From: a virus
IMG/VR virus record: IMGVR_UViG_3300042542_000683
Location: 1-40,843 of that record
DNA length: 40,843 nt
Strand: one strand, 5' to 3'
Of the stretch, positions 1-40,843 are shown in pieces. How positions within the stretch are numbered: position 1 is the stretch's first letter; every line of letters begins with the position of its first letter. Both the position numbers and the translations under genes were made by a program. The notes under the pieces were generated by a model that worked only from the letters and a program-made list of their open reading frames with translations, had not been told where the DNA came from and made no database searches.

Positions 1-449
1 ACAGCGGTTGTAAAAACCCTAGTCAATGTGCCATTTTTTAATAGCATCAACGCGGCAGGTTCTAAGTAAGGGTATTTTACTCCTGACTTCCAATTGCCGC
101 CGCCTTTCTCAACTTGCCTGGCGTAAATCATTGTTGGCCCTACTTCAGCAGTGTAAGTTCCCAAACCACTTCTGTAAGTTGTTTTGATAGATCTTTTCAA
201 ATTACCTGTAACAGTGTTAGGCCCTGAGCCGCCAACATGTCGCGGGGGTGTAGTAACTAAATAGGCATTACCGCTTTTGCTTATGCGTTTTTTGTAAGAG
301 CGTGTGCCTTGAAAGTTTAATTTTGCCTGGCGCTCAACAGCAAGGCCAACGCGCATAATTCCTAGTTGTGCGCCTTGAGCAATTTTTTCCGCTGTACCAT
401 CAATTGCGGCAAGAATATCCTTGAGATTTGTAATAACAATTTCAGCCAT
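1..449 (-). CDS. HK97 gp10-like tail/head-tail protein, partial (C-terminus off left edge)
   Basis: An open frame starts with ATG at 449, directly after the TAA stop of the frameshifted chaperone frame (TAAATG junction), and runs off the window at base 1, giving about 149 residues. The N-terminus reads MAEIVITNLKDILAAIDG. It continues with an amphipathic helix, a basic linker (GTRSYKKRISKSG), TPPRHVGGSG, TGNLKRSIK, then a strand-rich EVGPTMIYARQVEKGG and YPYLEPA. This order (N-terminal helices, 'TG.L..SI', 'Y...E.G...yPfl.pA') is that of the HK97 gp10 family, which acts at the head-tail interface or in tail completion. Its place after the tail assembly chaperone, not before the tail tube gene, is unusual. 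The family call comes from motif reading only. Confidence 0.6.
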   Translation of the reverse strand, partial: MAEIVITNLKDILAAIDGTAEKIAQGAQLGIMRVGLAVERQAKLNFQGTRSYKKRISKSGNAYLVTTPPRHVGGSGPNTVTGNLKRSIKTTYRSGLGTYTAEVGPTMIYARQVEKGGGNWKSGVKYPYLEPAALMLLKNGTLTRVFTTA

Positions 450-997
450 TTACTCTCTCGCTTCTGCCTTTACTTCATCAATGGTTCTAGCAATTGCTAT
501 TAACCAGTCTGCGGTTTCTGCGGGCAAGTTATCTACCTGTTCAGGTGTCCAACCAAACCTTTCAGCCATTGTGTAATAAAACCATTTTTCATCAGGGTAA
601 GAGAACGCCTCATGGCGTTCCCCTCCCTTGAGTAACCATTTTAGGCGTTGGAGTTCTCGCCAAGCGCTTTTGGGTCTGCCTCTGCTTCAGGCGTTTTAGC
701 CAGGTTAGGGAACAGATAACTTTGAGCATCTTTTGTATGTTCTACTAAAGCATCATAATCAGTCATTGTTAATTCATCTAATGACTCAAGTTTGATTGAT
801 GGCGGAATAAGATCAAATGACCATGACTCAACAAGCATTGCAATAAGTGCATCACCTAATGCAAGCGCTTTTGTAAGATCCCCGCCTTCAGCATTGTCAG
901 CGCTACGCATAACATTTTTGCGATCTTTAACACGCAAAGTTGCTGGATCTTTTAATGTAACTGTTGCCCCTGATGGCAGTTTTATTTCTTTAGACAT
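450..997 (-). CDS. Tail assembly chaperone, -1 frameshifted long form (gpGT-like)
   Basis: The predicted long form uses codons 1-110 of the short chaperone. It slips back one base on CCCAAAA (bases 674 to 668 on the minus strand) and then reads 72 further codons (SAWRELQRLKWLLKGGERHE... to ...EVKAEARE) to the TAA at 452-450, for about 182 residues. The -1 extension contains a compact W-rich domain (DEKWFYYTMAERFGWT, TADWLIAIARTIDEV) of the sort seen in gpT-type extensions of actinophages. It has no good start codon of its own near its beginning, which supports synthesis only by frameshifting. The next gene starts immediately after the stop. Known biology: the G:GT ratio is set by slippage efficiency in lambda-like phages. 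Confidence 0.75.
641..997 (-). CDS. Tail assembly chaperone, short form (gpG-like)
   Basis: This 118-residue acidic, helical protein begins MSKEIKLPSGATVTLKDP and lies directly downstream of the tail tube gene, the standard place for the G/GT tail assembly chaperone that loads the tape measure protein and recruits tube subunits in siphophages. Near its end, at codons 109-110, the frame contains the slippery heptamer C CCA AAA. Only eight codons remain before the TAA in frame 0, while the -1 frame stays open for a further 72 codons. An SD-like GGAGG sits about 6-7 nt before the ATG. Identity rests on position, size and the frameshift, not on a clear sequence motif. Confidence 0.75.
   Translation of the reverse strand: MSKEIKLPSGATVTLKDPATLRVKDRKNVMRSADNAEGGDLTKALALGDALIAMLVESWSFDLIPPSIKLESLDELTMTDYDALVEHTKDAQSYLFPNLAKTPEAEADPKALGENSNA
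668..674 (-). other. Programmed -1 ribosomal frameshift site CCCAAAA
   Basis: On the minus strand the heptamer C CCA AAA fits X XXY YYZ in the frame of the short chaperone. After slippage both tRNAs can re-pair (CCC, AAA). The -1 frame is blocked by TGA at 689-687 just upstream and open from there to 452, so the slip must fall in this short interval. Confidence 0.75.
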
Positions 998-1045
998 GTT
1001 GCCTCCTGTTAGTTGCCTTCCTTAAATCATACCTAAAAAGAGCAA

Positions 1046-1089
1046 GCGGCGCGGGAGAGCGGGAAGGCAATCGCCCTCAACCACGCCGC
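1046..1089 (-). terminator. Rho-independent terminator after the tail tube gene
   Basis: In the 106-nt gap between the tail tube and chaperone genes, the minus-strand RNA has arms GCGGCGUGG and CCGCGCCGC (9 pairs including one G-U), with a second small stem inside. A U-rich tract (TTGCTCTTTTTAGG) follows. It probably attenuates read-through from tail tube into chaperone, matching the excess of tube subunits needed. Confidence 0.65.
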
Positions 1090-1103
1090 CGCCCTGATCT
1101 AGT

Positions 1104-2090
1104 TTAGGCGTATGTACCTGATGGCTTTGCGTTTTGCAGTGTCCATGAGATAGGTGAGAAACCACCTGATGCACCAGCATCAGTAGTATTTGATTGCGCA
1201 TTGAAATCAACAGATACCTGTACAAAATCTTCACCGCGTTCAATTACACCAGTGGTGTAAGCGCCCTTAGTAAGAGTTGCAGAAATCTGAACTTCAGCCG
1301 CACCTGTTCCGTAATTCCAATCAAATACAAGAGCAGGTTGAGTGTTGTTAAGGAAGTTAAGCAATTGACTGTCATCTTCCATAACAAATGTGATTTTGCC
1401 TGTTACTTCCAATGGGCCTAGAAATACCTGATATGGATCTTGTGTTGATGCAATTCCATAAATAGGTGTTGCAGGGCGCTTCATATCAATGTTGCCAGTC
1501 ATGGCTGTTGCAAGAACTGAGCCACCTACTGAAACAGTACCGCGCCAAACTGGTGTTGGAAGAATTGTTGAGAATGATGGTGTTGGTGTCGCAACAACTT
1601 CTGATGACCAACCAGTGCTTTTAGCGTCATATTCAAGCATGCCGTCAGCGTTAAACTTTAATGAAAAGTCAGAGAACTGGCAACCAGGATATGAGCGAAC
1701 ATCAACAGCGTAAAAATCTGTTAGTGTATATGAAATTGGTTGAACATCTCCACCAACAGCAAGGCTGTTTAAAAGTGTAATGTCATGTGTATAAGGTGCG
1801 CTTGCACCTGTTGTTGCTACTTCGCCTAATAAACCAGCAATTGCATAGCCAACAGTGTCAGCAAATACAGCGCCGCCGTAATCCACTGTTGAGCGTGTGC
1901 GCCCTGGAATATAATTGTAGTTAAGAACATTTGAACCACGCAAACCTGTGTCATAAAGTGGATCAACAATGTCCACTGGCTTGAGGGCATCTTTCATTAC
2001 TGGAATGAAATCGGTTGGTGCTACTGCCGTACCGCGGGTTGCCTCTTTAGCAATACCTAAGTACGAGCGAACGGATTGCTGTACAGACAT
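1104..2090 (-). CDS. Major tail tube protein
   Basis: A 328-residue beta-rich protein beginning MSVQQSVRSYLGIAKEATRG, followed by TAVAPTDFIPV. This N-terminus ('..Y.GiAkE...GT.aaPt.fIPv') is typical of actinophage tail tube proteins that polymerise into the siphophage tail. Other supporting segments are DFSLKFNADGMLEYDAK and a C-terminal VSVDFNAQSNTTDAG near residues 295-310. It lies after the connector genes and before the chaperone. A strong hairpin with a U-tract follows its stop, consistent with a very highly expressed gene whose transcript ends there in part. Its ATG overlaps the stop of the 79-residue gene upstream by one base (TAATG). Confidence 0.85.
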   Translation of the reverse strand: MSVQQSVRSYLGIAKEATRGTAVAPTDFIPVMKDALKPVDIVDPLYDTGLRGSNVLNYNYIPGRTRSTVDYGGAVFADTVGYAIAGLLGEVATTGASAPYTHDITLLNSLAVGGDVQPISYTLTDFYAVDVRSYPGCQFSDFSLKFNADGMLEYDAKSTGWSSEVVATPTPSFSTILPTPVWRGTVSVGGSVLATAMTGNIDMKRPATPIYGIASTQDPYQVFLGPLEVTGKITFVMEDDSQLLNFLNNTQPALVFDWNYGTGAAEVQISATLTKGAYTTGVIERGEDFVQVSVDFNAQSNTTDAGASGGFSPISWTLQNAKPSGTYA

Positions 2091-2329
2091 TATTCATCTC
2101 CTAATTTATGGTCTGACGCGGCAGACATTGTGATTTTTTCTTTTGGTTTTGCTTCTTCTTTTGTTTCTTCTTTTGGTTCTGTTGGTTTTGCTGTGAAAGT
2201 TTTTTCAGCAACAGCAATTACATTTGCCGCTTTAAAACCTTCAGGCGCGTCAAACTCATCACCAGGTTTAACAGTGACCTTTACACCTGGGAACACGCGT
2301 TCATCAGTTCCATTGTATTTGTACTTCAT
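2090..2329 (-). CDS. Small acidic/lysine-rich virion-module protein, unknown
   Basis: A 79-residue protein beginning MKYKYNGTDERVFPGVKVTV. The N-terminal half looks like a small beta fold with VKPGDEFDAPEG. The C-terminal half is a low-complexity charged tail (KPTEPKEETKEEAKPKEK). Similar 'Y.Ng..e..fp...vtV.PGd.f.aP' proteins occur next to tail tube genes in actinophages, usually without a function. Its stop overlaps the start of the tail tube gene (TAATG), so it is likely co-translated with it. A decoration or connector-accessory role is possible but not shown. Confidence 0.7.
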   Translation of the reverse strand: MKYKYNGTDERVFPGVKVTVKPGDEFDAPEGFKAANVIAVAEKTFTAKPTEPKEETKEEAKPKEKITMSAASDHKLGDE

Positions 2330-2339
2330 TATGTTCCCC

Positions 2340-2846
2340 TTATGCCTGGATCATCTGTGTTACGGGAAATTGTATCTCAGCAAAGATTTCTGTGACCCCA
2401 TCTTTTTCTGTACTAGGTTCACCGTAACGCGCTTGTATAACTGGTTCAGCACCTTGCCAAACAAGATTGCCTGTTGGATCTCCAAAATTATGATCAGAGC
2501 GCAAACGCTCTTTAACGCAATCAATAACCGCGTCAAAATCAGCCATTGCAAATTCAGAATTGCGGTGAAAAGAAACGCAAAAGATCTGAACAATTACAGT
2601 GTAATCAATACGCTTCCAACCGTTATGCGCACCACCAATTGCTAAACGAGTTTCATATTCATCAGCAATGTAAACAACTGCTACGGTTCTAGTCATTTGA
2701 CCAGGTTGAGCATTTACTTCATAATTAATTATTTTTGGAAATGAAGTAAATACTTGATTAAGATTTTGAATAGGCGGGTTGAAAATAAAGCGCGAAAGCG
2801 TATCGCGTACAGCGGCGCGACCTGTAAGAAGTGGCGTTGAAGTCAT
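2340..2846 (-). CDS. Tail terminator/head-tail completion-like protein
   Basis: A 168-residue alpha/beta protein beginning MTSTPLLTGRAAVRDTLSRF. It sits between the gp6-like connector gene and the tail tube gene, where tail terminator (gpU-like) or minor tail proteins are normally found. A central strand pair (RTVAVVYIADEYETRLAIGG) and a helix (FDAVIDCVKERLRS) resemble tail terminator folds. The C-terminal EIFAEIQFPVTQMI is a plausible edge strand. Its ATG overlaps the TGA of the upstream gene by one base. Function is inferred from position and approximate fold. Confidence 0.55.
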   Translation of the reverse strand: MTSTPLLTGRAAVRDTLSRFIFNPPIQNLNQVFTSFPKIINYEVNAQPGQMTRTVAVVYIADEYETRLAIGGAHNGWKRIDYTVIVQIFCVSFHRNSEFAMADFDAVIDCVKERLRSDHNFGDPTGNLVWQGAEPVIQARYGEPSTEKDGVTEIFAEIQFPVTQMIQA

Positions 2847-3739
2847 TATCTGACCCTACGGTACTTGTTCACCATGTCTAGGGCTACTGCAATGTCATTG
2901 CCATAGCGTACAGAACCAGCAACATTTCCTGAAGGGCTAGTTGTGTAAGCCATAGTTGTTGAACTATCGCCACGCATTTTAATAAAAGCGCTTGTAATTA
3001 AAATACATGCTTGTTTAATGGCGTTAGGCAAATTGCTAAATGTTGCTCCTACTAAATGCGCATACAGCATAGGAGATTGTAAAGTTACGGTAGTGCTTCC
3101 AAATGTGTAATTATCGCTTACGGTTACGCGCTCAGTGTTAGCGCCATCAAAAATACGGTACTGCTCGCCTGGCAAAATACCCGCGGCATCTTCAACCACA
3201 ATTGAAGTTGCGCCTACTGCTGTGTTAGCCGTGTTAATTGTATTGGCATAACCTGCAATGTATGTGTATTTTGTAAATGTCCAATTGCTTTGACCGATAG
3301 AGCCACCAAATTGCAATGGGCCTTGTGAAGTGTAATTCCACCCAATTTGATTGCCAGGGATAATAATTTGCTGGCCTTCAAACCAGGCTATTGAGCAATC
3401 TTGTAAAGCGTTTAATTGATTTGGGTTAGCCCCATAATTAAAAGCAGACAAAGAAATAACTGGTGCATTGTACGGGTGCAAAGCATAGTAACCGCCTGAT
3501 GCTGAATAGCGTATGCGTTGCGTTTCCGTGTATTCAGTAGCCACAAGATTTTGATTAAGGTACTCATTCATGTATGAAGAAGCGCGTAAAATAACAGTTT
3601 CCAATTCAGCATCTTGCGCCGCTTGATTGCCACCCGTTACAAGTGTGCTAAGGCTTAAAGCGGTTGGTGCTTGCTTGTATTCAGCAACACTTAAGTAACT
3701 GCTTTCACTGCTAATGTCAGAAGTAATACCAACTGCCAT
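2846..3739 (-). CDS. Head-tail connector/adaptor protein (gp6-like)
   Basis: A 297-residue protein. The N-terminal helical part (SVAEYKQAPTALSLS, QDAELETVILRASSYMNEYL) is the typical start of phage head-tail connectors that bind the portal ring: 'T..eyk.ap', then 'L...i..AS..ie.y.nq.l'. A long central beta region (residues about 80-220) follows and includes GEQYRIFDGANTERVTVSD, a small beta-barrel-like insert. The C-terminal part returns to helix (AIKQACILITSAFIKMRG and LDMVNKYRRVR). It is longer than minimal gp6 proteins because of the beta insert. It overlaps the next gene by one base. Confidence 0.65.
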   Translation of the reverse strand: MAVGITSDISSESSYLSVAEYKQAPTALSLSTLVTGGNQAAQDAELETVILRASSYMNEYLNQNLVATEYTETQRIRYSASGGYYALHPYNAPVISLSAFNYGANPNQLNALQDCSIAWFEGQQIIIPGNQIGWNYTSQGPLQFGGSIGQSNWTFTKYTYIAGYANTINTANTAVGATSIVVEDAAGILPGEQYRIFDGANTERVTVSDNYTFGSTTVTLQSPMLYAHLVGATFSNLPNAIKQACILITSAFIKMRGDSSTTMAYTTSPSGNVAGSVRYGNDIAVALDMVNKYRRVR

Positions 3740-3742
3740 TTT

Positions 3743-4018
3743 TTATTCTCCATCTCGCTCAGGAGCGCCGTTCTCATGCCCGCAACGCGAACATTTTCTG
3801 AACCAACTACCAAAGCCACATTCTACGCAAGTAAAGCCCCGCTCGCTGTCTTTACTGCTGTAAGGATTTAAAGCCGCCTCAAAAAAACCTTCTGCCTTCA
3901 TTGCTCTAGCGTGAGCCGCGTTTTCAACAGTATAGATACCTTGACGGTCTGTGTAATAACTTTGCCCGCCTACAACAGTTTCTTTCACGCCTTTATCAGG
4001 TGCTACCCATCTTGCCAT
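3743..4018 (-). CDS. Zinc-ribbon protein in the head module, unknown
   Basis: A 91-residue protein. The N-terminal part (MARWVAPDKGVKETVVGG...) is followed by an 'AHARAMKAEGFFEA' helix. The C-terminal zinc ribbon reads CVECGFGSWFRKCSRCG, i.e. C-x2-C, a 9-residue loop, C-x2-C. The SD is a strong AGGAGG just before the ATG. It sits between the capsid and connector genes and starts right after the terminator hairpin at 4045-4075. No specific function can be assigned. The Cys pairs suggest zinc binding and a structural or assembly role. Confidence 0.7.
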   Translation of the reverse strand: MARWVAPDKGVKETVVGGQSYYTDRQGIYTVENAAHARAMKAEGFFEAALNPYSSKDSERGFTCVECGFGSWFRKCSRCGHENGAPERDGE

Positions 4019-4044
4019 TTTTTGCCTCCTATTAAATTGGGAAA

Positions 4045-4075
4045 GGGGCGCGGCTGTTCAAATATGCCGCGCCCC
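4045..4075 (-). terminator. Hairpin terminator after the capsid gene block
   Basis: Perfect 10-bp arms GGGGCGCGGC (4045-4054) and GCCGCGCCCC (4066-4075) with an 11-nt loop. In the minus direction the hairpin is followed by TTTCCC and AATTTAA, a weak U-tract. It lies between the 38-residue gene behind the capsid gene and the zinc-ribbon gene, so it probably trims transcription after the capsid gene. Confidence 0.6.
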
Positions 4076-4090
4076 TCCCGTCTTATTGAA

Positions 4091-4207
4091 TTACTTTTGT
4101 GTGATCATTTCAGCCGTAGTCATGTGTGAAGGTGTGCCATCAGGTAAAACCGTCTGACCACCACCATGACTATTTGTAGGCTGATTACAACCACATTCTA
4201 AACACAT
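4091..4207 (-). CDS. 38-residue Cys-motif protein coupled to the capsid gene
   Basis: The ATG (4207-4205) overlaps the TGA of the major capsid gene by one base (TGATG), a classic coupling junction. The product begins MCLECGCNQPTNSHGGG and ends TTAEMITQK, with TAA at 4093-4091. The N-terminal C-x2-C-x-C is followed by a Gly/His stretch. The same MC..CGCN start is found at the N-terminus of the large collagen-like fibre at 19320, which may point to a shared metal-binding or attachment motif. Small proteins with this motif behind the capsid gene are a feature of many actinophages. Function unknown. Confidence 0.6.
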   Translation of the reverse strand: MCLECGCNQPTNSHGGGQTVLPDGTPSHMTTAEMITQK

Positions 4208-5889
4208 CAGGCAGAAACAATTCCTGAAACTGCACCGTTCCATGCTGGAGCAGTACAGAAGAATGTTCCACGGAAGTATGTTGAGAAGTCATAGGTGAAC
4301 TGAGTTACAGGCCACTGGATACCCATGTAGTCCTGAACTAGGAAGTTTGCCCAAACATCTGATACCTGAGTGTCAGGAATTGGTAGTGTCCATGAAAGAA
4401 CTGGAGCAACACCTGAGTTTAGCCAAGGGTGAACCATAAGATCTACTGCCTTACCAGTAACTTCATTCTGAAGTCCTGTAACAATAGAACCGTATGTTGT
4501 GCCGCTTTCGCCTGGGTTGTTAATAACTAGGCGATAGTTAGCAGTTGAACCATTCTTGATTGCATCAGATAGTTGTTTACGGTCATTACCATTCATTAGA
4601 ACAATGTCTGGATCAGCCTTTACATTCTGGTACAAGTTAGCAAAAACAGTTTGGAATTCCACACCTGGGTTAGCAGTTGAGAAAGTGCTGTTGATTGCGT
4701 TGTTGAAGCCAGTGTTAGGGCCTAGCACTGTTGGAAGAATTCCGTCATAACCAGTTGCGTAAGCAGATGTATCTGCGGCGGCGCGTGTAACAAGCGCACC
4801 CGTAGTTGTGTAGGTAATTAGGTTTCCTGAATTAGGAGCAATTCCACCCTGAAGTGTTGCTGTTAAGCCCTGGAATGTTCCCTGGTATGTAGCAGTTGCT
4901 TGAGCGCCTGACTTAACATAAAGGTTGTAACCAAGTGCGCCAACAACAGGTGCAGTTAAAGTTACTACAATAGTTTTATTACTTCCTGAAGTTGTTTCCG
5001 CGGCTTGCGCTGAAACAATTGACTCACCAAAGCCGTTTGCAGAAATACCAGCGTCAGCAGTAACAAAAATAATGTACTGAGCATTAGGTAGTGCTGTTTG
5101 ACCTGAAGTAGTCGCGGTAGCGGTTGCAGTAGCAATTGTTGGTGCAGCAAGTGCGCCTGAATATCCTGATGCTGTTCCGCGAGCCATTAGCATCATGCGT
5201 TCTTCCATAAGCATTGTTGCGTATAGAGTTGAAGTTGATGATAGTTGGCGTAGATCCTGGTAACCCATACCTGAGAAGTTTGCATCAAATGAAACCTGAT
5301 CAGATAGTGAGTAAGAGTTGTAAGGCAGAATTAAATCATCTGCTGTGTATGAAATCTGTGGGCCACGGATTAACTCAAGTGGAGTAGAACCGCCACCAGC
5401 AAAGTTATTCTGTGTGTTTTCAGAGATACCAGGCCAAATCTGTCCTTGTCCACCTGTACCTGTACCTGTGTAACCTAGAACGCGCTTTACGCGGTGTGAA
5501 GTACCAACGCCTTTTTTGCGTGGGATACGGTTACGAAGTGGTGTTGGGCGTGGTGTAAGCAACTTAGAAGGTGCTTCAAGGTCAAACGCTGCAAATGAAG
5601 ATGACAATGGAGAAGTAAGAGTGATTTCTTTACCAATGTCCTGCATAGCCATGCGTTGTGCTGCAAGAGCAGTGTTAAGTCCTGCTGCTGCATCACCTGT
5701 AAGTGACTTGTTTGCAACCAATGCTTCTAGTGTTGCAAGTGGATCTGCTGTTGGTGCTTGTCCTGGTGTATGTGAAGCGTTAGAAAGGCTCTTATTGAGT
5801 TCATTTGAGTATTCCTCAAAGCGTTCAGCGGCCTCTCTAGGAGTTGCGTCACTGAATAAATCAGCAACTTTTGGGGCGGTTAGCGCCAT
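4207..5889 (-). CDS. Major capsid protein (HK97 fold) with an internal beta domain
   Basis: A 560-residue protein downstream of the prohead protease. Residues 1-110 are helical and look like a delta/scaffold-like N-terminus (DATPREAAERFEEYSNELNK). From about 115 the HK97-type core begins (PLRNRIPRKKGVGTSHRVKR, then TYSLS-like strands and an E-loop region). Residues about 245-345 look like an inserted Ig/FN3-like beta sandwich (PNAQYIIFVTADAGISANGFG, GALGYNLYVKSG). The core resumes with GYDGILPTVLG, DPDIVLMNGNDRKQLSDAI (a typical capsid P/A-domain helix) and a C-terminal FSTYFRGTFFCTAPAWNG. The SD AAAGGAAA precedes the ATG. The insert probably projects from the capsid surface (inference). Confidence 0.85.
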   Translation of the reverse strand: MALTAPKVADLFSDATPREAAERFEEYSNELNKSLSNASHTPGQAPTADPLATLEALVANKSLTGDAAAGLNTALAAQRMAMQDIGKEITLTSPLSSSFAAFDLEAPSKLLTPRPTPLRNRIPRKKGVGTSHRVKRVLGYTGTGTGGQGQIWPGISENTQNNFAGGGSTPLELIRGPQISYTADDLILPYNSYSLSDQVSFDANFSGMGYQDLRQLSSTSTLYATMLMEERMMLMARGTASGYSGALAAPTIATATATATTSGQTALPNAQYIIFVTADAGISANGFGESIVSAQAAETTSGSNKTIVVTLTAPVVGALGYNLYVKSGAQATATYQGTFQGLTATLQGGIAPNSGNLITYTTTGALVTRAAADTSAYATGYDGILPTVLGPNTGFNNAINSTFSTANPGVEFQTVFANLYQNVKADPDIVLMNGNDRKQLSDAIKNGSTANYRLVINNPGESGTTYGSIVTGLQNEVTGKAVDLMVHPWLNSGVAPVLSWTLPIPDTQVSDVWANFLVQDYMGIQWPVTQFTYDFSTYFRGTFFCTAPAWNGAVSGIVSA

Positions 5890-5927
5890 TTGTATTTCCT
5901 TTCAGAGATTAGTTTGAGTTTGTTTAA

Positions 5928-7412
5928 TTACTTGTTAAGAGTTTCTTCATACTTGTCAATGAATTCTTGTGCAAGTTGTTTGTATCCCTTAGCAAGGGTT
6001 GGATCATTTGTTGCTTTTGCTTTTTCTTTGTAAACAGCGGCCTTAGTTAGTAAATCATTTGTTGCTTTCACATCAATTGGGCTTACTGTTCGCTTTGGGC
6101 CACCACCTAGAGCCAAAGATTTTGCGGTTGCCAACTCAGTTTCCAAACTCATTGCTCTAACCTCAGCCGCCTCTTTTGCGGATACAAGGTTGGCAATCTC
6201 TGATTTGAGAGCCTTTGTTGCTTTTTCTACCACTTCTTCTACTATGGCTTCTAACTTATCTGCTGAATTTTCATCAGTAGAAACTTCTTTTTCTTCTTCA
6301 TCAACGGGCGCTTCTTCAGTGGCAGGTGCTTCATCAGCATCAATGTCTGCTACTTCTAGGCCGCTTACTTCTGCTGATTTAGGTGTTTCAGCAGGAGATA
6401 CAATTGTTGCTGTATCTAGGTTTGCACCTGTTTCCGCTGTTGGTGTCATGTCGGTAGCCGCATCAGATTTTTCCATGTATTTATTCCAACACTTCATTCC
6501 GTAATCATCAGTTTTTCCTGCTTCTTTGCAACGCTTCATAAAAGCATCTTTAGTTTCACCTTTAGCGGGCATCATTTCTTTTTCTTCTGAACCTGCTGAA
6601 AGTTCTACATCTGTTTCTTCCATTACTTCTCCCTCTGCTTCTTCGCCTTCATACCATGCGTGAAGGTGAGCAACTGCTTCTAGTAGGTGTGCAAGTGAAG
6701 AAAGTTCATTGTGACCTTCCTTCATTTCTTGCGCTTCAATTGAAATAAGGTTAGCCAACGCTTCACGCGCCGCTTCAAACTGAGCCTTATCAAATTTAAC
6801 AAGATCGCCAACAATAGACTTAGGAACTGAAACTGTTGATGTGTCCATTGCATCACTTTCTTTCTCAGAGTTATTGTCAGATTGTATTGGATTATCATTT
6901 TCTGATACTTCTTTTTCATGTAATTCTTCAACTTGAACTAAGTCTTTTTCGCCATCAACTGACTTAGCCAAAACAAGTTGGCAGTTAGGGTTGGCGGGTC
7001 TGTCCACTAGAGAAACTTCTACAATCTGACCATCTACAATGCGACCATTGACCGCTTTGCTGTCGCGCACAACCCGTGGGTTTTTGATACCAACAGAAAA
7101 ACCTTTGAGTACGCCAGCATCAACTTTCTTGACGCTTACGGGATCTACAACTAGAACACCAATGTAATGACCATCAGCCTTAGCCTCATACTCTTTTGCT
7201 ACGCCCGCGGCAATGTTGCTGTGTTGTTCTCTAATGTTTCCACCTGATTTAAACCAGGCTGGCATGGCGCGCTTTAACCAATCACCATCACAAATCTGTT
7301 GATCAATGTCAATTGAGTCATCTGTTGCCTTACCGTAAACGGTCATTGTGCCGTCTGCGTTACGGTCAGCCTTTTCAATGCTGAAATATGATGTTGTTGT
7401 TAAAGTAGCCAT
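5928..7412 (-). CDS. Prohead protease (S78-like) fused to a scaffold-like C-terminus
   Basis: A 494-residue protein. Residues 1-150 carry the HK97 prohead protease domain: GKATDDSIDIDQQICDGDWL, catalytic-type His64 in REQHSNIAAG, Ser106 in LKGFSVGIKNP, and VEVSLVDRPANPNC with Glu132 as possible third residue. Residues about 160-390 are highly acidic and low in complexity, with a small domain around KDAFMKRCKEAGKTDDYGMKCW. Residues about 385-494 form a predicted coiled coil (VEEVVEKATKALKSEIANLV). The fusion suggests that the protease also supplies the internal scaffold and cuts itself out during maturation, as known for HK97-type systems. SD GAGG precedes the ATG. Confidence 0.85.
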   Translation of the reverse strand: MATLTTTSYFSIEKADRNADGTMTVYGKATDDSIDIDQQICDGDWLKRAMPAWFKSGGNIREQHSNIAAGVAKEYEAKADGHYIGVLVVDPVSVKKVDAGVLKGFSVGIKNPRVVRDSKAVNGRIVDGQIVEVSLVDRPANPNCQLVLAKSVDGEKDLVQVEELHEKEVSENDNPIQSDNNSEKESDAMDTSTVSVPKSIVGDLVKFDKAQFEAAREALANLISIEAQEMKEGHNELSSLAHLLEAVAHLHAWYEGEEAEGEVMEETDVELSAGSEEKEMMPAKGETKDAFMKRCKEAGKTDDYGMKCWNKYMEKSDAATDMTPTAETGANLDTATIVSPAETPKSAEVSGLEVADIDADEAPATEEAPVDEEEKEVSTDENSADKLEAIVEEVVEKATKALKSEIANLVSAKEAAEVRAMSLETELATAKSLALGGGPKRTVSPIDVKATNDLLTKAAVYKEKAKATNDPTLAKGYKQLAQEFIDKYEETLNK

Positions 7413-7481
7413 TAGTCCTCAATCCATTGGAATACATAAAGCCTTACGCTAACTGTATCAATTTTTGCTTACACAAGTGTT

Positions 7482-8165
7482 TTAATCTACGGGGTCAAAG
7501 CCAAACTCATTAACACTGTCACCGTTAAACCATAAATTTTTGGCGGGTGTAACTTGACTTAGAATTTTGCCGCCATTTAATACATTACTTGCTAAATGTT
7601 CTTTAGCGTAAGTAGGTGAAAGTGTTACCCAATCGCCAGGGTTAATTTTGTCCACGCCTTCAGGTACGGCTCTGTAAATAGTTACAGGGGCGTTAGGTTT
7701 GCCTTGAATTGCCACAATTGCCGCCCTGCTTTCCTTATCTGATTGAGCATAACCTGAACCATACAATTTAGGATTTTTGTAAAAGCCTGGCATCATTTCT
7801 TCAACATCAGTTGCAGGAGATCCAAATTCATCTGATCTTGTAGGGGCTTGGTGACGCATGCGGTAATTATCAGTTTCTTCAACTGGTTCACCTGCTCCTG
7901 CTTGTTGCGCTTCTGCTCCCGCTCCACCGCCAACGGCTTGTGGGCCGCGTGATCCAGTAGTAAAACGCCCTCTGTCATCATGGTTTGGGTTGCCTTTTTC
8001 AATGTCAGCGCCTTTAATTATTTCATCAATCTCTTTTTCTCTACGCGCCAATTCTGCTTTAGCGCCAGGTATGCCTTCTTCAGCACTTAACACAACTTCA
8101 ATAATTGATGCTTGCGCCCAATTAACATCTACTGGCGGTTCACAACTTTCAGTTTTTTCAGACAT
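7482..8165 (-). CDS. ADP-ribosyltransferase-like head protein
   Basis: A 227-residue protein. Residues 1-55 are helical. Residues 58-75 (KGNPNHDDRGRFTTGSRG) resemble the 'NPNHD..GRF' linker seen in phage minor head proteins. A low-complexity Gly/Ala stretch follows. Residues about 155-227 carry an ADP-ribosyltransferase-type core: VTIYRAVPEG (Arg165), DWVTLSPTYAKEH (TLS, Ser183), and WFNGDSVNEFGF (Glu220), the order R-S-E expected for this fold. Such proteins may be packaged and injected to modify host targets, or may process the head. It starts inside the end of the 76-residue gene (8-nt overlap). Confidence 0.6.
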   Translation of the reverse strand: MSEKTESCEPPVDVNWAQASIIEVVLSAEEGIPGAKAELARREKEIDEIIKGADIEKGNPNHDDRGRFTTGSRGPQAVGGGAGAEAQQAGAGEPVEETDNYRMRHQAPTRSDEFGSPATDVEEMMPGFYKNPKLYGSGYAQSDKESRAAIVAIQGKPNAPVTIYRAVPEGVDKINPGDWVTLSPTYAKEHLASNVLNGGKILSQVTPAKNLWFNGDSVNEFGFDPVD

Positions 8166-8388
8166 AAGTTACACCTTCCATCTTGCCATCTGTTTTAAGA
8201 TGTTTAAGTTTTGCGGGCAAACCGTTTAACACCCAATTTTTGTATGGCTGTGGCACATCATCAATTGATGATGCTTTGGTGTACCAGGCTCTAAATTCTG
8301 CAAGCGTGTTTAAATCTTCAGGCTTTTTGATGTCAAACTCATTGATAGCCGTTGCCCATTTAACGCTTATTACATGGTCTGTAATCAT
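8158..8388 (-). CDS. 76-residue protein between two ART-like genes, unknown
   Basis: Begins MITDHVISVKWATAINEFDI and ends KTDGKMEGVTYV. It is mostly helical and charged, with EFRAWYTKASSIDDVPQPYK in the middle and no recognised motif. Its ATG overlaps the TGA of the large MuF protein (ATGA) and its end overlaps the start of the second ART-like gene, so all three appear translationally coupled. Possible roles are a packaging adaptor, a chaperone, or an immunity-type partner restraining the neighbouring effector domains in the producing cell. None of these is shown by the sequence. Confidence 0.65.
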   Translation of the reverse strand: MITDHVISVKWATAINEFDIKKPEDLNTLAEFRAWYTKASSIDDVPQPYKNWVLNGLPAKLKHLKTDGKMEGVTYV

Positions 8389-10850
8389 TCTTTTACCACC
8401 ACTGCCCCTCTGTTTAGAATTACATACATGGCATCTTTGCCATTGTCTGCTAAATCTGAATACCTAATTGCGTCATAACCATTAGCCGCGGCGTATGCAC
8501 CAGGATCTTTAAATGTCCAACCTAAAGCGCGCAAGTCATCACGGAACGCAATTGCTTTTAAAGTGTCTGTTGGCATGCCTCCCATTGTTTCTACATAAGC
8601 ATCTACAAATTGCCCCATTACTGGATCGCTGTAAGAACGCCCAAATGCTTTGTCATAGAAAGCGCTTGATAATGCTTTTGCTCCCGTTTCGGCAACATCA
8701 TGTTCTATAAATTTAGCCGTTGGGGATAGCACCATTTCCAAAACATTGCCTGGTTTATCCATTGCGTATTTAAGAACAAATTCATAATTTACGCCTGAAT
8801 ACACTCCATTGCCAATTACGCCAGTACCAACAAACATGTCACCCGATTTAAACATTTCAATCATTTGCTCAGCGGTAAGCGTTTCATCACCAATTACGCC
8901 GCGGTACACTTTAACGCCGCCTTTTTGTGCCAACAAATCGAAATCTTTGGCGCTTACAATAATAGGTTTTGCCGTAAACCCTTGAGCCTCTAGCAAAGCC
9001 TTTAAGCGCGGATCTCCACCAACAGGGCGGTATGTTGTAATGTATTCATTAGTAGATCCTTGCCAAATTTTTGTAGGCGCGCTAGGAGGATCTTTAATTT
9101 TAGAAATTTCAACAATTTTGTTTTTATCCCATGCTTCAAGATCTTTAACTTTGGCAGGGTTTGAAGCAAAAGTAATAACCTTTATTGGTTTAACAATTAC
9201 AGGAACTTTCCAACCAAATTCTTTAGCCATAGCCTGAACCAAAGCGTTAGGGGTTTTTCCTCCTGTTTGAATATACTCAGTAAACATTTCAGCATAAAAT
9301 TCTTTAGTGTTTCTGCCTGAGTATTGACTTTTAAACGCGTCAGGAAATTGCGCTTTAAGTCTAGCAATAGCGTTTTGGCGTTGATAACTTTGCGATCCGT
9401 ATGAAATGTCATCAATAAGATGACCCCATTCATGGGTAAGCGTGTATTCAAGTTGAGTTGTTTTAGGAGTAACAGGCATTTTGAACCCGCCTTTTTCTGT
9501 TGCTCCGTAAAGGGGATTTCTAACAGTTTCAGGAGTTACCCATAAATCTGATCTGCCGCCATAAGCCCAACCGTATTTAGTTTTTGACTCTTTTTCAATG
9601 TGTATAACAGCCCGTTCTTTAGGGTTATTTATTTGTAATTTTTCTACTTCTTTAATAACTAAAGCGCGTTCCGCTTCTGTTGTTTTTAAACCCTGATAAC
9701 TAAATTGAACTTCAATTTTGCCATTTTTGTAAATTACGCCTTTATCCAATAATGATTTATCTGCTCGCTTAATTATGTTGGGGCTAAGCAATGCTTCAGC
9801 CCTCATTCTGCTAAGCGGGGTACTGTAAGAGCGTATAAGGTTTTGTACAGCGGCTTCTCTTACAACATCACGCGGAAGAATTTGCCATTCACCAGGCTTA
9901 AAGTCACGCGCATCTAATTGTTCATAGAAAGTTTGAGCGCTATTTGTAACTTTAGGTGCATGGAGTTCTGCCATAATCCGTTCTGCTTGTTGTTGAGCAG
10001 TTGGGAAAGCAGGTGCAGGTGGCGGTGGTGCAATAATTGTTGCGCCTGGCATCTCAGGTTCTTCCTCATATCCAGGAATTACAGGGAGCAACACGCAACG
10101 GCAATGTGGGTGAGCAGGGGGCTGAGCATCACCTGACGCAAAGGTTTGACCAATAACAATTACTTGCCCGTCATTTTTAGCGCATACATCACATGGATCA
10201 GATACCGCCCATTCCATCTTTTGTAGGCCAGCCTCTTTGTAATTTTGTATTGAGCCAAATGACATAGCGCGGTTTTGCTCAGTAATGGCAATTGTAAGAG
10301 CGCGGCTAGGACTTGCCACATGCCGCCCAATCATTACAGCGGCGCTTTCAGCATCTAGGCCAGCGGCGATTGAGTCAGAAAGAGCAGTGCCTAAATTTAT
10401 TACAGTTTCTTTATTAAACTTTTTGAAATAACTATCAGCGTTTACGCTTGTTAAATAATCAAGAAAACCTTTAGGCGGATTGAGCAAAAGAGCAGTGGCT
10501 TTATCTCCAGGCTTCCAGTTATCCCAATTGATTTCAATATCATCAGCCTTGTTTGCTTCACGGGTTTTGCGTATCCATTCACCAGCGGCGGCTTGCCCTA
10601 AAAGGTAAGCCTCAGCCCATGCGCGTGTAACGGTTTGACGCAACGGTTCATCATTAAGATAAATGTTAAGTATGAGCCATGAGCGAGCGCGTGTGCGGTC
10701 TTGTGCAGGATTGTCAGTTGGTTGCGGTTGAGTTTCCTGATACTTATCAAAAACTCTTTTAAAATCCGTTACCTGGTACAACGCCGCTCTAATCTTGACC
10801 GCGTTCTTTGCCGCTAAGCGCCCGTCTGCCTCAAGAGCGCCTTTGATCAT
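8385..10850 (-). CDS. MuF minor head protein fused to metallopeptidase-like and ART-like domains
   Basis: An 821-residue multidomain protein next to the portal. Residues 1-260 form the phage Mu gpF-like head morphogenesis domain, ending in the Cys/His signature CDVCAKNDGQV ... PPAHPHCRCVLLPV. A Pro-rich linker follows (IIAPPPPAPAFPTAQ). Residues about 300-560 hold a gluzincin-like domain with HEWGHLID (H473-E474...H477) and a downstream FYAEMFTEYIQTGG, whose Glu could be the third zinc ligand. From about residue 640 there is an ART-like domain: GVKVYRGVIGDETLT (Arg650) and GVIGNGVYSG. MuF proteins with C-terminal toxin-type domains are known in phages and prophages and are thought to travel inside the head. 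The start overlaps the portal stop (ATGA). Confidence 0.75.
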   Translation of the reverse strand: MIKGALEADGRLAAKNAVKIRAALYQVTDFKRVFDKYQETQPQPTDNPAQDRTRARSWLILNIYLNDEPLRQTVTRAWAEAYLLGQAAAGEWIRKTREANKADDIEINWDNWKPGDKATALLLNPPKGFLDYLTSVNADSYFKKFNKETVINLGTALSDSIAAGLDAESAAVMIGRHVASPSRALTIAITEQNRAMSFGSIQNYKEAGLQKMEWAVSDPCDVCAKNDGQVIVIGQTFASGDAQPPAHPHCRCVLLPVIPGYEEEPEMPGATIIAPPPPAPAFPTAQQQAERIMAELHAPKVTNSAQTFYEQLDARDFKPGEWQILPRDVVREAAVQNLIRSYSTPLSRMRAEALLSPNIIKRADKSLLDKGVIYKNGKIEVQFSYQGLKTTEAERALVIKEVEKLQINNPKERAVIHIEKESKTKYGWAYGGRSDLWVTPETVRNPLYGATEKGGFKMPVTPKTTQLEYTLTHEWGHLIDDISYGSQSYQRQNAIARLKAQFPDAFKSQYSGRNTKEFYAEMFTEYIQTGGKTPNALVQAMAKEFGWKVPVIVKPIKVITFASNPAKVKDLEAWDKNKIVEISKIKDPPSAPTKIWQGSTNEYITTYRPVGGDPRLKALLEAQGFTAKPIIVSAKDFDLLAQKGGVKVYRGVIGDETLTAEQMIEMFKSGDMFVGTGVIGNGVYSGVNYEFVLKYAMDKPGNVLEMVLSPTAKFIEHDVAETGAKALSSAFYDKAFGRSYSDPVMGQFVDAYVETMGGMPTDTLKAIAFRDDLRALGWTFKDPGAYAAANGYDAIRYSDLADNGKDAMYVILNRGAVVVKE

Positions 10851-12694
10851 GTTAGATAAGCCTTAGCCAGCGCCCTAGCGGTATCTAAATCGCCATCAAA
10901 AGCACAACGGTTAAGAGCATCTCCTACAATTGGATCTAGTGATTTAAACTCAAATAATCTTGCGCGTTTTCCTTTAGCCGCCCATTTCATAAATGCTTTT
11001 ACTTCTGTGGCTTCTTCTTCTGAACTATCTGTAACGGCTATTTCTTCAGGTTTTTCTTCCAACGGATTAGGAGTTGTTGGATTAATTGGTGTTGCATCAG
11101 AGCCGCTAAGTGCTGGAGCATTTGCGGCAGTAACCGCATCAATAATGCCATCAGGTGAAAATAACAAAACGCTTGAACCTGTAACCATCATTGGCATGTC
11201 TGCCTGTGGTGTATCAAGTAAAGGCAAGCCCATTTCAGAACGGCGTTCATTGATTGACTTACCGCCTGAGCGCACTTCAATTTCATTCTTGCGGGCGTTT
11301 TCTTCATTGTCCAAACGGTTTGAAGTCATTAGTTTGAATTCAAGTTCACGCGGCATACCTAAGTATGTGTAAGAAAGATTTGTTAGTTGCTTTGAGATCC
11401 AGTTAGCAAGCGGGCCAATGCCTAACGCTTCTGCATTTTCTGCTTGACCTTCTGAATAACCTGAGCCACCTAAACCGCCCTTTGGAGAAAAACCAATTTC
11501 AGATGGTTGAACGCCAAAGTGACCGCAAATAGAAGTAACTAAATAATCATCAAGAGTATCTTTAAACTTTTCGCCATAACCTTCATTGACAATTGGAGTT
11601 AAACCCTTTGGCAATAGGCGGGCGCGCTTGCGTTGCTGTGTCTGTCCAGCAAGATCATCATTGAGAATACGCTCATAAGCAAGCAAGAGATCAGGGTTAG
11701 TTCCCCAATCTTCATCAGTTGTAAACATCAATTCAGGCATAACGCCATCTGTGTACTCAGCGCGTATCCATTGCTGACGGCGTAGGTAAATGTCTGCTAG
11801 TGAAAGCGCTCGCTCTACTGGGCTAAATCCGTAAACAGAAATAGAACGGCGATTGCGCACCATGTAAGCCAATTGATCAGATGTAAATTCACCATCTGCT
11901 TTTGGATCTTCATCTGTTGCGGAAAATTCTGAGCGCGGGAAACCATAAAGGATCTGTTGGAACGCGGCGTTTGGTGGCATTGGGCGCATACCGCGGTCAT
12001 CAATAAGTGGTTTGATTGTTGTGCCATCAAGAATTTGGAAACCGTATAGATCTCCACCTACTGTTGGCTGTGGGTAAACCGCCCACGCATCAACAACAAG
12101 AATGTCCTCAACAGCAATGTTGATCCAGTCCTGCCATGTGTATCCGTTTGCAGGGTCAGGGTTTTCCCAAAATGTACGCAAGCGGTTAATTTCATCTGTG
12201 TACTTCTCGCGGGCTTTAGCCATAGCGCGCACATGATCGCCGCCTGACTCAGCCGCAATCTTTTCTGAAGCGTCATCACCTAAAACAATGTCAAACTGAA
12301 GGCCGTTCATTTTTGATTTAGTTACTTCAATACAACGGCGCAAAATATCAATTGCATCTGCTGAAGCGCGCAATGTATTAAACGGAACAAGTTTTGTTTC
12401 CGTAATGTTGATGTTCTGAGCAACCTGGTATTCATAACGGCGTGGCTCAGGGCGGCCTGTAATCGGATCAACGGGGTTAATTGCGCCAGGAAGAATTGGC
12501 ATGCCTGGGCCAAATGGAACTGTTGCGCTAAATGGTGCGCGTGGGAGTGCGGTTGTGTTGCCGTATTGTGACTGTAATTGCAAGCCATTCATTAACTCTT
12601 GTGTACCAATTGTTGTTGCACCAACAGGCAGGTTAGGGCCTTTTTCAATGTCAGTTCCAACAATTGCTCTTACGATACGGTCACGCAAACCCAT
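10847..12694 (-). CDS. Portal protein
   Basis: A 615-residue protein beginning MGLRDRIVRAIVGTDIEKGP. Portal features include RRCIEVTKSKMNGLQFDI (stem helix entry), WQDWINIAVEDILVVDAWAVYP and a wing region with DGTTIKPLIDDRG. They continue with VYGFSPVERALSLADIYLRRQQW, DDYLVTSICGHFGVQPSEIGF and a C-terminal NEIEVRSGGKSINERRSEMGLPLL, as in HK97/SPP1-type actinophage portals that form the dodecameric DNA gate. The last 120 residues are acidic and then basic (KRARLFEFKSLDPIVG) and may contact the MuF protein. SD GAGGGG lies 6 nt before the ATG. Upstream the genome switches strand into the plus-strand island, so this gene probably has its own promoter in 12695-12776 or depends on long antisense read-through. 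Confidence 0.85.
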   Translation of the reverse strand: MGLRDRIVRAIVGTDIEKGPNLPVGATTIGTQELMNGLQLQSQYGNTTALPRAPFSATVPFGPGMPILPGAINPVDPITGRPEPRRYEYQVAQNINITETKLVPFNTLRASADAIDILRRCIEVTKSKMNGLQFDIVLGDDASEKIAAESGGDHVRAMAKAREKYTDEINRLRTFWENPDPANGYTWQDWINIAVEDILVVDAWAVYPQPTVGGDLYGFQILDGTTIKPLIDDRGMRPMPPNAAFQQILYGFPRSEFSATDEDPKADGEFTSDQLAYMVRNRRSISVYGFSPVERALSLADIYLRRQQWIRAEYTDGVMPELMFTTDEDWGTNPDLLLAYERILNDDLAGQTQQRKRARLLPKGLTPIVNEGYGEKFKDTLDDYLVTSICGHFGVQPSEIGFSPKGGLGGSGYSEGQAENAEALGIGPLANWISKQLTNLSYTYLGMPRELEFKLMTSNRLDNEENARKNEIEVRSGGKSINERRSEMGLPLLDTPQADMPMMVTGSSVLLFSPDGIIDAVTAANAPALSGSDATPINPTTPNPLEEKPEEIAVTDSSEEEATEVKAFMKWAAKGKRARLFEFKSLDPIVGDALNRCAFDGDLDTARALAKAYLT

Positions 12695-12716
12695 GTGTAT
12701 CCCCTCAATGTGCCTC

Positions 12717-12742
12717 TTGTATTTCAGGCGTGTGGTTATGAT
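12717..12742 (+). promoter_or_regulatory. Possible promoter for the plus-strand glycan cassette
   Basis: The divergent gap between the portal and the plus-strand island contains TATGAT (12737-12742) 34 nt before the first ATG, with TTGTAT 14 nt further upstream. The spacer is short, so only the -10-like element is moderately convincing. Confidence 0.35.
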
Positions 12743-12776
12743 AGCGATTTATTGGAATTCATGTAGTGTAAGGCTT

Positions 12777-13778
12777 ATGAACTTAGTACAAAGGGCAGTA
12801 CAAAACGGCGGCAAATTAGCCCCATTAGTCATACCACACGGATTAACAAGCGGTACAGGTTTAATGAACCCCTCAATTTTTATTGATGATGACGGGGAAA
12901 TTTTAGTAAACCTACGCCATGTTAATTACACCCTTTACCATGCTGAAAATGAGCAACTATTTCCTAGCCGTCACGGGCCTCTTTCTTATTTGCACCCTGA
13001 AAAAGATCGCCGTTTAGTAACCGTCAATTATCTTTGCCGCTTAAACGCCAACCTTGAAATGACTCACCATGCCAAAGTGGATACATCTGCTTTTGATGTT
13101 GAACCTATTTGGGAGTTTGTTGGGGAAGAAGATTGCCGCGTAATTCAATGGGGCGGGGAGTATTACTTAGTTGGAGTGCGGCGCGATACAACTACCAATG
13201 GCGTAGGCCGTATGGAGTACAGCAAGATTGAGATTGATCGTGAGAACTGGACTGTCAAAGAAATTAGCCGTGTGCGCATAAATGCCCCTGAGCCAAATGA
13301 CTCATATTGTGAAAAAAATTGGATACCTGTAAATGATAAGCCTTTTCACTTTATCAAATGGACTATGCCAACAGAGTTAGTAAAGGCTGATCCTGAAACA
13401 GGCGCGTGTGAACAGATTTTTGTAAAGCCAACAGTTGCGCCTCCTGCTGATCAGCGTGGATCTAGCCATGTAATCCGTTGGGGCAGTATGTACATTTCTA
13501 TTACCCATGAAGTAAACCTATTTAAGAATTACCTAAAGCAGAAAGATGCAATTTACCGTCACCGTTTAGTTGTATGGGATCAAGAGTTAAACATTGTGGG
13601 ATTAGGTCAGCCTTTTTCTTTCCTTGATGCTCGCGTTGAATTCTGTGTAGGGGCAACGGTTCACAAAGGTAACCTTTTGGTGTCTTTTGGTTTTCAGGAT
13701 AACGCCGCTTTTGTTTTGCAAGTACCGCAAAAGGTAGTAGAAGATCTAATAGTGGAGGCATTATCTAATGAAAATTGA
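12777..13778 (+). CDS. Five-bladed beta-propeller glycosidase-like protein
   Basis: A 333-residue protein if translation begins at the ATG at 12777 (MNLVQRAVQNGGKL). Upstream in-frame starts would run into the portal gene on the other strand and are unlikely. Repeated blade-like strands include MNPSIFIDDDGEILVNLRHV, CRVIQWGGEYYLVGVRRD, CEKNWIPVNDKPFHFIKW and a final ARVEFCVGATVHKG, the pattern of the GH43/GH130-type five-bladed propellers often paired with glycosyltransferase genes. It may bind or trim a glycan, such as the host wall polysaccharide or a virion glycan. It overlaps the next gene by 11 nt and heads a three-gene operon on the strand opposite to the structural genes. SD AAGG is close to the ATG and weak. 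Confidence 0.6.
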   Translation: MNLVQRAVQNGGKLAPLVIPHGLTSGTGLMNPSIFIDDDGEILVNLRHVNYTLYHAENEQLFPSRHGPLSYLHPEKDRRLVTVNYLCRLNANLEMTHHAKVDTSAFDVEPIWEFVGEEDCRVIQWGGEYYLVGVRRDTTTNGVGRMEYSKIEIDRENWTVKEISRVRINAPEPNDSYCEKNWIPVNDKPFHFIKWTMPTELVKADPETGACEQIFVKPTVAPPADQRGSSHVIRWGSMYISITHEVNLFKNYLKQKDAIYRHRLVVWDQELNIVGLGQPFSFLDARVEFCVGATVHKGNLLVSFGFQDNAAFVLQVPQKVVEDLIVEALSNEN

Positions 13779-14331
13779 TCAATTAGTTGTTGAATTATCT
13801 AAAGATCCATTTAATCCAGCGCTTAATTTTGATGTTGCGGTGGAGTATGAGAAGCAAAATCAGACTGCTTCAGCCGTTTCTTTCTATTTAAGGACTGCTG
13901 AATACGGTCACACTTACCACCCTAGCCTTACTTATGCCTCACTTTTAAAGGTTGCCCATTGCTTTGATGATCAGAATGACCGCCAGGGAACTGTTAGCAA
14001 TTGTTTATTACAGGCTGTGGCTTATCTGCCCTACCGCCCTGAAGCCTATTTTCTTTTGGCTCAGTTTTATGAACGCTTAGGACAATGGCAAGAATGTTAT
14101 ACCTGGGCGCAATTAGGATTGCATCAACAACCATGTGGAGCATTGCCAGTACATGTTGGTTATGAAGGCCAATATGTACTGGTATTTGAAAAAGCAGTAG
14201 CCGCGTGGTGGATAGGGCGCAAAGAAGAAAGCCTAGATTTGTTGCGTCAATTAAATGTAATAAACCTTGAGCCTGGTTATGCAACAGCAGTTAAAAACAA
14301 TTTGGAAAGGCTTAGCCATGTTGATGTTTGA
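13768..14331 (+). CDS. TPR-repeat protein of the glycan cassette
   Basis: A 187-residue helical-repeat protein. Paired helices recur with TPR spacing: NPALNFDVAVEYEKQNQTAS, SLTYASLLKVAHCFDDQND, then a clear unit YRPEAYFLLAQFYERLGQWQ with ECYTWAQLGLHQQP. The same 'rpEa...la.~y...~~w..a...a..gL' block often forms the C-terminal half of phage or bacterial glycosyltransferase-TPR fusions. Here no catalytic glycosyltransferase part is present, so it may be a scaffold for a host enzyme. SD GGAGG stands 8 nt before the ATG. It overlaps the propeller gene upstream and the methyltransferase downstream. Confidence 0.65.
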   Translation: MKIDQLVVELSKDPFNPALNFDVAVEYEKQNQTASAVSFYLRTAEYGHTYHPSLTYASLLKVAHCFDDQNDRQGTVSNCLLQAVAYLPYRPEAYFLLAQFYERLGQWQECYTWAQLGLHQQPCGALPVHVGYEGQYVLVFEKAVAAWWIGRKEESLDLLRQLNVINLEPGYATAVKNNLERLSHVDV

Positions 14332-14992
14332 TGTAGGGGCTAATCGCGGTGATGCAACACTTGCCGCGCTTGCTCAAGGATACCGCGTAATAGCCTTAGA
14401 AGCCGCTCCACGCGTTTATTCACGCCTAGTTAGTAACTTTATTTACAACCCAAATGTTGTGCCTCTTAGAATGGCTGTGGCTGAAAAAGATAATGAACGC
14501 CTAAAATTTTATGAGGCTGAAGAAGATGGCCTTTCAACGCTAAGCAAAGAGTGGCTAACCAAAGAGGGCATGCCATACAACGGTAAGCCTCACCGTGAGA
14601 TTGAAGTAAACACAATTACGCTAGACACATTGGCTGACAAATATGGCAACCCTGACTTAATCAAAATTGATGTGGAAGGTGCTGAGTGGGAAGTATTTAA
14701 AGGAATGACGCGCCATTACGGGGGAACGCTTTGTTTTGAATGGACACTTCAAACTTTAGAACAGCATGAAGAACAATTAGATTATTTATGGAATTTGGGC
14801 TATCGGGAAGTTGCACCGCAATACATAGTTAATCATTTAGAAGAACCAAAAGAATGGTTTGATTTACAACCGCAAAGTACAGGTTCATTATTAAAATGGC
14901 ATAGCCAACATTTACAGGCGTGGCTTGACGGCGGTTGGAAAGTTGCCAACCTACGCCCTACCGCTGATGTTGGAATGTTGTGGGTGCGTTAA
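14318..14992 (+). CDS. FkbM-family SAM-dependent methyltransferase
   Basis: About 224 residues starting at ATG 14318, chosen because GGAAAGG lies 7 nt upstream; an earlier in-frame ATG at 14267 has no such site. The SAM-binding motif I is MFDVGANRGDATLAALAQG. The acidic motif II is VIALEAAPRVYSRL, and the FkbM signature is DLIKIDVEGAEWEVFKGM. FkbM enzymes O-methylate sugars and other small-molecule hydroxyls, so with the propeller and TPR genes this points to glycan modification. It overlaps the TPR gene by 14 nt. Its stop overlaps the stop of the convergent collagen-like gene by 4 nt, leaving no room for a terminator. Confidence 0.8.
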   Translation: MLMFDVGANRGDATLAALAQGYRVIALEAAPRVYSRLVSNFIYNPNVVPLRMAVAEKDNERLKFYEAEEDGLSTLSKEWLTKEGMPYNGKPHREIEVNTITLDTLADKYGNPDLIKIDVEGAEWEVFKGMTRHYGGTLCFEWTLQTLEQHEEQLDYLWNLGYREVAPQYIVNHLEEPKEWFDLQPQSTGSLLKWHSQHLQAWLDGGWKVANLRPTADVGMLWVR

Positions 14993-15000
14993 GCGCTTAA
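14989..15000. repeat. 12-bp palindrome at the convergent stop codons
   Basis: TTAAGCGCTTAA is a perfect palindrome that contains the stop codon of the methyltransferase (plus, 14990-14992) and the stop of the fibre gene (minus, 14991-14989). It is too short to be a good terminator, so the two convergent transcripts probably overlap. Confidence 0.6.
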
Positions 15001-18000
15001 ATCGCCAACTAAAACCCATGTATTAGTTGCGCGCTTAATAAGTGTTGCTGATGACCATTGAGTGCGAAGTTTTAAACCAGGTGTAGCGTTAATAGTTACG
15101 CCACCAGTTGCTACAACAGTTGTCTGACCAGCACCAGTTTGTAAAATGTTGATCTGTGTACCTATTGGGTAAGCAACGGTTGCGTTAAGCGGAACTGTAA
15201 GGTTGTTAGCAGAAGCATTAGACATTTCTACAAGTTTTCCAGCATCAGCAATACCTATGGTGTAAGAAGCAGTCTGTGCGCTAGTAGCCAAAATAACATT
15301 GACTCCACCATCACTGGCAACAGTTATACGGTTAGTGCCACCTGTTGCAATTGCAATACCTTGAGAAAGTCCTAGTGGATTGTACTCAATGTAAGCCATT
15401 CCTGTTGCATCAACTACCATTTGCTTTCTGATAGAAGTGCCAGTCCAGTCTGAACCAGCAGTGTGTCTGTATAAAGATGTTTTTTCAAATACATTATTAC
15501 CAGTAGCACTAACATTAAGTCTTTGTACTAGCGATTCATTGGTTGCTGCTGTACCTACGGTTGTGCCATTGACATCTACTTTATATGTGGGGCTAGTCTG
15601 ACCAATACCAACATTGCCGTCAGAAGCAATAGTTAAATCAGCGCTGTTATTTGTACCTAAATAAAATGAACCAGTAGCGGTTGCGTTAAATACAACAAGG
15701 TCATTAGATGCTGTGTACATACTAAGTACAGTAGAAGCAGCGCTATTACCCATACGCATATCAGATACGGTTGTTGATGAGTAAATGTGTAAATCTGATT
15801 GTGGGTTTGATGTACCAATGCCAACATTGCCACTAGCAGTAATGCGCATTTTCTCAAAATTTCCGCCGCCAGAACCATTTGTTCTTGTTCCAAAACTTAA
15901 TGCGCCGTCATAGTTGCCGTCTGTCGCGTTCTCTTTAATTCCACTGATAAATGCAAGATTGGAAACACTTGAAGTTCCAGTAGTATTTCCAATAAATGTA
16001 ATTCCAGAACCAGCGTTTCCGCTTGTTGCTGAAGCCGTTCCTGTTATACCCACATTGACTACATTTGGTGACCAAGTAGTTCCTACCGCACCTGAAACAT
16101 CTAACAGCAATCCTGGAGTTTTACCAATACCAACATTGCCTGACGCGTCAATACGCATATATTCTGTATCAGAAGAATTACGGAAAGAATATGTTGCAAC
16201 AGCACTTGAGCCAGTGGGTGTTCTTAAATACATACCCCAGTTAACATCTGTGGATACAGTGCCAGCCGAAAATCCTGTTGTACCACCTGTAATTCCACTT
16301 CCGCTAATAGAGTACCCAACAGACCGAGTTATTCCGTTAACATCTAATGATGTTGAAGGTGTGCTTGTACTAACGCCAACACTACCACTAGCATTAACGA
16401 TAAACGGAGTTGTATCTGAAGCCACATCATTAACTACAAATGAGTTACCAGTACCATTGTTTTGAATAGTAATTGGAACAGCAGTGCCGCTTGCAATTGT
16501 AAATGTATTGTCATTTGACCAGGCATTGCTTGTTGTAAGAATACTTGCGCCTGAAATACCTTGAGTACCAGTAGTTCCTTGTGAACCAGTAGTACCAAAA
16601 GTACCTTGAGTACCAACCTGTCCTTGAATACCAGTTGTACCCTGAACACCTTGCGCGCCAGTAGTTCCTGTTGTGCCTTGTGAACCAGTTAAACCTTGAA
16701 TACCATTAGTGCCTTGAATACCCTGAATACCAGTAGTACCAGTTATGCCCTGTAATCCCGTAGTACCTTGAGTACCTTGAGTGCCTTCAATTCCCTGGCT
16801 ACCAGTTGTTCCTTGTGTTCCAGTAATTCCTTGAACGCCAGTTAAACCCTGTGTTCCCTGAATACCATTAGCACCAGTTGTTCCCTGTGTACCATCATGG
16901 CCTTGAATTCCTTGCAGTCCAGTAGTTCCTTGAGATCCAGTTGTACCTGTTGTTCCCTGGCTACCAGTTATGCCTTGAATTCCTTCAATACCTTGAATTC
17001 CTTCAGTTCCCTGAGAACCAGTCAAACCTTGAGAACCATTGAGTCCATTAGTACCTTGCGCACCAGTTAATCCTTGAACGCCCTGGCTTCCAGTAATGCC
17101 TTGTAAACCTTCAGCACCCTGAATTCCAGTTAAGCCTTGATGACCTTCTACACCTTGAGTACCAATTGTTCCCTGAGTACCTTCATGGCCTTGAATACCT
17201 GTTAAACCTTGTGTGCCTATTGTGCCTTGAATACCGTCTAAGCCTTGAGTACCAGTTTCTCCCTGAATACCGATAAAGCCCTGAGTTCCTTCAACGCCTT
17301 GAATTCCTTCTAAGCCTTGCGTTCCTGTTTCGCCTTGAATTCCAGTTAAACCTTGAACGCCTTGTAACCCTTGAATTCCTTCTATGCCTTGAGAACCAAT
17401 TTCACCTTGAATTCCAGTGACACCTTGAGTTCCTTCAATACCCTGAATTCCTTCAACGCCTTGAGTACCAGTCTGACCCTGAATACCAACTAATCCTTGT
17501 GTACCTGTTGTTCCTTGCAAACCTTCAGTACCTTGAACGCCTTGCAGTCCTTGAGTTCCTTGAGCGCCAACAGTTCCTTGCGCACCTGTTGTACCTTGAA
17601 CACCAACGCTTTGAGTAATAAGAGAAATGTTGTGGTTGTTAGGAAAGTTTGTTGTGCCTGTTCCGCTTGAGTCAATTAGTGTTACAGGAAAAGTAAAATA
17701 ATCATTAGGAACATTTGTAGGTGTACCGTTTACTTGCCATTCTTGATAATTGGCAGAATTAGTTCTATCTTGAATAAAGAAAATGTCACCATTTTTAATG
17801 TTTGCTAATAAGAAATCAATGTCCACATTGAAATCTGTTAAATGAGAAATGTAAATGTTTGTTGCAGAACTTTGTGTAGCGTTATTCCAAATAATGTTGC
17901 CAGCGTCAGGTGGTGGTGTTTGTGAATTAGTTGTTGCGACATATTCAAAAATAGATGATGATGTACCGCTTGCGCCAGTGTTGCCTTGTACGCCTTGAAT

Positions 18001-19320
18001 ACCATTTAAGCCCTGAACGCCCTGGCTACCAATAATTCCTTGAATACCCTGTATTCCTTGCGTTCCATCAGTACCCTGAATACCTTCAATGCCCTGTGAT
18101 CCAGTTGTGCCTTGAGTTCCTGTTGTACCTTGTGCGCCTGTAAGTCCTTGAATACCTTCAGTACCTTGTGCGCCAATAGCACTTTGAATACCTTGAATTC
18201 CTTGAGTTCCTTGTAATCCAGTTATTCCCTGAATTCCATTAGTGCCTTGCGCGCCAGTTGAACCTTGTAATCCAGTTAAACCTTGATGTCCTTCTACGCC
18301 TTGCAAGCCTTCAATGCCCTGCGTTCCAGTTATACCCTGTACGCCCTGTGTACCTTGAGCGCCTTCTAAACCTTGTAATCCCTCAATGCCTTGAGTTCCG
18401 TCATGGCCTTGAATTCCCTGTACACCTTGCGCACCTTCAACGCCTTGCGTACCGTCAATGCCTTGAATTCCCTCTAAACCTTGTGAACCAGTAATGCCCT
18501 GAACGCCTTCAATTCCTTGAATACCTTCAACGCCCTGCAAACCTTGTAAGCCCTCAACACCCTGAGTTCCTTGTAAACCTTCTAAGCCCTGTGTTCCTTG
18601 AGTTCCGTCAAAGCCCTGAATTCCATCTGTACCTTGAACACCCTGTAAACCTTCAAGCCCTTGTGTTCCCTGCACACCTTCAATTCCTTGTGTGCCTTCA
18701 AATCCTTGCAAACCAATTAAACCTTGAGTACCAGTAGCACCTTGCGCACCAATAGTTCCCTGTGTGCCATCTCCCTGAATACCTTGTGTACCTTGAATAC
18801 CTTCTAAACCTTGAACACCTTGTAAACCTTCAATTCCCTGTGTTCCGTTAAATCCTTGTGTACCAGTAGCGCCCTGTGTGCCAGTAATACCTTGAGATCC
18901 AGTAGTGCCTTGAGATCCGTTAAATCCTTGCGCACCCTCTAAACCCTGAATACCAAAAATACCTTGAGAACCTGTTAAACCTTGTGTTCCAGTAATACCT
19001 TGAGCGCCATCAAAACCTTGAATACCGTCAGTACCTTGAGATCCTTCTAGCCCTTGAATACCTTGCGTTCCATCAAAGCCTTGTATGCCTTCAATACCTT
19101 GTACGCCTTGTGTACCTTGTGAACCTTCTAAACCTTGTGTGCCTTGCGCTTGTTCATAACCAAAACCTTGTAAACCTTGTGTGCCTTGAATACCTTGTGC
19201 CGCCGCCGCACCATTCATGCCTTGAACACCTTGCAAACCAACAGGGCCAGGAGTAGTTACATTGATTGTTGGGATTACTGGTTTGATAATGACTGCATTA
19301 CAGCCGCAATATGTACACAT
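14989..19320 (-). CDS. Giant collagen-like fibre protein
   Basis: 1443 residues. The N-terminus MCTYCGCNAVIIKP carries a C-x2-C-x-C motif. Residues about 27-450 and 573-921 are two collagen-like blocks of Gly-X-Y triplets, with X mainly Thr/Ile/Leu/Val and Y mainly Gln or Glu (for example GTQGLEGSQGTQGVQG), and almost no proline. They are separated by a 120-residue globular domain (NIIWNNATQSSATNIYI...). Residues about 930-1330 are a beta-rich shaft with four 'SGNVGIG.t.P...LdV.g'-type repeats. The last 100 residues (ASYTIGIADAGKLVEMSNAS ... WVLVGDLSA) form a knob that is also present at the end of the tail fibre at 36161. It likely forms a trimeric virion fibre. It sits between terminase and portal, so it could decorate the head rather than the tail. 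The start follows directly on the upstream stop (TAAATG). Confidence 0.8.
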   Translation of the reverse strand: MCTYCGCNAVIIKPVIPTINVTTPGPVGLQGVQGMNGAAAAQGIQGTQGLQGFGYEQAQGTQGLEGSQGTQGVQGIEGIQGFDGTQGIQGLEGSQGTDGIQGFDGAQGITGTQGLTGSQGIFGIQGLEGAQGFNGSQGTTGSQGITGTQGATGTQGFNGTQGIEGLQGVQGLEGIQGTQGIQGDGTQGTIGAQGATGTQGLIGLQGFEGTQGIEGVQGTQGLEGLQGVQGTDGIQGFDGTQGTQGLEGLQGTQGVEGLQGLQGVEGIQGIEGVQGITGSQGLEGIQGIDGTQGVEGAQGVQGIQGHDGTQGIEGLQGLEGAQGTQGVQGITGTQGIEGLQGVEGHQGLTGLQGSTGAQGTNGIQGITGLQGTQGIQGIQSAIGAQGTEGIQGLTGAQGTTGTQGTTGSQGIEGIQGTDGTQGIQGIQGIIGSQGVQGLNGIQGVQGNTGASGTSSSIFEYVATTNSQTPPPDAGNIIWNNATQSSATNIYISHLTDFNVDIDFLLANIKNGDIFFIQDRTNSANYQEWQVNGTPTNVPNDYFTFPVTLIDSSGTGTTNFPNNHNISLITQSVGVQGTTGAQGTVGAQGTQGLQGVQGTEGLQGTTGTQGLVGIQGQTGTQGVEGIQGIEGTQGVTGIQGEIGSQGIEGIQGLQGVQGLTGIQGETGTQGLEGIQGVEGTQGFIGIQGETGTQGLDGIQGTIGTQGLTGIQGHEGTQGTIGTQGVEGHQGLTGIQGAEGLQGITGSQGVQGLTGAQGTNGLNGSQGLTGSQGTEGIQGIEGIQGITGSQGTTGTTGSQGTTGLQGIQGHDGTQGTTGANGIQGTQGLTGVQGITGTQGTTGSQGIEGTQGTQGTTGLQGITGTTGIQGIQGTNGIQGLTGSQGTTGTTGAQGVQGTTGIQGQVGTQGTFGTTGSQGTTGTQGISGASILTTSNAWSNDNTFTIASGTAVPITIQNNGTGNSFVVNDVASDTTPFIVNASGSVGVSTSTPSTSLDVNGITRSVGYSISGSGITGGTTGFSAGTVSTDVNWGMYLRTPTGSSAVATYSFRNSSDTEYMRIDASGNVGIGKTPGLLLDVSGAVGTTWSPNVVNVGITGTASATSGNAGSGITFIGNTTGTSSVSNLAFISGIKENATDGNYDGALSFGTRTNGSGGGNFEKMRITASGNVGIGTSNPQSDLHIYSSTTVSDMRMGNSAASTVLSMYTASNDLVVFNATATGSFYLGTNNSADLTIASDGNVGIGQTSPTYKVDVNGTTVGTAATNESLVQRLNVSATGNNVFEKTSLYRHTAGSDWTGTSIRKQMVVDATGMAYIEYNPLGLSQGIAIATGGTNRITVASDGGVNVILATSAQTASYTIGIADAGKLVEMSNASANNLTVPLNATVAYPIGTQINILQTGAGQTTVVATGGVTINATPGLKLRTQWSSATLIKRATNTWVLVGDLSA
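16555..17605 (-). repeat. Collagen-like coding repeat block 2
   Basis: About 350 codons of Gly-X-Y triplets. At DNA level the recurring unit is about 9-18 nt, but glycine, glutamine and isoleucine codons vary synonymously, so exact long direct repeats are broken up. Confidence 0.8.
17970..19250 (-). repeat. Collagen-like coding repeat block 1
   Basis: About 425 codons of Gly-X-Y triplets near the N-terminus of the fibre, with the same X = Thr/Ile/Leu/Val, Y = Gln/Glu bias and the same synonymous codon shuffling as block 2. Confidence 0.8.
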
Positions 19321-19866
19321 TTATCTAGTCACCTGAGCCGATACTTCAACTTGTCCTTGAACAACGCGTGTAACATTAGCGCCTTGATAAATTTCAATGT
19401 CATAGTCATAAGGGCCTTGATTGATTGCGCCTGTTTGTGTGGCTGTCGCATGTAAAGCAATGTTGCCTGTTGCGCCAGTAATAACAATGCCACCGTTTTC
19501 TGTTGTAAGAGTTAAAACAGGTGTAGGGCTATTTGGATTAGAACGCATTTGCATTTGTGCTGTGTATCCAGTTATGTCCACTGGCGCTGTTGCTAATCCA
19601 CCTGAAACATAATTACCTGTTGCGGCATTAAGCACTGTAAACTGTGTTGCGTTTGCTGTGTTAATTGCAACGCTTTGCAAGTTAAAAATGTATGGAATTA
19701 CTTGATCAATAGTAACAATTTGACCCGCGCTAAAAGAATTTGCCGCTGTGTATGTAACAGTTGTACCGTTACCTGAAACATTAGTGATTGATGCAGGTTG
19801 CGCGTAAACAACATTTAGATCCCAGTCAGCGCCTTGATCCATTCCCAGGTTGTAAACAACAGCCAT
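19321..19866 (-). CDS. Fibre/baseplate adaptor-like structural protein (BppU N-terminal-like)
   Basis: A 181-residue beta-rich protein. MAVVYNLGMDQGADWDLNVV, VDITGYTAQMQMRSNPNSPT, LTTENGGIVITGATGNIAL and the C-terminal YDYDIEIYQGANVTRVVQG with VEVSAQVTR follow the layout of a widespread phage structural domain. In that layout, 'dW.......dltGyta..qiR' is followed by 'g.i.l...a..t....g.Y.YDlei......v.rv..G.v.v...VTr', and the domain attaches fibres or receptor-binding proteins. It sits immediately upstream of the collagen-like fibre with no gap, so it may be the docking partner of that fibre. The pairing is inferred from position. Confidence 0.65.
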   Translation of the reverse strand: MAVVYNLGMDQGADWDLNVVYAQPASITNVSGNGTTVTYTAANSFSAGQIVTIDQVIPYIFNLQSVAINTANATQFTVLNAATGNYVSGGLATAPVDITGYTAQMQMRSNPNSPTPVLTLTTENGGIVITGATGNIALHATATQTGAINQGPYDYDIEIYQGANVTRVVQGQVEVSAQVTR

Positions 19867-19868
19867 TA

Positions 19869-21296
19869 TTATGCTCCCTGCGTCACTTCTGATTTGGCGC
19901 TAATCATAGCGGTTCTACATGCTGAGCAATGAGTAAATGATTTAGGCATTGGTAGCCCGCATTTAGGGCAGTGGTTAGCAATCGCATTAAAGTAATTACT
20001 GACTGTAACTTTTCCTAATAGATCACTAAAGCCCTGCACCATTGCATCAATACGGTCAGGTGAGTTTGGTTCATCAACAGTCCAGGTACACATCTGATCT
20101 TCTAGTTCCGCAAATTCTCCTATGTGGTGAATACGGCCTTGCTCATACATTGCCGCTACTGGTTCTGCTCTAAGTTTCTTGCCAACATGTACGCGGATCT
20201 CTCTAATTGGTAGCGTTGGGCGTACTTGCTTCAACACTGCTCCAACCATGTCACCGCCTTGGTTTACTTCAACCAATACCGCATCTGCTTTGTACTTATC
20301 AAATAGTTCCACTGCCTTTGTTGCCCAGGCTAAAGGTGATCCTCTAAATGAGTAATCTCCTAATACATAACCTTGACCATCAGCGGTAGAACCAACTACA
20401 ACAATGCCTGTTTCATCTGACTTTTCTGAATTAGTTACAGCAGGATCTACGCTTACAACAATTCTTGCCATAGTTGGGGCTATATCTATACGGGTACGAT
20501 CAATTAAGCCTCTAGTCCACAATGCGCCTTCAACATCATCAAGGATCTCACCATAAAGTTCCTGGCGGCCTAATCGTGTTCCGTTGTACCGCGCTTGTAA
20601 TTCCATTAGTGCGCTAGGTGCTAGGTTTTTGGCGTTATCAAATGTTGAGCCTCTAGTAATTACTACTGAGCCATCTGTACGCCCTGCAAGCATGCGTATG
20701 AGGGCTGTTGAACGCGGTGTAGTGGTAACAATAACCCGTGGCTTTTTACCTAAGCGTAAGCCAAACTGCAATTGATCCCAGGCATCTTGATAGCGCCATG
20801 CACCTAATTCATCACACCATGCGCCATGATGTTGAGGGCCACGGAAGCGTTCAGGGTTATCAGCAGAAAAGAGTTTTATGCGGCTACCGTTTTTTAGCAA
20901 AATCTCACCAATAGAACGGTTGTAATTCTGAAGCATTTGATACCGCTGTAATACCGCAACAATGCCTGACTCACCTTCAGCGCATGTATCTCTAGCATCT
21001 GAGAATGTAGGGGCTACTACTGCCCAGCGTGTAGCGGGTTGAACAATTGCTTGCCAGGCTATTTCTTCAGCGCCTAATCTTGTTTTACCAAATCCACGCC
21101 CAGCCATGGCAAGCCAAATGTTCCAATCACCTTCAGGCGGTAGTTGGTTTGCTCTCGCTAGTTTGTTCTTCCACACCCAACGGCTCGCTTTGATCCGTGA
21201 GTTCTGTGACGGTTGCAATCCCGTTTGTTGTGATTGTTCCTGCCTCAATAAGTCTTGCGACTCGCTCAACTTCTGCGTCAAGATCTGATCCGTCAT
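19869..21296 (-). CDS. Terminase large subunit with C-terminal zinc ribbon
   Basis: 475 residues. The ATPase part has Walker A AGRGFGKT (residues 65-72) and Walker B GAWCDE (Asp162, Glu163), then the coupling-type motif VIVTTTPRSTALIR. The RNase H-like nuclease part has VVSVDPAVTNSEKSDETG (Asp284) and VLVEVNQGGDMV (Glu343), with a later acidic residue near NSPDRIDAMVQG. The enzyme cuts and pumps DNA into the prohead through the portal. The last 40 residues add CPKCGLPMPKSFTHCSAC, a C-x2-C...C-x2-C zinc ribbon that most terminases lack. The ATG at 21296 overlaps the small subunit by 164 nt. GGAAG stands 9 nt before it; a GTG at 21176 is an alternative start. Confidence 0.9.
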   Translation of the reverse strand: MTDQILTQKLSESQDLLRQEQSQQTGLQPSQNSRIKASRWVWKNKLARANQLPPEGDWNIWLAMAGRGFGKTRLGAEEIAWQAIVQPATRWAVVAPTFSDARDTCAEGESGIVAVLQRYQMLQNYNRSIGEILLKNGSRIKLFSADNPERFRGPQHHGAWCDELGAWRYQDAWDQLQFGLRLGKKPRVIVTTTPRSTALIRMLAGRTDGSVVITRGSTFDNAKNLAPSALMELQARYNGTRLGRQELYGEILDDVEGALWTRGLIDRTRIDIAPTMARIVVSVDPAVTNSEKSDETGIVVVGSTADGQGYVLGDYSFRGSPLAWATKAVELFDKYKADAVLVEVNQGGDMVGAVLKQVRPTLPIREIRVHVGKKLRAEPVAAMYEQGRIHHIGEFAELEDQMCTWTVDEPNSPDRIDAMVQGFSDLLGKVTVSNYFNAIANHCPKCGLPMPKSFTHCSACRTAMISAKSEVTQGA

Positions 21297-21636
21297 AAGT
21301 CACTACTTCCGCTTGTACCTTCAATGGAGCGTCTAAGCCTAATAACTTTGCCCGCTTATCAATTACACGCAATACATAATCAGCCGCTCTTAGATTTCCG
21401 TTTACAGCAGGTTGCCAATAGGTGCGCTGAAGATTGTCTAAGCGATCTAGTTCCAACTCACGGTGTTCTTCTATCGTGGCAATAGGGTGACGCATAAGAG
21501 CGCGCTTGTAAGCCTTGATGACTCCTGCAATGCTCATGTCCACCATTGTTGCTATTTCACGCCATACATAACCTTCATGGCGCAACTCAATTATGGTTGT
21601 TTCTTTTTCTACTAATTCTTGCGTAATTTCTACCAT
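21133..21636 (-). CDS. Terminase small subunit
   Basis: A 167-residue protein with an N-terminal helix-turn-helix (ELVEKETTIIELRHEGYVWR, EIATMVDMSIAGVIKAYKRA). Residues 55-95 are a helical oligomerisation segment (HRELELDRLDNLQRTYWQPAVNG). An acidic C-terminal tail overlaps the large subunit gene. Small terminases recognise the packaging site and regulate the motor. No SD is visible before the ATG at 21636. A -10-like TAACAT ends only 9 nt upstream, so the message may be leaderless or nearly so. Confidence 0.75.
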   Translation of the reverse strand: MVEITQELVEKETTIIELRHEGYVWREIATMVDMSIAGVIKAYKRALMRHPIATIEEHRELELDRLDNLQRTYWQPAVNGNLRAADYVLRVIDKRAKLLGLDAPLKVQAEVVTYDGSDLDAEVERVARLIEAGTITTNGIATVTELTDQSEPLGVEEQTSESKPTTA

Positions 21637-21645
21637 AATATGTTT

Positions 21646-21674
21646 ATGTTAAGGTTTCAAAAAGTTTCCTGCAA
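21646..21674 (-). promoter_or_regulatory. Candidate late promoter before the terminase genes
   Basis: On the minus strand TTGCAG (21674-21669), a 17-nt spacer and TAACAT (21651-21646) resemble a sigma70-type promoter. The predicted start of transcription falls at or within a few bases of the small terminase ATG (21636). It lies just downstream of the terminator that ends the small-gene operon. Confidence 0.5.
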
Positions 21675-21689
21675 GTTGAAAGAACAAAA

Positions 21690-21711
21690 CCCCTACTCAT
21701 TGGAATAGGGG
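21690..21711 (-). terminator. Rho-independent terminator of the small-gene operon
   Basis: Minus-strand arms CCCCTA and TAGGGG enclose a 10-nt loop and are followed by TTTTGTTCTTT. It separates the 25.4-21.8 kb operon from the terminase unit. The rest of the 21637-21763 gap holds only the promoter listed above. Confidence 0.7.
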
Positions 21712-21763
21712 CTGTGTCCAGCACTCTACAAGGTACTTATGTTTCCCTTGAGGTATGCGTAAT

Positions 21764-21832
21764 CTAATGGTTCATTAAAAGAATTACAAGTAGGACAATG
21801 AAGAAAGTTATTACTAGCGTTTGCTCACTCAT
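21764..21832 (-). CDS. 22-residue membrane peptide
   Basis: MSEQTLVITFFIVLLVILLMNH: apart from five N-terminal residues it is one hydrophobic helix. The ATG overlaps the TGA of the 63-residue gene (ATGA), and GGAAGG lies upstream, so translation is plausible by coupling. It is the last gene before the terminator. Function unknown. Its size and context resemble tiny membrane peptides found in phage early operons. Confidence 0.45.
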   Translation of the reverse strand: MSEQTLVITFFIVLLVILLMNH

Positions 21833-22020
21833 AGAACTGCCTTCCCTGTCTTTACCAGGTTTAAACGGGCATCAAGTAATTCATCAAGTTGTTCTGCAAG
21901 CATTTCTTTCTTGCGCCAATCCATACGGTTGCCAAATTCATCTGTTTTGAGCATGTTGTAAACATGGCTCAGACATTCATCTATCTGATCCAGTGTTACT
22001 TCTTCTTCAATGACTATCAC
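21829..22020 (-). CDS. 63-residue acidic helical protein, unknown
   Basis: Begins MIVIEEEVTLDQIDECLSHV and continues DWRKKEMLAEQLDELLDARL. It is two or three amphipathic helices with an acidic N-terminus and no recognised motif. It lies 9 nt after the excisionase-like gene and is coupled to the 22-residue membrane peptide downstream. Its helical-hairpin shape could suit a small protein-protein inhibitor or an anti-repressor-like factor, but no evidence selects a function. Confidence 0.65.
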   Translation of the reverse strand: MIVIEEEVTLDQIDECLSHVYNMLKTDEFGNRMDWRKKEMLAEQLDELLDARLNLVKTGKAVL

Positions 22021-22029
22021 ATGAAGATG

Positions 22030-22215
22030 TTAGCCTTGATTACGCTCCTGGCGCTTTGAGAAATATGCTTCAACATCTTCACGCTTATAGAACACATTAC
22101 GCCCGCGTTTATCAACCCATGCAAGAGTTTTACGGTGTTGTATCTGTCGCAAATTGTTGATTGTAATGTTTAAACGCTCGCAAACTTCAGGTGCGCTCAT
22201 TAGTTCATCTACCAC
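22030..22215 (-). CDS. Excisionase/MerR-like helix-turn-helix protein
   Basis: A 61-residue protein with a complete winged HTH of the HTH_17/excisionase type. MSAPEVCERLNITINNLRQI is the helix-turn-helix, and LAWVDKRGRNVFYKREDVEAYF is the wing and the 'Y...dve.yf' closing helix typical of this family. Such proteins act as directionality factors or as small DNA-binding regulators. No integrase is visible in the window, so a regulatory or DNA-architecture role near the packaging genes is more likely. It overlaps the SSB gene by 7 nt. Confidence 0.75.
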   Translation of the reverse strand: MVDELMSAPEVCERLNITINNLRQIQHRKTLAWVDKRGRNVFYKREDVEAYFSKRQERNQG

Positions 22216-22565
22216 GGTGTTGCCTCCTGTGTTTTCTTAGCCTTATGTAATCTAGGAACTAAACCTACATCTTTGGCTGTAATTTCCATTGATGTTTTTT
22301 CATTGCCTTCTTTATCTGTGTAAGTGCTTTGTGCTAATTCACCTACAACTAGAACTGTGTCACCTTTTTTAAAACTATCTGCAACTGCTTCAGCCTTTGT
22401 TCCAAACACAACAACTTTGAACCAATTAGTTTCGCCATCAACCCATTCACCATTAACTTGCTTGCGTGGTGTGTAAGCCAATGAGAAATTACAGTAAGCA
22501 TTATTGTTTTTTGAAAACTTTAAATCAGGATCACTGCCTAAATTACCTTTGACGCTTATGTTCAT
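22209..22565 (-). CDS. ssb: Single-stranded DNA-binding protein
   Basis: A 118-residue OB-fold SSB: MNISVKGNLGSDPDLKFSKN, YCNFSLAYTPRK, WFKVVVFGTKAEAVADSFKK and GDTVLVVGELAQSTYTDKEG follow the bacterial SSB pattern ('G.lg.dPelr...g...~.f.la', 'W..v..fg..Ae....~l.KG..v.v.G.l'). The C-terminus (KAKKTQEATPW) lacks the acidic DDDIPF-type tip that recruits host partners, so it may coat DNA without docking host repair proteins. The ATG overlaps the HNH stop (TAATG). Confidence 0.85.
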   Translation of the reverse strand: MNISVKGNLGSDPDLKFSKNNNAYCNFSLAYTPRKQVNGEWVDGETNWFKVVVFGTKAEAVADSFKKGDTVLVVGELAQSTYTDKEGNEKTSMEITAKDVGLVPRLHKAKKTQEATPW

Positions 22566-22906
22566 TATTCACCTTCCATCATTACGGCTTCTGTACCGTC
22601 ATCTCTTAGTAATACTATTGACCCGTCAGGCTTTACAAAGGGGTGATCCACTGGCTCTCTCCATGACGGACAAATCCAACCCTTTTGCTCAGCCTGAGCG
22701 GGATTAAGGTGAATACTACTGGTTTTTAGATTATGGCAACCGTGGTGAACCAAAATTAGATTTGCGGGTGTGTCTTTCCCGCCGCGGGATTTAAGTTTGC
22801 GGTGATGTATCGCCATGTTTTCAGGCAATCCAGGGCCACCGCATGTTTCGCAATAACCATCTGCCCTAGTCATTATTATGGTTACAACTTTGGCATCAAT
22901 CGCCAT
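22565..22906 (-). CDS. HNH endonuclease
   Basis: 113 residues from ATG 22906 (MAIDAKVVTIIMTRADGYCE), which is preceded by GAAGAAGAAG; a longer N-terminus is possible in frame but overlaps another gene. Zinc-type Cys pairs CETCGG and a later C flank the HNH core: MAIHHRKLKSRGGKDTPANL with ILVHHGCHN. The His-His dyad, the Asn and the terminal His match the HNH nickase fold. HNH proteins near terminase genes often assist DNA cleavage at packaging in HK97-like phages. Here it is about 1 kb from the small terminase gene, so that role is possible but not certain. Confidence 0.8.
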   Translation of the reverse strand: MAIDAKVVTIIMTRADGYCETCGGPGLPENMAIHHRKLKSRGGKDTPANLILVHHGCHNLKTSSIHLNPAQAEQKGWICPSWREPVDHPFVKPDGSIVLLRDDGTEAVMMEGE

Positions 22907-22985
22907 CTTCTTCTTCTTCAAACGGATCATAATGTTGTGGCAACCCAATTTCAGTTGGTATGCCCAAAGGTTCAATGATGCTCAT
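22896..22985 (-). CDS. 29-residue acidic peptide
   Basis: MSIIEPLGIPTEIGLP begins at ATG 22985, overlapping the TAA of the transglycosylase gene (TAATG). It ends in an acidic run (DPFEEEEDGD) before TGA at 22898-22896, inside the start of the HNH gene. The Glu-codon run GAAGAAGAAG doubles as the SD of the HNH gene. It may be a real micro-protein or a coupling leader for HNH translation. Confidence 0.4.
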   Translation of the reverse strand: MSIIEPLGIPTEIGLPQHYDPFEEEEDGD

Positions 22986-23401
22986 TAGTACCAACCGCCT
23001 CTCAGATCTGCTCCTGCTTTTTTCTTCCAAAAAGCCCATGCGTTACATGGAGAACCATAACGCTTATACACATATCTTAGCCCAGCCTTAATCTGCGTGT
23101 GAGCATCTTTAGGCTTATATGGGAATTTGTAATTACCCCATGTGCTAGGCAGAAATTGAAACAATCCAAACGCGCCTGAAGAACGGTTAAGCGCATCTAC
23201 ACGCCAGCCGCTTTCACGCGATACCAACTCAACTAGGCAAAAGTATTGTTTTGCATGATCTTTGTAATCTTTCTTGATCATTACCAGCGCCATTTGTTTA
23301 GGCGGCAATTGGTGTAATTCCAATTTTGGTGCTTCTGCTATTGCAGGGCTGGCAAACACAATTCCTACCGCTAATGCGGCGCTTAAAAGGATTTGTGCCA
23401 A
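22985..23401 (-). CDS. Secreted lytic transglycosylase (SLT-like)
   Basis: 138 residues. The start is read as TTG 23401, because an in-frame TAG lies only 15 nt upstream and GGAG stands just before the TTG. Residues 1-23 form a signal peptide (ILLSAALAVGIVFASPAIAEA, AxA-type cleavage). The catalytic-type glutamate is Glu63 in CLVELVSRESGWRVDALN. The family motif SSGAFGLFQFLPSTWGNY follows, then AGLRYVYKRYGSPCNAW. It should cut peptidoglycan glycan strands outside the membrane. It is encoded far from the main lysis cassette, in the small-gene operon, so it might remodel the wall earlier in infection. Confidence 0.8.
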   Translation of the reverse strand: MAQILLSAALAVGIVFASPAIAEAPKLELHQLPPKQMALVMIKKDYKDHAKQYFCLVELVSRESGWRVDALNRSSGAFGLFQFLPSTWGNYKFPYKPKDAHTQIKAGLRYVYKRYGSPCNAWAFWKKKAGADLRGGWY

Positions 23402-23413
23402 ACGCTCCAGGCT

Positions 23414-23503
23414 CTAGCCTAACGCCAACTTTCTGCACACTTGGCAAGCGGCATCACCATAAATCCAACTGCCGCACTTACAACGATTTACAAAACTATC
23501 CAT
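23414..23503 (-). CDS. 29-residue Cys-pair micro-protein
   Basis: MDSFVNRCKCGSWIYGDAAC continues QVCRKLALG, with TAG at 23416-23414. The C-x-C and C-x2-C pairs could hold one zinc ion. The SD GAAAGGGGAAAG before ATG 23503 is among the strongest in the window. It lies in frame with and just upstream of the transglycosylase start. The remainder of the 23402-23560 interval shows nothing else. Confidence 0.55.
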   Translation of the reverse strand: MDSFVNRCKCGSWIYGDAACQVCRKLALG

Positions 23504-23560
23504 TACTTTCCCCTTTCAGGTTATTTTTAGGACAATCAAAGTTTACCCCTTGTGTTTGAT

Positions 23561-23713
23561 TTACTCAGGGTTTTTGTAGGTGTATTCATGCTTGCATTGA
23601 TTACAAATTACAACTTTGCTTACGGATAAATCTCTTTCAAAGACTGCATTACAAGTTCTTTTAAGATCAATGCAATCCCAACATTGATCTACACATGCCA
23701 TCTCAGTCATCAT
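23561..23713 (-). CDS. 50-residue Cys-rich micro-protein
   Basis: Begins MMTEMACVDQCWDCIDLKRT at ATG 23713, overlapping the TGA of the upstream membrane protein gene (ATGA). It contains C-x3-C-x2-C near residues 7-14 and a later CNQCKHEYTYKN, consistent with a small zinc-binding knuckle. Function unknown; part of the run of Cys-pair genes. Confidence 0.6.
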   Translation of the reverse strand: MMTEMACVDQCWDCIDLKRTCNAVFERDLSVSKVVICNQCKHEYTYKNPE

Positions 23714-23919
23714 GGGTAAATCAAATCTATGCACCATTGGTTCATTTGTTCTACTGGAACTTTGCATTGTTCAGGCGTTGTTGCGTTAAAAAGCAAACCC
23801 CAAACCACAAAATACAAAATTGCAATTACGGCTTTGCCTCTATTTGTCAGTTTCCCTTTTCTTGCCTTTGCTTGCTTTATTCCTAAACCATTCACTTGTT
23901 GCACACCATTCACATTCAT
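23710..23919 (-). CDS. Single-span membrane protein, unknown
   Basis: About 69 residues from ATG 23919 (MNVNGVQQVNGLGIKQAKAR); the start is uncertain, with an ATG at 23928 also near the SD GAGGAAGG. A basic N-terminal region is followed by one transmembrane helix (AVIAILYFVVWGLLF) and a short C-terminal tail with two Cys. Reality is supported by the ATGA junction with the next gene. It overlaps the 59-residue Cys-pair gene by 80 nt in another frame, which is unusual and leaves its N-terminus in doubt. Confidence 0.5.
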   Translation of the reverse strand: MNVNGVQQVNGLGIKQAKARKGKLTNRGKAVIAILYFVVWGLLFNATTPEQCKVPVEQMNQWCIDLIYP

Positions 23920-24019
23920 ATAGATCATTGCCTTCCTCTTGTTGATAAATAAGTACAAAATTTTGTGGTGATCCCTGAGTACCGCACCAAAAACATTTAG
24001 GATCTTTGCTTATAGACAT
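23840..24019 (-). CDS. 59-residue zinc-ribbon-like protein
   Basis: Begins MSISKDPKCFWCGTQGSPQN at ATG 24019 and ends at TAG 23842-23840. Two clean knuckles, CFWC (residues 9-12) and CEWC (36-39), are 23 residues apart, the geometry of a zinc ribbon. The C-terminus is basic (NKASKGKKRETDK), which would suit nucleic-acid binding. No clear SD precedes it. It overlaps the 56-residue gene upstream. Confidence 0.55.
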   Translation of the reverse strand: MSISKDPKCFWCGTQGSPQNFVLIYQQEEGNDLYECEWCATSEWFRNKASKGKKRETDK

Positions 24020-24167
24020 TGTGAATCTGTGGGTTCATGTCAGCCAATTTGTCCTGGATTGCAAGCGTTACTTGCTCGCGTTGCATGCCATTAATCATTG
24101 ACTGGCTTTTATTGTCAGGAATTACAAAATCACTGAACTCAACCGTCATTTCTATTTTAAACTTCAT
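23997..24167 (-). CDS. 56-residue protein, unknown
   Basis: MKFKIEMTVEFSDFVIPDNK with a helical second half (MINGMQREQVTLAIQDKLAD). ATG 24167 overlaps the TAA of the 74-residue gene (TAATG) and TAA is at 23999-23997. It has one beta strand-like N-terminal segment and one helix. No motif is recognised. Confidence 0.55.
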   Translation of the reverse strand: MKFKIEMTVEFSDFVIPDNKSQSMINGMQREQVTLAIQDKLADMNPQIHNVYKQRS

Positions 24168-24391
24168 TATGAACATGTCCTTTCCCGTTTAATTAACTCA
24201 TTGTATTGTTTTGGCGTAATGTTTAAGGTCATTGTTTCTTTTACGCCAGCAATTAAAAATTCTTCAATTGCGCGTGATCCTGAGTACCCTTCATCAATAA
24301 ATGAAAGATAAGCGCCATTTTCATCTACATACACCCAACCCCTTCGTGGGTTGCCTGTTGTAGTGTTTTCTGCAACAACTTTTATTAACAT
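24167..24391 (-). CDS. 74-residue alpha/beta protein, unknown
   Basis: MLIKVVAENTTTGNPRRGWV, then YVDENGAYLSFIDEGYSGSR and a C-terminal helix NITPKQYNELIKRER. The strand-turn-strand start and 'G.r.GWvyvde.G.ylsFidEGY.G' look like a small beta domain. No known family is recognised. Its ATG follows directly on the previous stop (TAAATG), and the SD (GGAGCAGG) lies in the end of the upstream gene. Confidence 0.6.
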   Translation of the reverse strand: MLIKVVAENTTTGNPRRGWVYVDENGAYLSFIDEGYSGSRAIEEFLIAGVKETMTLNITPKQYNELIKRERTCS

Positions 24392-24523
24392 TTACCTGCT
24401 CCAACCTGTTAGTAATTGATCAGTTATGCAATTTGAACAGGCTTTAATTTCCTGCCCTTCTTTAACAATTTCAAACAAATGTTTTCTTTTACTGCATAAT
24501 TCACATTTCTTTTTTGTAGCCAT
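24392..24523 (-). CDS. 43-residue zinc-ribbon micro-protein
   Basis: MATKKKCELCSKRKHLFEIV continues to ACSNCITDQLLTGWSR. The CELC and CSNC knuckles are separated by 18 residues, a minimal zinc ribbon. The N-terminus is basic. TAA 24394-24392 abuts the ATG of the next gene. Possible DNA/RNA-binding or host-protein-binding factor. Confidence 0.6.
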   Translation of the reverse strand: MATKKKCELCSKRKHLFEIVKEGQEIKACSNCITDQLLTGWSR

Positions 24524-24525
24524 AA

Positions 24526-24696
24526 TTATTTTGCCTCCACTTTTGCAATAAACCATAAATTGTTAGTACGCATTAACTGATAATAATTATTAGAATTTTT
24601 ATTGAGCGCGTTTACTTGGTTTTTAATTGCGGCTGTTTGAATTTTAGTTCCGCAATTAGAATATCCATCTATCCATTCTTCAATAATAAATTGCAT
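24526..24696 (-). CDS. 56-residue protein, unknown
   Basis: ATG 24696 is preferred because GGAGG stands 8 nt upstream and it overlaps the TAA of the previous gene (TAATG). The product MQFIIEEWIDGYSNCGTKIQ continues with a helix and NLWFIAKVEAK, suggesting a small alpha/beta fold. No family recognised. Confidence 0.6.
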   Translation of the reverse strand: MQFIIEEWIDGYSNCGTKIQTAAIKNQVNALNKNSNNYYQLMRTNNLWFIAKVEAK

Positions 24697-24890
24697 TATT
24701 TTGCCTCCAACATTTCTAATCCCAATTTGTAACAAATTTTACAAATTGCACTGTGTTCCATTGTAAATGTGCCTTGATATGTGTGAAGAATTTCTTCTGT
24801 TGTGGCGCTAATTCCACAAAGAGTTATTGTTGCTCCATTAACAATGTTGTGCGGCTTTTTGCGGCGCACAATTGTGCTTGTTGTAATCAT
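24696..24890 (-). CDS. 64-residue Cys-pair protein, unknown
   Basis: MITTSTIVRRKKPHNIVNGA with a C-terminal CKICYKLGLEMLEAK. One C-x2-C knuckle, plus a Cys in TLCGIS and a His in TMEHSAICKIC, could give a four-ligand zinc site. It ends in the SD for the next gene. Function unknown. Confidence 0.6.
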   Translation of the reverse strand: MITTSTIVRRKKPHNIVNGATITLCGISATTEEILHTYQGTFTMEHSAICKICYKLGLEMLEAK

Positions 24891-24892
24891 AA

Positions 24893-25042
24893 TTAATTAC
24901 CCCCTCTAGTAAATACGCCACCAATTTCACGGCGTTTTGTTTCTACTGTCCAGCATGCGCCACAAACTACAAAAAATTGGTGTCCGTAACCTTCTGCAAA
25001 AATGTCAAAAGATTTGCCGCAATCATCACAAGTCTTAATCAT
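24893..25042 (-). CDS. 49-residue zinc-ribbon micro-protein
   Basis: MIKTCDDCGKSFDIFAEGYG continues to CGACWTVETKRREIGG. CDDC (5-8) and CGAC (27-30) are 18 residues apart, the same layout as the 43-residue neighbour. TAA lies at 24895-24893. The GxxF/Y and HQFFVVCG core resemble small zinc ribbons. Confidence 0.6.
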   Translation of the reverse strand: MIKTCDDCGKSFDIFAEGYGHQFFVVCGACWTVETKRREIGGVFTRGGN

Positions 25043-25044
25043 AA

Positions 25045-25389
25045 TTAGTTACCTTCCTTCATTGTTTGATTAAAAACAACAAATGCTTCTTCACGCGCTT
25101 TGTCATAAGCATCTTGTGTTGGCTTCATTGCGTTCTTAAATTCTTCACTTACTGTTGAGTAACGCAATTCAAATTCATCTTCAATTTTTGAAATTGCTGC
25201 CATGCGTTCTGCATCAAGTTGTGCAAGTTTTGCATCACGGATTGTGCAATGATCATCTAACGCCGCAACCCATTCTTTGTATTCAGGTTCAACTGTTTGA
25301 TCCATAATTGCATAAGCCTTATTAAATGCGCGTGTCCAGCGTCTTTTTTCTGCTGGTGTTGAAACTTTTGCTTGATTTTTTTGTAACAT
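25045..25389 (-). CDS. Coiled-coil protein, unknown
   Basis: 114 residues from ATG 25389 (MLQKNQAKVSTPAEKRRWTR), preceded by GAGG; an ATG four codons earlier at 25401 is an alternative. It is almost entirely helical: YKEWVAALDDHCTIRDAKLA, LDAERMAAISKIEDEFELRY and MKPTQDAYDKAREEAFVVF read as a coiled coil. It is the first gene of the 25.4-21.8 kb operon, behind a promoter and a short leader hairpin. No function can be assigned. Confidence 0.65.
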   Translation of the reverse strand: MLQKNQAKVSTPAEKRRWTRAFNKAYAIMDQTVEPEYKEWVAALDDHCTIRDAKLAQLDAERMAAISKIEDEFELRYSTVSEEFKNAMKPTQDAYDKAREEAFVVFNQTMKEGN

Positions 25390-25407
25390 TTTTTGCCTCA
25401 TTCCTTT

Positions 25408-25422
25408 GGGAGCGGATCTCCC
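25408..25422 (-). other. Short leader hairpin upstream of the small-gene operon
   Basis: GGGAG-CGGAT-CTCCC forms a 5-bp stem with a 5-nt loop between the putative promoter and the SD of the first gene. It could stabilise the 5' end of the message. Confidence 0.45.
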
Positions 25423-25433
25423 TTACATGGAAT

Positions 25434-25463
25434 AAATTACACTATGAAAAGGGTATTTGACAA
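25434..25463 (-). promoter_or_regulatory. Candidate promoter of the small-gene operon
   Basis: Minus strand TTGTCA (25463-25458), an 18-nt spacer and TAATTT (25439-25434), in the only sizeable gap of this region. It is located 45-75 nt before the first start codon of the operon. Confidence 0.5.
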
Positions 25464-25492
25464 AAAACCTGCCAATTTAAGTAAAAATCTTT

Positions 25493-25879
25493 TCAGCGTG
25501 TCGCGGGCATCAATGCCCACATTTGAACCCAAAGCCCAGGCTCAAGCCCGTATTGCTTTGTAGCCGTCAGGCGTACCACCTGCCCGTCATCACGGTAGGC
25601 AATGGCTGTGAGGCCGTCTAAGACTGCCCGCACCAATTTGTCCAGGTCAGGGGCTACGGAAGGCTCAGGGCGGGTTACAGTGCGCGGGCGCATCATTGTA
25701 AAAATCATTTCCATTTCCACGGGTTCATTGTGGGGTTTTGCCCCTGCTGCTTTTGCCCGCAAAGCAACGGCTGAGCGCCACGCGGCTAGTTCAGAGCCTT
25801 TGGCATGAATGACATGCCCGTTGATGACCTTCATTGACCCTTGAGGAACGGGCTGACCATCAACCTGAAAAGTAATCAC
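25493..25879 (-). CDS. RusA-like Holliday junction resolvase
   Basis: 128 residues from GTG 25879, which overlaps the TGA of the upstream gene (GTGA). The family signature PDLDKLVRAVLDGLTAIAYR-DD is complete (Asp78, Asp80, Lys81, Asp88, Asp97/98). The N-terminus has FQVDGQPVPQGSMKVING as in RusA. RusA cuts Holliday junctions and can prepare branched phage DNA for packaging. Base composition is clearly richer in G+C than both neighbours (about 60% by hand count in 25621-25680, against about a third in parts of the next gene). This suggests recent acquisition. Confidence 0.85.
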   Translation of the reverse strand: MITFQVDGQPVPQGSMKVINGHVIHAKGSELAAWRSAVALRAKAAGAKPHNEPVEMEMIFTMMRPRTVTRPEPSVAPDLDKLVRAVLDGLTAIAYRDDGQVVRLTATKQYGLEPGLWVQMWALMPATR

Positions 25880-26064
25880 CGCAAAAGTGTAATCAGATCT
25901 TGCGCTGTTGCAATTTGATCTTTGCCCAATTCATTAACGCCATGAAAATCATAAACGCCAATGTGATCAGGGCCTTGAATGTATTTCACCATCAGATCGT
26001 GATTATTAACTAAAACATGATCGCCTGGCTGTACTTTGGCAGGATCAATAAAATGCTTTGTCAT
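25876..26064 (-). CDS. 62-residue beta-rich protein, unknown
   Basis: Start ATG 26064 is fixed by a perfect AGGAGG a few bases upstream; a longer in-frame reading would overlap the replication gene. MTKHFIDPAKVQPGDHVLVN continues DLMVKYIQGPDHIGVYDFHG. The 'vqpGDhVlv....mvky' strand pattern resembles a small SH3-like barrel. The two palindromes just upstream may control it or the following RusA gene. Confidence 0.6.
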   Translation of the reverse strand: MTKHFIDPAKVQPGDHVLVNNHDLMVKYIQGPDHIGVYDFHGVNELGKDQIATAQDLITLLR

Positions 26065-26073
26065 AGTTCCTCC

Positions 26074-26103
26074 TGTAACGGTTACATCAATGGTAACAGT
26101 TAC
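26074..26103. promoter_or_regulatory. Two tandem palindromes, operator-like
   Basis: TGTAACGGTTACA (26074-26086, perfect 13-bp palindrome) and GTAACAGTTAC (26093-26103, perfect 11-bp palindrome) share the half-site GTAAC and have centres 18 bp apart. They fill the 53-bp gap between the DUF1376 gene and the SD of the 62-residue gene. Likely a protein-binding site, either an operator or a replication initiator site. Confidence 0.55.
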
Positions 26104-26117
26104 AGATAAAGTTTGAG

Positions 26118-26924
26118 TTATTTTGTAGAAATCTTTTTCATAAGATCCCGTAACTCTTGTGGTATTGGAACGGCTTTTTGTTGTTGTTCTTTTACCTGTT
26201 TGAACCATTCCGCTGTTGCCTCCCGTTCTCTTTCCGTTTTTGCTCGCGCTTCTTGTAATTCTTTTTCTTTCTTTTCATCAGGAGAAAGAACCCTTTGCGG
26301 TAAAGGGTCATCAAGCCATCTCTGAGCGTTTAACCAGGTGGCGGGGTGTGCTGTGTACGCCTGGCTTCTGTTTGGGTCTGATAGATACCTTTGAGCGCCT
26401 TTAATGATTACTTCCGCATTAGTAACACGCGCTGCTTTTTCAAATGCTTTAACAGCCGCGCCTTTTCCAACTTTCAAAGGATAGATTTTCCAAAAAACAT
26501 CAAATGTTTGTTTATTGTCTTTATCTTCTTCTTCCTCTTTATCTTCCTCTTTATGGTTAAACGATTGTTTAACATCTGTTGAACGCCCGTTGCTTGCTCT
26601 TGCAACAGATGATCTTTTGCCCGCAAATGACGCTTTGGCAGACTTCTCACGGATCTTTGCAAGATCATCTTCAACCCTGGCATGACTCCAAACATTGTCA
26701 TCAACAATAAAAAATTCTTCCAGTATCGGCTTTGCAATTACCCATTCTTCAGGGCTTAAACGCGCAACATGAGAAAGCCTTTCATTGCTGTTATCTAACG
26801 CTTTGCCGCGTTGCCAGTAATTCATTAAAAGCAACATGTAAGCGCCGTGTTGTTGCGCTGTTAAATGTGCTGTGTCTGCCAGGTAATCTGAAACATACAA
26901 CTGCATGTACGGTAATGAAGTCAT
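26118..26924 (-). CDS. DUF1376-type replication protein
   Basis: 268 residues from ATG 26924, chosen for GGGAGG upstream. The N-terminal DUF1376 domain is clear: MTSLPYMQLYVSDYLADTAH, LTAQQHGAYMLLLMNYWQRG, then EEWVIAKPILEEFFIVDDNV. A charged linker (KEEEDKEEEEDKDNK) joins it to a C-terminal domain with FDVFWKIYPLKVGKGAAVKA and HPATWLNAQRWLDDPL, as in phage replisome organiser/helicase-loader-like proteins. A final coiled coil (KEKELQEARAKTEREREATA) ends the protein. DUF1376 proteins are linked with phage replication initiation. Its start overlaps the WhiB stop by 4 nt. Confidence 0.75.
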   Translation of the reverse strand: MTSLPYMQLYVSDYLADTAHLTAQQHGAYMLLLMNYWQRGKALDNSNERLSHVARLSPEEWVIAKPILEEFFIVDDNVWSHARVEDDLAKIREKSAKASFAGKRSSVARASNGRSTDVKQSFNHKEEDKEEEEDKDNKQTFDVFWKIYPLKVGKGAAVKAFEKAARVTNAEVIIKGAQRYLSDPNRSQAYTAHPATWLNAQRWLDDPLPQRVLSPDEKKEKELQEARAKTEREREATAEWFKQVKEQQQKAVPIPQELRDLMKKISTK

Positions 26925-27265
26925 TTTGCCTCCCTTTTGCACTCCATAATTTGTTCTAATGTAATTCCCATTTGCCTCAAAGCCCAAAATCCTCTTAACC
27001 GTTGATTTGGATACTTCATTGGATTATCCAGGCTTGCCCTTTCTTGGCTAGTCATGCCGCCCCACATTCCGTAATCTTCATGTTCAAATGCGTAGGTCAA
27101 ACATTCTTTCCAAATAGGGCAAGAAACACAAACTCTCCGTACTGAGTTGATGTGATCGTAAGCGTTTACAGATCTTTCTTCTTCTATGTCATAAAAAAGA
27201 TCTGTGTAAATTTCTAAACGCTTACATTCCGCATCTTCCCAATTTACTTCTGAATACTTGGGCAA
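26921..27265 (-). CDS. WhiB-family iron-sulfur regulator
   Basis: About 114 residues if TTG 27265 is the start (AGGGG 7 nt upstream); a longer frame begins inside the Cas4-like gene. Four cysteines are in WhiB order: DAEC, then CVSCPIWKEC (C-x2-C-x5-C). The turn motif GMWGGMTSQER follows, then a C-terminal helix-rich tail instead of the usual short basic tail. WhiB proteins bind a 4Fe-4S cluster and act with the sigma factor region 4 of actinobacteria. They occur almost only in actinobacteria and their phages, so this gene is the best host indicator in the window. The extra C-terminal part (residues about 75-114) is longer than minimal WhiB proteins. Confidence 0.85.
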   Translation of the reverse strand: MPKYSEVNWEDAECKRLEIYTDLFYDIEEERSVNAYDHINSVRRVCVSCPIWKECLTYAFEHEDYGMWGGMTSQERASLDNPMKYPNQRLRGFWALRQMGITLEQIMECKREAK

Positions 27266-27915
27266 CCTTTTTCCCCTGTCGGATCGTAGTAAGGACAAAA
27301 ATCTGCACAAAAAGCCAACGGTTTTTCAGGGGTAGGTTTTGTGTTGGCTTCAACCATGTCTTTTGTTTTTTCTAAATGTGCAAGCGCTTCCAACGCAAGG
27401 CTTTCATCATAAGGCTGACGGTAAACCAAAATGTCTTTCATTTTTCCATCACGCGGGATACCAACAAGCGCAACTTCTTTAACTGTGTAACCATTTTTAA
27501 TTAACAAATAACCATAAAGGTGAACTTGCCAAACTTGCTGACGGTTGTTCTGCCCAAAATAGCGCCCGCTACCTTTTTTTATAGTTTTCCAGTCAATAAC
27601 TATTTGATTAATTTTGTCATAGCAATCTACATTGCCAGGAACGCCATCAGCCTCAACAGCAATTTCCAATTCATACTGAACGCCAAACGGATCTTGACGG
27701 CGTATTGCATCTTCAATGCCCGTGTGAATAAAAGTTCCCAGGATCGCGCCTAACTTATCGCCATCATTTGTTGGCTTTGTCATGGCAAGATCGTGCCAAA
27801 GCCTACGCTGGCAACCACCTATTGCTGATGGCCCAATAGCAACTTGTTGAGAACGCGCCCTGGCATTGTCATTTGTAACCAGGGTTTTTGTAATCATGTC
27901 CTGTAAATCAATCAT
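27244..27915 (-). CDS. Cas4-like PD-(D/E)XK exonuclease
   Basis: 223 residues. The nuclease core is GNVDCYDKINQIVIDWKTIK (Asp97, Asp108, Lys110), with an upstream His64 in GTFIHTGIEDA and a helical QVWQVHLYGYLL (Gln/Tyr motif). Cys35 in GGCQRRLW and a C-terminal cluster CADFCPYYDPTGEKGC (203, 207, 218) could hold an iron-sulfur cluster as in Cas4/AddB nucleases. No CRISPR array or other cas gene is present, so it is likely a phage recombination/replication nuclease partnering the annealing protein at 29129. Coupled (ATGA) to the membrane protein upstream. Confidence 0.8.
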   Translation of the reverse strand: MIDLQDMITKTLVTNDNARARSQQVAIGPSAIGGCQRRLWHDLAMTKPTNDGDKLGAILGTFIHTGIEDAIRRQDPFGVQYELEIAVEADGVPGNVDCYDKINQIVIDWKTIKKGSGRYFGQNNRQQVWQVHLYGYLLIKNGYTVKEVALVGIPRDGKMKDILVYRQPYDESLALEALAHLEKTKDMVEANTKPTPEKPLAFCADFCPYYDPTGEKGCPSIQK

Positions 27916-28079
27916 AAATTGTCCTCATTCCATTGCTTGCCTTCCAATTCTTCTTTCATCTTCATGTGTTGCAATTCAACTTCAGTTAGTAATTTATTTA
28001 TTTTGTGCAATTTCCAAAACATGCGCGCTGGATAAATCCAATAACCTAAAAACAAACCCAAAATAAATGTATAAATCAT
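27912..28079 (-). CDS. 55-residue membrane-anchored protein
   Basis: ATG 28079 overlaps the upstream TGA (ATGA), and its own TGA overlaps the nuclease ATG (ATGA), so it is locked into the operon. MIYTFILGLFLGYWIYPARM is a transmembrane helix; the rest is a charged helix (LLTEVELQHMKMKEELEG). Could anchor replication proteins to the membrane; function unknown. Confidence 0.65.
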   Translation of the reverse strand: MIYTFILGLFLGYWIYPARMFWKLHKINKLLTEVELQHMKMKEELEGKQWNEDNL

Positions 28080-28444
28080 GTTAGATCCATACTGGTGCGC
28101 ACTGAAGTGCCAACTGAGCGGGCAATTTCCACCTGTGTTTTAAGTCTGTTGGTGTTAGCGCGTGAAGCCAAAACTTTTGCTTGAGCAATAGCCAAATCTT
28201 TGTGTAGATCAGCGTTCTCAATCAAAGCCATGTCCTCCCGTTCTCCAACTGTGTAATTTTTTCCTGTCGGTGATGATTTCATAGCCAAAGTTATTCTTGC
28301 CCTAGCCATAGCAATTTCATATTCAGCCTTTACATTGTGATAAACGCTTTCAATTTCTATTAAGGATTTGTGCGCTTCATCAACTTCTTTAGAAAGCCCG
28401 CGTAATTTTTGCTCTACCATTGCGGGCGTAACAATGTCACTCAT
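28076..28444 (-). CDS. Coiled-coil protein in the recombination operon, unknown
   Basis: 122 residues from ATG 28444 (MSDIVTPAMVEQKLRGLSKE), the ATG that overlaps the previous gene and follows AGAGGAAA. Long helices (VDEAHKSLIEIESVYHNVKA, EYEIAMARARITLAMKS) flank a central loop KSSPTGKNYTVGEREDMALI. A second helix pair (LHKDLAIAQAKVLASRANTN) follows. Similar helical proteins occur beside RecB/Cas4-like nuclease genes in actinophages without known function. It could be a nuclease or annealase accessory. Confidence 0.65.
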   Translation of the reverse strand: MSDIVTPAMVEQKLRGLSKEVDEAHKSLIEIESVYHNVKAEYEIAMARARITLAMKSSPTGKNYTVGEREDMALIENADLHKDLAIAQAKVLASRANTNRLKTQVEIARSVGTSVRTSMDLT

Positions 28445-28709
28445 TGGCTGTTTCCTCTTGTACAGGTTCTTGTACAACTTTTAATCCTTCATTGGCGTGG
28501 CGTTCTTGTAATTTAATTACCTTGCCAGCGTCAGATGACAAATTAAACGGGTCAGCAATCAATTGGAAACCCATTTCTGACATTGCTTCTGCTAATACTT
28601 CAGGAAAAATATCTAGCGCTGAAGCAACTGCTCTAATGCCAACCATGTTTTGATGTACCGCTACAACAAAACCAGCATCAGGTTTAAATTTATTATCTTT
28701 ATTACTCAT
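28437..28709 (-). CDS. 90-residue protein, unknown
   Basis: MSNKDNKFKPDAGFVVAVHQ followed by helices (VASALDIFPEVLAEAMSEMG) and an acidic C-terminus (EPVQEETANE). The segment 'MVGIRAVASALDIFPEVLAEAM' could be a helix-turn-helix but the match is weak. The ATG overlaps the stop of the 40-residue gene (ATGA) and the end overlaps the next gene by 8 nt. Confidence 0.6.
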   Translation of the reverse strand: MSNKDNKFKPDAGFVVAVHQNMVGIRAVASALDIFPEVLAEAMSEMGFQLIADPFNLSSDAGKVIKLQERHANEGLKVVQEPVQEETANE

Positions 28710-28828
28710 TTTTTTAATCCTTCCGTAATTATTTGCATGGCTTCTTTTTTGGTAAAACCTGCTTCTTGTAAATTTACATAAAGTTCATGTATGCCAATTG
28801 CCGTTTCTTTTAATGTTAAATCTTTCAT
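28706..28828 (-). CDS. 40-residue helical micro-protein
   Basis: MKDLTLKETAIGIHELYVNL continues QEAGFTKKEAMQIITEGLKK: a helix-loop-helix with the 'aGftkkeAm.ii' pattern common in small phage proteins. ATG 28828, TGA 28708-28706 overlapping the next ATG. Function unknown. Confidence 0.6.
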   Translation of the reverse strand: MKDLTLKETAIGIHELYVNLQEAGFTKKEAMQIITEGLKK

Positions 28829-28830
28829 CA

Positions 28831-29136
28831 TCACAACATCATTCCTTCTTCTACTGCTCGCCAAACTATGCAGTCATTGTTGTATTGGTTTTTTCTTGTT
28901 GTACCCGTATCCATTATGTAACCATCTTTTACAAGGCTAATCCTAGTTGGGCGCACTGTATTGCCTTCAATGTGTAATGTTTTTTCAATTTCCTGATCCG
29001 TAGCGCCGCGCAATCCCTGGTTTAAAATGTACTCATAAACCTTACGGCGCATTGAACCAGTTCTAGGCAACGCTTTTTCAGCGGCGGCTATTGATGTGCG
29101 TTGCGCGTTGTGCGCAATGATTACTTTGTTATCCAT
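28831..29136 (-). CDS. Winged-helix DNA-binding protein
   Basis: 101 residues from ATG 29136 (MDNKVIIAHNAQRTSIAAAE), overlapping the end of the annealing-protein gene by 8 nt. The segment GSMRRKVYEYILNQGLRG, ATDQEIEKTLHIEGNTVRPT with RISLVKDGYIMDTGTTR is a typical winged HTH. Helix 1, helix 2, the recognition helix with 'NTVrprR..L...G.I', and a beta wing are all visible. Likely transcription regulator of the operon, or an architectural DNA-binding factor; phages of actinobacteria often carry it beside recombination genes. Confidence 0.7.
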   Translation of the reverse strand: MDNKVIIAHNAQRTSIAAAEKALPRTGSMRRKVYEYILNQGLRGATDQEIEKTLHIEGNTVRPTRISLVKDGYIMDTGTTRKNQYNNDCIVWRAVEEGMML

Positions 29137-29719
29137 TAAGGGCTTCTTTACGCGCCAAAATATGATCACGCAAAGTAGCGCCTTCAACTACAACATCAAG
29201 AAGATCCAAATTTAATTGCCATGCGGCTTTCAATTCTTCAACATCAGATTGAGTTTCAACTAAACTAAAAACTGCAAATGCGCTTGCTTTTTCTTCTTCT
29301 GTGTACTCACGCTTTGCGGCTGGCGCTTTGGCTTGCGGTGCATCAGTTGTTTTTGTTTGACGGTTGCGTACTTCTTCAGAAGAAGCAATGCCTTTCTTTG
29401 TATCAACCGCAAGAGCGGCAACCATTGCTCTACCCCATGCCGCTGTTTCTGCGTTCTGTAATTCAGAGTCACGGGTAAAGTTGGTTGGCCCTGGAATTGG
29501 CTCATAGGCATAGCCCACGCCAGGCAGTTGATCATCAGGTGAACGGTATGCCGCGGCGCTGTACACCATAAATGTTTTAAATGTTGTTTCCGTAATTCTT
29601 ACTTCAAGAACATACGGATCTTTCCACGGCTGTAATGAACCCGTTGGATACTTCTCGCGAAACTCAACAATGCGTGTTGCCACATCAATGTAATCTAATG
29701 GGCCTTTGTAATTAGCCAT
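29129..29719 (-). CDS. Erf/Sak-like single-strand annealing protein candidate
   Basis: 196 residues from ATG 29719 (MANYKGPLDYIDVATRIVEF). Features are DVATRIVEFREKYPTGSLQP, a strand-rich centre (TFKTFMVYSAAAYRSPDD), and ELQNAETAAWGRAMVAALAV, the 'nAeTsAiGRAlaalG' helix that marks the Erf superfamily of phage recombinases. A Lys/Ala-rich linker and a small C-terminal helical domain (YTEEEKASAFAVFSLVETQS) follow. Such proteins anneal ssDNA with a partner exonuclease, here plausibly the Cas4-like nuclease at 27244, SSB and RusA. The Erf call rests on that helix and gene context. Confidence 0.6.
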   Translation of the reverse strand: MANYKGPLDYIDVATRIVEFREKYPTGSLQPWKDPYVLEVRITETTFKTFMVYSAAAYRSPDDQLPGVGYAYEPIPGPTNFTRDSELQNAETAAWGRAMVAALAVDTKKGIASSEEVRNRQTKTTDAPQAKAPAAKREYTEEEKASAFAVFSLVETQSDVEELKAAWQLNLDLLDVVVEGATLRDHILARKEALNG

Positions 29720-29913
29720 TACGCAACCGCCTTTCTTGCGCAAATTTCAGAACAGTAACTTTCTCTTGTAATTGTTGTGCCAACAGTTTTTGCGTAAGTA
29801 GTCATGCCGTGATAAAAATCGGCTGTGTTGTTGCACATGTCGCAAACAAAAATCATCTTGATCTGACCTGTAATTTCTAGCCCTGTTTCTGCATCTATCA
29901 ACTTTGTAGCCAT
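29719..29913 (-). CDS. 64-residue Cys-pair protein, first gene of the replication operon
   Basis: Starts at ATG 29913 (MATKLIDAETGLEITGQIKM) after GAAAGGCAAG; a longer frame would cross the promoter. CDMC (near residue 24) and CSEIC at the end, with intervening His, suggest a zinc-binding site. The central part (FYHGMTTYAKTVGTTITRES) is beta-like. It is the leader gene of the unit that includes annealing protein, nuclease, WhiB and RusA. Function unknown. Confidence 0.6.
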   Translation of the reverse strand: MATKLIDAETGLEITGQIKMIFVCDMCNNTADFYHGMTTYAKTVGTTITRESYCSEICARKAVA

Positions 29914-29932
29914 TTTCTTGCCTTTCTGTTTG

Positions 29933-29946
29933 GGGCTAACCAGCCC
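29933..29946 (-). other. Leader hairpin of the replication operon
   Basis: GGGCT-AACC-AGCCC is a 5-bp GC-rich stem with a 4-nt loop lying between the candidate promoter (29958-29986) and the SD of the first gene, the same arrangement as at 25408-25422. Confidence 0.4.
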
Positions 29947-29957
29947 GTGTAGGGAGG

Positions 29958-29986
29958 ATTTAACCCTATGGCTCTGACAAATACAA
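29958..29986 (-). promoter_or_regulatory. Candidate promoter of the replication operon
   Basis: Minus strand TTGTAT (29986-29981), exactly 17 nt, TTAAAT (29963-29958). It lies in the divergent gap between the minus-strand operon and the plus-strand gene at 30040. Confidence 0.5.
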
Positions 29987-30039
29987 GCACCCCGTAATTT
30001 ATCGGCGCGGCGTGGCATAATAAGAAGCCAGGAGGAAAC

Positions 30040-30249
30040 ATGGCTTATTCACAAGTTTCAATACGGTTGGGCGGGCTGGTTGTTGAGTTGGGTACAGAAG
30101 CCCAGTACCCTGACATGGTTAGCGACTTAACAGGCCGTTGCCTATTTACTTTTAATGAGGCTATGGATAAAGCCACGGCACAAGGCATTGATGTTTCTGA
30201 CATGCGGTTGATAACTTCTGAGTATTCGGATAATGATGATGATGACTGA
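30040..30249 (+). CDS. 69-residue plus-strand protein, unknown
   Basis: MAYSQVSIRLGGLVVELGTE with a strong AGGAGG 5 nt before the ATG. A beta-hairpin-like start is followed by TFNEAMDKATAQGIDVSDMR and an acidic tail (EYSDNDDDD). Apart from the glycan cassette it is the only plus-strand gene with a convincing SD. It is divergent from the replication operon and convergent with the 30315 gene. CATAAT at 30016-30021 could be its -10 box. Position suggests an early or regulatory product; no motif identifies it. Confidence 0.65.
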   Translation: MAYSQVSIRLGGLVVELGTEAQYPDMVSDLTGRCLFTFNEAMDKATAQGIDVSDMRLITSEYSDNDDDD

Positions 30250-30260
30250 TGGTGATTGCA

Positions 30261-30303
30261 CCAAAGAGCCACGGTCATCATTAGATGATGCCGTGGACTT
30301 TGG
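30261..30303. terminator. Long bulged hairpin between convergent genes
   Basis: Three nested perfect 6-bp arms: CCAAAG with CTTTGG, CCACGG with CCGTGG, and CATCAT with ATGATG, interrupted by small bulges and closed by a 3-nt loop (18 bp in total). It fills the gap between convergent genes and should fold on either strand. It lacks a U-tract on both sides, so it may be a bidirectional transcription end, an RNA-stability element or a protein site. Confidence 0.6.
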
Positions 30304-30314
30304 AGAAAGTTACC

Positions 30315-30515
30315 CTAAACTTCCCATACGCGTTTAATTTCTTTCCAGATTTTTTCATGGTGTTCTTCGCAAAGCACCATTTGACCCCAACTTAAAGGCC
30401 AAAATTTTGCTTCATATTTAATAAACAACCAACCTGTTTTGCCACAAACTGTACCGTCACGGTATCCATCTGCATCTGCTATTTCAGCATGACAAGTAAT
30501 TTGTTCTTCATTCAT
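30315..30515 (-). CDS. 66-residue Cys/His protein, unknown
   Basis: MNEEQITCHAEIADADGYRD continues with TVCGKTGWLFIKYEAKFWPL and LCEEHHEKIWKEIKRVWEV. Three Cys (TCH, VCG, LCEEH) and His residues could bind zinc. 'C...gY.dg..CGk.' and 'CeeH...' resemble small treble-clef-like phage proteins. SD AGGAAGG precedes the ATG, and a TATAAT box stands about 45 nt upstream. Single-gene unit closed by the 30261-30303 hairpin. Confidence 0.6.
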   Translation of the reverse strand: MNEEQITCHAEIADADGYRDGTVCGKTGWLFIKYEAKFWPLSWGQMVLCEEHHEKIWKEIKRVWEV

Positions 30516-30557
30516 TTTTTTGCCTTCCTGCTTTCCTCAATTTGAGGTTGCAAAATA

Positions 30558-30563
30558 ATTATA
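30558..30563 (-). promoter_or_regulatory. Consensus -10 box (TATAAT) for the 30315 gene
   Basis: A perfect TATAAT on the minus strand in the AT-rich gap. The best -35 candidates (TTACAA/TACAAA) stand 18-19 nt upstream, slightly wide, so regulation by an activator is possible. Confidence 0.5.
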
Positions 30564-30587
30564 CTCTTTGGTGTTTTTGCGTTTGTA

Positions 30588-30642
30588 ATTTTTATTTTAT
30601 GTTATGCGTAAAAATTTTGTGACACGCCGATAAAATAAAAAT
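30588..30642. repeat. Perfect 13-bp AT inverted repeat in an AT-rich gap
   Basis: ATTTTTATTTTAT (30588-30600) and ATAAAATAAAAAT (30630-30642) are exact reverse complements separated by 29 bp. They lie in the 161-bp gene-free stretch 30516-30676, which is much richer in A+T than the rest of the window. No coding frame is credible there. Candidate origin, partition-like or operator region. Confidence 0.6.
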
Positions 30643-30654
30643 GTCAGTTGCGAT

Positions 30655-30683
30655 TTGACAGCCAAAATCAAGGTTTCTAATCT
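30655..30683 (+). promoter_or_regulatory. Plus-strand sigma70-like promoter, antisense orientation
   Basis: TTGACA (30655-30660), a 17-nt spacer and TAATCT (30678-30683). It points right, into the antisense strand of the metallophosphoesterase gene, with no plus-strand gene behind it. It could drive an antisense or primer RNA, or be chance. Confidence 0.35.
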
Positions 30684-31711
30684 AGCCAAACTTTGTAAGC
30701 GGCTGTTACGCGCCCCTTTACAGGGTCAATAAAGTGCAATCGCTGTGACGGTGTGGCGCTTGCCGCCAACATGACACCCGCGTAACGATTATCTGACTCA
30801 GTAGAACCAGTTTGATAAACAGATCCTAAACCATTAGCCATAGCCCATTCAGCATGCGTGTGGTAATGCCCAATGTAAACATCACGGAACTCCCACGGAT
30901 AAGAACCTGAACGCCAACGGTTAGCATGTTGAACTATTGCGCCAGGAGAAGCAAAACCATTGCGGCCTACTTCATCACCGTGGATTAACAATGCTCTGTA
31001 AGCGCCAATCTCAATGCGCTGAATATCTTCAGGGCAATCTTGCCACACCAACCGCTTTTCTCCGTTAAGAAGTTGATGAGCAAGTTCATAACACATTCGG
31101 TCAAAGTTATCTGAACGCGGAACATTGTCGCGCTTAGATCCAATACGCCCATGGTTTCCCCATTCAGGTACTACCGTAACTTTTTCATAGTTGGCTAATG
31201 CAAATCTAACAACATCAACGCATAAGCGGCTAACATTTACATATTGTTCAAATAATGTACTGTCAATTTCAAAGGCTTGTGACGGAAAATTAAACAAACC
31301 TTCAACCATGTCACCGCCAAAAGCAATAACAACTTCTTTTACAGGGTGATCTGCCCGCTGAACATCTGTAATGCGTACTGCTTTTTCCGCAAATTCTAAA
31401 ACGCGTTTGCGCATTACTTCAGAATTGTAACTGGCTGTTTTCTTAGCGCCTTGCCAGTCGGTCATGTGCCATAGGGCCACTTCACCTTTTGCTTTACGCT
31501 TATCAATTTCAACAATTGGCACTGGATCAATTTTGCCAAATGTAAGCATTGCGTCATAAGCCGCTTGCCGTGTAGCAAATACCAAATCTTCATTGCGTTC
31601 TTTTGATTGCTTTAATTGTTTTTGCAAACGCAACATTGCCTGGCGTAATTCTTTAACATCAGATGACTCAACGCCTTCAGGCATTTCTTCAAAAGTTTTT
31701 TTAAGGCTCAT
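30677..31711 (-). CDS. Calcineurin-like metallophosphoesterase
   Basis: 344 residues from ATG 31711 (MSLKKTFEEMPEGVESSDVK). An N-terminal coiled coil (LRQAMLRLQKQLKQSKERNE) precedes the phosphoesterase core. Metal-binding motifs are LWHMTDWQGAKK, AFGGDMVEGLFN, VVPEWGNHGRIG, LLIHGDEVG and YIGHYHTHAEW, i.e. D...GD...GNH...H...GHxH. Family members include phosphodiesterases and SbcD-type nucleases; the substrate cannot be read from the sequence. It overlaps the DUF6378-like gene upstream and ends at the AT-rich control region. Confidence 0.8.
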   Translation of the reverse strand: MSLKKTFEEMPEGVESSDVKELRQAMLRLQKQLKQSKERNEDLVFATRQAAYDAMLTFGKIDPVPIVEIDKRKAKGEVALWHMTDWQGAKKTASYNSEVMRKRVLEFAEKAVRITDVQRADHPVKEVVIAFGGDMVEGLFNFPSQAFEIDSTLFEQYVNVSRLCVDVVRFALANYEKVTVVPEWGNHGRIGSKRDNVPRSDNFDRMCYELAHQLLNGEKRLVWQDCPEDIQRIEIGAYRALLIHGDEVGRNGFASPGAIVQHANRWRSGSYPWEFRDVYIGHYHTHAEWAMANGLGSVYQTGSTESDNRYAGVMLAASATPSQRLHFIDPVKGRVTAAYKVWLD

Positions 31712-31958
31712 TGGTAAACACAATCTGTTTGCCGTGGTGTATGTAGCCTTCTTTATCTATCCATGAGTCCTCATGTTGGGGGTTAGCCACAATGCGTACC
31801 GATTTAGCGGCATCAAACATTATCGCCACTATTTCAGGTTCAATATCCTCAATGGCTAAAAGCGCACCCCACATGCGGCCTATTGCTGTGAAGTTATTAC
31901 GGGCGCTTCCGTATTCATTTTGACGGTCATCAAGAACTTCTTTTACTCTTTTGGACAT
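31701..31958 (-). CDS. DUF6378-like phage protein
   Basis: 85 residues from ATG 31958 (MSKRVKEVLDDRQNEYGSAR). The pattern 'L.dR...YG....nf..iA.mW...L', then 'e.~~i~...K.~Ri...p.h.DsW.Di.GY' is seen in EYGSARNNFTAIGRMWGALL and MFDAAKSVRIVANPQHEDSW with IDKEGYIHHG. This is a very widespread small phage domain (DUF6378) of unknown function, with a fold reminiscent of all-alpha NTP pyrophosphatases. Confidence 0.7.
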   Translation of the reverse strand: MSKRVKEVLDDRQNEYGSARNNFTAIGRMWGALLAIEDIEPEIVAIMFDAAKSVRIVANPQHEDSWIDKEGYIHHGKQIVFTNEP

Positions 31959-32191
31959 CTGCAAGTACCGTTTTGATGCGCTCTAATTGTGTCAGAACTG
32001 GCTTTGAGTCCATTAGATCGTAACGCTTGAACAATTAAATTTACAGGATAATGTTTTGCCCATGCGTTATCTAACGCTTTGCGGTCATCTTCATTTAATG
32101 AGTCATACAATGTTTGATAAGCGCAACCTGCTAAATGACGGCGTGACTCTCTTTTGCTAATTATTTCTTTAAAAGTATCATCTAATCCCAT
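31943..32191 (-). CDS. HTH-like small DNA-binding protein
   Basis: 82 residues from ATG 32191 (MGLDDTFKEIISKRESRRHL), with AGGAGG upstream. The C-terminal half, WAKHYPVNLIVQALRSNGLK with ASSDTIRAHQNGTCRCP, reads as a helix-turn-helix. This type of protein is frequent in actinophages, where the end of the recognition helix is followed by 'H..g.C.C'. First gene of a three-gene unit placed directly after the lysis terminator. Confidence 0.6.
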   Translation of the reverse strand: MGLDDTFKEIISKRESRRHLAGCAYQTLYDSLNEDDRKALDNAWAKHYPVNLIVQALRSNGLKASSDTIRAHQNGTCRCPKE

Positions 32192-32230
32192 ATTAAGCCT
32201 CCTGGTTAAAGCGTACCCCAAAGAAGAAAG

Positions 32231-32248
32231 CCCCGCCGTAGCGGGGCA
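32231..32248 (-). terminator. Rho-independent terminator of the lysis cassette
   Basis: GCCCCGC and GCGGGGC arms with a 4-nt loop. On the minus strand it is followed by TTTCTTCTTT. It ends the 33596-32254 unit, and the next gene starts 40 nt further on. Confidence 0.75.
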
Positions 32249-32253
32249 ATCTT

Positions 32254-32496
32254 TTACTTTGTTTTCTTTTTACTTGCTTTGGCTAACTTATCAATCTCAA
32301 TTGTTACCGCATCAGCAATAAGCCCAAACGCGGGATCAGCCTTATCAATGCCACGGATAGCAGGGCCAGCAATAGCGGCTACTGCACCAATGATTGCGGC
32401 TTTCCAGTCATGCACACCAGCAACATAAATGCCAGCCGTGGTGATAGCAAAATGGCGTAAAGCGGATTTCAACATGTCTGATTGTTTTTTATTCAT
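32254..32496 (-). CDS. Holin-like protein
   Basis: 80 residues: a short basic N-terminus (MNKKQSDMLKSALRHFAITT), then two short hydrophobic stretches (AGIYVAGVHDWKAAIIGAVA, AIAGPAIRG). A further helix and a basic C-terminus (LAKASKKKTK) follow. 'HF..t..gi......dw.aa..ga.aai.gPa.R.idk.Dpa.G' is the pattern of a holin family common in actinophages. It follows the endolysin by 2 nt and should make the membrane lesions that start lysis. Confidence 0.65.
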   Translation of the reverse strand: MNKKQSDMLKSALRHFAITTAGIYVAGVHDWKAAIIGAVAAIAGPAIRGIDKADPAFGLIADAVTIEIDKLAKASKKKTK

Positions 32497-32498
32497 TG

Positions 32499-32966
32499 TT
32501 ACCCCTTTGGGCGGGCTACCGCCATGATTGTTTTATAGTCACGCTTCTTCAAGTAAAAACCATCACCGTTTGACTGGCTTCCAGCCTTACCTGAAGATGT
32601 ATTTCCTTCATAAACATACAGCACTTTAAGTGCCGTGTTGTGTTTTTTTACAATGCCCACATGATCAGGCTGAGCATCTTCATCAAACTGGAAAAATACA
32701 AGATCCCCTTCTTGAGCCTGTCCAATAGGCACAAGTTGATTGTTCTTTGTTAGGTACTTTAACCAGGCATCACAAGAAGCAAAGCCTTTCTTTGTGTTGG
32801 CTACCGCCTTAATTGCGCCCGCATCAAAGTACATTTTTGATGCTGACATTGCGCACCAGGGTTGATTGTTAAGGCCAAACCATTTGCCAAAAGTAGTGTC
32901 ATTGTTTGTGCCTTCTGTGTAATCTACTGAAGCCTTGCACAATTCAATTAGTTTCTTTGTATCCAT
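32499..32966 (-). CDS. CHAP-domain endolysin
   Basis: 155 residues consisting of one CHAP amidase/endopeptidase domain: GLNNQPWCAMSASKMYFDAG with nucleophile-type Cys38, GDLVFFQFDEDAQPDHVGIV with His102, and LYVYEGNTS with Glu120/Asn122. It cuts peptide bonds in peptidoglycan. No separate wall-binding domain or signal peptide is visible, so it needs the holin for export. It overlaps the upstream membrane protein gene by 23 nt. Confidence 0.85.
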   Translation of the reverse strand: MDTKKLIELCKASVDYTEGTNNDTTFGKWFGLNNQPWCAMSASKMYFDAGAIKAVANTKKGFASCDAWLKYLTKNNQLVPIGQAQEGDLVFFQFDEDAQPDHVGIVKKHNTALKVLYVYEGNTSSGKAGSQSNGDGFYLKKRDYKTIMAVARPKG

Positions 32967-33234
32967 CTTCTTTCCCCTCCTGTGGTTTTGGTTTAGATTT
33001 TAGTCCATTTGCAGACAAAATGCCTGAAAGCGTACCTGTAAGAAATACGCAAAGAGTAGAAACAAGATCAATAAATGCCGCATCATTTGGCGCTTGCGCC
33101 ATTGGCTGAGTAACAAACACCAACGCGTAGAGCATGGCAAAGACTGAACCAGCAAAAACTAAAGCAAGCAAAATTCCTATGCTAACAATCAACCGCGCAT
33201 GTAATTCTTCAGGCGTATATTTGCGCCTAGACAT
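32944..33234 (-). CDS. Two-span membrane protein of the lysis cassette
   Basis: 96 residues from ATG 33234 (MSRRKYTPEELHARLIVSIG). Two hydrophobic helices, ARLIVSIGILLALVFAGSV to FAMLYALVFV and FIDLVSTLCVFLTGTLSGIL, are joined by a short loop, and the C-terminal tail is basic/acidic (KSKPKPQEGKEDGYKETN). Size and place before the endolysin fit a second holin, antiholin or membrane accessory. It overlaps both neighbours. Confidence 0.65.
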   Translation of the reverse strand: MSRRKYTPEELHARLIVSIGILLALVFAGSVFAMLYALVFVTQPMAQAPNDAAFIDLVSTLCVFLTGTLSGILSANGLKSKPKPQEGKEDGYKETN

Positions 33235-33412
33235 TTTGGGTTTCCACATTAGGTAGTAAATCTTTTGTACATTGTCCAACCGCTTCACATTGCGGCGGAT
33301 TACATTCCGCTTTTTCCCAATTAACAAATTCCTGGCAAGGGTAACGCGTGTAACCTTGATACCCGCAACCAGTAAGGCTAAGCGCGATCAATAAGAAGGC
33401 TGTAAATTTCAT
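33227..33412 (-). CDS. Small lipoprotein of the lysis cassette
   Basis: 61 residues from ATG 33412 (MKFTAFLLIALSLTGCGYQG). The signal peptide ends in the lipobox LTGC, so the mature protein should be lipid-anchored at Cys16. The mature part is rich in Cys (YPCQEF, AECNPPQCEAVGQC), suggesting disulfides outside the membrane. It is in a lysis cassette but no diderm-type spanin partner is evident. In an actinobacterial host it might instead act on the outer surface, for example in superinfection exclusion. That role is speculative. Confidence 0.7.
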   Translation of the reverse strand: MKFTAFLLIALSLTGCGYQGYTRYPCQEFVNWEKAECNPPQCEAVGQCTKDLLPNVETQNV

Positions 33413-33596
33413 CAATGCGGCTCTCCAAACGCTTGATTGTGTCACCCTGTCTGTTTTGTTCATCACGCAAACTTGATCCACCGTTAGGTTTTAATTCAGC
33501 AAGGTAATGTTTAACAAGCCATCTAACCGCGGCTGTAAATCCACCTAAAATAGTGGTAACACTGACGGCTAAAGCCGCCCAATCTAATGCGTTCAT
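33378..33596 (-). CDS. Membrane protein with C-terminal coiled coil, head of the lysis cassette
   Basis: 72 residues: MNALDWAALAVSVTTILGGF forms a membrane span, then a basic WLVKHYLAEL and a heptad helix (DEQNRQGDTIKRLESRIDEI). Such short 'membrane + coiled-coil' proteins are common in lysis regions of actinophages. No SD stands before the ATG; a TATACT box ends 8 nt upstream, so the message may be leaderless. It overlaps the lipoprotein gene by 35 nt. Confidence 0.65.
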   Translation of the reverse strand: MNALDWAALAVSVTTILGGFTAAVRWLVKHYLAELKPNGGSSLRDEQNRQGDTIKRLESRIDEIYSLLIDRA

Positions 33597-33604
33597 AGGA
33601 AAAA

Positions 33605-33610
33605 AGTATA
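33605..33610 (-). promoter_or_regulatory. Candidate -10 box (TATACT) of the lysis cassette
   Basis: TATACT lies in the 18-nt gap before the first lysis gene. The expected transcription start coincides with its ATG. No good -35 sequence is present. Confidence 0.4.
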
Positions 33611-33614
33611 ACCG

Positions 33615-33830
33615 TTATGTCCAGGTAATGACGCGAACAGTTCCAGTGTTATCAACTATCTTTGCTTGATTAGTTGTAATGTTTAACCACGCATCACCAA
33701 TGCGCGGATAAGTTGGATCAGTAGTTACATTAGGAAAAGTAAAACGGGTGGCAGTTTCCAATTTATTTATACGGCTGTTAATGTCCGCAAACATTCTTTG
33801 CAAATTTAATGGTTGATTTATGTATGCCAT
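33615..33830 (-). CDS. Small tail protein
   Basis: 71 residues: MAYINQPLNLQRMFADINSR with a coiled-coil-like NKLETATRF, then a beta-rich half (PTYPRIGDAWLNITTNQAKI, VDNTGTVRVITW). 'YPriGDaWlnt.tnq.ki.dntg..r.I.' is a pattern of phage fibre or baseplate peripheral proteins. It overlaps the hub-like gene (one base) and is the last tail gene. Confidence 0.6.
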   Translation of the reverse strand: MAYINQPLNLQRMFADINSRINKLETATRFTFPNVTTDPTYPRIGDAWLNITTNQAKIVDNTGTVRVITWT

Positions 33831-34939
33831 TACGCTTCACCCGCTCCCTGTGATAAAGATAAGGTTACGCGCTCAGGGCCATTCTCACCAGGTTGAACCG
33901 TAAGGCCAACTATGCGATAAATTTCATCAAGCGTATTTGGAAAACGGCTGTCTGTAATAATTATGCGAGCGTCATCTCCTACTTCATAAGTGCCAAAAAC
34001 AGGATCTACATAAGCGGGAACTACAACTTTAAGAACTACTGGCGGATAAGAAGTGGCAAGCGCTTGAGCGTTTGCTACTTCTTGAAGCATGGTTTGATCT
34101 GTAACATCTGAATAATTAGCAGTTGTTTCTAACAGCACCCAACCTTCAGCAAATTTTGTTGCGTCTTGCCCCGTGGCAATTTGTTTACCTTCATTAGAAC
34201 CCGCACCTAAAGCGTAAACAGTGTTTGCTACAACTGAACCATCTTCAGGATATTCATATTCAACCATGTTTCCAGCAGGAAAAGTAAACACGGGAACATC
34301 TGGATCACCAAAAGAATACTGCAAGCCGCTACGCGGGTAATAAGTATTAAATGATTTAGTAGGCACTCCGTTTATGTCATAAGCAACATCTATGTGAAAA
34401 TCAAAACCGTCACCTTGTCGGCTTAAATCTTGAATGGCTTGAAATACATTTTTAAATTCATAGTTGTAATAAGTACGGCTGATCAATACACCTGAAGTTG
34501 TTTCACCTTCTGAGTTGTAACCTACATTTATGTCACCGTAGGGTGCGGCTTGCGCATCTTCAATAAGTGTTTTAGCAATTACTAATTGATCAATGTTTAC
34601 AAAATCAACATCTTGCGTTATGCGCCTATGATCAAAATATGAAATCCATTCTTGCGCACTAAAAGTTAAAGTTTGTGAAGTGCTGTTATATGAACGCCCC
34701 CAAATAACGCCGCCCCACACCAAAATGCCATTTCTATCTACATAAAGGCCGCAATGTGCAGGAATAGTGGAAGGATCAACATTAAATTTATCAGCGTTAA
34801 TTCCTGATAAAAGTAAATGACCTTGAAAAGTTCCAGGTTGATTTAATTGTTGAGTAAAACCAACGCCAGTTAAAGGTAATTCGCCAATAATTGAGTTGCT
34901 TAAAAGATCAACAAAAAGATAACGGTATGTAGTGGTCAC
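33830..34939 (-). CDS. Baseplate hub-like/minor tail protein
   Basis: 369 residues: MTTTYRYLFVDLLSNSIIGE, LPLTGVGFTQQLNQPGTFQG, then GLYVDRNGILVWGGVIWGRS, SAQEWISYFDHRRITQDVDF and a C-terminal GDDARIIITDSRFPNTLDEI ending RVTLSLSQG. This 'L...~vsf...ln.pG.f...l......' start and 'i....g.lvWgG.Iw...' beta-barrel pattern are typical of actinophage minor tail proteins related to siphovirus hub (gp37/ReqiPepy6-type) proteins. They sit at the tail tip. The start overlaps the previous stop (ATGA-type). Confidence 0.7.
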   Translation of the reverse strand: MTTTYRYLFVDLLSNSIIGELPLTGVGFTQQLNQPGTFQGHLLLSGINADKFNVDPSTIPAHCGLYVDRNGILVWGGVIWGRSYNSTSQTLTFSAQEWISYFDHRRITQDVDFVNIDQLVIAKTLIEDAQAAPYGDINVGYNSEGETTSGVLISRTYYNYEFKNVFQAIQDLSRQGDGFDFHIDVAYDINGVPTKSFNTYYPRSGLQYSFGDPDVPVFTFPAGNMVEYEYPEDGSVVANTVYALGAGSNEGKQIATGQDATKFAEGWVLLETTANYSDVTDQTMLQEVANAQALATSYPPVVLKVVVPAYVDPVFGTYEVGDDARIIITDSRFPNTLDEIYRIVGLTVQPGENGPERVTLSLSQGAGEA

Positions 34940-35277
34940 TCAATTTCAACCCACGATAGCGTTTCTTCATTCCAAGAATAATGTTTATCATCTGTTGGAT
35001 AAGGAACGGGTGCTTGCCATTGGGCTTCGCTATCTAAGATCCAAGATGAATAAGGTTGAGGTGCAAAAAACCAATCATTAACTGGATCATAAGACATTCC
35101 AATGCCAGCATAGTTTTTGCGGATATTATTATTGTAAGAAGTGCGTTTACAGACTTGTCCACGAAAATTACCGTACCAAGTTTCAGGGTCTAACCCTTCA
35201 ATTAGTTCAGTTTCATCAATGCCTACAATAACTTCTGTTACTGTATTACTTTCATCTAAAAAAGCGTAATGTGCCAT
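34936..35277 (-). CDS. Aquatic-phage type small structural protein
   Basis: 113 residues from ATG 35277 (MAHYAFLDESNTVTEVIVGI). The pattern 'MAhfA.lDenn.Vt.ViVg.de' is followed by a central KRTSYNNNIRKNYAGIGMSY, DPVNDWFFAPQPYSSWILD, and a tail WQAPVPYPTDDKHYSWNEET with LSWVEIE. It is a very characteristic protein of marine and freshwater phages, including cyanophages, and is usually found among tail fibre genes. It probably has a fibre-associated structural role. Its presence supports an aquatic origin. Confidence 0.75.
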   Translation of the reverse strand: MAHYAFLDESNTVTEVIVGIDETELIEGLDPETWYGNFRGQVCKRTSYNNNIRKNYAGIGMSYDPVNDWFFAPQPYSSWILDSEAQWQAPVPYPTDDKHYSWNEETLSWVEIE

Positions 35278-36161
35278 TATGCCCAACTCACATTTCCTGT
35301 GCCAGCAGTAAATCTTTTATATGAAAAAGTACCATCAGTACCAGTTGCATCAGCAGTAAGTCCTGCACCAACAGTAATTGTTCCTGCTGAAGTTAGCCAT
35401 CGAAGAATTACTACTCCGCTTCCTCCAGAACCACTAGAAGCGCCAACGCCACCTCTTGAACCACCACCGCCTCCACCTAAATTAGCCGTACCTGAAGTTC
35501 CACTTCCTGTACCTGAACCAGCACCGCCGCCGCCTGTTCCTCCAGCAGTATTTGAGCCTGTACCGCCTGAGTAACCATTACCGCCACCGCCACCGCCACC
35601 ATAAGTAATGCTAGTTCCAGTAATAGAAGTCGCTACACCGTTGCCACCAGTTTGTCCTGAAGGAATAGCACCAGCGCCACCGCCAGCACCGCCAACAGTA
35701 GCGCCACCTGAGTTTCCTGTACCACCTGCAAAACCTTGATTTGCCGTAGGAGTTCCGCTACCGCTAGGTGCGTAGCCACCACCACCGCCAGCGCTACCAC
35801 CATCTCCGCCTGTGGTAGAAGCCGCAGCAGAAGGGCTTGCACCTGCACCGCCGCCAATAGAAGTTATAGTGCTAAATACCGAGTTGCTACCTTTAACGCC
35901 TTGAGCGCCACCTGCACCAACTGTTACTGTGTAGTTTGTAGAGCCAGTGATAGTAAGTGCGGTTTCTAAACTTCCGCCACCACCTGTTGCTGTAACTGTG
36001 GAACGAAGTCCACCAGCACCGCCACCACCGCGAGCGTAAGGTTGTGCTGGAGAAACTAACTCATTGCCACCACCACCACCACCTGCTACAACTAAATAAT
36101 TAACAGTTAGAGGTGGTATTACTTTTAATCTACTGCTTGCAATAATTCCTAGAATTGGCAT
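35277..36161 (-). CDS. Glycine-rich fibre-tip/adhesin-like protein
   Basis: 294 residues. After a short start (MPILGIIASSRLKVIPPLTV) and NYLVVAGGGGGG, most of the protein is poly-Gly strands: GGGGAGGLRSTVTATGGGG, VTVGAGGAQGVKGS, GGDGGSAGGGGGYAPSG, GGTGSNTAGGTGGGGAGSG, ending in SGVVILRWLTSAG and a 40-residue beta tail. Phage tail-tip adhesins such as T-even gp38 use polyglycine type II helices for receptor binding, and this protein has a comparable composition. It is likely a receptor-binding or fibre-tip protein (inference). It overlaps both neighbours by one base. Confidence 0.7.
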   Translation of the reverse strand: MPILGIIASSRLKVIPPLTVNYLVVAGGGGGGNELVSPAQPYARGGGGAGGLRSTVTATGGGGSLETALTITGSTNYTVTVGAGGAQGVKGSNSVFSTITSIGGGAGASPSAAASTTGGDGGSAGGGGGYAPSGSGTPTANQGFAGGTGNSGGATVGGAGGGAGAIPSGQTGGNGVATSITGTSITYGGGGGGGNGYSGGTGSNTAGGTGGGGAGSGTGSGTSGTANLGGGGGGSRGGVGASSGSGGSGVVILRWLTSAGTITVGAGLTADATGTDGTFSYKRFTAGTGNVSWA

Positions 36162-37147
36162 TATTCAATATCTCCAATAACTATCCAAGAATTAGCAGCA
36201 ATTTTCATGGCTGTTGCCATTGAGTTAGCCACGCGCAATTCTGGAGTAGCACTTGTAGCGCCTGTTGAAATAACTGTTGTAGTTCCTGGAGTTACTGCAC
36301 CTATTGTTGGCTGACCTGCACCAGTAATCCAAAACACATTGAATTGAGTTCCAATAGCAAAATTAAATGTTGCATCTGTTGGAATGTTAAATTGTTGAGT
36401 AGCGGCATTATTCATTGAAAATAAATTGCCTTCATCACCTGAAACAAAAGTATAAGAAGCAGTTTTTGCTGAGTAGGTTAATGAAATTTTTGGCGTAGCG
36501 ATAACGGGTGATGTTAAAGTTTTATTTGTAAGTGTTTCAGAACCAGTCAAAGTTGCAACAGTAGCGTCAATAGCCACGGAAGGAATAGGGCCAGTTCCAT
36601 TTGTTACTGTAATGCCAGTGCCACCTTGCACTTCTGTTATGTCACCTGTTGGTAAATTTGTTGTTGTGTTTACGCGTGTATCTGTAATGTTTCCTGAATT
36701 AATTTGAGTAACAGCCGCGCCAACGGCAACAGTTGCTAATGTAATTGAGTTTGCAGGTAGCGTAGGAGCAACAGGAGATCCAGCGGGAGTTCCAGCAATA
36801 ACTTGATAAATTACATCATTGCTTGCGCCTGAATAATAAGCATCTCTTACGGTCATGCAAACAAGATCAATGCGTGGGTTTGTTGGATCAGCAGTTGTAA
36901 TAGTTAAAGTTACAGTTGCGTCATTGTAAGCAGTGTAAGCGCCCATGTTGCTTGTAGTTGTACCAATAACAGCGGCCCAACCTGAAGCAACGCGTACTGA
37001 CATACCAGCAGGAGAATTAGCGGTAACAGCCATAGAAGAAGAACCAATAATGCCTGTTGTGGCATACAAAGCCTGTTGATTTAAACGGTCATATTGAGCA
37101 GGATAAGAACCTGCCTGTAACCATGATGGCGGTGTTTGTAGTGTCAT
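36161..37147 (-). CDS. Tail fibre protein
   Basis: 328 residues. MTLQTPPSWLQAGSYPAQYD continues RLNQQALYATTGIIGSSSMA, the standard start of an actinophage tail fibre/minor tail protein ('P.Wlq.gsypA..dRl..qaly.t.Gi'). The middle is an IDLVCMTVRD-containing beta region followed by a repeat-poor shaft (GSETLTNKTLTSPVIATPKI, the 'LTNKTLtsP' fibre motif). The last 95 residues (TASYTFVSGDEGNLFSMNNA ... WIVIGDIE) match in pattern the C-terminal knob of the collagen-like fibre at 14989-15300. Confidence 0.75.
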   Translation of the reverse strand: MTLQTPPSWLQAGSYPAQYDRLNQQALYATTGIIGSSSMAVTANSPAGMSVRVASGWAAVIGTTTSNMGAYTAYNDATVTLTITTADPTNPRIDLVCMTVRDAYYSGASNDVIYQVIAGTPAGSPVAPTLPANSITLATVAVGAAVTQINSGNITDTRVNTTTNLPTGDITEVQGGTGITVTNGTGPIPSVAIDATVATLTGSETLTNKTLTSPVIATPKISLTYSAKTASYTFVSGDEGNLFSMNNAATQQFNIPTDATFNFAIGTQFNVFWITGAGQPTIGAVTPGTTTVISTGATSATPELRVANSMATAMKIAANSWIVIGDIE

Positions 37148-37157
37148 TTATTCTCCC

Positions 37158-38018
37158 TTAGATGTACGCAGAATACCAAGAAACGGTAGCCTGAGTAGTT
37201 CCTGCTAATGTGCTAGAGCCAGTAAAAAAGTACAAAGAGTTGCCTGGTGGTGCATCAAACCATGTGCCTGAAATTAGAAGATTACGAGCAGGAGAGCCAT
37301 TTAATGTAATCAATTGATTGTACAAATCAATTTCTAAAGTGTCCAAAGCAGTATAACTGCCAGTAAAATTAAGCGTGTTTCCACTTGTTAAATCACCAAC
37401 AATAGGATTTGTAATTGGGCCTGTAATTGTGATTGTTGGATAAGCAGTACCCCAACCAATGTTTGAAATTGTTGTAGTAATTGTTGAAGAACCGCCGCCG
37501 TATGTGTAATTAAATGTTTTATTGTATGTGCGACCTAACGCGGCTGTTATAGACATAACAGAAGTTTGTAAATTGTTATCGTAGTAATTTGGATCAGGGC
37601 AAAAAAATTCAACCTGAGATGTAATGTAACCGTATGTGTAATTTGGATCTACGGTTGTACGCAAAGCGCGCACACGGGCATTTACAAATTGTTCAGATGT
37701 AGGGCTGTTAGGAAATTTAAAATAAAGCGGTGTTGTGCCTGATGTTTGTGGCAACAATGTGCTTTGCATAATGTTGTAATTTTGTTGGGCTGAATTAGCA
37801 CCTAAAGCAAAAGTATTAAAAATTATTGAGATTGTTCTGCCAGCCAAAAAGTCACGGCCCGTAAACATGCCATCATGGTATCCACGGTCATCATCTTGAT
37901 TACGGATACCAGGCAATGACTCAAGGCCATCAACGCTTAAAATTTGGTAGGGAGAGTTAGCGCCGCCAAATACTTGACCATTAAAGGCAAATGAATAAAC
38001 TTGAGTTAAAGTAGTCAT
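37158..38018 (-). CDS. Distal tail protein (Dit-like)
   Basis: 286 residues directly after the tape measure gene, with the standard tail-tip order. MTTLTQVYSFAFNGQVFGGA, YQILSVDGLESLPGIRNQDD and GYHDGMFTGRDFLAGRTISI are the N-terminal belt domain of Dit/phage tail family proteins. LQTSVMSITAALGRTYNKTF leads into a C-terminal galectin-like beta domain (TLEIDLYNQLITLNGSPARN). Dit forms the ring joining tail tube to the hub. Overlaps the tape measure stop by one base. Confidence 0.8.
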   Translation of the reverse strand: MTTLTQVYSFAFNGQVFGGANSPYQILSVDGLESLPGIRNQDDDRGYHDGMFTGRDFLAGRTISIIFNTFALGANSAQQNYNIMQSTLLPQTSGTTPLYFKFPNSPTSEQFVNARVRALRTTVDPNYTYGYITSQVEFFCPDPNYYDNNLQTSVMSITAALGRTYNKTFNYTYGGGSSTITTTISNIGWGTAYPTITITGPITNPIVGDLTSGNTLNFTGSYTALDTLEIDLYNQLITLNGSPARNLLISGTWFDAPPGNSLYFFTGSSTLAGTTQATVSWYSAYI

Positions 38019-40843
38019 TATTCTAATATCCTTCCTGGTCTGTAAACACCTGAGATAGTTACAGCGTCACCGTATTTAATTCCGCTAACGGTAGCATCTC
38101 TAACTTGACTAGGATCAACAATAGCGTTGTTAAATGTTTGAGTAATTACGGTTGTATTGCCAGTTAATTTGTCACCCAAACCAACAATGCCGCCGCCAGG
38201 TGTGCCTTGAGGAATAATAGGAACATAACCAGGGGCGTTTGTAATAGCCGCAACCGCCGCTTTTGATCCCGCGGCTGTACCCAATTTAGCCATTTCAGCC
38301 GCAACTTCAGACAATTTTTGTTTTAGGTCAGCCAACTTATCAGAAGTTGATTTGTTAATTTTATCAATGGCTTTTTCATAATTTTTTTGAGCCTCTAATA
38401 AAGCGTCTTGCAAAGTTTTAGCCGCGTCTGCTAACCCTTCAGCAAGATCTTTCTGAGCCTTTTCACGGGCTTCTTTAAGCGATTTAGCCGCATCAGCCAT
38501 ACCTTTATCAAGATCTTTTTGCGCTTCAGCCATAGTTTCTGCAAGTGTTTTTGCGGCATCTGCTATTGCGTCATCAAGATCTTTTTTAGCCTTAGCCAAA
38601 TTTTCTAAATAATTTTTTTCTGCTTCTGCTAAACCTTCAGCCAAATCTTTGTTTGCTTCAATTATTGCTTCATTCATTGTTTTAAGAGCATCAGCAAGGC
38701 CATCATTAAGATCTTTTTTAGCGGAAGCCAACGCTTCTAACAGTGCGCTTTCGGCTTCTGCCAATCTTTCATCACGGTTAATTTTGGCTTCAGCCATAGC
38801 GTCTAAATAAGAAGCGTTAGCGTCAGCCAAATTTTCATTTAAGGTTTGTTGAACTTGACTTAGCGCGGCGGTAAGATCTGTTGAAACAGCGTTGTAAGCA
38901 TTAGTTAATTCTTTTGTTGCTAATTTGCCACCCTGGTTCATAGTGGTTGCAAGAGCATCTAACCCATAAGTTGAAACATTTTGAACTTCACCGTATAGAG
39001 ATTGCAGTTCAGCGGTTGCTTCAGGAGAAGCATTTTTTAATGCTTCAGCAATTTTGTTACCTGCTTGTGGGCCTTGTTTAACAATTTCTTCAATGAAAAC
39101 TTGACTGTAACCCATGCCCGCAAGAGCCGCGGCGTTAGCCTGTAACTTTTTGGCTTCTTCTAAACTCTTTTTTAATTTATTTAATGCCTGTTCAGGACTT
39201 CCACCAGCAAGGGCTTCGCCTAAATCAAACCCTGTTTTAGAAGCAAAAGCATTACGCAAACGATCCATTGACTGTTGAACAATGTTTAATTGCTTATCAG
39301 CGGCAGACTTAGTTAAATCAGCAGATCTCTTAGAAGCGCTTTCGCGTAAATCTGAAAGTTTGTTTTCAAGGTTTTTAGTAAGATCAGCAATTTTTTTGCC
39401 GTAATCTTTTTCAATGTTTACTTTTTTCTCAGCCGCATTTTTCTTAGCGTTTGCAGTTACTTCATCATACCTTGTTTGTAAATCGGCAATTTTATCATTG
39501 TACGCTTTAGTTGCTTTTTCAATAGTTTCTTGATTTTTCTTTACAAGATCAGCCTTTTTTTCAGAGTAATCTTTTTCAATTTCTATAATGCGTTCGCCAT
39601 AACGCTTTTCTGCTTCAGTTAAAGTATCTTTGTAACGCTTATTTGCTTTTTCTTTTGTGTCATTGTATCTGTATTGCAATTCAACAACAGCGTCATTGTA
39701 ATTTTTTTCTGCTTCTAAGTTGGCTTCTGCAAAATTCTTTTGTAAGTCAGCAACTCTTTCATCATAATTTTTATGCGCTTCAAGCATGCGTTCATTGCGT
39801 TGAATTAGTTCTTCATCTGCTTTTTCTTGCGCGTCAGCAACAGCCTCATTTATGTCAGCATAAATATCAGTAACTTCTTTTTTGTATTTCTCTAATGCCT
39901 TTTTAGCCTTTTCAGCCGCTTTTCTTGCTTTTTCATCTACGGTATCACCACCGCCGCCACCGCCGCCACCACCACCTGTTGTTTCTTTATCTTTGACTTT
40001 AGTTTTATTTTGTGCGGCAGTGAAACTATCTACATTCTTTTTAAGTCCTTCAATTTTATCTGCAACCTTACTTGCGGTATCTCCAACGCCTTCAATTCCA
40101 GCATTGATTAGTTTTAATCCAGCCTTAGCCGCTCCACCGATACCAGGTAATTTAGACAAAACTGTTAAGAATAATCTCATTGGCCCTGTAACAACCTTCA
40201 TTACAATTGTTATGTATTCGCCCCATGCGCGGATCATAAACGCTACAAAACTAAGAACAGCCTTAGCAACAGTGGCAACGCCGTTTCTAAATGTTTCGCT
40301 TTTTTTGTATAAAATTACAAAACCTGTTGCAAGCAATGCAACAGCAGTGACAATTACACCAATTGGGTTTGCTCGCATAGTTGCATTTAGTTTGAGCATA
40401 GATGCGGCAAGTCCATTAGTAGATGCAATAGATGCTAATGTTCCTGTTTTCATAACAGTTAAAACCGCTGTGTACACTTTTGCTACTGTTGAAGTAATAA
40501 CAAGTATTGCTCTATACGCTTTCCATGCCACAACACCAGCAACAACCGCGCCAGTCAATGCCATAATTATTGTTGAATTTTCTTTAACAAATTTACCTAA
40601 AGAACGCAAGCCAGGTATAACAGTTCCAGAAAGAAAACCCATAACGGCTCTAAACGCGGGCAAAAGTGATTTACCTAAATCTTCTTTAAGTTTATCAAAA
40701 TCATTTCTTAACGCTTGCATTTGGCCTTCAGGCGTATTTCTTAATTCTTCATTAAAACCTTTGTATGTTGAATTTAAAACTTTAACAATTGCCGCGGATT
40801 TTTCTGCTTCTGTTCCTTCAGAAATAAGTTTCTTTGTGTGTTC
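38018..40843 (-). CDS. Tape measure protein, partial (N-terminus off right edge)
   Basis: The open frame reaches the right edge without a start: upstream of the internal Met at 40720 it continues for 41 codons (EHTKKLISEGTEAEKSAAIV...), giving 941 visible residues. Near the visible start, NTPEGQMQALRNDFDKLKED with LGKSLLPAFRAVMGFL is the typical tape measure motif. Two or three hydrophobic segments follow (NSTIIMALTGAVVAGVVAW, PIGVIVTAVALLATGFVIL), then a ten-Gly run and a very long coiled coil (residues about 260-840) of Lys/Asp/Glu/Ala heptads. Repeats of 'A.ktL.ea..eAqkdL..gladA' are visible at 38350-38850. The C-terminus (VITQTFNNAIVDPSQVRDAT) is the usual Dit-proximal end. It sets tail length and is injected at the membrane. 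Confidence 0.9.
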   Translation of the reverse strand, partial: EHTKKLISEGTEAEKSAAIVKVLNSTYKGFNEELRNTPEGQMQALRNDFDKLKEDLGKSLLPAFRAVMGFLSGTVIPGLRSLGKFVKENSTIIMALTGAVVAGVVAWKAYRAILVITSTVAKVYTAVLTVMKTGTLASIASTNGLAASMLKLNATMRANPIGVIVTAVALLATGFVILYKKSETFRNGVATVAKAVLSFVAFMIRAWGEYITIVMKVVTGPMRLFLTVLSKLPGIGGAAKAGLKLINAGIEGVGDTASKVADKIEGLKKNVDSFTAAQNKTKVKDKETTGGGGGGGGGGDTVDEKARKAAEKAKKALEKYKKEVTDIYADINEAVADAQEKADEELIQRNERMLEAHKNYDERVADLQKNFAEANLEAEKNYNDAVVELQYRYNDTKEKANKRYKDTLTEAEKRYGERIIEIEKDYSEKKADLVKKNQETIEKATKAYNDKIADLQTRYDEVTANAKKNAAEKKVNIEKDYGKKIADLTKNLENKLSDLRESASKRSADLTKSAADKQLNIVQQSMDRLRNAFASKTGFDLGEALAGGSPEQALNKLKKSLEEAKKLQANAAALAGMGYSQVFIEEIVKQGPQAGNKIAEALKNASPEATAELQSLYGEVQNVSTYGLDALATTMNQGGKLATKELTNAYNAVSTDLTAALSQVQQTLNENLADANASYLDAMAEAKINRDERLAEAESALLEALASAKKDLNDGLADALKTMNEAIIEANKDLAEGLAEAEKNYLENLAKAKKDLDDAIADAAKTLAETMAEAQKDLDKGMADAAKSLKEAREKAQKDLAEGLADAAKTLQDALLEAQKNYEKAIDKINKSTSDKLADLKQKLSEVAAEMAKLGTAAGSKAAVAAITNAPGYVPIIPQGTPGGGIVGLGDKLTGNTTVITQTFNNAIVDPSQVRDATVSGIKYGDAVTISGVYRPGRILE

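What the first reader, a model, noticed from the sequence alone, without database searches (positions are those of the whole stretch)
12777..14992. Plus-strand glycan cassette inserted in the minus-strand head module
A beta-propeller glycosidase-like protein, a TPR protein of the type normally fused to glycosyltransferases, and an FkbM methyltransferase form an overlapping operon. It lies opposite to all surrounding genes, between a collagen-like fibre and the portal. No glycosyltransferase catalytic domain is present, so it may redirect a host enzyme or modify an existing glycan. Targets could be the host receptor polysaccharide (superinfection exclusion) or the virion fibre itself.
Basis: partly seen in the sequence, partly recalled or inferred. 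Interest (0 to 1): 0.7.

Follow-up and report, generated by a model that had tools for sequence, protein, structure and literature searches.

The report
Phage collagen-fibre sugar-coating gene module
Next to its collagen-like fibre gene, this freshwater phage carries three genes that most likely attach and methylate sugars on that fibre, because across many unrelated phages the same genes travel with one particular proline-poor kind of collagen.

Summary
In detail: three overlapping plus-strand genes (12777-14992: beta-propeller, TPR protein, FkbM methyltransferase) lie between portal and collagen-like fibre, both on the minus strand. Propeller relatives occur in at least 590 viral contig stretches, followed by the TPR gene wherever examined; both also occur fused. 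In this phage family cassette and collagen are both present (34) or both absent (20), never one alone. Two 95%-identical phages differ by this block. Blind to the cassette, 22/36 records with Gly-Thr-Gln collagens carry the propeller, against 0/25 with Gly-Pro-Thr collagens. In other lineages the methyltransferase slot holds GT25, the family that includes collagen galactosyltransferases, or GT17. Giant viruses have similar propellers. Best reading: a collagen-fibre glycosylation and sugar-methylation module, exchanged together with its fibre. Proline is nearly absent from these collagens, so threonine glycosylation may stabilise the helix. Chemistry, acceptor residue and sugar are inferred, not shown.

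The parts
12777..13778 (+). beta-propeller protein, GH130/GT108-like, candidate glycosyltransferase (mannosyl-type likely); motif E118-D119 (D119 codon 13131-13133)
   Evidence: AlphaFold pLDDT 84.8, pTM 0.85; Foldseek top hits GH130 7fip E 9e-9, Uhgb_MS, GT108 MPT-2/MPT-4; invariant E118 D119 R145 K180 N181 R227 H244 K256 Y260 H262 E288 D308 across 23 homologues down to 25% identity
13768..14331 (+). TPR protein, probable scaffold or substrate-recruiting partner of the propeller
   Evidence: TPR_17 E 1e-7; phrog_13126 beta-1,4-glycosyltransferase E 2e-5; fused to the propeller in L630, L631, L632
14318..14992 (+). FkbM-type SAM methyltransferase, probable sugar O-methyltransferase
   Evidence: PF05050 E 1.4e-19; TIGR01444 E 8.6e-25, above cut-off
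14989..19320 (-). 1443-aa collagen-like fibre, G-(T/I/L)-(Q/T/E) repeats, proposed substrate
   Evidence: PF01391 E 7e-116; PHROG tail fibre hits; 249 triplets, X = T 29%, Y = Q 55%, proline and lysine not among the common residues
12695..12776 (.). 82-nt divergent intergenic region between portal and propeller; in cassette-lacking kin the shared sequence begins just upstream of the portal start
   Evidence: no convincing sigma-70 promoter found
10847..12694 (-). portal protein (flanking, not part of the module)
   Evidence: phrog_2662 E 3.5e-58

Best explanation
The cassette is a dedicated modification module for the neighbouring collagen-like fibre. The propeller protein, a GH130/GT108-fold enzyme, transfers a sugar (mannose-type donor likely) onto the fibre chains, most plausibly onto threonines of the G-T-Q repeat. 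The TPR protein holds the repetitive acceptor chain. The FkbM protein O-methylates the sugar. Module and fibre are exchanged together between phages. Shown: genes, order, fold, fusions, strict co-occurrence with Thr/Gln-rich, proline-poor collagens. Inferred: catalysis, donor, acceptor residue, methyl acceptor, role in triple-helix stability or surface masking.
For: Fold: GH130 and GT108 enzymes are the top PDB matches; catalytic-type residues invariant; in a homologue the E-D-C-R motif aligns with mannoside synthase Uhgb_MS (weak, E 0.47). Partnership: fixed order in the loci examined; propeller-TPR fusions; TPR-methyltransferase fusions. Target: 34 cassette+collagen, 20 neither, 0 mixed; 4 of 4 independent tree pairs change together; L222 and L212, 94.8% identical over 10 kb, differ upstream of the portal by collagen+cassette versus a 498-aa non-collagen fibre; whole records 34/36 versus 0/6 for cassette-lacking kin. 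Same pairing in other backbones: DSL-LC02, collagen | propeller, TPR-FkbM, FkbM | tail fibre; S-SCSM2R, G-X-Q collagen about 9 kb away. Reverse test blind to the cassette: 22/36 G-T-Q collagen records versus 0/25 G-P-T records have a close propeller, p 2e-7; FkbM 16/36 versus 1/25. GT25 beside the collagen, or GT17, in other lineages. Similar propellers in giant viruses, some in proteins named after sugar enzymes; Mimivirus modifies its low-proline collagens with a GT25-like enzyme (PMC9614988).
Against: No biochemical evidence. The GH130 Pfam score is below the curated cut-off and TM-scores to solved GH130/GT108 enzymes are mostly 0.45-0.62, so activity could be lost or different. 14/36 G-T-Q collagen records lack the propeller, so it is not obligatory for such repeats, although many of those have bulky X residues and may not be true triple helices. 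Two cassette records have no collagen match, both fragments. Neighbouring genes can co-swap without a functional link. Contigs are phylogenetically non-independent and the tree test has only 4 pairs (p 0.125).
Confidence: 0.66

Rival explanations
1. The cassette alters a host surface glycan (O-antigen, capsule) and so blocks superinfection or changes the receptor; it sits beside the fibre because host-range genes cluster.
For: Phage glycosyltransferases often act this way, and authors propose it for fibre-adjacent enzymes in pelagimyophages (PMC7029224). FkbM enzymes methylate sugars (background knowledge).
Against: Does not explain why the propeller follows Gly-Thr-Gln collagens and not Gly-Pro-Thr collagens, or why non-collagen fibres in the same slot never carry it.
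Confidence: 0.14
2. Propeller and TPR form a non-catalytic chaperone or assembly factor for long collagen fibres; only the FkbM protein is an enzyme, methylating the fibre or accessory.
For: Explains co-occurrence with the fibre; long fibres often need chaperones; similarity of the propeller to known enzymes is remote.
Against: Invariant polar active-site-type residues including the E-D motif; GT2, GT17, GT25 and ATP-grasp partners in other lineages; giant-virus relatives in proteins named after sugar enzymes.
Confidence: 0.1
3. Hitch-hiking: cassette and collagen fibre share a hypervariable locus and are swapped as a block with no functional dependence.
For: They are adjacent in most contigs and the locus is replaced as a unit.
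Against: The pairing recurs in unrelated backbones and in records where the nearest listed G-T-Q motif lies 5-27 kb away (G074, G099, G100, G105) or about 9 kb away (S-SCSM2R); it tracks collagen composition.
Confidence: 0.07
4. The propeller is a phosphorylase or hydrolase that degrades mannosides of the host, as typical GH130 enzymes do.
For: Top fold matches are GH130 phosphorylases.
Against: No metabolic neighbours; constant pairing with TPR and methyltransferases; essentially restricted to viruses (5 contigs among about 85,000 species genomes).
Confidence: 0.03

Closest known systems
GT108 / GH130 enzymes (Leishmania MPT mannosyltransferase/phosphorylases; bacterial beta-1,2-mannoside phosphorylases and synthase Uhgb_MS)
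   Same: beta-propeller fold, E-D motif, best PDB matches
   Different: 8-15% identity, Pfam GH130 below cut-off, viral, tied to TPR, methyltransferase and collagen; acceptor would be a protein
Mimivirus L230 collagen lysyl hydroxylase / glucosyltransferase (GT25-like domain)
   Same: virus-encoded enzyme that glycosylates low-proline viral collagen (PMC9614988)
   Different: L230 modifies hydroxylysine; lysine is almost absent from these collagen triplets and no hydroxylase is in the cassette; different enzyme family
Mycobacteriophage virion glycosylation (Freeman et al. 2023, as cited in PMC12619734)
   Same: virion proteins of phages carry glycans
   Different: capsid and tail-tube C-termini in those phages; here a collagen fibre with a different enzyme fold
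Glycosylated threonine in Riftia cuticle collagen (Mann 1996, Bann 2000, as cited in PMC10141479)
   Same: Thr glycosylation in place of hydroxyproline as triple-helix stabiliser is the proposed analogue
   Different: animal collagen, galactose
E. coli O157 prophage collagen-like proteins (PMC3368898)
   Same: phage collagen-like tail fibre proteins
   Different: about half of X positions proline; recombinant protein stable without threonine glycosylation

Membership tests
GH130 (PF04041) | Pfam score above gathering cut-off | tested here: not met
   15.9 bits versus 26; best homologue 21.4
GH130 / GT108 fold superfamily | propeller fold matching solved members | tested here: met
   Foldseek E 9e-9 to 7fip, E 9e-7 to MPT-2 6q4x; TM mostly 0.45-0.62, so remote
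GH130 / GT108 fold superfamily | conserved catalytic Asp in an E-D motif | tested here: inconclusive
   E118-D119 invariant and aligned with E-D-C-R of Uhgb_MS in homologue L150 (E 0.47); that this Asp is catalytic is inferred
GT108 | nucleotide-sugar dependent beta-mannosyl transfer | not testable with these tools
   needs enzymology
FkbM methyltransferase | PF05050 / TIGR01444 above cut-off | tested here: met
   71.3 versus 22.7 bits; 87.9 versus 37.7
TPR protein | TPR repeats above cut-off | tested here: met
   TPR_17 31.9 versus 24.4 bits
Collagen-like protein (fibre) | PF01391 above cut-off, long G-X-Y run | tested here: met
   378 bits; in the same gene of the identical contig (L152, L232) an uninterrupted run of 118 triplets
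Phage virion glycosylation systems | glycan detected on a virion protein | not testable with these tools
   no proteomics available
Anti-phage defence systems | match to PADLOC models | tested here: not met
   no hit for any of the three proteins

The most novel reading that the evidence does not exclude
A virus-specific family of GH130/GT108-fold protein glycosyltransferases, shared by tailed phages and giant viruses, densely O-glycosylates threonines (probably X position) of nearly proline-free G-T-Q collagens. The sugars replace proline and hydroxyproline as the stabiliser of the triple helix, and methylation caps them.
Probability: 0.33. Interest if true: 0.88.

Novelty: new variant of a known kind. 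Interest (0 to 1): 0.74.

Why it matters
Collagen-like fibres are common in aquatic phages, and no dedicated modification enzyme for them was found in the held literature (one search found no paper with the terms phage, FkbM and collagen). If right, a widespread phage gene module makes glycosylated, methylated collagen almost without proline, links phages and giant viruses through one enzyme family, assigns a function to hundreds of hypothetical phage proteins, and offers a bacterial-type route to glycosylated collagens.

Tried and rejected
PDB sequence search with the single propeller: nothing; with its profile: only weak or chance hits plus a GH130 at E 0.3. PHROGs gave no family for the propeller. 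PADLOC negative. Sigma-70 promoter and terminator scan of the cassette: fewer sites than in shuffles, uninformative. A coupling test for threonine with glutamine within triplets showed no T-Q preference (0.9 of expectation), so the acceptor cannot be read from triplet coupling. The NrdJ control set, meant as a neutral base rate, turned out to carry a distant propeller in 10 of 32 records; collagen was present in 8/10 of those and 4/22 of the rest, an association but with related records. Comparing propeller-positive and -negative G-X-Q collagens gave more X-threonine (32 versus 20%, p 0.014) and fewer bulky X residues (p 0.008), with no difference in Y-glutamine; this was post hoc and is only a lead. 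The idea that opposed transcription is functional was dropped because 24 of 99 relatives are co-directional.

Full report
What is there. The window is an IMG/VR virus record of 40,843 bases, a siphovirus by its tape-measure and Dit proteins. At 12777-14992 three plus-strand ORFs overlap by 11 and 14 nt: a 333-aa beta-propeller protein, a 187-aa TPR protein and a 224-aa FkbM methyltransferase. The genes on both sides are on the minus strand: the portal, starting 82 nt away, and a 1443-aa collagen-like fibre whose 3' end overlaps that of the FkbM gene by 4 nt.

It is not chance. In the loci examined the propeller gene is followed by the TPR gene and, in most, by the FkbM gene. Among about 85,000 bacterial and archaeal species genomes only five contigs carry it, and they are from metagenome bins, so the family is essentially viral. 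Among 50,697 named phage records only three match: Synechococcus phages DSL-LC02 and S-SCSM2R (47-48%) and, distantly, Actinomycetia phage DSL-LC01. DSL-LC02 comes from a set of metagenome-assembled genomes (PMC10611076); S-SCSM2R is recorded with host Synechococcus sp. WH7803.

What the propeller is. Sequence libraries give only a sub-threshold GH130 match (better, still sub-threshold, for S-SCSM2R). An AlphaFold model from 29 family members (pLDDT 84.8, pTM 0.85) has as its best PDB matches GH130 beta-1,2-mannobiose phosphorylases (E 9e-9), the mannoside synthase Uhgb_MS and the Leishmania GT108 enzymes MPT-1, -2 and -4. TM-scores, mostly 0.45-0.62, say superfamily, not family. Residues invariant down to 25% identity include E118-D119, R145, K180-N181, R227, H244, K256, Y260, H262, E288 and D308. 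In the S-SCSM2R homologue the E-D-C-R motif aligns with the same letters in Uhgb_MS (E 0.47, so indicative only). Among viral structure models the best matches are uncharacterised proteins of Pithovirus LCPAC isolates and uncultured phages, and larger proteins of Solivirus, Indivirus and Satyrvirus named fucosyltransferase, LicD and WcaK-like pyruvyl transferase (TM up to 0.79 on the query).

What works with it. Propeller and TPR are one protein in L630 and L631 and, in reverse order, in L632. In L634 a distant propeller is fused behind GT2 and TPR. The TPR protein is fused to FkbM in L280, L296 and DSL-LC02, the last with radical-SAM/SPASM domains, and to Methyltransf_24 in L290. In several lineages FkbM is replaced by Methyltransf_24, ATP-grasp and, next to the collagen gene, GT25, or by GT17 with Methyltransf_24. 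GT25 is the family of the animal collagen galactosyltransferases (background knowledge; the Mimivirus L230 domain is compared with GLT25D1 in PMC9614988). A propeller-TPR core with exchangeable glycan-tailoring enzymes is what one expects of a glycosylation module.

What it acts on. I ran this. Among distinct portals whose terminase-side-to-portal interval is complete, 34 have cassette and collagen, 20 have neither, none has only one. On a portal tree (quick search, SH-aLRT support) the cassette label needs five changes, at least four forced by well-supported branches, and in 4 of 4 independent pairs collagen changes with it (with four pairs the sign test cannot pass 0.125). L222 and L212 are 94.8% identical over 10 kb up to a point near the portal start; beyond it L222 has cassette plus collagen and L212 a single 498-aa fibre-like protein without collagen. 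In whole records, 34 of 36 cassette carriers have PF01391 matches (the two exceptions are fragments) against 0 of 6 cassette-lacking kin (the 34 include DSL-LC01, which has only a distant propeller). Other aquatic contigs had collagen in 12 of 32, and there too presence of a distant propeller went with collagen (8/10 versus 4/22).

The link is to a kind of collagen. Collagens near the cassette have X = Thr (pooled 31-41%), Y = Gln (55-59%) or Thr (about 20%) and very little proline or lysine, in several unrelated backbones including both Synechococcus phages. Typical bacterial collagens have proline at X and threonine at Y (PMC8968730); E. coli prophage collagens have proline at about half of X positions (PMC3368898). 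Searching by the DNA pattern for GTQGTQG, blind to the cassette, and keeping true collagen-type repeats in records of at least 20 kb, 22 of 36 records carry a close propeller (E at most 5e-80). With GPTGPTG the figure is 0 of 25, plus three remote matches at E 1e-20 to 1e-27 (Fisher p 2e-7, or 2e-4 counting the remote ones). FkbM follows the same split, 16/36 versus 1/25. In G074 and G099 the nearest listed G-T-Q motif lies about 25 kb or more from the propeller, so adjacency alone does not explain the pairing.

How it most likely works. The propeller transfers a sugar to threonines of the nascent, unfolded G-T-Q chain, the TPR protein presents the repeat, and FkbM methylates the sugar. Proline and lysine are nearly absent, so hydroxyproline- or hydroxylysine-based chemistry is unlikely in the window fibre. 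Glycosylated threonine stabilises a vent-worm collagen in place of hydroxyproline (Mann 1996 and Bann 2000, as cited in PMC10141479), which offers a reason why proline-poor collagens carry the module. Surface masking, receptor binding and protection from proteases are alternatives for the benefit. Steps shown: genes, order, fold, fusions, co-occurrence. Steps inferred: catalysis, donor, acceptor residue, methyl acceptor, benefit. Post hoc support for X-threonine as acceptor is weak.

Novelty. Virion glycosylation in phages and collagen glycosylation by giant viruses are known. This enzyme fold, its pairing with a TPR protein and its link to G-T-Q phage collagens were not found in the papers searched, though that library omits most subscription journals. 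I rate it a new variant of a known kind, with the stronger reading (nearly proline-free, sugar-stabilised viral collagens made by a shared phage/giant-virus enzyme family) still open.

Noticed in passing
window 8385-10850 (-): The MuF-like protein is unusually long (821 aa): after the PF04233 domain comes an HEWGH metalloprotease-like motif and a C-terminal stretch that resembles an ADP-ribosyltransferase by eye.
   Followed up: no
G072, G074, G075, G079, G090, G091: Several propeller homologues in G-T-Q collagen phage records have one or two in-frame TGA or TAA codons; this could be stop-codon recoding, frameshifts or decay.
   Followed up: no
L149:9959-12112: In DSL-LC02 the TPR protein is fused to FkbM and radical-SAM/SPASM domains, suggesting a further peptide or sugar modification in the same fibre system.
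   Followed up: partly
L151:7451-8332 and NrdJ contigs G039-G068: A distant propeller (about 22-25% identity in DSL-LC01) is common in contigs related to DSL-LC01, where it goes with X=Pro/Ala, Y=Thr collagens and is often many kb from them.
   Followed up: partly
L034, L035, L050, L141: Relatives in which cassette, fibre and portal are all co-directional: the same module sits at the same place in the other relative orientation.
   Followed up: partly
L212:8171-8452 and 8463-9959: Cassette-lacking kin keep a 93-aa gene whose start (IIKPIVPIVEITAPGPQG) resembles the N-terminus of the collagen fibre (IIKPVIPTINVTTPGPVG), suggesting a shared virion anchor.
   Followed up: partly
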